39,713 bases of DNA. Source: an uncultured Clostridia bacterium. Lineage in GTDB: Bacteria; Bacillota; Clostridia; Christensenellales; UBA1242. Positions 1 to 39,713 of the stretch are shown in pieces (position 1 is the stretch's first letter; every line of letters starts with the position of its first letter). Position numbers and translations under genes: made by a program. The notes below the pieces were generated by a model. The model was not told where the DNA came from. It searched no databases and worked only from the letters and a program-made list of their open reading frames with translations. Location: assembly GCA_905235485.1 (NCBI GenBank), contig CAJOLY010000002.1, positions 1 to 39,713 of the forward strand, read 5' to 3'.

Positions 1-3000
1 CTTTTTGGTTGTGGTGACAAATATAAAAACTTAAAAGTTACTTCAAATTTGGAAGATGGAATTGTTTTGTTTTTTAATGATGCAGAAAATTCAACAAAAA
101 CTTTTGAAATTCGTGTTGATGGAGCTTCTGCAGATATAAGCACCAAAATCAAAAGGCCAAATATGTCTGTTGATGGCATTGTTGATGTAAGTATGGAGCA
201 CGATGAAAATTCTCCTGTTACAACAATAACTCTCACAGCCATAAATTATGGCGAAACAGACCTAATTTTCACAACGGAAGAGGGCGGAAAAACGCTTTCT
301 GTTCACGTATCTTGTGAATATAAAATTGAAGGGCTTGCCTTTAACTCACAATATAAACCATATGCTCTTGTTGGACAAACTGTAAAACTCAATTCTTCAA
401 AATGTTTGGTTTATTCTCCAAGTTCAACAACTCAAAAGGATGTTATCTATTCAATGGTTGGCTCATATTCCGGCGTTTCAGTGCTTGAAGATGGAACAAT
501 AATCACAAGTGAAACTGCACAAACTGGATCATTTAGAGTTAGAGCTACAAGCACTAAAAATTCAAATATTTCAGTTGAATTCTATGTTAATGTTTTGCGT
601 GGTGTTGAAAATATTGATGTTACTTTTCAAAGTCCAACTTCAGAATATCAATTATCAAAGGATGATGCGTTGTTTTTTGCAACGAATATGCTTGAAGAAT
701 CTTACAAAATTTTAAACATAAACTTAACCCCAAATGATTATGATTATACACTTGAATATAGATTTTTGGATGAAACTGGAAATGTGACAAGCACCCAAAA
801 CAATTTGAGCAATATTTCAAGTGAGTTGTTTGAGTGTGATGTTATTGATTTAACTCACATAGGTATCACTGCAAAAAATGCAGGAAATGAATATCTTGAA
901 GTTGTTGCAAAAGCTGAGGGATATGAATATACTTCAAGTCCATATATCTTTAAACTTCACAGTGAAAATATCGCAAAAAGTGTGGCTGTTACTGATTTAG
1001 AAGATAACAATCAATATGATCACTATATAATTTATGATGATTATAACGGCACTGAAGGAAAAGCCATAAAAGTTACTGTTGGTGGCGCTAGCCTTGTTCA
1101 GAACACAAATTTTGTAATTAGACTTGTAAATCCAGATCAGGATGCAAGCAAAATTAAAATTTCTACTGGCAGGCGTGATGAGAATGGTAATTTGATATTT
1201 GCAAATTTATATACTGAAGGTTCAACAAACTTTGATGTTTTTGCAAATAATACGGTTTTATATCTTAAGGCTGATACGAACAACATCACAGGAGACAATG
1301 ACAATGTTGTGCTTGATTTTGTAGCTTTTGGCACGATGGGACTTTTGGGAGAAGAATCAAAAGCACGCATTTCATTCGATTTGAGGAATGGTGTTTCAAA
1401 CATTATACTAAACGATACTTACACAAGTGATGGAAAAACTGTTCTTGTTACAGATAGTCTTGTGCTTGTTCCGGTCAAAGAAATGGTGAACGGAGCTACT
1501 CTTGTTGGTGAAACTCAAATAACCTTAAAAATTAAAGCAAGTGAATACACTGAATCAATCTACACAAACAGCACTTCTTCTGGCTATGTGCTTAAAAATA
1601 ACATTGTTACATATGAAAACTCAATTCGTGATGGAAATGATAGGTATTTTGTGTTCACGCTTTATGGTGTTTCTGAAGGCGTTTATACTCTCACATTTTT
1701 CACTCCAAACGGAAGGGTTTTGGATGTAAAAATAAGAGTTTTTGTCAAACTTAACTCGATCACTGCCACAACAGCATCAGTTGAGCAAAATTCTGATATT
1801 GGAGAAATAAATTATAATACTGAAAACAATCTTCCAACACTCAATGGTGGAAGCATTACCATTAAACTTGGTGGAAATGTTGCTCTAAACTTGAATTCAT
1901 ACTTGGGATCATATTTAAGAGGAGTAAATTTTCAAAATTTAGCCTTTTCATTTGAAGATGATGGAAATCAATCTACAACTGTAAGTAGTATAGTTAGAAT
2001 AGACAATACTAATTGCATGATTGGCTATTCTGAGGGTAAAACAAAAGTCACAGTCAGGGTTTCGACCTGGGACAACTCCGAAAGTGGCACAAACTTGAAA
2101 GAATACACTTTATCATTCAACTTGGAAGTTTATGTTGCAATTCAAAATATAGTTCTTAGTGCAAAAAATGCAAAAAATGAAAGTATCAATCCAAAGAGCG
2201 TAACAATTTACACAAAATCAACACTTAGTGATTTTGTTGAAAATGGCATTTCAAACAAAGAGGAATATGGTGAAGTAACGTTTACCTTAAAAATAAATCC
2301 TGAAAAAACAAAAATTGAAGAAAATGCAATTAAAGTTAATTGGACTGGCAATGATGCAGAATCAATCATTATTTTGAATAAAAATGAGAATTACAATTCA
2401 AAAGCAAACACATATACATTAAAAATTTGTGCAAATAGTCTTTTGGCAGGTAGGTTAACAGGCAATGCAAAGCTAATTATCACAGTATCTCAATATGGCA
2501 GAACTTTAACACAAGAGGCTGATATAACAATAAAAGACGCTGTTAAAGTTTCAACTATATATAACATAACAAAAAATCAAAATAATCTTTCGACCAATTT
2601 GATTGATTATGAAAACGCTCCAAAAAATGTGAAGTATATTAAAAATAATAATCAACAAGTTTCAATAGACTTTGATTATTATGTATATTTCGATTCAAGA
2701 GACATGCAAAACGGTCAAATCACATTTGATTTAAATGCAAAAACCGACCCTACTGATGCATTGAATTCAAAGCTTTCGTATATATATAGGGAATTTGAAT
2801 ACGACAATATAAAATATGAAAATGTTTTGTCAATAAATAATAACAGAGTCATAATTGCCAATTCTGGACTTGCATTTATTGACGTATGTGCAGCTGATAG
2901 TTTTGATGCAGAAGCAAATAAATATATCATAAAAAAGACAGTGCTCGTTAAGGTTGCTGATGGTCTTTCACGAAGCACAGCTCTTGAAATTTCTAGCATA

Positions 3001-6000
3001 AGTGATTTAAACAAAATCAATCAAAATGTTGAAAATCTAGAAAAATTTTATGTTGTAACAAAAAACCTGAATCTTTCTACTCAAAATGCTTTCATTCCAA
3101 TTGGATACATCAATGATAATGTGTATGAATTTAATGGTGTGTTTGATGGTTTGATGAATGACAATTTTGGTGAAAAAGTTTGTGCAACAATTTCAGGAAT
3201 TAAATTTACTCAAAATTATAAATATTTGGGCTTGTTTGCAAAACTTAGTTCAGATGCCCAAGTTGAGAATTTGAATGTTAGTATTTCAAAAATTGATGTT
3301 AACACTCATAGTGATACATATTTTGGTGGAATTGCAGGCGAAAGCACTGGTGAAATTAGATCAGTGACAGTTAACTTTATCAACTCAAATTTTGCTATAA
3401 CCGAAAATAAACTTTTTGTTGGTGGAATTGCTGGCAAAAATAATGGAACAATTTATGATTGTTATACCAAAGGTGAAATTCAAATATCTCAAAATACTGC
3501 AATTGAAACTGAAAACCTTTATGTCGGTGGATTCGTAGGTGAAAATGCAGGAAACATCAATGGTAATACAAATTTCTTTAACGAAGCAGAAGTTATAGAT
3601 TCATACAATGTCGAACTTAGTATCACAGCAAAATGCAACGGTTATCTGGGCGGAATTGCTGGAAAATCTACAGGAACAATTTCAAATGTTTCATTTGGTG
3701 GAAAGCTTGATGGAAACAACAATATTGGTGGCATTGTTGGATACATTGCAGGTGATGCATATCAAACAGTACTTGTAAATGCATTTTCAAGTGGAATAGT
3801 TATTGGAAATAACAATGTTGGCGGACTTGTTGGAAAGTTTGTGGGTGATATATACAACAAATCAACTATAACAAACGTTTCTGTCAATATGTTTGATGAA
3901 GAAAATCCAACAGCACATATTATTGGTCAAAACTTTGTTGGTGGTCTTATTGGCTATGCACAAAACCTTGACTTATATAATGCTTATGCAAGAAGTTATG
4001 TTGACCAGCAAAGAGAAGGTTTTGAAGCAGATATGATAGTTTTAGGGAATGATAATTCCTATGCTGGTGGACTTGTTGGATATGCAAAAAACACTAATAT
4101 CCAAAAGGCATATTCAATCCAAAAAGTAAGCAATCCAAACAATGCACAACTTGGTGGGCTTGTTGGATATGGCGATACAATATCACTTACAGACACTTTT
4201 GAACGCAACACTGCAACTTTAACAAAATTGATTGTTGCAAATTCCGAAGGTGCAAACAATGCCGAATGGTTTTATTCATCTAATGATGGTGAGTTTGGTA
4301 TAGAAAATATTTCAAATCCAGATAGATTGATTAAAAATATTACTTTAAGCACAAGTTGGACAGGTTGGTCTTTTACAACAAACAAAAATGAGTTAAGTAA
4401 TAATGTTTGGTACAAAACAAACAATGACACTTATCCATATCTAATATTTGAACAAAATGGAACTGCTAAATTGTTGACTGTTGAAGCTCCAACTTCAATT
4501 GAAATCAGCAAAAAAGAGAATGTTTATTTATATCAGTTAAAAGATGAAAATAATGTTGTGCTTAAAGATTCTTTTGTACTTTATAGAGGTAAAACAAACA
4601 TTATAAGATTTTCAAGTTTATTTGATGTGAATGTTATTCCAAATGATGCACTTTTGAATGTCAGCAAATCTATCACAATAGTTTCAAGCGATTCTGGAAT
4701 TGCACAAATCACAGGAAAAACTGTAAATGACTATCGTTTGAGACTCAATTCAACTGGAAAAGTTACTCTCACAATTTCAAGCAAAATGAATAGTGAAGCA
4801 AAAACAACAATAACGTTATATGTTTTGGATGCAGTTGGCGATTTCGAACTTACATATGAAAATAACGAAAATCTGCTTGTTGGTTCCAATTATGAGCTTA
4901 CTGCGAAAATGAGCACAAGTTATGTTAACAATGACAATTTCTATATTAAATTTACCAACAACAATAATGAGCATTTTGCAATAAACAATGACATTTCAAC
5001 AATAAAATATATAAAAAATAACGAAAAAATCTTTATTTCTGCATCAAAATCGGGGAATTTTTCTATAAATTACAAACTTTTTGTTAAATTAAATATTGAT
5101 GGAAATGAATATGAAGTTCCTCTTGGAAGCGATATCGGCACTGGATTAGACACAACTGAAAAGCATCTTGATTTCTCATTTATATATGGAATCAAAGATT
5201 TTGTTGGCGAAGTAAACAGTGTTGAAACAGGACTCAATGATATAGCAACTCTTGCTTACTTTTTGACAGGCGATGATTTGAGAATTGTTCAAAATGATGA
5301 ATATTATTTACCAACAATAAAGCACAATTTTATAGGTAATCAATATTGGAACTTACAATTTATTTACGCAAATGTATATTTTGGAGAAACAATCAAAAAA
5401 ACAATTTCATGTTCAGAGTTGGACGATCCTGCAGTTCTAACAAAAATTGAGAATTTAACATCTATCAAAGAAATTGATGACCAAATCACAAAAGTTGAAT
5501 TTATTTTTGAGTTGTCAGTTCAAAAAGAAAATGTTAAAAATTATTTTGCTAGTTGTGATGCAAATGAAATAAAGGTTAACAAATTGACAGATGATATAAC
5601 ATTTAAAGCAAGTATTTCAAACAATTCAAATTCAAGCAATGAAAATGCTATCAAAATTGAAACAACAACAATAAATATAAAGAGGCAAAAAGTTGACAAT
5701 GTATCTCTCAATTTTTATACAAATGCAGAGCAAACAAAAAATGGAAATGACACGATTTACACTGTCAACGAAGTACCAAGCACTGCAATTGTTTCAGGTC
5801 AAAAAGGACTTTTGAAAATTGCTCTTTCTCCACTCAATGCAGAAGTCAAGAGTGTTAAAGTAACCTATAAAAACCAAAACGGTTACAATATGAGCATCAA
5901 TCAAATGCTTAAATTTACAGAAAATGATAACAAAATAAGTTATCTTGACCGTTTGCCATATGCAGTTGCAACAGATAATGGTGCAGGAATAATTTTGTAT

Positions 6001-9000
6001 CACAACGAAAGCAATTATATTGAGAATGAAATTCCTTCATATGATGGATATCTGTATGTAAATTGCATAATTTCAAGCAATGTACCAGCTGGTCAAATCT
6101 TCACAGTCACAGTTGAAGCGATTTATAAGGGGGATTATCGTCAAGTTGATTCAACTTATTCAAATGACTATAAATACACAACTTCAATTGATTTGGTTGC
6201 AAGAAAAAAGAGCACTCTTGAAATCGGGTATACATTCCAAAATCAAACATTAAATAACTATGCAGTTATTCCAACAGACATTCAAAAAGAGTTCTATATT
6301 GATTTCACAGAACTTATTGAACCACAAGATTTAAACAATCTTGAAAATATTATTTCACCAAACGCTATTGGCTTGACCTCAGAAAACGCCACAATCGAAC
6401 TTGCAAAAAATGATGATGGATCAGTGAAATACACATATATAAGTTCTAGTGCATCTTATAGAGTTTATTATACAATTAAAACAAGTAATACAGAAGAAAT
6501 TCAACTTCAATCAAAATTTACAAAAACAAAAGATGCAATTCAAACAACATTCCAAAGTGATCCATTCAAATTCCAACCATCAGATTTTGTTGTGACAGGC
6601 ATTTCAATTGTTGATGGAGGAAACAACACCTGGTCAATTCCTCAAACCACACCAAAACAAATAGATTTGCAACTTGAAATTGACACTTCTGACGAGAATT
6701 ATGAACAAACTGAAAACGGTGAAAAAATCTTAAATGACGATATAAAAGCAGAAATTGATGCAATAGTTAATTCAATAAAAACAAATTTCTTATATTGGTT
6801 TGGAAAATCGCAGGGAGAAAATTTATATAAAACTATTGACAATGAAAACACTTATGAAAATTATTTAGTGACAAAATCGAATGAGATTATCACAATTGCA
6901 GTCAAAAATGTTGATCAAAAGGAAATATTGTATTGCGAAATCCCATTAAGTTACAACAATGGAACAGCAGAACTCGCACAAAACACTCAAGATAATTCAA
7001 AAATTGTATCAACAATCATAGGTGATCACACTGTTGGCTTTGACTTTAATGGCGCAATTAAAAATGGAGAAATTCAATATCTTCGTGACGATGTGACGAT
7101 GGATCTTATTAGTGATATATCTTCTGAGCACGCAATTCCAATTTCAAATCAGGCTGATTTTGAAAAAATGAATAGTGGTGACGAACAAGGTATTATGTAT
7201 TATGCTTTGAATGATAATATCACTTTAGAAAATTATCAGCCACGTGATCTTGAATACATCAGTTTTGATGGAAATGGCTACAAGATAACAATCAAAAACT
7301 TTAAACGATCTGAAGATAGTGAAACAGTTGAAAAATATGATTTTGAAAGTTTTGGTTTATTCGATGATATAGATGAAAATTCAATTGTAAAAAATTTAAC
7401 AATAAATTATCAATCATTGACTGATTTGACTCCAAATAAAGAAGACAGCAAACAATATAGCTCAAAGTTAGATACTTCAAATTCAAACATTTCAACTTTT
7501 AGCTTTGGTGGAGTTTGCGTAACAAATAACGGAATTATCTACAACACAAAAGTTGAAGGAAATTTGGAGTTTGTTGGTGACATAACAAAACAGACATATA
7601 TTGCAGGAATTTGTGACACCAACAATGGCTGGATATCATATTCTGAAAGCAATTTGTCATTTACATCAAATTGTGGGTTCACAGCTGGTTTTGTTGCAGT
7701 TAACACAAAAAAGATTTCAAATTCAAAAGTTGTTTTGAATGATAATATTGAAAACACTCTCACAAATTCTGATTTATCTCTAACTGGAGGCTTCGTGGCA
7801 CGAAATTCTGGCGAAATCTTTGGCTGTTATGTTTCTGTTTCATATGATTATGTAAAAACTAGTGATAGTACTTTTGATGAATCAAAAAAATATTATGAAT
7901 TATCTTATGGCTCATATTTAGAAACTAGTGACACAAATTTTGATTCTTCAAAAACATATTACGAAAAAGCAAATGCAACAATTGCAACAATTTCATCTCG
8001 TTCAACAGTTGGTGGATTTGTAAACAAAAATTCAGGCAGAATCAGCAATTCATATTCAAATGTGGATATAGAAAGTGAAACATATGCAAGTGGCTTTGTT
8101 TATGAAAACACGGGCACTATTGAGAGCTCATATTCTTCATCATCAATTCAAACAAGCAGTAGTGTTCACACACCTTTCACAGGCACTGATGAATCTGGAA
8201 ATTACTTGAACTTAGGCACAATTGATGATTGCTACTATATTGGTCAATATCAATCAATTTCAGGTGAACCAGCAACAAAAATTGAAGGAACATCTGATTT
8301 TGCAAAATTTGTGTTTGCAGATAAAGGAAAACTTAATGGAACTTGGAGAATATCTGGCACAAGCAATCCAACACTTGTTGATGCTGATTTGGGAATATTC
8401 TGTCAGCAAGCTTATATTGGAGTTGAAACAGAATTAGATAGTGAAGGCAATAGCATTTCATATCATAATTGGAGATTTGAAGGTGATAATCCAGCTTATG
8501 GAACTCTCAATAACCCTCGAACAATAACAAATATTGATACTGATAATAAAAATTCTAATGAATGGGATTCCATTATTACAAACTATCCTAATGAATATAT
8601 TATTGTTTTGAAAGACTTAACCGCATCAAGAGAAATTACTCCAAAAACAAGTGAACTTGAATTTAGTGGCACACTTCTTGGCAACAATATGCGAATTAGC
8701 AATTTGTATCTTCGTGCAGATTCGACAAACACAAACGAATATTATGGTTTGTTTGCAAAACTATCTGGTGCTACTATAAAGGACATGACACTTGTCGCAA
8801 GACAAGTTATGGCAAATGCAACAAATTGTGTTGGTACTTTTGCTGGATACATAAACAATTCAAATATTATCAACATCTCAGTTGACGGAACAAATATTGA
8901 TGCAGTTCAAGGAAAAAATATGGTTGGTGCCTTTGCAGGACTCATCAACGATTCAATCATAACAAAAATCAATGTTTCTGGAAATGTTAACGCAGGCTAC

Positions 9001-10626
9001 ATTGGTCAAGTGAAAAACTTGAAAAATTATAATAATGACGAAAATAATGATGAAATATATAAATTAACAGACAACGATTATTTAAACGAAGTTAACTATT
9101 CATATTCTGGCACATTTGTTGGGGCTCTTGTTGGTGACACAACTGCAAAACTCATAAATATTACAGGTGAAAACAAAGTTATTGGTTTCTATTCAGGCAG
9201 TGCTGTTGGTTTGGTTGATAAAAATGCAAAACTTATCTTAGCAAGCACAGAAATTGTCTCAGGTCAATATGTAAGGGCATATGCCTTTGCAGGTGGCCTT
9301 GTTGGAGAAAATAGGGGGACAATAGATAGATGCTTTGTTGCTCACAATGTGTCAGTGCAAAAAAATATTGACGAAAACACAAACAATTATAATGTGATAA
9401 GCGGCAGAAATCTCAACTTCTTTGTTGGATCACCTCTATTTGTTGGTGGACTTGTTGGCTTCAATAATGGTGGAACAATAAAAAATAGTTACTCAAAACT
9501 TGATGTTAGAGTTAGTCAATATACAACACTTGCTTCTGGTGGATTTGTTGGACTTGATGTTGACGGAACAATATCAAACTCTTATGCAACGGGAAGTGTT
9601 ACAAATATGTTCATTATTGGTGGATTTATTGGCGTTGAAACAAATAGTGATTTTCTGCTTAATAATCATCAAGAAAAAATAAATGACACAGATGAAACAA
9701 CAAAAATTGTTAGAAATGACAATCACGAAATATTTGACCAAGAAAATGCATATGTCTCAGACAAAAACTCTATTTCTTTAACAAACAATTTAGCATCAAA
9801 CAAATGGATTCTTCCAAGAAACTCTTCTGACATCAATGATGCCGAGCGCTTGTCTCAAGCAGCAACAGGGTTCTTGATAGGAATTGTTGTTGAAAACACA
9901 GAAGCTAAAGATAAAGTAAGCGATATTTATAATCGCTCAGTAAATTTTGCTAATGTCCACAATAATCACTTTAACTCACAAATTTTGAAAGTTTCAACAA
10001 GAACTAACCCTATTATAATAGATTCATTTAGTAGTGCAGATTCAGCAGTGTTACAATCAATAATAAGTATGGATTTGAATGGTAAAGCATTAGTTGCAGA
10101 AGTTAATGCTCATTCAATAGGCGGATACACAAATTCGATTTTGTCCGTTGGCAATAATATTGAAAGAGAAGATTACAAAAATACTAATGATTCGGAATTT
10201 GATTCCAACAAAACTTATTACACGTGGGTAGAAATCACAGACACAACAATATTTGATATAAGTAACGCTTTTGAAAGAAGTGAAACTGATGGAAATTATA
10301 CTTACACCAAAACACCTGACACAACATATAATTCAAATAAAACTTATTACACGTGGGTAGAAATCACAGACACAACAATATTTGATATAAGCAATGCTTA
10401 TGAAAATAAATATGTGGTTGCAAATTGCACAGTTAATGGTGTTCTTGTGAGTTTTGAAAATATTTTGAATAAGGATGAATTATTATTAAATAAAGCTGAT
10501 GGCTTATTTAATAATACAAGTCAAAATAGCAATGCTAATTGGAACAATTCATATTGGAATTTACCTGTTTATAACGATAATTTGTCTCCAATATATCCAA
10601 GCATTATTCAAAATATAAATGTTTAA
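1..10626 (+). CDS. Giant surface lipoprotein (5' end outside window) with Ig-like/BIG2-type regions and three blocks of GLUG repeats
   Basis: Frame is open from base 1 and reads LFGCGDKYKNLKV..., a lipobox (LFG-C), so the TTG start at 49 in the ORF track is probably not real. Many GLUG motifs such as GGIAGKNNGTIYDCYTKGEI, GGLVGYAKN, GGLVGENRGTIDRCF, GGFVGLDVDGTISNSYATGSV. Confidence 0.85.
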   Translation, partial: LFGCGDKYKNLKVTSNLEDGIVLFFNDAENSTKTFEIRVDGASADISTKIKRPNMSVDGIVDVSMEHDENSPVTTITLTAINYGETDLIFTTEEGGKTLSVHVSCEYKIEGLAFNSQYKPYALVGQTVKLNSSKCLVYSPSSTTQKDVIYSMVGSYSGVSVLEDGTIITSETAQTGSFRVRATSTKNSNISVEFYVNVLRGVENIDVTFQSPTSEYQLSKDDALFFATNMLEESYKILNINLTPNDYDYTLEYRFLDETGNVTSTQNNLSNISSELFECDVIDLTHIGITAKNAGNEYLEVVAKAEGYEYTSSPYIFKLHSENIAKSVAVTDLEDNNQYDHYIIYDDYNGTEGKAIKVTVGGASLVQNTNFVIRLVNPDQDASKIKISTGRRDENGNLIFANLYTEGSTNFDVFANNTVLYLKADTNNITGDNDNVVLDFVAFGTMGLLGEESKARISFDLRNGVSNIILNDTYTSDGKTVLVTDSLVLVPVKEMVNGATLVGETQITLKIKASEYTESIYTNSTSSGYVLKNNIVTYENSIRDGNDRYFVFTLYGVSEGVYTLTFFTPNGRVLDVKIRVFVKLNSITATTASVEQNSDIGEINYNTENNLPTLNGGSITIKLGGNVALNLNSYLGSYLRGVNFQNLAFSFEDDGNQSTTVSSIVRIDNTNCMIGYSEGKTKVTVRVSTWDNSESGTNLKEYTLSFNLEVYVAIQNIVLSAKNAKNESINPKSVTIYTKSTLSDFVENGISNKEEYGEVTFTLKINPEKTKIEENAIKVNWTGNDAESIIILNKNENYNSKANTYTLKICANSLLAGRLTGNAKLIITVSQYGRTLTQEADITIKDAVKVSTIYNITKNQNNLSTNLIDYENAPKNVKYIKNNNQQVSIDFDYYVYFDSRDMQNGQITFDLNAKTDPTDALNSKLSYIYREFEYDNIKYENVLSINNNRVIIANSGLAFIDVCAADSFDAEANKYIIKKTVLVKVADGLSRSTALEISSISDLNKINQNVENLEKFYVVTKNLNLSTQNAFIPIGYINDNVYEFNGVFDGLMNDNFGEKVCATISGIKFTQNYKYLGLFAKLSSDAQVENLNVSISKIDVNTHSDTYFGGIAGESTGEIRSVTVNFINSNFAITENKLFVGGIAGKNNGTIYDCYTKGEIQISQNTAIETENLYVGGFVGENAGNINGNTNFFNEAEVIDSYNVELSITAKCNGYLGGIAGKSTGTISNVSFGGKLDGNNNIGGIVGYIAGDAYQTVLVNAFSSGIVIGNNNVGGLVGKFVGDIYNKSTITNVSVNMFDEENPTAHIIGQNFVGGLIGYAQNLDLYNAYARSYVDQQREGFEADMIVLGNDNSYAGGLVGYAKNTNIQKAYSIQKVSNPNNAQLGGLVGYGDTISLTDTFERNTATLTKLIVANSEGANNAEWFYSSNDGEFGIENISNPDRLIKNITLSTSWTGWSFTTNKNELSNNVWYKTNNDTYPYLIFEQNGTAKLLTVEAPTSIEISKKENVYLYQLKDENNVVLKDSFVLYRGKTNIIRFSSLFDVNVIPNDALLNVSKSITIVSSDSGIAQITGKTVNDYRLRLNSTGKVTLTISSKMNSEAKTTITLYVLDAVGDFELTYENNENLLVGSNYELTAKMSTSYVNNDNFYIKFTNNNNEHFAINNDISTIKYIKNNEKIFISASKSGNFSINYKLFVKLNIDGNEYEVPLGSDIGTGLDTTEKHLDFSFIYGIKDFVGEVNSVETGLNDIATLAYFLTGDDLRIVQNDEYYLPTIKHNFIGNQYWNLQFIYANVYFGETIKKTISCSELDDPAVLTKIENLTSIKEIDDQITKVEFIFELSVQKENVKNYFASCDANEIKVNKLTDDITFKASISNNSNSSNENAIKIETTTINIKRQKVDNVSLNFYTNAEQTKNGNDTIYTVNEVPSTAIVSGQKGLLKIALSPLNAEVKSVKVTYKNQNGYNMSINQMLKFTENDNKISYLDRLPYAVATDNGAGIILYHNESNYIENEIPSYDGYLYVNCIISSNVPAGQIFTVTVEAIYKGDYRQVDSTYSNDYKYTTSIDLVARKKSTLEIGYTFQNQTLNNYAVIPTDIQKEFYIDFTELIEPQDLNNLENIISPNAIGLTSENATIELAKNDDGSVKYTYISSSASYRVYYTIKTSNTEEIQLQSKFTKTKDAIQTTFQSDPFKFQPSDFVVTGISIVDGGNNTWSIPQTTPKQIDLQLEIDTSDENYEQTENGEKILNDDIKAEIDAIVNSIKTNFLYWFGKSQGENLYKTIDNENTYENYLVTKSNEIITIAVKNVDQKEILYCEIPLSYNNGTAELAQNTQDNSKIVSTIIGDHTVGFDFNGAIKNGEIQYLRDDVTMDLISDISSEHAIPISNQADFEKMNSGDEQGIMYYALNDNITLENYQPRDLEYISFDGNGYKITIKNFKRSEDSETVEKYDFESFGLFDDIDENSIVKNLTINYQSLTDLTPNKEDSKQYSSKLDTSNSNISTFSFGGVCVTNNGIIYNTKVEGNLEFVGDITKQTYIAGICDTNNGWISYSESNLSFTSNCGFTAGFVAVNTKKISNSKVVLNDNIENTLTNSDLSLTGGFVARNSGEIFGCYVSVSYDYVKTSDSTFDESKKYYELSYGSYLETSDTNFDSSKTYYEKANATIATISSRSTVGGFVNKNSGRISNSYSNVDIESETYASGFVYENTGTIESSYSSSSIQTSSSVHTPFTGTDESGNYLNLGTIDDCYYIGQYQSISGEPATKIEGTSDFAKFVFADKGKLNGTWRISGTSNPTLVDADLGIFCQQAYIGVETELDSEGNSISYHNWRFEGDNPAYGTLNNPRTITNIDTDNKNSNEWDSIITNYPNEYIIVLKDLTASREITPKTSELEFSGTLLGNNMRISNLYLRADSTNTNEYYGLFAKLSGATIKDMTLVARQVMANATNCVGTFAGYINNSNIINISVDGTNIDAVQGKNMVGAFAGLINDSIITKINVSGNVNAGYIGQVKNLKNYNNDENNDEIYKLTDNDYLNEVNYSYSGTFVGALVGDTTAKLINITGENKVIGFYSGSAVGLVDKNAKLILASTEIVSGQYVRAYAFAGGLVGENRGTIDRCFVAHNVSVQKNIDENTNNYNVISGRNLNFFVGSPLFVGGLVGFNNGGTIKNSYSKLDVRVSQYTTLASGGFVGLDVDGTISNSYATGSVTNMFIIGGFIGVETNSDFLLNNHQEKINDTDETTKIVRNDNHEIFDQENAYVSDKNSISLTNNLASNKWILPRNSSDINDAERLSQAATGFLIGIVVENTEAKDKVSDIYNRSVNFANVHNNHFNSQILKVSTRTNPIIIDSFSSADSAVLQSIISMDLNGKALVAEVNAHSIGGYTNSILSVGNNIEREDYKNTNDSEFDSNKTYYTWVEITDTTIFDISNAFERSETDGNYTYTKTPDTTYNSNKTYYTWVEITDTTIFDISNAYENKYVVANCTVNGVLVSFENILNKDELLLNKADGLFNNTSQNSNANWNNSYWNLPVYNDNLSPIYPSIIQNINV
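10210..10391 (+). repeat. 53-bp perfect direct repeat (copies 10210-10262 and 10339-10391, offset 129 bp = 43 codons), in frame
   Basis: Both copies read aaaacttattacacgtgggtagaaatcacagacacaacaatatttgatataag, encoding KTYYTWVEITDTTIFDIS. Confidence 0.95.
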
Positions 10627-10757
10627 AGTTAGAAATTTTAAATATATTAGATTTAATTGAAAAGTTGCTTAAAAGTATTTTCTTTCTTAACACTAAAACT
10701 AGCACTGACAAAAAATTTATTTATCAAATGGAATGTTTAAGTTTTTAATAAAAAAAA

Positions 10758-10795
10758 CAAAAATTGTCTTTGTTTATTGCAAAGGCAATTTTTAA
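10758..10795 (+). terminator. Rho-independent terminator after the giant lipoprotein gene
   Basis: AAAATTGtCTTTG-loop-CAAAGgCAATTTTT hairpin with T tail. Confidence 0.6.
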
Positions 10796-10914
10796 ATTTT
10801 AAAAAAATATATAAAAAAATTAAAAAAATGTACAAAATTAAATTTTTTTAGAAATCAATATTAAATATCTAAATTATATATTTTACATAAAAATTTTGAC
10901 ACAAATGATTTTAG

Positions 10915-10943
10915 TTGTTATTGTTTTTATTTTTGTATATAAT
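10915..10943 (+). promoter_or_regulatory. SigA-type promoter of trxB, predicted leaderless
   Basis: TTGTTA-N17-TATAAT (10938-10943), then ATTGAT, then ATG at 10950; no Shine-Dalgarno. Confidence 0.55.
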
Positions 10944-10949
10944 ATTGAT

Positions 10950-11894
10950 ATGGAAAATTTGGAAAAAGAAATTTATGATTTAATCATTGTTGGCGGTGGA
11001 CCTTGTGGGCTTTCTGCCAGTGTTTATGCCGGAAGAAGCAATCTCAAAACATTAGTGATTGAAGAATATGCTTGTGGTGGGCAAATATTGAACACATATG
11101 AAATAAAAAATTATCCTGGATTTGAAAACATCTCAGGTCCAGAACTTGCTGACAAAATGGAAAAACAATCAAAAGCATTAGGTGTTTTGTTTAAGTATGA
11201 AAAAGTTGTTGATTTTGATTTTTCGCAAAAAATCAAGATTGTAAAAACTCAAAAAAATGAATATCTTGCAAAAGCAATCATATTGTCACTTGGTGCCAGC
11301 CCAAGAAAACTTGGACTAGAAAGAGAAACTGAACTCACAGGCAAAGGGGTTAGTTACTGTGCAATTTGCGATGGAGGATTTTTTAAAAACAAAACTGTTG
11401 CAGTTGTTGGTGGCGGAAATAGCGCAATGGAGGATGCACCATATCTCACAAATTTGGCTAGCAAAACATATTTAATAAATAGGTCTGAAAAATTTAGGGC
11501 AATGCAGTCACTCGTTGATAATATGGAAAATTTAAGAAGCCAAGGAAAGATTAACTTGGTTCAAAATTCTGTTGTTACAAAACTTAATGGTGAAAACAAA
11601 CTAGAAAGTATAGATGTCAAAAACACTCAAACAGGTGAAATACAAACAATTGCAGTTGATGGTTTGTTTATTGAAATTGGCAGAGTTCCAAATACTAACT
11701 TTTTGGCAGATAAAATCACTCTTGATGAATATGGCTACATTGTGACTGACAGCAATTTGATGACAAGTGTAAACGGTGTTTTTGCAGGCGGAGATGTCAT
11801 CAAAAAAAGTTTAAGGCAAATTGTAACAGCTTCAAGTGATGGTGCAATTTGTGCAACAAATGCTCAAAATTATTTACAGACTTTTGAAAAATAA
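10950..11894 (+). CDS. trxB: Thioredoxin reductase (FAD/NAD(P)H-dependent)
   Basis: DLIIVGGGPCGLSASVYAGRSNLKTLVIE, redox motif CAICDG, second nucleotide motif VVGGGNSAMEDA, C-terminal GVFAGGDV. Start moved to ATG 10950. Confidence 0.93.
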   Translation: MENLEKEIYDLIIVGGGPCGLSASVYAGRSNLKTLVIEEYACGGQILNTYEIKNYPGFENISGPELADKMEKQSKALGVLFKYEKVVDFDFSQKIKIVKTQKNEYLAKAIILSLGASPRKLGLERETELTGKGVSYCAICDGGFFKNKTVAVVGGGNSAMEDAPYLTNLASKTYLINRSEKFRAMQSLVDNMENLRSQGKINLVQNSVVTKLNGENKLESIDVKNTQTGEIQTIAVDGLFIEIGRVPNTNFLADKITLDEYGYIVTDSNLMTSVNGVFAGGDVIKKSLRQIVTASSDGAICATNAQNYLQTFEK

Positions 11895-11895
11895 T

Positions 11896-12318
11896 ATGAA
11901 AAAATATTTGATAAGTTCTAATTTTGATTATGAAAAAGTTTGCTATGCAACTCTCAAAAAAGTGTTTAGTGTAACGCTTTTTCCACGAGTTTTATTTAAC
12001 ATTCAAAATCCAGCTTTTGAAAAAAATTTTGCAAAAAAACTTGATTTTGAGTGTTTTTTTGAGCAAAAATTTAAAAATTTTGCAAAAAAAGTGCATAATT
12101 TTGACTTTGACCTTGGAATTTTCTTTTTTGAAAATGATAAAAAAAATTACATAAAGCTTGTTGACGGCAACGGAAAACTAGCTGGAAGTTTTGTGACAAA
12201 TATTTTTGATAATGTCTTTTCAATGTCAAAAAATGAATTTCAAAGATTTAAAACTAAAATTGATTATGAGTATAGCAAACTTGACAAAACAAAACTACTT
12301 GTTGAAAAATTTAATTAG
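11896..12318 (+). CDS. Hypothetical protein (~140 aa)
   Basis: ORF open from ATG 11896 (MKKYLISSNFDYEKVCYATLKKV...), directly after the trxB stop; no family recognised. Confidence 0.6.
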   Translation: MKKYLISSNFDYEKVCYATLKKVFSVTLFPRVLFNIQNPAFEKNFAKKLDFECFFEQKFKNFAKKVHNFDFDLGIFFFENDKKNYIKLVDGNGKLAGSFVTNIFDNVFSMSKNEFQRFKTKIDYEYSKLDKTKLLVEKFN

Positions 12319-12350
12319 TAATTATTTACTTAATCAGTTTGCTTAAATAT

Positions 12351-12379
12351 TTGTCGAAATCTAATTTTGGTTGTATAAT
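12351..12379 (+). promoter_or_regulatory. ung promoter with an embedded 0A-box-like motif
   Basis: TTGTCG-N17-TATAAT; TTGTCGAA (12351-12358) overlaps the -35; ATG lies 6 nt after TATAAT. Confidence 0.5.
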
Positions 12380-12385
12380 AAAAGT

Positions 12386-13048
12386 ATGTTTACAATCACA
12401 AACAATTGGTATGAACTTTTGAAAGATGAGTTTGAAAAACCTTATTACAAAACTTTGAGTAATTTTTTGGAAATGGAATATCAAACAAAAATTATTTACC
12501 CAAAACCTGAAAATGTTTTTAATAGCATAAACTGTGTAAAGTATAGGGATGTCAAAGTTGTCATTATTGGGCAAGATCCTTATCACGAACCAAATCAAGC
12601 GCATGGACTTGCATTCAGCGTTGAAAACGGTGTTGAGCTTCCGCCAAGCCTTGTTAACATTTTTAAGGAAATTAAAAATGAATATGGTTTTCAAAATACA
12701 AATGGAAATCTTTTGAATTGGGAAAAGCAAGGAGTGTTACTTCTAAACAGTGTTTTAACAGTTGAAAAAGGCAAGGCAAACAGTCATAAAGGCAAAGGTT
12801 GGGAAAACATAACAAAAAAAATAATTAGTCTACTCAATGATAGAAAAGAACCCATTGTTTTTCTTTTATGGGGTAGATCAGCACAAGAAATTGGAGAGAT
12901 TGTGACAAATCCTTGGCATTTAAAACTTAAGTCCGTTCATCCAAGCCCACTTTCTGCCTATGGTGGATTTTTTGGCTGTGATCATTTTAAAAAAGCAAAC
13001 CAATTTTTGAAACAAAATGGACAAGCTGAAATTGATTGGCGAACTTAA
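12386..13048 (+). CDS. ung: Uracil-DNA glycosylase, family 1
   Basis: VVIIGQDPYHEPNQAHGLAFSV and HPSPLSAYGGFFGCDHF motifs. Start set to ATG 12386. Confidence 0.95.
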   Translation: MFTITNNWYELLKDEFEKPYYKTLSNFLEMEYQTKIIYPKPENVFNSINCVKYRDVKVVIIGQDPYHEPNQAHGLAFSVENGVELPPSLVNIFKEIKNEYGFQNTNGNLLNWEKQGVLLLNSVLTVEKGKANSHKGKGWENITKKIISLLNDRKEPIVFLLWGRSAQEIGEIVTNPWHLKLKSVHPSPLSAYGGFFGCDHFKKANQFLKQNGQAEIDWRT

Positions 13049-13098
13049 AAAACTTGTCAAACTGATAAGTTTTTTTATATTTAATTTTTATTTTAGTA

Positions 13099-13127
13099 TT
13101 TACAATTTGCTTTTTGTTTGATATAAT
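13099..13127 (+). promoter_or_regulatory. SigA-type promoter
   Basis: TTTACA-N17-TATAAT upstream of the ATG 13144 gene. Confidence 0.5.
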
Positions 13128-13143
13128 AACAATGGAGATAATT

Positions 13144-13716
13144 ATGAAAAATTTATTACTTGTCGATGTGACTTTGATTATAGGAATTATTATATTGGTT
13201 GCTGCTATTGCTGGAGCAATAATTTTAGGAATTAAATTAAACAAAAAAGTATCAAACAATTCTGGCAAAATTGATTGGGAAAAATTTAACGGAAAGGGGC
13301 AACTCAAAAAGCATTCACCAGTTCTTTGGCCAAAGGAGCTTGAATTTTATTATATGTTTAGAACAATTCTTCCAAAAGAATTTATGATTATTCCAAAACT
13401 TGGAATTGATGAAATTGTTAAACCATCTGGCGGAAAAGTTTTGTTTAATGCAGTTAAAGATGAACATGTTGACTTGTGTATTGTGAAAGTTGCAAATATG
13501 GAACCAATAGCTGTGCTTGATACATATTATCAAGGCATAGGGGATAGCACAATGCAGGAGTTGCCAACACCTGTAAAAAAGGCTTTGGAAAGTGTAGAAA
13601 TACCAGTTATAAAATATGAAATTCTTGATGTGCCATATGACAAAGATGCTGTTCTTAAAAAGTTCTTGGACGCAATTGATCCTGTAACTCTTGCCCAACT
13701 AAAAAATAAAAAATAA
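13144..13716 (+). CDS. Membrane-anchored DUF2726-like protein
   Basis: N-terminal TM helix (LIIGIIILVAAIAGAIILGIKL); soluble part resembles DUF2726: ELEFYYMFRTILPKEFMIIPKLGIDEIV...NAVKDEHVDLCIVK...PIAVLDTYY. SD GGAG. Confidence 0.55.
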   Translation: MKNLLLVDVTLIIGIIILVAAIAGAIILGIKLNKKVSNNSGKIDWEKFNGKGQLKKHSPVLWPKELEFYYMFRTILPKEFMIIPKLGIDEIVKPSGGKVLFNAVKDEHVDLCIVKVANMEPIAVLDTYYQGIGDSTMQELPTPVKKALESVEIPVIKYEILDVPYDKDAVLKKFLDAIDPVTLAQLKNKK

Positions 13717-13721
13717 TAAAA

Positions 13722-13759
13722 TAAAAAGTGGATTTGTAAAAAACTTAAATCCACTTTTT
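13722..13759 (+). terminator. Rho-independent terminator
   Basis: AAAAAGTGGATTT-loop-AAATCCACTTTTTT. Confidence 0.85.
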
Positions 13760-13804
13760 TAAAAGGTAATTTTATATCTATAATTTATTGGAATAAATTT
13801 CATA

Positions 13805-14080
13805 AAAAAACTGTGCAATCTTTTTCGAAAACCAAGCCTAGATGACCTAATGTGATTGTTGCTCCACCAAAGCAACCTTATGGCACACAGACGCATCTGC
13901 TTAATGCTGCTTCCTCCCGGACCTGACATAATTCACAGCCATCTGTTGCACAAGACCTTGATTTCATCACAACAGCCACACTCTCTTTCTAAACAAGAAT
14001 TCCCTAGAAAGATCTTCTGCCTTGCTAAAGCGGATTGCAAGTTCAGGGCACCGCTATCTCCCCACATAGCACAGTGTTAA
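13805..14080 (-). ncRNA. ffs: Signal recognition particle RNA, large bacterial type (scRNA/ffs)
   Basis: Minus strand contains GTCAGGTCCGGGAGGAAGCAGCATTAAG, AGCGGTGCCCTGAACTTGCAATCCGCTTTAGCAAGGC and TTGTGCAAC as in B. subtilis scRNA. Terminal helix CTGTGC/GCACAG (14069-14074 with 13811-13816), followed by T7. Confidence 0.95.
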
Positions 14081-14081
14081 T

Positions 14082-14110
14082 AGTTTATACCAAAATAAAA
14101 AAAAATTCAA
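14082..14110 (-). promoter_or_regulatory. Putative SRP RNA promoter
   Basis: Minus strand TTGAAT-N17-TAAACT (or N15-TATAAA) just upstream of the RNA 5' end. Confidence 0.45.
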
Positions 14111-14231
14111 GCATTTTTTATAATTATAAAATTTTTTAAAAAATTAGTAATATTTATTTAAATTTTCGACAATATTACAATTTTTGTTTATTTGTTTGCA
14201 CTTTTCTTATAATTTGGTATATTATATTTAT

Positions 14232-14945
14232 ATGAGTAATGCAGAGAGATTTTTAAAAGCATATAATGAAATTGATCATAGCCTCAGAAATCAATACAAT
14301 TTCAAAAGGGCTATGGCTTTTACGGACATAATCAGAAGAAGTGTGCTTATAAATAGTGTTGTTAGAAAATATGAAGATGACCTTGTAGACTATTCAAGAC
14401 TAAGAAACGCAATTGTGCATGGAGGAAACGAAGGTGAAGTAATAGCCGAGCCTCATTTGAATGTGGTTGAAAAACTAGAGCACATAGCAAAATTGATTTG
14501 CACGCCACCAAGGGCAGTTGATAGTATTTGCCGAAAGGATGTTTTGTGCGTTTCTGCAAGTGATAGTGTGAAAAAAGTTGTTGAACTTATCAGCAAAAGT
14601 GGTTACAGCAATTTACCTGTTTACGATGGCGAAAAACTTATTGGAATAGCTAATGGGCAAAGACTTTTGGATGCAATTGGCAGGGCTATGCTCAACAATA
14701 GAAATATTGATAAGTTTGCAAAGGAAATGCTGATTGGTGAAATTGTTTCAAATCAAATAACTGACACTTATTTTGCAATTGCAGACGAAAGCATAACCTT
14801 GGAACAAGCACTTAATTTGTTTTATAAAAATAGAAAAATGCTTGTGATTTTAATTACAAAAAATGGAAGCGACTATGAAAAACCACTTGGTATTATTAGC
14901 GTTGCAGACATTATGGACATAAATAGTGTTTTGGAGAATTACTAA
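14232..14945 (+). CDS. CBS-domain-pair protein with N-terminal helical region
   Basis: Two CBS units: DVLCVSASDSVKKVVELISKSGYSNLPVYDGEKLIGIANGQRLLDAI and ADESITLEQALNLFYKNRKMLVILITKNG...PLGIISVADIMDI. Start ATG 14232. Confidence 0.8.
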   Translation: MSNAERFLKAYNEIDHSLRNQYNFKRAMAFTDIIRRSVLINSVVRKYEDDLVDYSRLRNAIVHGGNEGEVIAEPHLNVVEKLEHIAKLICTPPRAVDSICRKDVLCVSASDSVKKVVELISKSGYSNLPVYDGEKLIGIANGQRLLDAIGRAMLNNRNIDKFAKEMLIGEIVSNQITDTYFAIADESITLEQALNLFYKNRKMLVILITKNGSDYEKPLGIISVADIMDINSVLENY

Positions 14946-15625
14946 TGAAAGTTGTGTATGAAGATAATCACTTACTTGTAATAGTGAAGCCACAAAATGT
15001 GCCTAGTCAAAAAGATGACTCGAATGACAAGGATGTTCAAACACTTTGCAAGGAGTATTTGAAGGAAAAGTATAATAAGCCTGGTGAAGCATATTGCGGA
15101 CTTGTGCATAGACTAGATAGACCAACAGGTGGGCTTATGGTTTTTGCAAAAACAAGCAAATGTGCTGAAAGGCTTAGCAAACAAATCAGAGAGGGCGAAA
15201 TGCAAAAAGAATATCTTGCAGTTGTTGTTGGTCACCCAAAATATTCAACAAACTTTTTGGTGAACTATCTCAAAAAAGACGAAAAGACAAACATAGTGAA
15301 AGTTGTTCCAGAACTTGAAACAGGTGCAAAAAGAGCAGAGATGGTGTACAAAGTTTTGGATGAAACTGAAAAGCTAAGTTTGGTGCAGTGTGAACTTATG
15401 ACGGGAAGAAGCCATCAAATAAGGGTTCAAATGGCAACAATAGGGTGCCCTGTGTTTGGTGATGTGAAATACAAAGGTGACATTGCAAAAGGTTGGAATT
15501 TGGCACTTTGGAGTTACAAACTCTCTTTTGAACATCCAATTTCAAAAAAGATAATGAATTTTGTGTGTTATCCGCCCGAAGACGAAATGCCTTGGAAGTA
15601 TTTTAACTTTGCAAGAGTAAAATAA
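14945..15625 (+). CDS. RluA/RluD-family ribosomal pseudouridine synthase
   Basis: YCGLVHRLDRPTGGLMVFAKT, MTGRSHQIRVQMATIGCPVFGDVKY. Start overlaps the upstream stop (TAATG). Confidence 0.92.
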   Translation: MKVVYEDNHLLVIVKPQNVPSQKDDSNDKDVQTLCKEYLKEKYNKPGEAYCGLVHRLDRPTGGLMVFAKTSKCAERLSKQIREGEMQKEYLAVVVGHPKYSTNFLVNYLKKDEKTNIVKVVPELETGAKRAEMVYKVLDETEKLSLVQCELMTGRSHQIRVQMATIGCPVFGDVKYKGDIAKGWNLALWSYKLSFEHPISKKIMNFVCYPPEDEMPWKYFNFARVK

Positions 15626-15631
15626 GAGTCG

Positions 15632-15870
15632 CTCGATAGCTTTTTTCTTGCTCCACGCTTTGCTAGCGCTAACGAAAAAACTATCTCGTAACTGGAAATA
15701 TAAGGATTTTGATGATATGTTGCCCGATAGATATTGCTCATATGATTTTTTCTAGGCTGGTGCTTTGCAAGGCCGTCGAAAAAATATATATATCGCAATT
15801 TGAAAAGAATAAGGATTTGAAATTAAATTCTTTCTTGCTCCACGCTTTGCTGGTGCTGACGAAAAAATTC
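15632..15870. repeat. Three related hairpin-forming repeats in a noncoding interval
   Basis: Cores TTTTTTC-TTGCTCCACGCTTTGCTAGCGCTAAC-GAAAAAA, TTTTTTC-TAGGCTGGTGCTTTGCAAGGCCGTC-GAAAAAA and TTTC-TTGCTCCACGCTTTGCTGGTGCTGAC-GAAAAAA. ATAAGGATTT is shared between spacers. Confidence 0.75.
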
Positions 15871-15897
15871 AACTGAATTATAATAATTAATCAAATA

Positions 15898-15927
15898 AAG
15901 ATAAATCTGCATAGATTTATCTTTTTT
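15898..15927. terminator. Terminator between rluD-like and spmB (convergent genes)
   Basis: AAAGATAAATCT-GCAT-AGATTTATCTTTTTT. Confidence 0.75.
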
Positions 15928-15978
15928 GTTGATTTATATTTTAAAAATAACGCAAATTTTGCGATTTATATTTAATTT

Positions 15979-16488
15979 TTACATTATTCTACAAAACAAA
16001 CACGAAAGCACAACACTTAAAACCGTCGCACATAATGCAACAGGTATGGCTATCCCTAATTTTTTCACACTGGTTTTTGAAAAATAAACTGTGCTAACAT
16101 AAAACACCGTGTCACTTGATGCAAGAATCACACTTGCACATCTTGAAATATAACTATCAACTCCATAAGTATCAAAAATATTTTGAAGGATTGCAAGCCC
16201 CCCACTGCCACTAAATGGTTTTAAAATGGTGAGTTTTGTGAGTTCGGTTGGCACACCCAAAAAGTTAAAAACAGGGGAAAGTGCTGTTGTAAGATAATCG
16301 CAAAGTCCACTTGCATCGAATATTTCAATAAAGATAAACACTGCAACAATATATGCAAATATGTCCATAACAAGACTTATTGAGTCTTTTGCACCTTCAA
16401 CAAAACTATTGTATGGCTTTGTTTTTTTTATGGTTGCAAACACAAGCAAAACAAAAATGAGTATTGGTAAAACATAGTTACTTACCAT
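15979..16488 (-). CDS. spmB: Spore maturation protein B
   Basis: YNSFVEGAKDSISLVMDIFAYIVAVFIFIEIF...LKPFSGSGGLAILQNIFDTYGVDSYISRCASVILASSDTVFYVSTVYF; membrane protein next to spmA. Confidence 0.9.
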   Translation of the reverse strand: MVSNYVLPILIFVLLVFATIKKTKPYNSFVEGAKDSISLVMDIFAYIVAVFIFIEIFDASGLCDYLTTALSPVFNFLGVPTELTKLTILKPFSGSGGLAILQNIFDTYGVDSYISRCASVILASSDTVFYVSTVYFSKTSVKKLGIAIPVALCATVLSVVLSCLFCRIM

Positions 16489-17053
16489 ATTTCTTTTTCC
16501 TTGCTTTAAATATTAGTTTAAGTATGGCGATAGTTACCACCCCTGTTATGATGCTTGTGAGAATAGTAGGGAAAATGATGCTGCTTGCATTTGCACTTCC
16601 TGCGCTAACTCTAAGCCCCATTATTGTTGTTGGAATAAGTTGAAATGATAAGCAATTCACAACCATAAGCATTGTCATTGGGTTGTTTATCTTTCCACTT
16701 CCGTCATCTAGCCCTTTCATAGCATTTATAGCACTAGGTGTTGCTGCATTTCCAAGTCCCAAGATGTTACTGCTTATATTTATTGCAATTTGACTTTTGG
16801 TGTATTCGTCAATATTTGATCCAAACAAAAAACCAATCACAGGGGATAGCCATTTTGCAAGTTTTTTTGAAAATCCGGTATCGTCTAATATCTTTAATAA
16901 TCCTAGCCAAACAGCATAAATTGCAAGCAAACTTACACAAAGCGTAACGCTTTTTTCGCTTGCAGATATCATTGTGCTGGCAAGAAGTTCTGGTGACTTT
17001 ATGATGATCATAGCGGTGCCAACAATCATAATAGCAATCCAAACAATATTCAT
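16478..17053 (-). CDS. spmA: Spore maturation protein A
   Basis: MNIVWIAIMIVGT..., SVTLCVSLLAIYAVWLGLLKILDDTG, NISSNILGLGNAATPSAINAMKGL; overlaps spmB by 11 bp. Confidence 0.9.
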   Translation of the reverse strand: MNIVWIAIMIVGTAMIIIKSPELLASTMISASEKSVTLCVSLLAIYAVWLGLLKILDDTGFSKKLAKWLSPVIGFLFGSNIDEYTKSQIAINISSNILGLGNAATPSAINAMKGLDDGSGKINNPMTMLMVVNCLSFQLIPTTIMGLRVSAGSANASSIIFPTILTSIITGVVTIAILKLIFKARKKKYGK

Positions 17054-17228
17054 ATAAAATATCTATGCAAAAAAATGCTTCAATATGTCGAATTTTGAAA
17101 TCAATTTGATTTAAATAAAAAAATAATGATATTGTAAAATCTATTTAAGTTAATTCATTTTATTTTTTAAATATATTTTACAATCAAAATATATTTTGAT
17201 ATAATATTGTCGATTATAGGAGCAAAAT

Positions 17229-19202
17229 ATGAAAAACGAGAAATATTATATCACAACCCCAATTTACTATTTGAGCGGCACTCCACATCTTGGCACTTGC
17301 TCAACAACTGTTTATGCTGATTCTCTTGCAAGGTTCAATAGACTTTTGGGCAAAGATGTGTTCTTTTTAACGGGTAGTGATGAACACGGTCAAAAAGTTG
17401 CTGAAAGAGCAGAAAAACAAGGCCTTACTCCAAAAGAATTTTGTGATGCTCTTGATGTAAAATTCAAAGAACTTTGGAAGATGCTTGGCATATCTTATGA
17501 TAAATATGTTCGAACAACTGATAATTATCACATTGAGACAGTGCAAAAAATCTTTCAAAAATTGTATGATAAGGGTGACATTTATCTTTCACAATATGAG
17601 GGACTCTATTGCACACCTTGTGAAACATTTTTTACTGAAAGTGAACTAAAAGATGGCAAATGCCCAGTATGTGGCAGAGAAGTTAAAAAAGCGCAAGAAG
17701 AGGCATACTTTTTTAAACTTTCAAAATATGCAGATAGGGTGAAAGAGTATATTCTGTCACATCCTGATTTTGTTAAACTTGATGCAACAAAAAATGAAAT
17801 GCTCTCATTTATTAATCAAGGGCTCAACGATTTGTGCGTTTCAAGAACATCAGTCAAGTGGGGTGTTCCTGTGCCATTCAATAAAAATCATACAGTTTAT
17901 GTTTGGATTGATGCTCTTCCTAACTATATTTCTGCACTTGGCTATTTGAGTGATGATGATAGTCTATTCAAAAAATATTGGCCAGCAGATGTACATTTGA
18001 TGGCTAAGGAAATTGCTAGATTTCATATAATCATTTGGCCAGCTATTCTTATGGCACTTGATTTGCCACTTCCAAAAGTTATTCATGCACATGGGTGGCT
18101 AACTCAATCAGGCCTCAAAATGGGGAAAAGCCTTGGAAATGGTTTCAATCCATATGTGCTTTGTGATAGATACGGTGTTGATGCTGTTAGATATTTTCTT
18201 TTGAGAAATGGACCAATACTAGGTGACGCTCCATATGATAATGAAACATTTTTGAAACTCATAAACACTGATTTGGTTAACGACTTGGCAAATCTTTTGT
18301 CAAGAACATCTGCAATGCTTGTTCAAAACTTTGATGGAGAGCTTCAACCACTTTCAAACAATGTTTTGGATATTGATAAAAATCTAGCCAGTGAAACTGT
18401 GTGCCTTGTTGAAATTGTAAAGCAATACATGGATAGACTTGAGCCAAACAATGCTCTTCAGGCAATATGGAAAGTTGTTAGACTTGCAAACAAATATATT
18501 GAGGATACAGCGCCTTGGACGCAAAAAGAAAATAGAGAAAGACTTGGAGATATTCTTCACAACCTATATTTTGTTTTGCATTCAGTTGCAGTTCTCCTTC
18601 AAGCATTTATTCCGGAAACAGCAAACAAAATTTTGGTTGCTCTTCAAAATGACGATAAAACATTTGATACGATTTCTCACGAATACAATCAAAAAATTTT
18701 TGGACAAAAAGTTGAAAAAACAGCATTATATCAAAGACTTGATATTCAAAAAGAAATTCAATATCTTGAAGTTGATTCTGTTAACAAAATAGAAAATGTA
18801 AGGGAGAAAAATATGGAAGAAAATGTTGAAAAACAATCTCTTAATAATGAACAAGAAAAATTTAATCACAAGCCAACAATTGATTTTGCTGATTTTGAAA
18901 AAATTGAAATTATGGTAGGTAGAATTTTAACTGCAGAAAAAGTTGAAAATGCAGATAGACTATTAAAATTTTCAGTAAAACTAGGTGATGAAACAAGAAC
19001 AATTGTTTCAGGCGTTTCAAAACACTATGAGCCTGAATATTTGCTTAACAAGGAAGTGCTTGTTGTGACTAATTTGGCTCCAAGAAAAATTCGTGGAATT
19101 GAAAGCAATGGTATGATTCTCTATGCATTCAATGAAGATGAAACTGAGTTTTATTTTGTCACTCCAGAAAAAGATATGACCGATGGAGCACTTGTTGGAT
19201 GA
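17229..19202 (+). CDS. metG: Methionyl-tRNA synthetase with C-terminal tRNA-binding (EMAPII-like) domain
   Basis: YYITTPIYYLSGTPHLGT, SDEHGQKV, CX2C zinc knuckles (CTPCETFF, CPVCGREV), KMGKSLGN, C-terminal DFEKIEIMVGRILTAEKVENADRLLKF. Confidence 0.95.
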   Translation: MKNEKYYITTPIYYLSGTPHLGTCSTTVYADSLARFNRLLGKDVFFLTGSDEHGQKVAERAEKQGLTPKEFCDALDVKFKELWKMLGISYDKYVRTTDNYHIETVQKIFQKLYDKGDIYLSQYEGLYCTPCETFFTESELKDGKCPVCGREVKKAQEEAYFFKLSKYADRVKEYILSHPDFVKLDATKNEMLSFINQGLNDLCVSRTSVKWGVPVPFNKNHTVYVWIDALPNYISALGYLSDDDSLFKKYWPADVHLMAKEIARFHIIIWPAILMALDLPLPKVIHAHGWLTQSGLKMGKSLGNGFNPYVLCDRYGVDAVRYFLLRNGPILGDAPYDNETFLKLINTDLVNDLANLLSRTSAMLVQNFDGELQPLSNNVLDIDKNLASETVCLVEIVKQYMDRLEPNNALQAIWKVVRLANKYIEDTAPWTQKENRERLGDILHNLYFVLHSVAVLLQAFIPETANKILVALQNDDKTFDTISHEYNQKIFGQKVEKTALYQRLDIQKEIQYLEVDSVNKIENVREKNMEENVEKQSLNNEQEKFNHKPTIDFADFEKIEIMVGRILTAEKVENADRLLKFSVKLGDETRTIVSGVSKHYEPEYLLNKEVLVVTNLAPRKIRGIESNGMILYAFNEDETEFYFVTPEKDMTDGALVG

Positions 19203-19972
19203 TTATAGACACTCATTGCCATCTTAATGATGAAGTTTTTGACGAGGACAGAGTTGCAATAATTGAAGAACTTTCAAAAAACAACATTCAAAGTGCTTTT
19301 GTTGTCGGAACAAATTTTGAAACTTGCAAATCAGCAATTGAACTTGCAACGAGATATCAAAATTTATATGCAATAGTTGGAATGTATCCTGAATACTGTG
19401 AACAATATGACAATGAATTTGAAAGATTTTTGGAGTCAATACTTTCAAATCCAAAGGTTGTTGCAGTTGGAGAGATAGGCTTAGATTTTCACTATGAAGG
19501 TTACAATCAAGCTCTTCAAGAAGAGATTTTTGCAAAACAAATCCGTCTTGCAAAAAAATATGACTTGCCAATTTCAATTCACACAAGAGACGCTTTTGAT
19601 AGAACAATAAAAGTTTTGAAAGATAACAAAGAATTTTTGAATGGTGGCGTTATTCATTGCTTTTCAGGTAGCCCAGAAATTGCAAAAGAATTCATCAAAC
19701 TTGGCTTCAAACTTGGCTTTGGGGGAGTTTGCACTTTCAAAAATGCACGAAAGGTTGTTGATACTTTAAGTGTAATTGACACAAAAGATATTTTGCTTGA
19801 AACAGATGCTCCATATCTTGCACCAACTCCTCATAGAGGTAAAAGAAACGAGCCAAAATACACCAATTTGGTTTTGGATAAGATTGCTGAAATACGTGGT
19901 GAAAGCAAGGAAAAATTGGAAGAACAAATTTTATTAAATACTTTGAATACTTTTAAAAGATTTAAAATCTGA
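19199..19972 (+). CDS. tatD: TatD-family deoxyribonuclease
   Basis: MIIDTHCHLND, VGEIGLDFH, IHTRDAFD, IHCFSGSPEIAKEF, LLETDAPYLAPTPHRGKRNEP; ATGA overlap with metG. Confidence 0.93.
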   Translation: MIIDTHCHLNDEVFDEDRVAIIEELSKNNIQSAFVVGTNFETCKSAIELATRYQNLYAIVGMYPEYCEQYDNEFERFLESILSNPKVVAVGEIGLDFHYEGYNQALQEEIFAKQIRLAKKYDLPISIHTRDAFDRTIKVLKDNKEFLNGGVIHCFSGSPEIAKEFIKLGFKLGFGGVCTFKNARKVVDTLSVIDTKDILLETDAPYLAPTPHRGKRNEPKYTNLVLDKIAEIRGESKEKLEEQILLNTLNTFKRFKI

Positions 19973-20032
19973 TAGATTTTTTTAAATTTTATTTATTTAG
20001 AATGAAATAATCAACTTAAATTGTAGGTAATA

Positions 20033-20875
20033 ATGGAAACAAATGAAATTTTGAATAATTGTAATTTTGAGTTTAAAAAAAAATTTGGACAAAATTTTAT
20101 AACAGATAAAAATCTTTTGGCTGCAATTTGTGATGATGCAGAAATTAGTGAAACTGATGAAGTACTTGAAATTGGCGTCGGCGCCGGAACACTAACAAAA
20201 ACTCTTGCTAGTCTTTCAAAGAAAGTCGTTGGTTATGAAGTTGACAAGTCGCTATTTGATGTCTTATCACTATCTCTTAAAGGCTATGAAAACATTGAAA
20301 TTGTTTTTAAAGATTTTTTGAAAGCTAGCTCTAGTGAAGTGAATACAATGTTTAATGGCAAATTCAAAGTTGTTGCAAATTTACCTTATTATATAACTAC
20401 AAACATAATATTTAAGCTTATTGAAGAAGACTTTAATGTAACAAGTTTAACACTTATGGTGCAAAAAGAAGTTGCAGAAAGGCTAACAAGCAAGGCTGGA
20501 ACAAAGGACTATGGAACAATAACGGCAGAACTGGATAGTATTGCAGATGTTGAAATAAAACGAATTGTAAGTCGCAATATGTTTCTTCCAATGCCTAATG
20601 TTGATAGTGCTGTAATTAACATAAAACTTAACAGAAACAAATATGAAATAAAAGATATCAAACTTCATCAAAAAGTGATAAGAGCAAGTTTTTCAATGAG
20701 AAGAAAAACGTTGGTCAATTGTTTAAAAAGTAATTTTTCATTAAATTCAGAGCAGATAGAAGCACTTTTTGAAAAATTAAAATATGACAAAACAATTAGG
20801 GGAGAAGTGTTAACAACAAAAGATTTTGTTAATCTTTCAAATGCAATTTATGATATGAGTAAAAAAAAGTTATGA
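20033..20875 (+). CDS. rsmA: 16S rRNA dimethyladenosine transferase
   Basis: KKKFGQNFITDKNLL, LEIGVGAGTLTKTLA, VVANLPYYITTNI, FSMRRKTLVNCL. Confidence 0.95.
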   Translation: METNEILNNCNFEFKKKFGQNFITDKNLLAAICDDAEISETDEVLEIGVGAGTLTKTLASLSKKVVGYEVDKSLFDVLSLSLKGYENIEIVFKDFLKASSSEVNTMFNGKFKVVANLPYYITTNIIFKLIEEDFNVTSLTLMVQKEVAERLTSKAGTKDYGTITAELDSIADVEIKRIVSRNMFLPMPNVDSAVINIKLNRNKYEIKDIKLHQKVIRASFSMRRKTLVNCLKSNFSLNSEQIEALFEKLKYDKTIRGEVLTTKDFVNLSNAIYDMSKKKL

Positions 20876-20892
20876 TTACATAACTTTTTTAT
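20861..20892 (+). terminator. rsmA terminator overlapping the stop codon
   Basis: AAAAAAGTTATG-ATTA-CATAACTTTTTT; TGA stop lies within the hairpin. Confidence 0.8.
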
Positions 20893-20950
20893 TTTTAATC
20901 AAGTAGTTTTATAAATATTTAACATCATTTTATTTTTTGTTTAGAAATAT

Positions 20951-20973
20951 TAAAAAAGTGGCGTTTGCCACTA
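20951..20973 (-). terminator. Terminator overlapping the stop codon of the minus-strand hypothetical gene
   Basis: Minus strand TAGTGGC-AAAC-GCCACTTTTTT; TAG is the stop. Confidence 0.75.
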
Positions 20974-22098
20974 AACAATATCAACTGAAATGCTTTTGCC
21001 GGTTTCTGCATCTTGATACATCATATAAAATCCATCACCTGTATTATCACTCGTGTCAATTGGAAACCATTGATAGAGGTTAGACATTTCTTTTGGTGGT
21101 TTATCACCTTTTTGAGCAGGTATGCCATAGCAAAGATATTTTGGTGATGTTTCATCATAAATTATTCCAAAAACATAATAACCTGTTTTGTCATCAAATT
21201 CAACTCTGCAAAATTTGCTATTTGGTATGATTTCATTTAAAACGTCTTCTGGAATGTTACTTTCAAACATTTTGTTTATCTGTGGTGATAATCTTTCAAA
21301 AAATGTTTGCTCTTCATTTGATTTTTTAATACTGCTTTTTGTTTTAGTATTTGATTCTTCGTCGCTCATCTCAATAACTTTGTCAATAAAATTCTCAACC
21401 TCTTCATCATCAATACTATAAATTGAACTTTTGCTTTCAATATTATCTAAATTATTTATTGATTGTTCATCAATCTCTTGATTGTTAAGTGAGAAATTTG
21501 TTTGTTCATCAACAAAATTTTTATATTGATTTTGAGTATATTGGGCATAAAGATCTTTATCATTTTCAAAATAATTTTCTTTTTCGTTATCAAAAGATTC
21601 TATGTTAATATGATTGTTAATATTTTTAAAAATTTCATTATTTTGCAATTTTTTTTCAAAATTTTCAGCTTTTTTTATGATATTTTCATTATTTTTTTTA
21701 TTTTGATTTGGTTTTATTGCAAAATCATTATCGCTTTCAAGCATCATTTGAAGGGTGGATTTCCAAGCCGCGTTGATTTGAGTGCTCCCCCAAAGAATAA
21801 TATTGTAGTCATTTTGTCCAATATCCAATAGAACGCAGCTAATTTCATCATTATTTTTTATTGTTTCTTTTATTTTAAAATCAAATTGTTTTGCGTTTTT
21901 AGGATTGATTTCAAATTTATTTAATTTTCCATTTATTGCGACACCCAAAATTAAATTTTTATCAACATTTAAGTTATAGCAACGCAAAAGGCAATCTGTT
22001 AAGTTATCATAACAATCCAAACTTAAAAGCCCTTTTGTGATTGATATGCCATCATAATCACTTGGAACTAAAATAATATTTTTTCTGTATAAAAACAT
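20971..22098 (-). CDS. Conserved hypothetical protein
   Basis: Start MFLYRKNIILVPSDYDGISITKG with SD AGGAG; low-complexity acidic/Asn-rich middle; conserved-looking C-terminus FCRVEFDDKTGYYVFGIIYDE...LCYGIPAQKGDKPPKEMSNLYQWFPIDTSDNTGDGFYMMYQDAETGKSISVDIV. Confidence 0.7.
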   Translation of the reverse strand: MFLYRKNIILVPSDYDGISITKGLLSLDCYDNLTDCLLRCYNLNVDKNLILGVAINGKLNKFEINPKNAKQFDFKIKETIKNNDEISCVLLDIGQNDYNIILWGSTQINAAWKSTLQMMLESDNDFAIKPNQNKKNNENIIKKAENFEKKLQNNEIFKNINNHINIESFDNEKENYFENDKDLYAQYTQNQYKNFVDEQTNFSLNNQEIDEQSINNLDNIESKSSIYSIDDEEVENFIDKVIEMSDEESNTKTKSSIKKSNEEQTFFERLSPQINKMFESNIPEDVLNEIIPNSKFCRVEFDDKTGYYVFGIIYDETSPKYLCYGIPAQKGDKPPKEMSNLYQWFPIDTSDNTGDGFYMMYQDAETGKSISVDIV

Positions 22099-22394
22099 AA
22101 AATCTCCTATCAAAAAAATTATACTCGCTGTGTCATTAAAAGATAAATACTTATATTGTAAAAAATAACAAAGGTTTGTCAAAATTTGACTTTTTTGCAA
22201 GATTTATATGTTTATATGAATTGCTAGTAATTTTTGTTAATTTTATTTTAATATATTTTAGTTATTTTTGTTGTTAAATAAGTTATTAAAGTTCGAATAA
22301 AATTAAATAATTTTTAATTTATGTTATTATTTAATTATATTTGACTATAATTTCTTTTGATGATAAAATGTATAGGTATTTTAAGGAGACAAGA

Positions 22395-23825
22395 ATGAAA
22401 ACTAAGGTTATAATAAAAATTTCTGCAATACTTTTGGTGCTTGTACTTTGCTTGCTTGCACTTGTTGGCTGTGGCATAAATATGGATTTGCCAAGCACAG
22501 ATGCGGCTGTGACCGGCAATGGAGGTCTAGCTGTTAAAAAGGGCGAGTATATTTATTTTGTAAATGGATATCAGAATGCAACTGATCTTAAAAGTGGTGA
22601 CAATAAAGGTGGAAATAAGTATTCAGCGATTTACAGAACAAAACTTGAAAATGGTGAGCTAAAATATAATGAAAATGGCGAGCTTGAAAATTGTGAAATC
22701 ATAATCGACAAAATTTGTGGATTTGAAAAGACTGCATTATATATCTTTGATGATTGCATTTATTATGCAACACCAAACACTGAAAAAGTTATTAGTGATG
22801 ATAAACTTTCAAATAACTTTGAACTTACAGATTTCTATCGCGCAAAACTTGATGGAACTAATAGAACACATCTTTACAAAACAACAAGAACAAGCAACAA
22901 CACAGACTTTGCATTTTACAAGGTTAACCAGGAAATTCATTTGGTGATATATGATGGCACAGGCCTTGTTATGGTAAACTGTTCAAACGGAAAGGCTACA
23001 GAAGTTTGTGAAAATGTATCAAGCGTTGCACTTCCAAAATATGCTAACTACAATGCACAAAACAATCAAATTGCACAAGGTGCCCAAAATGTTTATTATA
23101 CAAGAAGTGGAAGTGAAGACGAAAATCTTGCAAATGGCAATGTACTTTGCTATGCATCTATTGGCGAAAGTGAAGAACATATCATTGCAAGTGGATACAA
23201 CACTTACACAGTAAAATTAGCAACAAACGAAGCTCTTGTATACTCTAAAAAGAGTGCATATGATTTGAATGCAAACAACTATGTTATCAAATATAATTAT
23301 AATAGTGACAATGAATTGTCGTTAGACGTCCAAAATGCTGGTATACAGCTTGATACAACGGCAAACAGTGAAGTATATCTTTGTACATTTGAAAATGGAA
23401 ATCAAATGGGAATTATCGTTAAAAATTCATCAAATAAACTTGTTTATATAAATTATCAAACAGACAAATATCAAGTTTTGAATGAAGAAACAACTTTAAC
23501 TCCACTTTACGTTTATGGAACAAAAGTTTATGCATATTCAAGTGACAATTCAATTTATCAAATAGACTACAAAACACTAGCACAAAAAATATTGTTTGAT
23601 GTTTCAAATATTGATGAAGAAGTTGAAATCAACACACCTTATTTTTCAGCAAACAAAAATTTCTCAGTTTGCGGAGGATATATATATTATTTTGCTCAAT
23701 ATGAAGGCGATTCTGAAACAGGTTATTATCTTAACAGAATAACCACTGCAATAAGTGAAAATTATACTGTTGAACTTGTTGGAGTTGTTCAAACACAACA
23801 TATTGCAACTAAAGCAGAGGAATAA
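22395..23825 (+). CDS. Lipoprotein with DUF5050/beta-propeller-like repeats
   Basis: Signal peptide plus lipobox ISAILLVLVLCLLALVGCG; repeated kkGEYIYFVNGY..., DDCIYYATPN, GGYIYYFAQYE motifs; SD AAGGAG. Confidence 0.75.
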   Translation: MKTKVIIKISAILLVLVLCLLALVGCGINMDLPSTDAAVTGNGGLAVKKGEYIYFVNGYQNATDLKSGDNKGGNKYSAIYRTKLENGELKYNENGELENCEIIIDKICGFEKTALYIFDDCIYYATPNTEKVISDDKLSNNFELTDFYRAKLDGTNRTHLYKTTRTSNNTDFAFYKVNQEIHLVIYDGTGLVMVNCSNGKATEVCENVSSVALPKYANYNAQNNQIAQGAQNVYYTRSGSEDENLANGNVLCYASIGESEEHIIASGYNTYTVKLATNEALVYSKKSAYDLNANNYVIKYNYNSDNELSLDVQNAGIQLDTTANSEVYLCTFENGNQMGIIVKNSSNKLVYINYQTDKYQVLNEETTLTPLYVYGTKVYAYSSDNSIYQIDYKTLAQKILFDVSNIDEEVEINTPYFSANKNFSVCGGYIYYFAQYEGDSETGYYLNRITTAISENYTVELVGVVQTQHIATKAEE

Positions 23826-23837
23826 ATTTATATTTTT

Positions 23838-23878
23838 ATAAAAAAAGGCAAGTACATAACGTATTTGCATTTTTTTAT
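23838..23878 (+). terminator. Terminator
   Basis: GCAAGTAC-ATAAC-GTATTTGC followed by a T-rich tail. Confidence 0.6.
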
Positions 23879-23940
23879 GATTTATGTTTTTTTATTGAAT
23901 AATTAAAAATCTAATTAGTGTACAAAAAATATCAATTTCA

Positions 23941-24060
23941 AAATGTCATTAGAGAAATGTCAAGCATATCACAAATTTAATAAATTGAATATTCTATAAA
24001 TTGCTTCAAAAATAGCGAAATTGACATTTACCAAAAAAATTTCGACATTTATCTACTTTT
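23941..24060. promoter_or_regulatory. Cluster of four 0A-box-like motifs upstream of spo0A
   Basis: AAATGTCATT (23941), AAATGTCAAG (23955), inverted TTGACATTT (24021), inverted TTCGACATTT (24051). Confidence 0.45.
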
Positions 24061-24181
24061 TGCAACATTCTTTTTAAGAAAATTTGAAAAATTCATATTT
24101 TAAAACTACCATATTTATTACAAATTATGCTAATATTTTTTGTGTTAAATTATTTTTTAACAAAATATTTTGGAGGATTTT

Positions 24182-24940
24182 ATGGTATTAAACAAAACAA
24201 AGGTTTTAATTGTAGATGACACAATTGATACTGTCAACAATTTAAAATCAAGGTTACAGCAGGAAGAAGAATTTGAAGTATTAGGTACAGCACAAAATGT
24301 AGAAGAAGCTTATAACTTTATAAGAGAAAAAAATCCAGATGTGGTTATTACAGAAATTGTTTTAAAAGGGGAAGATGGTTTTGAATTGATGGAAAGATGT
24401 GTTGACAATCACATCAACACAAAGTTCTTTGTGCTTTCATCACTTTCTCAAGAATCTTTTGTTGAAAAAGCAATGAGGCTTGGGGCAATTTATTATATGG
24501 CAAAGCCTTTTAATCCTGAGAATTTTGTTAAAAGACTTAAAGAAGCAACAAATACCATTCAAAATGCAGTTGTGTCAACAAGAGTTCTGTCAAAAGAACT
24601 GGATGAAAAAATCACAAACATTTTCATAACAGTTGGCATTCCAGCGCACATAAAGGGTTATCAATTTTTGAGAGAAGCAATCAAAATGGCTATCGCAGAA
24701 CCAGAAATAATCAATAGCATAACCAAGCGACTTTATCCAAATATTGCTCAAAAATTTGACACTTCAAGTAGTAAAGTTGAAAGAGCAATAAGACATGCTA
24801 TTGAAGTTGCATGGAATAGAGGAAAGATTGAAAACATAAATTCTCTTTTTGGAGTAAAAGTTTATTCTGACAACGAAAAACCTACCAATGGTGAGTTTAT
24901 TGCACTTGTTGCGGATAAGATGTTACTTGAAGGAGTTTAA
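24182..24940 (+). CDS. spo0A: Sporulation master regulator Spo0A (receiver + Spo0A DNA-binding domain)
   Basis: [102 protein letters not shown] before ATG 24182. Confidence 0.95.
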
Positions 24941-25066
24941 TAAAAAAATATCAAAAAAATTTTAAGCATAGAATTAAAAAAAATTTTTTAATTTATTTGT
25001 ATAAAATGCTTGACCAAATACATAATAAATTACTATAATACGCTTGAAAACATATTGGAGTAATTT

Positions 25067-25615
25067 ATGGGAAATAAAATTGAATATGTAAGATGTCCAC
25101 GTTGTGAATTGAATTATATTGATAAACGTGAAAAATTGTGTAAAGTTTGCCAAAATGAACTAAAAGCAAAAGGGAATAGAGAACTCACTGATGAAGAATT
25201 AAAAGAGTTAAACTTATGCCCAGTTTGCAGAACGAATTATCTTATAGATGATGAGGAAATTTGTTCTGAATGTTTAGCTGAGCGTGATTTGCTTGAAAAT
25301 AACGATTTAAATCTATCTCCAGACGATCAAATGGATGATAAGGATGAACGCGGTGACAATTGGCGAGCATATGTTGAAAATGATGATGCAGAAAGCCCAG
25401 ATGAGGAATTTGGTGATATGACTTCAATCACAACTGAAGATGATGAAGTTCTTGATGATTCAGATTTGGATCTTGATATGGAAAAGGATGAAGAATTTGA
25501 CGAAGAATTTGATGAGGATTTTGACGATGATGATGACTTCGACGAAGACTTTGATGATGAAGACTTTGACGACGACGATGAAGATGATGAAGATGATTTT
25601 GATGATGAAAATTAA
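25067..25615 (+). CDS. Zinc-ribbon-like protein with very acidic D/E/F-rich C-terminal tail
   Basis: Two CX2C...CX2C units (RCPRCELNYIDKREKLCKVC; LCPVCRTNYLIDDEEICSEC); tail DEEFDEEFDEDFDDDDDFDEDFDDEDFDDDDEDDEDDFDDEN. Confidence 0.75.
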   Translation: MGNKIEYVRCPRCELNYIDKREKLCKVCQNELKAKGNRELTDEELKELNLCPVCRTNYLIDDEEICSECLAERDLLENNDLNLSPDDQMDDKDERGDNWRAYVENDDAESPDEEFGDMTSITTEDDEVLDDSDLDLDMEKDEEFDEEFDEDFDDDDDFDEDFDDEDFDDDDEDDEDDFDDEN

Positions 25616-25654
25616 AAAAAAACCATATTAGATATTTCTAATATGGTTTTTTGT
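25615..25654 (+). terminator. Strong Rho-independent terminator
   Basis: AACCATATTAGA-TATT-TCTAATATGGTT-TTTT. Confidence 0.9.
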
Positions 25655-25733
25655 TATTTATTGCTAAATCAAATATTTCATTTATTTAATAATTTATACT
25701 TTTAATTTTTTCTAAATTGTCAATAATATTTCT

Positions 25734-25976
25734 ATGAAAAGACAATTAGAAACAATAGAAAGTGTAAAAAAAAGACTTGAAAATTTTAAGGGAATAGATG
25801 TTGAAGTTGCTGTGAATAGAGGCAGAAGAAAAATTGTAAAATTTGATGCAAAACTTGTGAGTATATATCCGAGTGTTTTCACTGTCAGTGTTCCAAATTC
25901 TAGTGAATCAGAAAGGAGTTATTCCTATACTGAAGTTTTGTGTGGCAATGTTAGGATATGTCCAAAAAATATTTAA
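25734..25976 (+). CDS. veg: Veg family protein
   Basis: 80 aa: IESVKKRLENFKGIDVEVAVNRGRRKIVKFDAKLVSIYPSVFTVSVPN...RSYSYTEVLCGNVRI. Confidence 0.88.
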   Translation: MKRQLETIESVKKRLENFKGIDVEVAVNRGRRKIVKFDAKLVSIYPSVFTVSVPNSSESERSYSYTEVLCGNVRICPKNI

Positions 25977-26047
25977 TTTTTGTAATTTGATGGAATATTT
26001 GTTTTGTTTCGATTATACAATATACTAATCGATTAGGAGGATTGTGA

Positions 26048-27577
26048 ATGGAAACAGACAAAATTACATCATCTTATAGGGTAAGTTTGGGAGAAACTCA
26101 AGTTACTGTTGATGTATCAATGCAAAACGAAGGAGAAGGAAATATAAGCAAAGTTTTGTCAAATGGTGCAACGGCATATATTGACGAAGTTGAAATGCTT
26201 AATGGTGAGGCACACTATATGGGTGGTGTGGTTTTTGACTTGCTTTTTTTGAATGATGAAGGAGCAAGTTGTGTTTTGTCTGAAAAAGTTGAACTCAATG
26301 GCAAAATGCAAAATGACCAAATCAATCCATTTATGAAACCAGTTTTCAAAGTTGAAACAGTCAGCACAAAAGTTTTGAGTGTTGATGGCGAAACAGCAAA
26401 ACTTTCTGCCACAATAGCTATAAAACTAGACGCTATTCAAACAGATGAAATTGAAGAAGTTAAAATTAATGATAATAGCATTCAGCTAAACAAGGAACAC
26501 GCTGACATAGCACTCGTGGTTTGTAGTGGAACAAAAACATTTGAAATAAATGAAGAATTTGACACCAAAGTAGATATTTGTCGTGTTTTATCAACAAAAG
26601 CACATATTGATTTAAAAGATGTTGATGACGGAACTGGTTATTTTTCTGTTAACGGAAATCTTTTTGTAAACTCATTGCTTGAAGTAAATAACGATGAAGA
26701 GAAGTCACTCAAAAACTTTATGGAAACTATCAATTTTAAAGAAGAATTTGAAGATGAACAAATTCAAAAAGGTGACGAAGTTTTGGCATATGCTTTTGTT
26801 AAGCCACAAGATTGCACTGTTGAATATGATGAAGATGAGGAAAATAACAATAAAACGTTAAAACTAAAAGCAGTTGTTACTGTGAAATATATAGTTCAAA
26901 GAATGACAGAAACAGAAGTCTACACGGATGCATTTTCAATGACAAACAAAACAAATATGCTTTCAGGAACATTTATGACTTCAAAGCCACAACGCCTTGA
27001 AAAATTTGGTGCCACAATTGATGGGCAAACAATACTTAATGATGATGAACCTAGAATTGCTAAAATTTGTGCTACAACAAATGAGCATATTTTAATTGCC
27101 AATGCTGTTGTTGCAAACAATGAATTAACAATTGAAGGTGTCGCTTATGCAACAGTTGTATATCTGACCGATGATGATGTACCAACTTATAATAGTGTTG
27201 ATTTGGAAATTCCTTTTGCTAACAAATTTGAAGTTGACAAGGATTTTTATGGCAATCTATTTGTGACAAGTGAAATCACTGATGTTGACGCAAAAGTCAA
27301 AAAAGGAAAAGAAATAAATATTGCAATTGATGCTTGCTTCTTGGCATATTGCTATTCAATAGAAAATCAAGTTATTGTCAAGGATATTGAGCTCACTGAA
27401 GCATTAACGCCAAGTGAATATTCTCTTGAAATGTATATTGCTCCAAAAGGAAGCACACTTTGGGACATTTCAAAACACTTGCTTATAACTGAAGAAGTAC
27501 TGCTCAAACAAAATCCAGATCTTGTGTTCCCATTAGATAAACCACAAACAGTTGTGTATTTTAGACAAAGGGCATAA
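26048..27577 (+). CDS. DUF3794 + C-terminal LysM protein, SipL-like spore envelope factor
   Basis: Repeated DUF3794-like segments; C-terminal LysM YIAPKGSTLWDISKHLLITEEVLLKQNPDLVFPLDKPQTVVYF; SD AGGAGG. Confidence 0.8.
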   Translation: METDKITSSYRVSLGETQVTVDVSMQNEGEGNISKVLSNGATAYIDEVEMLNGEAHYMGGVVFDLLFLNDEGASCVLSEKVELNGKMQNDQINPFMKPVFKVETVSTKVLSVDGETAKLSATIAIKLDAIQTDEIEEVKINDNSIQLNKEHADIALVVCSGTKTFEINEEFDTKVDICRVLSTKAHIDLKDVDDGTGYFSVNGNLFVNSLLEVNNDEEKSLKNFMETINFKEEFEDEQIQKGDEVLAYAFVKPQDCTVEYDEDEENNNKTLKLKAVVTVKYIVQRMTETEVYTDAFSMTNKTNMLSGTFMTSKPQRLEKFGATIDGQTILNDDEPRIAKICATTNEHILIANAVVANNELTIEGVAYATVVYLTDDDVPTYNSVDLEIPFANKFEVDKDFYGNLFVTSEITDVDAKVKKGKEINIAIDACFLAYCYSIENQVIVKDIELTEALTPSEYSLEMYIAPKGSTLWDISKHLLITEEVLLKQNPDLVFPLDKPQTVVYFRQRA

Positions 27578-27670
27578 ATTGACAAATAAAAATAACTAGT
27601 CTAGACTATAGATAAAATTAAAAATTTTACAAAAAAATACAAAAAAATTAAAAAAAAATAAAAAATTTGC

Positions 27671-27701
27671 AAAAAAAGCATCCATTTTGGTGCTTTTTTT
27701 T
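27671..27701 (+). terminator. Terminator upstream of spoIIR
   Basis: AAAAAAAGCAtCC-ATTTT-GGTGCTTTTTTTT. Confidence 0.65.
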
Positions 27702-27710
27702 GTGCTTGCC

Positions 27711-27720
27711 GGAAATAATC
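27711..27720 (+). promoter_or_regulatory. SigF/SigG-like -10 element of spoIIR
   Basis: GGAAATAATC fits the forespore-sigma -10 pattern GGNRANAMTW at 9 of 10 positions; no convincing -35. Confidence 0.35.
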
Positions 27721-27725
27721 AATCT

Positions 27726-28265
27726 ATGAAAAAAATGATTTTACTTTTAGTTTTTTTGATTGTTAGTCTGTCTGTTGTTGGAGTTTTGTTTTTAAACACA
27801 AGTACTGAAAAATCAAATAGTGATTATCTGAGAATACATATTCGTGCAAATTCAAATAGTGATATTGATCAAAAAGTTAAGTATGCCATCAAAGATGCAT
27901 ATATAAATTTTTTGACGCCAAAGATAGCTTTGTGTGAAAGCAAGGAAGATGTTACTGATTTAATTATTTCAGAAACAAAAACTCTTGAAGCTTTAGCAAA
28001 TTCAGTGTTAAAAGAAAATGGTTTTGACTATACTTCAAAAGTGAAAATAAACAGTGAAATGTTTCCAACAAGAACTTATGAGGGTTATACTCTTGAAAGC
28101 GGAATTTATGATGCAGTTATCGTTGAACTTGGTGAGGCACAGGGCAACAATTGGTGGTGCGTGATATATCCACCACTATGTTTTACTAATTATTCAAGCT
28201 CAAATTCAACTAGTGTTGTTTATAAAAGTAAAATTTGGGAAATAATAAGACAGTTTTTTAGTTAG
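27726..28265 (+). CDS. spoIIR: Stage II sporulation protein R
   Basis: YLRIHIRANSNSDIDQKVKYAIKDAY, FPTRTYEGYTLESGIYDAVIVELGEAQGNNWWCVIYPPLCF. Confidence 0.93.
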   Translation: MKKMILLLVFLIVSLSVVGVLFLNTSTEKSNSDYLRIHIRANSNSDIDQKVKYAIKDAYINFLTPKIALCESKEDVTDLIISETKTLEALANSVLKENGFDYTSKVKINSEMFPTRTYEGYTLESGIYDAVIVELGEAQGNNWWCVIYPPLCFTNYSSSNSTSVVYKSKIWEIIRQFFS

Positions 28266-28274
28266 GAGAAACAT

Positions 28275-29141
28275 ATGGATAATTCTAAAAAATCACAAAG
28301 CATTAGTAATAATAACGAAAAATTAAATAGTAAATTTAAAAATAGAAATATGACTAGTCAAAGAGCTCAAAAAAAAGATACTGGCAAATCAAAAAATTTA
28401 GTTAAGAAAATAAATCAAAAAAAAGAAAGCACTAAGGAAAACGAAAAAGCAAGCGGCAAAGTAAGTTTAGACACAAAAGTTGCTTTTAAAAGCAAGAATA
28501 TTTTTGCCGTTTTACTTGTTTTTGTTTTAACAGTTTTTTCTGTTGCTAGTGTGGTTGTTTCAGGTAACTTTTCATCAGAAACAGCGGTGACAGCAAATAT
28601 AAGCAACACAAGAATTGTTCAAGCAAAACTTGCAAGCCTTGGATATTTTAATGATGAAATAGATGGGATATATGATAGTGGAACAATTGAAGCCATAAAG
28701 AATTATCAATCAGACAAAAATTTGGCAGTGACGGGTAGTTTGGATCAAGCAACCACAACTGCACTTGGTGTTACGGATAACACACAAGCAAACACTGATT
28801 TGTATCTTCTTGCAAAACTTATTTATAGCGAAGCACGAGGTGAAATCTATGAGGGGCAAGTTGCTGTTGGTGCAGTGGTTTTGAATAGAGTTGCCGATGC
28901 AGGATTCCCAAACACACTACAAGGTGTTATATATCAACCTTGGGCTTTCACTGCACTTCACGATGGTCAATTCAATTTAGAGCCTAATGGAACAGCATAT
29001 CAAGCAGCACAAGATGCAATGAATGGCTGGGATCCAACGTATGGTTGTATTTTTTATTACAATCCTAGAACAGCCACAAGCAGTTGGATTTTTTCAAGAC
29101 AAATAATTGTCACAATAGGAAATCACGTATTTTGTATTTAA
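28275..29141 (+). CDS. sleB: Spore cortex-lytic enzyme SleB (PG-binding + hydrolase_2)
   Basis: PG-binding VQAKLASLGYFNDEIDGIYDSGTIEAIKNYQ; hydrolase LLAKLIYSEARGEIYEGQVAVGAVVLNRVADAGFPNTLQGVIYQPWAF. Followed by ypeB. Confidence 0.9.
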   Translation: MDNSKKSQSISNNNEKLNSKFKNRNMTSQRAQKKDTGKSKNLVKKINQKKESTKENEKASGKVSLDTKVAFKSKNIFAVLLVFVLTVFSVASVVVSGNFSSETAVTANISNTRIVQAKLASLGYFNDEIDGIYDSGTIEAIKNYQSDKNLAVTGSLDQATTTALGVTDNTQANTDLYLLAKLIYSEARGEIYEGQVAVGAVVLNRVADAGFPNTLQGVIYQPWAFTALHDGQFNLEPNGTAYQAAQDAMNGWDPTYGCIFYYNPRTATSSWIFSRQIIVTIGNHVFCI

Positions 29142-29150
29142 GGAGAATTT

Positions 29151-30476
29151 ATGAAAACAAGAACATTTATTGCAGTTATCATTGCTTTGGCAGTGACAGC
29201 TGGAATATTGGCAGTGGGGTGGATAGGTAGCAACAATCAATATGCGGCAGTATCAGGCAAACTAGAAAGCACATATCAAAAATCATTCAGTGAACTTGTT
29301 ACAAATGTAAACACAATTGAAATTTATCTAAGCAAAGCACTTGTGACTGTTGATAACGATAAGCAACAGGAACTATATCAAAAAGTTAATCAACAGTGTT
29401 CACTTTGCGCTGCAAATTTAAGTAACCTTCCAATAAATCATCAAAGCATTGTTGAAACCACAAAGTTTATCAATCAACTTGGAGGATTTTCTTACTATTT
29501 ATCACAAAAACTCAAAGGTGGCGACACTTTGAGTGAAAGTGATAATAATTCAATAAATGAATTGTATAATTGGTGTGTATATGTGCAAACGGTCATAAAT
29601 GATTATGCAAACAATCAAGATGGCAGTTTTAATATTTTAAACGACACAAATTTTGGCGATACTTCTTCAAATTTTGATCAAATGTTTGCAAATACTTCTG
29701 CAACAGGTACTGAATTTCCAACGCTAATTTATGATGGTCCATTTTCCGATAGCATAAAAAATAAAAAGATTTTGGGCTTGGGGGACTATAAAGTTAGCCA
29801 AGAAGAAGCGCAAAAAGTTGTTGAAGATGCTTTCAAGGATTATAAAGTTAGAAATCTTGAATTTAAGGGTATGGTTGAGGGCAAATTCAGGTCATACAAT
29901 TTCATTTTTGAAACAACTCACAGAAAATATTATGCCGATGTAACAGAACAGGGAGGGCTACTTTTGTCAGTTTCTAGTATTGGAGACTTAAGTATTGAAA
30001 AATTGGATCTTGATGATGCAGAAAAAGAAGCTGAAAATTTTGCAAAAGCTTTAGGGCTTAAAGATATGAAAAGTGTTTGGAGTACAAATTTGAGCGGCAT
30101 TGCCTATGTCAATCTTGTGCCTGTCATAAACAATGTTATGATTTATCCAGATATGATAAAAGCAAAAGTCTCACTTGATACAGGTTCAATTCTTGGTTGG
30201 GAAGCACAAAGTTATGCTTACAATCACAACACAAGAAATGACTTTAATTTTCTTATAACAGAAGAAAATGCTCGCAAAATGGTTAGTTCAGGTTTAAGCA
30301 TATTAAGTATAAAAAAGTGTATTATTCCACAAGAGTATGGTGTTGAACAACTCTGCTACGAATATAAATGCACATATAACAATTACACATATTATGTTTA
30401 TGTTTCAGGTAAAACTGGAATTGAAGTTGAAACTTTGCGTGTGATAAAAACTTCGACAGGCAATTTGTTACAGTAA
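29151..30476 (+). CDS. ypeB: Germination protein YpeB
   Basis: N-terminal TM, YpeB-type repeat domain, position after sleB; e.g. QEEAQKVVEDAFKDYKVRNLEFKGMVEGKFRSYNFIFE. Confidence 0.88.
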   Translation: MKTRTFIAVIIALAVTAGILAVGWIGSNNQYAAVSGKLESTYQKSFSELVTNVNTIEIYLSKALVTVDNDKQQELYQKVNQQCSLCAANLSNLPINHQSIVETTKFINQLGGFSYYLSQKLKGGDTLSESDNNSINELYNWCVYVQTVINDYANNQDGSFNILNDTNFGDTSSNFDQMFANTSATGTEFPTLIYDGPFSDSIKNKKILGLGDYKVSQEEAQKVVEDAFKDYKVRNLEFKGMVEGKFRSYNFIFETTHRKYYADVTEQGGLLLSVSSIGDLSIEKLDLDDAEKEAENFAKALGLKDMKSVWSTNLSGIAYVNLVPVINNVMIYPDMIKAKVSLDTGSILGWEAQSYAYNHNTRNDFNFLITEENARKMVSSGLSILSIKKCIIPQEYGVEQLCYEYKCTYNNYTYYVYVSGKTGIEVETLRVIKTSTGNLLQ

Positions 30477-30480
30477 TATA

Positions 30481-30512
30481 AAAAGTATATCATTTAGTTT
30501 GATATACTTTTC
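30481..30512 (+). terminator. Terminator after ypeB
   Basis: AAAAGTATATCA-loop-TGATATACTTTT. Confidence 0.85.
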
Positions 30513-30513
30513 T

Positions 30514-30618
30514 TTATTTTTCTATGTCAAGTAGATAGGCTGCCGAAATCTCAAAGATTTTACATAATTCAATGATTATTTTTGAATCAGGTGTACTTTT
30601 ATCTTTTTACCATAAAAA
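30514..30618 (-). pseudogene. Remnant of an XRE/HTH_3 family regulator
   Basis: Minus strand reads ...LW*KDKSTPDSKIIIELCKIFEISAAYLLDIEK*, matching the C-terminal half of a Cro/CI-type HTH (WEKDKSTPD...L.KIF.IS...LL), with an in-frame TAA where Glu is usual and no N-terminus. Confidence 0.7.
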
Positions 30619-30657
30619 TATATGATTATATTTCAAAAAGTTTCATAAAATATATAT

Positions 30658-31209
30658 ATGAGAAAAGTGAGTAAAATTATTTTGAGCATATTAGGTGTTT
30701 TTATAGTTTTGCTTGCATATTTTTGTGGAGTATTTTTTTTGAGTTTCAAAACAAAATATAAAGATATTGTTTTTGCAAGTGCCAATCAGTTTGATGTTCT
30801 GCCATCGCTTATTTTTGCTGTGTTAAAAGCAGAAAGCAAGTTCAATCAAAATGCAAAGTCACGTGCAAACGCTATAGGGCTTATGCAAATCAAATTATCA
30901 ACTGCAAACTATATGCTTTCAATTGAAAACCAAGATGAAATAACCGAAACAGAGCTTTTTGACCCAAAAACAAACATAAATCTTGGCGCAAAATATCTTT
31001 CATACTTAATCAACAAATTTGAGGATTTTGAAGTGAGCATATGTGCATATAATGCAGGAGAAACAGTTGTTGGTGAGTGGCTAAAAAATAGCGAATATTC
31101 AAAGGACGGAAAAACATTAAATCAAATTCCATACAAAGAAACACGAGAATATTTGCAAAAGGTTTTGTTTAATCAAAAAGTTTACAAAAATTTTTTTAAA
31201 TTTGATTAA
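30658..31209 (+). CDS. Membrane-anchored SLT-type lytic transglycosylase
   Basis: N-terminal TM; FAVLKAESKFNQNAKSRANAIGLMQIKLSTANYM...NINLGAKYLSYLINKF...VSICAYNAGETVVGEWL. Confidence 0.9.
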   Translation: MRKVSKIILSILGVFIVLLAYFCGVFFLSFKTKYKDIVFASANQFDVLPSLIFAVLKAESKFNQNAKSRANAIGLMQIKLSTANYMLSIENQDEITETELFDPKTNINLGAKYLSYLINKFEDFEVSICAYNAGETVVGEWLKNSEYSKDGKTLNQIPYKETREYLQKVLFNQKVYKNFFKFD

Positions 31210-31250
31210 AAAGCACAAATGTTGATTGACTTTGTGGCTTTTTTTTGATA
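31208..31250 (+). terminator. Terminator
   Basis: AAAAAGCACAAA-loop-TTTGTgGCTTTTTTTT. Confidence 0.65.
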
Positions 31251-31297
31251 ATATTTGTTTGTTAAATTTTATCAATATAACCAAAGGAAAATATCAT

Positions 31298-32764
31298 ATG
31301 GAATTAGCACAAGATTTATTTAGAGAAGAAGATATAAGAAAGGAAAAAATCAAGGCTCTCAAAGAGCAAGGCAAAAATCCTTATGCTGACAAATTTGAAA
31401 TCACACACAGCATAAGTGAAGCACTCAAACTTGAAGTGGGCTCAAAAGTTAAAGTTGCCGGCAGAGTTATGCTCAAAAGAGTTATGGGCAAATTTTCTTT
31501 TATCAAAATTGCAAATGTTTTTGATAGATTGCAAGTTAGTTTTAGTCGTAACGAACTTGATGAGGAAGAGTACACATTTTTCAAAAAACAACTAGATATT
31601 GGTGATTTTGTTGGAATTGAAGGCGAATTATATCTCACTCAAACAGGTGAGCTTACTGTAAGAACTCAAAAATTTGAACTTCTTTCAAAAGCACAAAAGC
31701 CACTTCCAGAAAAATTTCACGGACTAATTGACACAGAAGCAAAGTATCGCCAAAGATATTTGGACTTGATTTCAAATGAAGAAGCAAGAAAAGTTTTTGT
31801 TGGAAGAAGTAAACTTGTTGCTTTCATTCGTGACTATTTGCAAAAAAATGGATTTTTGGAAGTTGAAACACCAATCATTCAAAGTGCAGTTTGTGGTGCA
31901 AGTGCAAAGCCATTTTTAACTCATCACAACGCTCTTGACAAAGATTGCAACCTTCGAATAGCTCCTGAAACATATCTAAAACAAGTTGTTTGTGGTGGGT
32001 TCCCAAAAGTTTTTGAAGTTGCAAGATGTTTTAGAAACGAAGGTATGGACCCAAGCCATTTGCAAGAATTCACACAAGTTGAATGGTATGCAAGTTTTTG
32101 GAATTTTGAGGATAACATAAACTTCTATTCAAACTTTATTCGCGAATTGACAACATATATGTTAGGTAAGCCAGAAATCACTGTTAGGGGCGAAACTTAT
32201 GACCTCACAAAAGAGTTTAAGAGAGTTAACTACACTGAAACTCTTTCAAAAGCACTTGGATTTGATATTTTGGAACCTGAAACTGTTGATGAGCTTAAAG
32301 AAAAAGTTATTGCAACTAATCTTTTTGAAGAAAAAGATATTCAAATTCTCAAAACAAAGGGAGCAGTGATTGACTTTGCTTACAAAAGACTTGTTAGGCC
32401 AAACATCATTGAGCCAACATTCCTTTACAACTATCCAACTTGTCTTGTTCCTCTCGCAAGACCTAGCGATGCTGACCCTCGAACAATTGAAATGTTCCAA
32501 TTTTTGATAAATGGAGAAGAACTTTGCAAGTCATATAGCGAGCTTGTTGATCCAGCAATTCAAAGAGCAAGTCTCGAAGAGCAAGCAAAGGCAAAAGCAA
32601 ATGGTGATGATGAAGCTATGGACCTTGATGAAGGTTTCTTGCTTTCAATGGAACATGGAATGCCACCAATGAGTGGACTTGGAATGGGAATTGATAGATT
32701 GCTTGTTATATTATTTGAGCAGCCATCAATAAGAGATGTTGTTTTATTCCCAATAATGAAATAA
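31298..32764 (+). CDS. lysS: Lysyl-tRNA synthetase, class II
   Basis: KYRQRYLDLISNEEARKVFVGRSKLVAFIRDYL, FEVARCFRNEGMDPSHLQEFTQVEWY, GLGMGIDRLLVILFEQPSIRDVVLFP; SD AAAGGA. Confidence 0.95.
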   Translation: MELAQDLFREEDIRKEKIKALKEQGKNPYADKFEITHSISEALKLEVGSKVKVAGRVMLKRVMGKFSFIKIANVFDRLQVSFSRNELDEEEYTFFKKQLDIGDFVGIEGELYLTQTGELTVRTQKFELLSKAQKPLPEKFHGLIDTEAKYRQRYLDLISNEEARKVFVGRSKLVAFIRDYLQKNGFLEVETPIIQSAVCGASAKPFLTHHNALDKDCNLRIAPETYLKQVVCGGFPKVFEVARCFRNEGMDPSHLQEFTQVEWYASFWNFEDNINFYSNFIRELTTYMLGKPEITVRGETYDLTKEFKRVNYTETLSKALGFDILEPETVDELKEKVIATNLFEEKDIQILKTKGAVIDFAYKRLVRPNIIEPTFLYNYPTCLVPLARPSDADPRTIEMFQFLINGEELCKSYSELVDPAIQRASLEEQAKAKANGDDEAMDLDEGFLLSMEHGMPPMSGLGMGIDRLLVILFEQPSIRDVVLFPIMK

Positions 32765-32767
32765 TTT

Positions 32768-32795
32768 ATGGCACTATGCGTGCCATTTTTTATTT
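32768..32795 (+). terminator. lysS terminator
   Basis: ATGGCAC-TATGC-GTGCCATTTTTTATTTT. Confidence 0.75.
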
Positions 32796-32979
32796 TGCAA
32801 AGATTAAATCTTTTTTAATAAATTATTAAAAATGGTTTTTTATAAAAAATTATAATATTAAGTAAAATTACTATGTAAAAATTAAAATATATAATTTTAA
32901 ATTTAAAATATGATTAGTAAATGCTTAAAAGTCTTTGCTAGATTTAAAATAAATTGATACAATAAACTAAAGGAATTGT

Positions 32980-34260
32980 ATGAAAACAAAGATAACAAAT
33001 GCTATAATAATTAAAGACTTTGATTCTGAGCCATTTTTAGGCGAACTTGTTATAGAAAAAAACAAGATTGTTTTTGTTGGCGAAAAATCAAATATAGATT
33101 GTGAAAATATTATTGATGCAAAGCAAAACATTGTTATGCCAGGATTTGTCGATGTTCACACACATTCAGCAATGGCGCTTTTTAAAGGAGTTGACAGTGG
33201 CAAAAAACTTCAAGATTGGCTTTATGAAATGCAGTCAAAAGAAAGATTGCTTTCTAGTAGTGATGTTTACTATGGAACACTTCTTTCTTGTCTAGAATTT
33301 GCAAAAAATGGAATAACCACCATAAATGATAACTATCATTTTTGTGATTATTCAGCAAAAGCATTTAAGGATTTTGGAATTCGTGCAGTTGTAGGCATCG
33401 ATCAAAGATATTCAATGAAAAAATTTTTGAATGAAAAAGAATTGGAGTTAAAATATCTTGAAATGTCAAAACTTAGTCCTTTAATTACACCAAGTTTGTA
33501 TTGCCATTCCATTTACAACGCCGATGAAAATATGTTTTCAGCAATTCAAAAACTTGCTGGCAAATATAATGGAATTGTCACCACTCATGCAAGTGAAACG
33601 CTAGAAGAAGTTGGTAAATGCGCAAGTCAAAACGATGATATGTCACCAATAGAGTTGCTTGAAAGTTATGGATTTTTTGATAAAAAAGCAGTTGTGTATC
33701 ATGCAACAAATGTTGATGAAACTGATATTCAAATTTTGGCTAAAAACAAAGTTAGTGTTTGTGCAAATTTTGGAAGTAACCACAAACTTGCAAGTGGAGT
33801 TGCTCCAATATATCAGATGTCAAAATATGGCATAAATATTTGCCTTGGAACAGATGGCAGCGCAAGTAACAATAGGCTTGATATGTTTAGAGAAATGTAT
33901 CTAGCTTCAACAAGTCAAAACATTTTGCTTTCAAATGCAAGTTGCTTCAAACCAAAAGATGTTCTCAAAATGGCAACCATAAATGGAGCAAAAGCCTTGG
34001 GGCTAAACAATGTTGGAACATTGGATGAAGGCAATTTCGCTGACCTTATCATGCTTGACTCACATGGAATCGACAACACACCTTGCTACGACCTTTTTGA
34101 CAATTTGGTGTATAGTTACGGAACAGAAGACATTTTGATGACAATGGTTGACGGAAAAATTTTGTATCAAAATGGTAAATACAATTTTAAAAAATCAAAA
34201 AATACAATTATAAATAAGGTCAAAGAAATTCAAAAAAAGTTTACTGATAAATTTTATTGA
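32980..34260 (+). CDS. Amidohydrolase, MtaD-like (5'-methylthioadenosine/S-adenosylhomocysteine deaminase family)
   Basis: VMPGFVDVHTHSAMALFKGV, TTHASETLEEV, VYHATNVDETDI, LGTDGSASNNRLDMFREM. Confidence 0.88.
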   Translation: MKTKITNAIIIKDFDSEPFLGELVIEKNKIVFVGEKSNIDCENIIDAKQNIVMPGFVDVHTHSAMALFKGVDSGKKLQDWLYEMQSKERLLSSSDVYYGTLLSCLEFAKNGITTINDNYHFCDYSAKAFKDFGIRAVVGIDQRYSMKKFLNEKELELKYLEMSKLSPLITPSLYCHSIYNADENMFSAIQKLAGKYNGIVTTHASETLEEVGKCASQNDDMSPIELLESYGFFDKKAVVYHATNVDETDIQILAKNKVSVCANFGSNHKLASGVAPIYQMSKYGINICLGTDGSASNNRLDMFREMYLASTSQNILLSNASCFKPKDVLKMATINGAKALGLNNVGTLDEGNFADLIMLDSHGIDNTPCYDLFDNLVYSYGTEDILMTMVDGKILYQNGKYNFKKSKNTIINKVKEIQKKFTDKFY

Positions 34261-34314
34261 TTATACGAAAAGAACTGCAATTTAAAATAAAATATAAAAT
34301 AAGGAAATTTTATT

Positions 34315-36762
34315 ATGCAATATAACATAAATGCAAGTGAAGAAGTTAGCAACTTACTTACTGTTGCAAGTCAAACCGCAAGTGAGCTTAACAGCGGAGA
34401 AATCGCAACAGAATATCTTGTTTATGGAATTTTAAAGCTAAAAAATTCAAAAGCTCAAAAACTGCTTGATGAATTTGGAGTTTTTGAAAGTGAGTTTTTG
34501 GAAGTTTTGAAAGAAGGTAAAACTGAAAATATTTCAAAATCGCCAGACTTAACACCAAAAAGCAAACAAGTTTTTGTTATGGCTCAAAACCTAGCCAAAG
34601 AACTTGGAAGCCAAAGTGTTGATCCTGAGCATATACTTTTTTGCGTGCTTATGAATGGCGATTGTGTGGCAGTTAGCGTACTTGACAAAGTGTTTAATGT
34701 TAGCATCATTGACCTAAAAAATAAATTGCTTGAAATAATAAAAGAAAACGTAAAAACAGAAAATTTACAAAATAATAACAAAAAAACGCTTGAAAATGCA
34801 AAAAAAAGTGAAAAAAAGGCTGAAAATATTAAAATTCCTAAGGAACTTGAAGACTTGGGTGTTGATTTAACTGAAAAAGCAAGGCTAGGAAAAATTGATC
34901 CAATCATTGGCAGAGATACTGAAATTTTGAGGCTAATTGAAATTCTTTGCAGAAAAACAAAAAACAATCCTTGCTTGATTGGCGAGGCTGGAGTGGGAAA
35001 GAGCGCTGTTGTTGAAGGACTTGCCCTCAAAATAATAGAACATGATGTTCCAAATGAACTCAAAGATAAAACTATTTTTTCTTTTGACATAAGCGGGCTT
35101 ATGTCTGGCACAAAATTTAGAGGAACACTTGAAGAAAAACTGAGAAATGCTATTGATGCCATAATAAAAAATGGAAATATTATTTTGTTTATGGATGAAA
35201 TTCACACACTTATTCAAACGTCAAATGAAAAGGGTGAAGTTTCCCCTGCTGATATCTTAAAGCCATATCTTGCTCGTGGAGAGATTAAAACCATTGGTGC
35301 AACAACAACTGATGAATATAGAAAATATCTTGAAAAAGACAAAGCACTTGAAAGAAGATTTCAGCCAATAACTGTCAATCCACCAAGCAAGGAAGACACT
35401 TTTAAAATTCTAAAAGGAATTAGAGATAGTTATGAAGCATTCCATGGAGTAAAAATCACAGACGACGCTTTAAAAGCTGCAATTGAACTTAGTGATAGAT
35501 ACATAACTGAACGAAACTTTCCAGATAAGGCTATTGATTTGATTGATGAGGCAAGTAGTCGTGCAAAGCTTTTTGATAGTGGAGCACCTGCTGATATTGT
35601 GGAAATTGAAAGAGAGGTCGCAAAACTTCAAAAAAAGAAAAGAGAGTGCATTGCAGTGGAAGACTATGAAAATGCTATTGTTTTAAGAGAAAGGATTTTC
35701 AAGTTTAAAGCAGAAATTGAAAGGTTATATTCATTTTATGGCACAGATAAAATCAAAAAAGTTGTTGGTAGCGAAGATATTGCAAGTATTGTGTCTCTTT
35801 GGACATCAATACCTGTCACAAAACTCACTGAAACTGAAACTCAAAAACTTTTGAATTTGGAAAATATTTTGCACAAAAGAGTTATTGGACAAAATGAGGC
35901 TGTTGAAAGTGTTTCACGGGCAATAAGAAGAAGTAGGGCTGGCCTAAAAAGTAGCAAAAGGCCAATTGGTTCATTTCTGTTTTTAGGGCCAACAGGTGTT
36001 GGAAAAACCGAGCTTTCAAAAGCAGTGGCAGAAGCACTTTTTGATGACGAAAATAACTTAATAAGAATTGATATGAGTGAATATATGGAAGCTAGTAGCG
36101 TTTCAAAACTCATAGGCTCACCACCTGGATATGTTGGTTTTGAAGAAGGTGGTCAACTAACTGAACAAGTTAGGCGAAAGCCATATTCTGTTGTACTTCT
36201 TGATGAGATTGAAAAGGCACATGCTGATGTTTTGAATTTACTTTTGCAAATTTTAGATGATGGAAGGTTAACCGATAGTCAAGGCAGGCTAATCAATTTT
36301 CAAAACACAATTGTCATTATGACAAGCAATATTGGAAGTTTTGAGCTTGGAAACACCTTATTGGGAGAATCTGATTTAAACAAAAGAGAAGATATAATTC
36401 AAAAGTATTTAAAAGATTATCTAAGACCAGAGCTTATAAACAGAATTGATTGCATAAGTGTATTTAACAGCTTAGATAAAGAAAGTTTAGCTAAAATTGC
36501 AAAGATAATGCTTACATCTTTGGTTGAAAATTTAAAGAAAAAAAGCATAACACTAAAACTTACTGAAAATGCACTAAGTTATTTAATATCAAAGGGCTAT
36601 AATGCTGAATTTGGTGCAAGACCACTTAGAAGGATTATTGAGCAAGAAATTGAAGCTGTGATTTCTGAAGCAATTCTTAGAAAGGAACTTGGTGAAAAAG
36701 CTAGCATTACAATTGATGAATTTGAAGGTAATTTGGAATTTAATTACACTGAAAAATATTAA
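34315..36762 (+). CDS. ClpC-like AAA+ ATPase
   Basis: Clp_N repeat, two Walker A motifs (GEAGVGKSAVVEG, GPTGVGKTELSKA), short UVR-type middle segment, C-terminal ClpB-D2-small domain (GYNAEFGARPLRRIIEQEIE). Confidence 0.92.
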   Translation: MQYNINASEEVSNLLTVASQTASELNSGEIATEYLVYGILKLKNSKAQKLLDEFGVFESEFLEVLKEGKTENISKSPDLTPKSKQVFVMAQNLAKELGSQSVDPEHILFCVLMNGDCVAVSVLDKVFNVSIIDLKNKLLEIIKENVKTENLQNNNKKTLENAKKSEKKAENIKIPKELEDLGVDLTEKARLGKIDPIIGRDTEILRLIEILCRKTKNNPCLIGEAGVGKSAVVEGLALKIIEHDVPNELKDKTIFSFDISGLMSGTKFRGTLEEKLRNAIDAIIKNGNIILFMDEIHTLIQTSNEKGEVSPADILKPYLARGEIKTIGATTTDEYRKYLEKDKALERRFQPITVNPPSKEDTFKILKGIRDSYEAFHGVKITDDALKAAIELSDRYITERNFPDKAIDLIDEASSRAKLFDSGAPADIVEIEREVAKLQKKKRECIAVEDYENAIVLRERIFKFKAEIERLYSFYGTDKIKKVVGSEDIASIVSLWTSIPVTKLTETETQKLLNLENILHKRVIGQNEAVESVSRAIRRSRAGLKSSKRPIGSFLFLGPTGVGKTELSKAVAEALFDDENNLIRIDMSEYMEASSVSKLIGSPPGYVGFEEGGQLTEQVRRKPYSVVLLDEIEKAHADVLNLLLQILDDGRLTDSQGRLINFQNTIVIMTSNIGSFELGNTLLGESDLNKREDIIQKYLKDYLRPELINRIDCISVFNSLDKESLAKIAKIMLTSLVENLKKKSITLKLTENALSYLISKGYNAEFGARPLRRIIEQEIEAVISEAILRKELGEKASITIDEFEGNLEFNYTEKY

Positions 36763-36841
36763 AAGCATATCAATAAATAATACGAAATTGTAATTTTAAA
36801 AATTAAAACAAATTGATTAAACTCTTTAAAGCGGAGAATAT

Positions 36842-37558
36842 ATGAGTGACAAAAGATTTTTTTTGAAAGATGTAACTATTGGCAAAAATTATATAGTTGG
36901 CGAGGAACACAATCATCTTGCAAATGTTATGAGATTAAAGCAAAATGATGAAATTCTTTTGATTGGCGATGATGAATATGATTATTATGCAAAAATTTTG
37001 GAAGTGAAAAAAGACAAAACACTTGTTGATGTTTATAAACAAGAACAAAATTTAGCCAATCCACAAGTTGATGTCACTGCGTTTGTTGCTATGAATAAGC
37101 GTGAACATATGAGCTTGATTGTTAGAATGCTTAGCGAACTCGGCATCACAACAATAGTGCCACTAATCACAAAATGGACACTTAAGCAAGATCAAACTGA
37201 TAAAATAGAAAGATTTCAAAAAATTGCCGATCAAAGCACAAAACAATGTAGGCGAAGTATTTCACTAAAAATCACAGAACCAATGAAACTAGTTGATGCT
37301 TGCAAAATTTTTGTGGATTTTGATAAAGTATTTTTTGCCTATGAAAATGAAAATCAAAATAGTTTGGAAATTGATGGTAACTCAAAAAAACTTGCTTTTG
37401 TTATTGGCCCAGTTGCTGGTTTTGACACAGATGAAGCAGAACTTATAAAAAAAAGCGGAGCAGTGGCAATAACTCTTGGCAAAAGAATCCTTAGGGCAGA
37501 CACAGCTTGCATTGCACTTGCAAGTACAATTATGGAACATACAGGTGAATGGAAATAA
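36842..37558 (+). CDS. rsmE: 16S rRNA m3U1498 methyltransferase
   Basis: RFFLKDVTIGKNYIVGEEHNHLANVMRLKQNDEILL, VPLITKW, KRFQKIADQSTKQCRRS-type segment, FVIGPVAGFDTDE, LGKRILRADTACIALAS. Confidence 0.93.
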   Translation: MSDKRFFLKDVTIGKNYIVGEEHNHLANVMRLKQNDEILLIGDDEYDYYAKILEVKKDKTLVDVYKQEQNLANPQVDVTAFVAMNKREHMSLIVRMLSELGITTIVPLITKWTLKQDQTDKIERFQKIADQSTKQCRRSISLKITEPMKLVDACKIFVDFDKVFFAYENENQNSLEIDGNSKKLAFVIGPVAGFDTDEAELIKKSGAVAITLGKRILRADTACIALASTIMEHTGEWK

Positions 37559-37602
37559 AAATAATCAAATTATGGTATAAAATGAGAAAAGTATTTTATC
37601 CG

Positions 37603-37643
37603 TTAAAAAAAGCACAAATGAAAATTCATGATGTGCTTTTTTT
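37603..37643. terminator. Probable bidirectional terminator between rsmE and the RsmF-like gene
   Basis: AAAAAAAGCACAaATG...CATgaTGTGCTTTTTTT. Confidence 0.75.
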
Positions 37644-37651
37644 CTGATATT

Positions 37652-39091
37652 TCATAACTTTTTTCTCAAGTTTTTTGGATAGTGATTTTTAATTTTTCCG
37701 TTGACACATTTTCCAAAAGAAATTGGAAGATTATTGCATAAAAGCAACACCCAGCCGTCTTTATGATTTGTGCTTAATTCCAATCCTTCCAAATATTTTT
37801 TTGTTTCATCAAGACTTAAATTTTGTATTTGATCAAAATCATCTGCATTCAAAAAGTGTGAAAGATGCAAACTTGGCACAAAAGTTTCTTTTTTGAATTC
37901 TCCCAAAAATAGACTTGCATTCAAAACTTTTAGTTTGTCAATATCTATTGGGCAATTTGCATAAAGATAATCGCCAATCAAACAATAGTTTTTAAATTTT
38001 ATTTTTGAATATCTTGAAAAAAATTCTTCAAAAATCTTGATTTTTTGTATGCTTTTACTATTATTATATCTTTCAAAATTTTTGTGTTTTACTTTAATTT
38101 TATCAATGTTGAAAGTGTCAATATAAAAGTTATTTTGATTTCTACTTTCAAAAAACTTATTTCCTTTTTTGTGAATCACCGCAAAAAAGTGACCTTCGCC
38201 ATTTAAGTTGTAAGGATATAATCTTGCACAATTTGTCAGTCTGCCTGTTTTGTCGATATCAATTCCATTTTCAAAATTATATTTTTCGTGTTCAACAGGC
38301 AAAATTTCAAGGTCATCGAACTCATCAAGTAAAAATTTGATTATTTCTTCATTTTCTTGCAAACTGAAAGTGCAAGTGGAATACACCATAATTCCGTTAG
38401 GCTTTAACATTTTGTAAGCCGACTTCACAATCTCTTTTTGTCTAACAGTGCATTGAATTGGGGAGTTAATATTCCATTCATTTATGGCATTATTGTTTTT
38501 TCTGAACATTCCCTCACCTGAGCAAGGTGCATCAACCAAAATTTTATCAAAGTAATTTTCAAATTTGTTTTCAAGTTCTTTTGGAGAATGGTTTGTTACG
38601 ATAACATTATCTAATCCCAGTCGCTGCACATTTTCGCAAAGTACCTTTGCTCTTTGACTAACAATTTCATTTGCAATCAAAAATCCACCATTCAGTTTAC
38701 TTGCAATTTGTGTGCTTTTGCCACCAGGGGCAGCGCAAAGATCAAGCACAACATCATTTGGCTCAATATTCAAAAACTCAACTGGGCTCATTGCACTTGG
38801 TTCTTGGAGATAATATAGTCCAAGTTCATGAAAAATATTTTTTCCAAGCCTTGCGTCACCATCAACCAAAAATCCTTCCTTACACCATGGAATTTGAGAA
38901 AAATTTGCAAAAATTTCGTTATTTTTCATAAAATTTTCGATATTTTTTGCATTCAACTCAACAAAAGGCAATTTTTTTGGATTAAATCTAACTCCAACAA
39001 TCGCATCATTATCAAAACTTTTTTTAAGTTTTTCAATATTTAAATTTGTAACATCTTTTAAACTTTCAATATATTCAAAAGGTAATTTCAT
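37652..39091 (-). CDS. NOL1/NOP2/Sun family rRNA m5C methyltransferase (RsmF-like)
   Basis: VLDLCAAPGGKSTQIASKL, ILVDAPCSGEGMFRK, MVYSTCTFSLQENEEIIKFLL. Start MKLPFEYIESL at 39091. Confidence 0.92.
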   Translation of the reverse strand: MKLPFEYIESLKDVTNLNIEKLKKSFDNDAIVGVRFNPKKLPFVELNAKNIENFMKNNEIFANFSQIPWCKEGFLVDGDARLGKNIFHELGLYYLQEPSAMSPVEFLNIEPNDVVLDLCAAPGGKSTQIASKLNGGFLIANEIVSQRAKVLCENVQRLGLDNVIVTNHSPKELENKFENYFDKILVDAPCSGEGMFRKNNNAINEWNINSPIQCTVRQKEIVKSAYKMLKPNGIMVYSTCTFSLQENEEIIKFLLDEFDDLEILPVEHEKYNFENGIDIDKTGRLTNCARLYPYNLNGEGHFFAVIHKKGNKFFESRNQNNFYIDTFNIDKIKVKHKNFERYNNSKSIQKIKIFEEFFSRYSKIKFKNYCLIGDYLYANCPIDIDKLKVLNASLFLGEFKKETFVPSLHLSHFLNADDFDQIQNLSLDETKKYLEGLELSTNHKDGWVLLLCNNLPISFGKCVNGKIKNHYPKNLRKKL

Positions 39092-39097
39092 ATTGAT

Positions 39098-39127
39098 ATT
39101 ATAACACATAAAAATTTTGAATGCTAA
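39098..39127 (-). promoter_or_regulatory. Promoter of the RsmF-like gene, predicted leaderless
   Basis: Minus strand TTAGCA-N18-TATAAT-ATCAAT-ATG; no Shine-Dalgarno. Confidence 0.5.
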
Positions 39128-39684
39128 TTATTTGTATCTTTTAAATATATTTTTGCCCTATCTTTTTTTATTGTTTCTCTAACTCTTCCAATCACAAAAT
39201 CACCTTCAATCAAGTCTTGCGTAACAGTTGTGCCAGCACAAATATAAACATTGCTTTCAATTTTGAGTGGGGCAATAAGATTGCAGTTACTTCCAACAAA
39301 AACATTGTCTCCAATTTCAATTTGTTGTTTTATTTTTCCGTTGTAATTCACAAAAATAACTCCACATCCTATGTTGCAATTTTTGCCAATCTTTGCGTCT
39401 CCAACATATGCAAGGTGACTGACTTTTGTTCCATCACCAATAGTGCTATTTTTAATCTCACAAAAATTGCCTATTTTGCAGTTTTTGCCAATTTTTGAAT
39501 TTGGCCTTAAGTGGGCAAATGGACCAATTGTTGTATTTTCATCAACAAAGCTGTCTTCAACAAAGCTTGCAATTACTTTTGCACTTGGATGAATAGTGCT
39601 GTTTTTCACCACAGATTGACTATCAATGTTTTCATAAACATTTTTTTTAAGTTCATTTTCATTTTTGTTTTTAAAATTTTCCAT
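39124..39684 (-). CDS. Stand-alone left-handed beta-helix acyltransferase equal to the GlmU C-terminal (acetyltransferase) domain
   Basis: GPFAHLRPNSKIGKNCKIGNFCEIKNSTIGDGTKVSHLAYVGDAKIGKNCNIGCGVIFVNYNGKIKQQIEIGDNVFVGSNCNLIAPLKI...AGTTVTQD aligns by eye with GlmU C-domains; own SD (GAGG) and ATG; no uridylyltransferase domain. Confidence 0.82.
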   Translation of the reverse strand: MENFKNKNENELKKNVYENIDSQSVVKNSTIHPSAKVIASFVEDSFVDENTTIGPFAHLRPNSKIGKNCKIGNFCEIKNSTIGDGTKVSHLAYVGDAKIGKNCNIGCGVIFVNYNGKIKQQIEIGDNVFVGSNCNLIAPLKIESNVYICAGTTVTQDLIEGDFVIGRVRETIKKDRAKIYLKDTNN

Positions 39685-39713
39685 TTCATACCTCTATATG
39701 ATATATGAAAAAT

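Follow-up and report, generated by a model that had tools for sequence, protein, structure and literature searches.

Phosphorylation of Spo0A is regarded as the universal gate of sporulation, and spo0A sits directly downstream of spoIVB in well-studied spore-formers. The canonical Spo0A of Bacillus and Clostridium joins a receiver domain to a Spo0A_C DNA-binding domain, recognizes the 0A box, and regulates its own gene. In clostridia, orphan kinases phosphorylate Spo0A directly, with no Spo0F/Spo0B phosphorelay (PMC11210211, PMC3533761). Two laboratory forms of the protein, sad67 and the isolated C-terminal domain, are active unphosphorylated, and sporulation then depends on their expression (PMC4689505). 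Aspartate-less receivers (ALRs) such as RitR and ChxR have their acceptor Asp replaced and keep the receiver fold and its conserved Lys; those that are known are phosphorylation-independent, and Glu is the commonest replacement in the class (26%) (PMC4395418).

Here we analyzed a 39,713-nucleotide stretch of DNA (the window), which is contig 2 of a metagenome assembly (981 kb, 58 contigs, 96.7% complete) of a member of GTDB family UBA1242, order Christensenellales. This family consists of uncultured gut bacteria with reduced genomes, and the presence of sporulation genes in them was called "quite unexpected" in the one study of UBA1242 gene content that our literature search found; that study assigns Candidatus Onthoplasma to the family and makes no mention of Spo0A, histidine kinases, or two-component systems (PMC12306168). 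The C-terminal part of an Onthoplasma Spo0A gene is identical to that of a gene from a genome of the window's family. We know of no UBA1242 organism that has been cultured or shown to sporulate, and our literature search found no papers on a kinase-less or Glu-acceptor Spo0A. The window encodes a Spo0A close to several other genes, with the following features:

24041..24047, minus strand: perfect 0A box (TGTCGAA), 135-141 bp upstream of the spo0A start, at a position conserved in the family
24182..24940, plus strand: spo0A (Spo0A-1), 252 aa (TIGR02875 254 bits, cut-off 200; PF00072; PF08769)
24203..24538, plus strand: receiver domain, the sole PF00072 match in the genome (profile search, predicted fold, structural matches)
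24215..24220, plus strand: acidic pair D12-D13, metal ligands, kept in the window gene and drifting in the family (translation, receiver comparison)
24353..24355, plus strand: acceptor codon GAA, E58 replacing Asp (DNA letters, translation, receiver comparison)
24437..24439, plus strand: S86, the receiver's conserved Ser/Thr (receiver comparison)
24503..24505, plus strand: K108, conserved Lys, nearly invariant in UBA1242 (receiver comparison)
24611..24919, plus strand: Spo0A_C DNA-binding domain (profile match)
25067..25615, plus strand: protein with a zinc ribbon and a long acidic tail, next gene downstream of spo0A, of no named family (noted for its position)
25734..25976, plus strand: veg (profile match)
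26048..27577, plus strand: SipL-like protein (SPOCS domain)
27687..28265, plus strand: spoIIR
28275..29141, plus strand: sleB-like cell wall hydrolase
29151..30476, plus strand: ypeB

The 252-residue translation of 24182-24940 scores 254.4 bits against TIGR02875, the NCBI equivalog model for Spo0A (curated cut-off 200 bits), and matches both PF00072 (Response_reg) and PF08769 (Spo0A_C) above cut-off, which bears out the initial annotation of this gene as spo0A. The DNA likewise confirms its claim that the acceptor codon is GAA and encodes E58, and the translation retains the two Asp residues at 12-13 and the Lys of the MAKPF motif, as had been noted. An AlphaFold2 prediction made with the family alignment shows an ordinary receiver fold (mean pLDDT 91.4, and above 90 across nearly the whole domain), and the best solved matches of the model include the phospho-Spo0A receiver (1qmp) and Spo0A DNA-binding domains (1fc3 and 1lq1). 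This is a receiver fold with Glu in place of the acceptor Asp that a phosphorylatable regulator has at the end of strand 3, and in this respect the window protein resembles the ALRs. Every congener with the gene, three in all (G068, G045, and record RUG14195), has E58, so we rejected a sequencing error as its origin; two further members of the genus (70-77% completeness) had no detectable spo0A copy. The Met-Pro that normally follows the acceptor is absent, as first claimed, but its loss is not peculiar to the window gene: M61 is missing from almost every family member and P62 from roughly 60%, and most other families of the order Christensenellales keep both residues.

We searched for kinases and receivers with the HisKA and Response_reg models and, in the window genome, with HATPase_c (PF02518); PF14501-type kinases fall outside these models. 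PF00072 found no receiver in the window genome besides that of Spo0A itself, and the genome therefore lacks Spo0F and any further response regulator. The HATPase_c search returned no histidine kinase, its only matches being GyrB and a MutL-like frame adjoining mutS that we read as MutL. Canonical Spo0A works with a cognate kinase or phosphorelay, whereas neither was detected here; the clostridial orphan-kinase systems share the lack of a Spo0F/Spo0B phosphorelay, but in the window genome the HisKA and HATPase_c searches found no orphan kinase either. HisKA is scarce throughout UBA1242 (19 of 147 genomes), and loss of the kinases is therefore a property of the family rather than of one incomplete assembly. 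Across the order, HisKA was found in 272 of 297 genomes, with at least 21 of the 25 genomes without it belonging to UBA1242; outside UBA1242, nearly all genomes of the order have it (272 of about 276). Most UBA1242 genomes have a single receiver, that of Spo0A, and 20 of the 22 HisKA matches in the family lie within ~3 kb of their own response regulator, so that they resemble ordinary paired systems.

The receivers of the family have decayed accordingly. We tabulated Spo0A receivers from UBA1242 and from other families and defined an intact phosphotransfer site as D/E12, D13, D58, S/T86, and K108. The site is intact in 22 of 119 UBA1242 Spo0As, compared to 23 of 29 in other families, and UBA1242 members, unlike canonical Spo0A, often lack the second metal ligand. 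Outside UBA1242, the ratio of intact to broken sites is 4:7 in genomes with at most two HisKA kinases and 19:2 in those with three or more (Fisher P = 0.0026, uncorrected for relatedness), in a sample whose relatives are not independent and to which three kinase-poor genomes were added because they are small or kinase-poor. Within UBA1242, HisKA makes no difference (intact in 4 of 16 genomes with it and 18 of 103 without), which would follow if each of those kinases acts on the regulator next to it. Kinase-poor genomes outside the family carry Glu (G155 and G187) or Cys (G204) at the acceptor position, most kinase-less relatives keep the Asp but lack a metal ligand or have lost the receiver entirely, and three genera (g4, g14, and g42) have no receiver ahead of Spo0A_C. 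E58 is one of several outcomes of kinase loss.

Two further observations concern these altered proteins. The receiver is lost and the DNA-binding domain is intact behind an unrelated N-terminus in G116, G058, G079, G140, and G129 (all g42), G003 (g4), and G014 (g14). G204 (family f10; L276 and L275) has two Spo0A copies, one with the acceptor Cys and the other with Asp and an altered acidic pair.

We counted changes at individual sites on a Spo0A gene tree of 154 rows, which was built by a quick method with no mixture model and is not a species tree. Position 58 changed six times and ranks sixth in conservation among 120 receiver sites, compared to 34 changes at D13 (to many residues), 17 at D12, and two at K108. 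It is Asp or Glu in all receivers but one (Asn, in G006), and in UBA1242 it stays acidic while the second metal ligand drifts freely; Ser/Thr86 also stays constrained. The few changes at 58 and K108 therefore indicate that a negative charge at 58 and the Lys that it contacts are constrained, even where the metal site on which phosphotransfer depends is gone. The Glu58 clades are separate on the tree (g1 with L049, g28, g34 with L112, and g19, and G155 outside the family). Counting g34 and g19 apart, Asp-to-Glu was gained at least four times in UBA1242; these two could instead stem from a single gain followed by a reversal in g10, giving a strict minimum of three, and the same change apparently arose again in the two kinase-poor lineages outside the family. 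With all single-base changes of an Asp codon given equal weight, the expectation for Glu is 2 of 9, and five Glu among six changes (P = 0.003) or four among five (P = 0.01) exceed this, by rough estimates that ignore mutation bias. Since Glu is the commonest replacement in ALRs, the choice of Glu alone is not unusual; what is unusual is that it recurs in the master regulator of sporulation in a family lacking kinases. The ALR archetypes are single regulators, whereas in UBA1242 it is a whole family's regulator of sporulation that is kinase-free and shows several separate Asp-to-Glu changes.

An autoregulatory site accompanies the window gene, whose 0A box lies upstream of its own start at 24041-24047. 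TGTCGAA is the commonest heptamer with at least three G/C upstream of spo0A, and is found there in 68 of 124 genomes (30 genera), compared to 2.4 in shuffled sequences; these boxes cluster at -130 to -160, mostly in one orientation. Named loci of mixed families also have a 0A box (58 of 76), so the site is probably ancestral and retained rather than new. Upstream of spo0A we found no consensus match to a SigH-type promoter in the 124 genomes, and upstream of spoIIGA in the window genome (locus L237) we found no 0A box.

In our best reading, the window encodes the genuine Spo0A of a gut clostridium with a reduced genome whose histidine kinases have been lost. In line with this reading, the genome keeps a set of sporulation genes (SigH, SigE, SigK, SpoIIGA, SpoIVB, SpoIIR, YpeB, and SleB). 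We judge it reasonably probable, from sequence comparisons, that this Spo0A works without phosphorylation and is set by abundance and autoregulation, with the receiver as a fixed module. With the kinases gone and the acceptor a Glu, the decision to form a spore probably depends on control of the Spo0A level, not on phosphorylation. In the mechanism we propose, the receiver would no longer be a phosphorylation switch but a fixed dimerization or scaffold module, and contacts of the acid at 58, Ser/Thr86, and Lys108 would keep it in a state competent for DNA binding. Autoregulation at the 0A box upstream of spo0A would then set the Spo0A level and with it the entry into sporulation, and controls on Spo0A transcription or stability would provide further input. 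The initial annotation had suggested a phospho-independent Spo0A, which the single receiver, the lack of any kinase found, and the pattern across most of the family support well at the level of sequence, and sporulation control through spo0A expression, to which the conserved upstream 0A box lends support. It had also offered constitutive activity as an option, with Glu as a phosphate mimic, but most kinase-less relatives retain the Asp, and Asp-to-Glu alone is often insufficient: in earlier work, as relayed in PMC4395418, it did not activate CheY, PhoB, or Spo0A. The outcome could be different in a receiver adjusted at other positions as well, and Glu58 may mimic phospho-Asp and give constitutive activity. 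Another input to the pocket is also possible, because the window genus keeps both D12 and D13.

Extended to the whole family, the proposal becomes more tentative, and we place it somewhat short of probable: UBA1242 would be a family of spore-formers that has abolished phosphorylation control, Spo0A would be a one-component, dose-controlled, self-activating regulator, and Asp-to-Glu would be a recurrent phosphomimetic that replaces the kinases. Unlike sad67 and the isolated C-terminal domain, the UBA1242 form is natural and evolved, with the receiver kept and carrying E58, or lost only in some genera. If true, a kinase-free sporulation programme in ~1 Mb genomes, with recurrent Asp-to-Glu changes, would be an example of the gate being rebuilt, and the UBA1242 Spo0As would offer a natural set of variants for testing what phosphorylation adds to control by dose. 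The persistence of sporulation genes in a family where they were called "quite unexpected" (PMC12306168) is a further question on which the proposal bears.

The alternative that survives best is that the receiver is still a switch, with a small ligand, a metal, or a partner binding the altered pocket or the dimerization face and activating Spo0A. The conserved and confidently predicted fold, the constraint that remains on position 58, S86, and K108, and the precedent of several atypical receivers that are controlled by ligands or partners (PMC4395418) all fit such a switch. A candidate partner is the zinc-ribbon, acidic-tail protein, a role that we infer from position, as its gene neighbors spo0A in 23 genera (64 genomes) of UBA1242. 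Three genera dispense with the receiver, however, and we consider a surviving switch unlikely.

The window genome also encodes a second Spo0A_C protein (G000:C14, L002:1078-1854), which lies directly downstream of spoIVB, as spo0A does in well-studied spore-formers; we saw this arrangement in about ten genera. In its first domain a single residue is invariant, Asp57 at the acceptor position, and the predicted fold is receiver-like (pLDDT 82), so that this paralog could be the regulated Spo0A and the E58 protein its constant partner or a relic. Yet the first domain lacks the acidic pair and has no match to the PF00072 profile, the protein scores 75 bits on TIGR02875 (below the 200-bit cut-off), its DNA-binding domain is much more divergent than the one in the window copy, and without a kinase the paralog would likewise not be phosphorylatable. 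We regard this division of roles as quite improbable. The same scores and missing acidic pair led us to reject the paralog as a second canonical Spo0A. Genomes of the order Christensenellales commonly encode at least two Spo0A_C proteins, so the duplication may predate the family.

It is more improbable still that the lineage is losing sporulation and that its Spo0A is a relic in decay. Genome reduction and receiver decay would fit such a history, as would the sigma factors of the window assembly, in which we found SigA, SigH, SigE with SpoIIGA, SigK, and SpoIVB but neither SigF nor SigG, through either an assembly gap or real loss. Against it, nearly all other UBA1242 genomes, most congeners included, have matches at E < 1e-70 to the SigF model, which detects SigF and SigG alike, and 141 of the 147 family genomes retain Spo0A. 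The DNA-binding domain is highly conserved, holding most of the invariant columns in a 56-sequence alignment, and the 0A box is conserved as well. Least credible is a dedicated kinase hidden in an assembly gap or an unrecognized family: a metagenome assembly in 58 contigs and models limited to HisKA, Response_reg, and (in the window genome only) HATPase_c leave some room for one, but near-complete relatives on few contigs (G034, G001, G010, G011, and G019) are also without HisKA, every HATPase_c protein of the window genome is accounted for, and the usual phosphotransfer onto E58 is impossible.

In several genomes, separate frames of ~120-150 residues, comprising little beyond the Spo0A DNA-binding domain, occur beside a full-length Spo0A (G111:C3:41869, G094:C2:3469, G013:C3:104688, G012:C16:53686, and others). 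The window itself contains seven TGTCGAA heptamers compared to 2.6 expected, a count reached in 3 of 100 shuffles, and among them is another perfect 0A box at 17086-17092, 137 bp upstream of metG.
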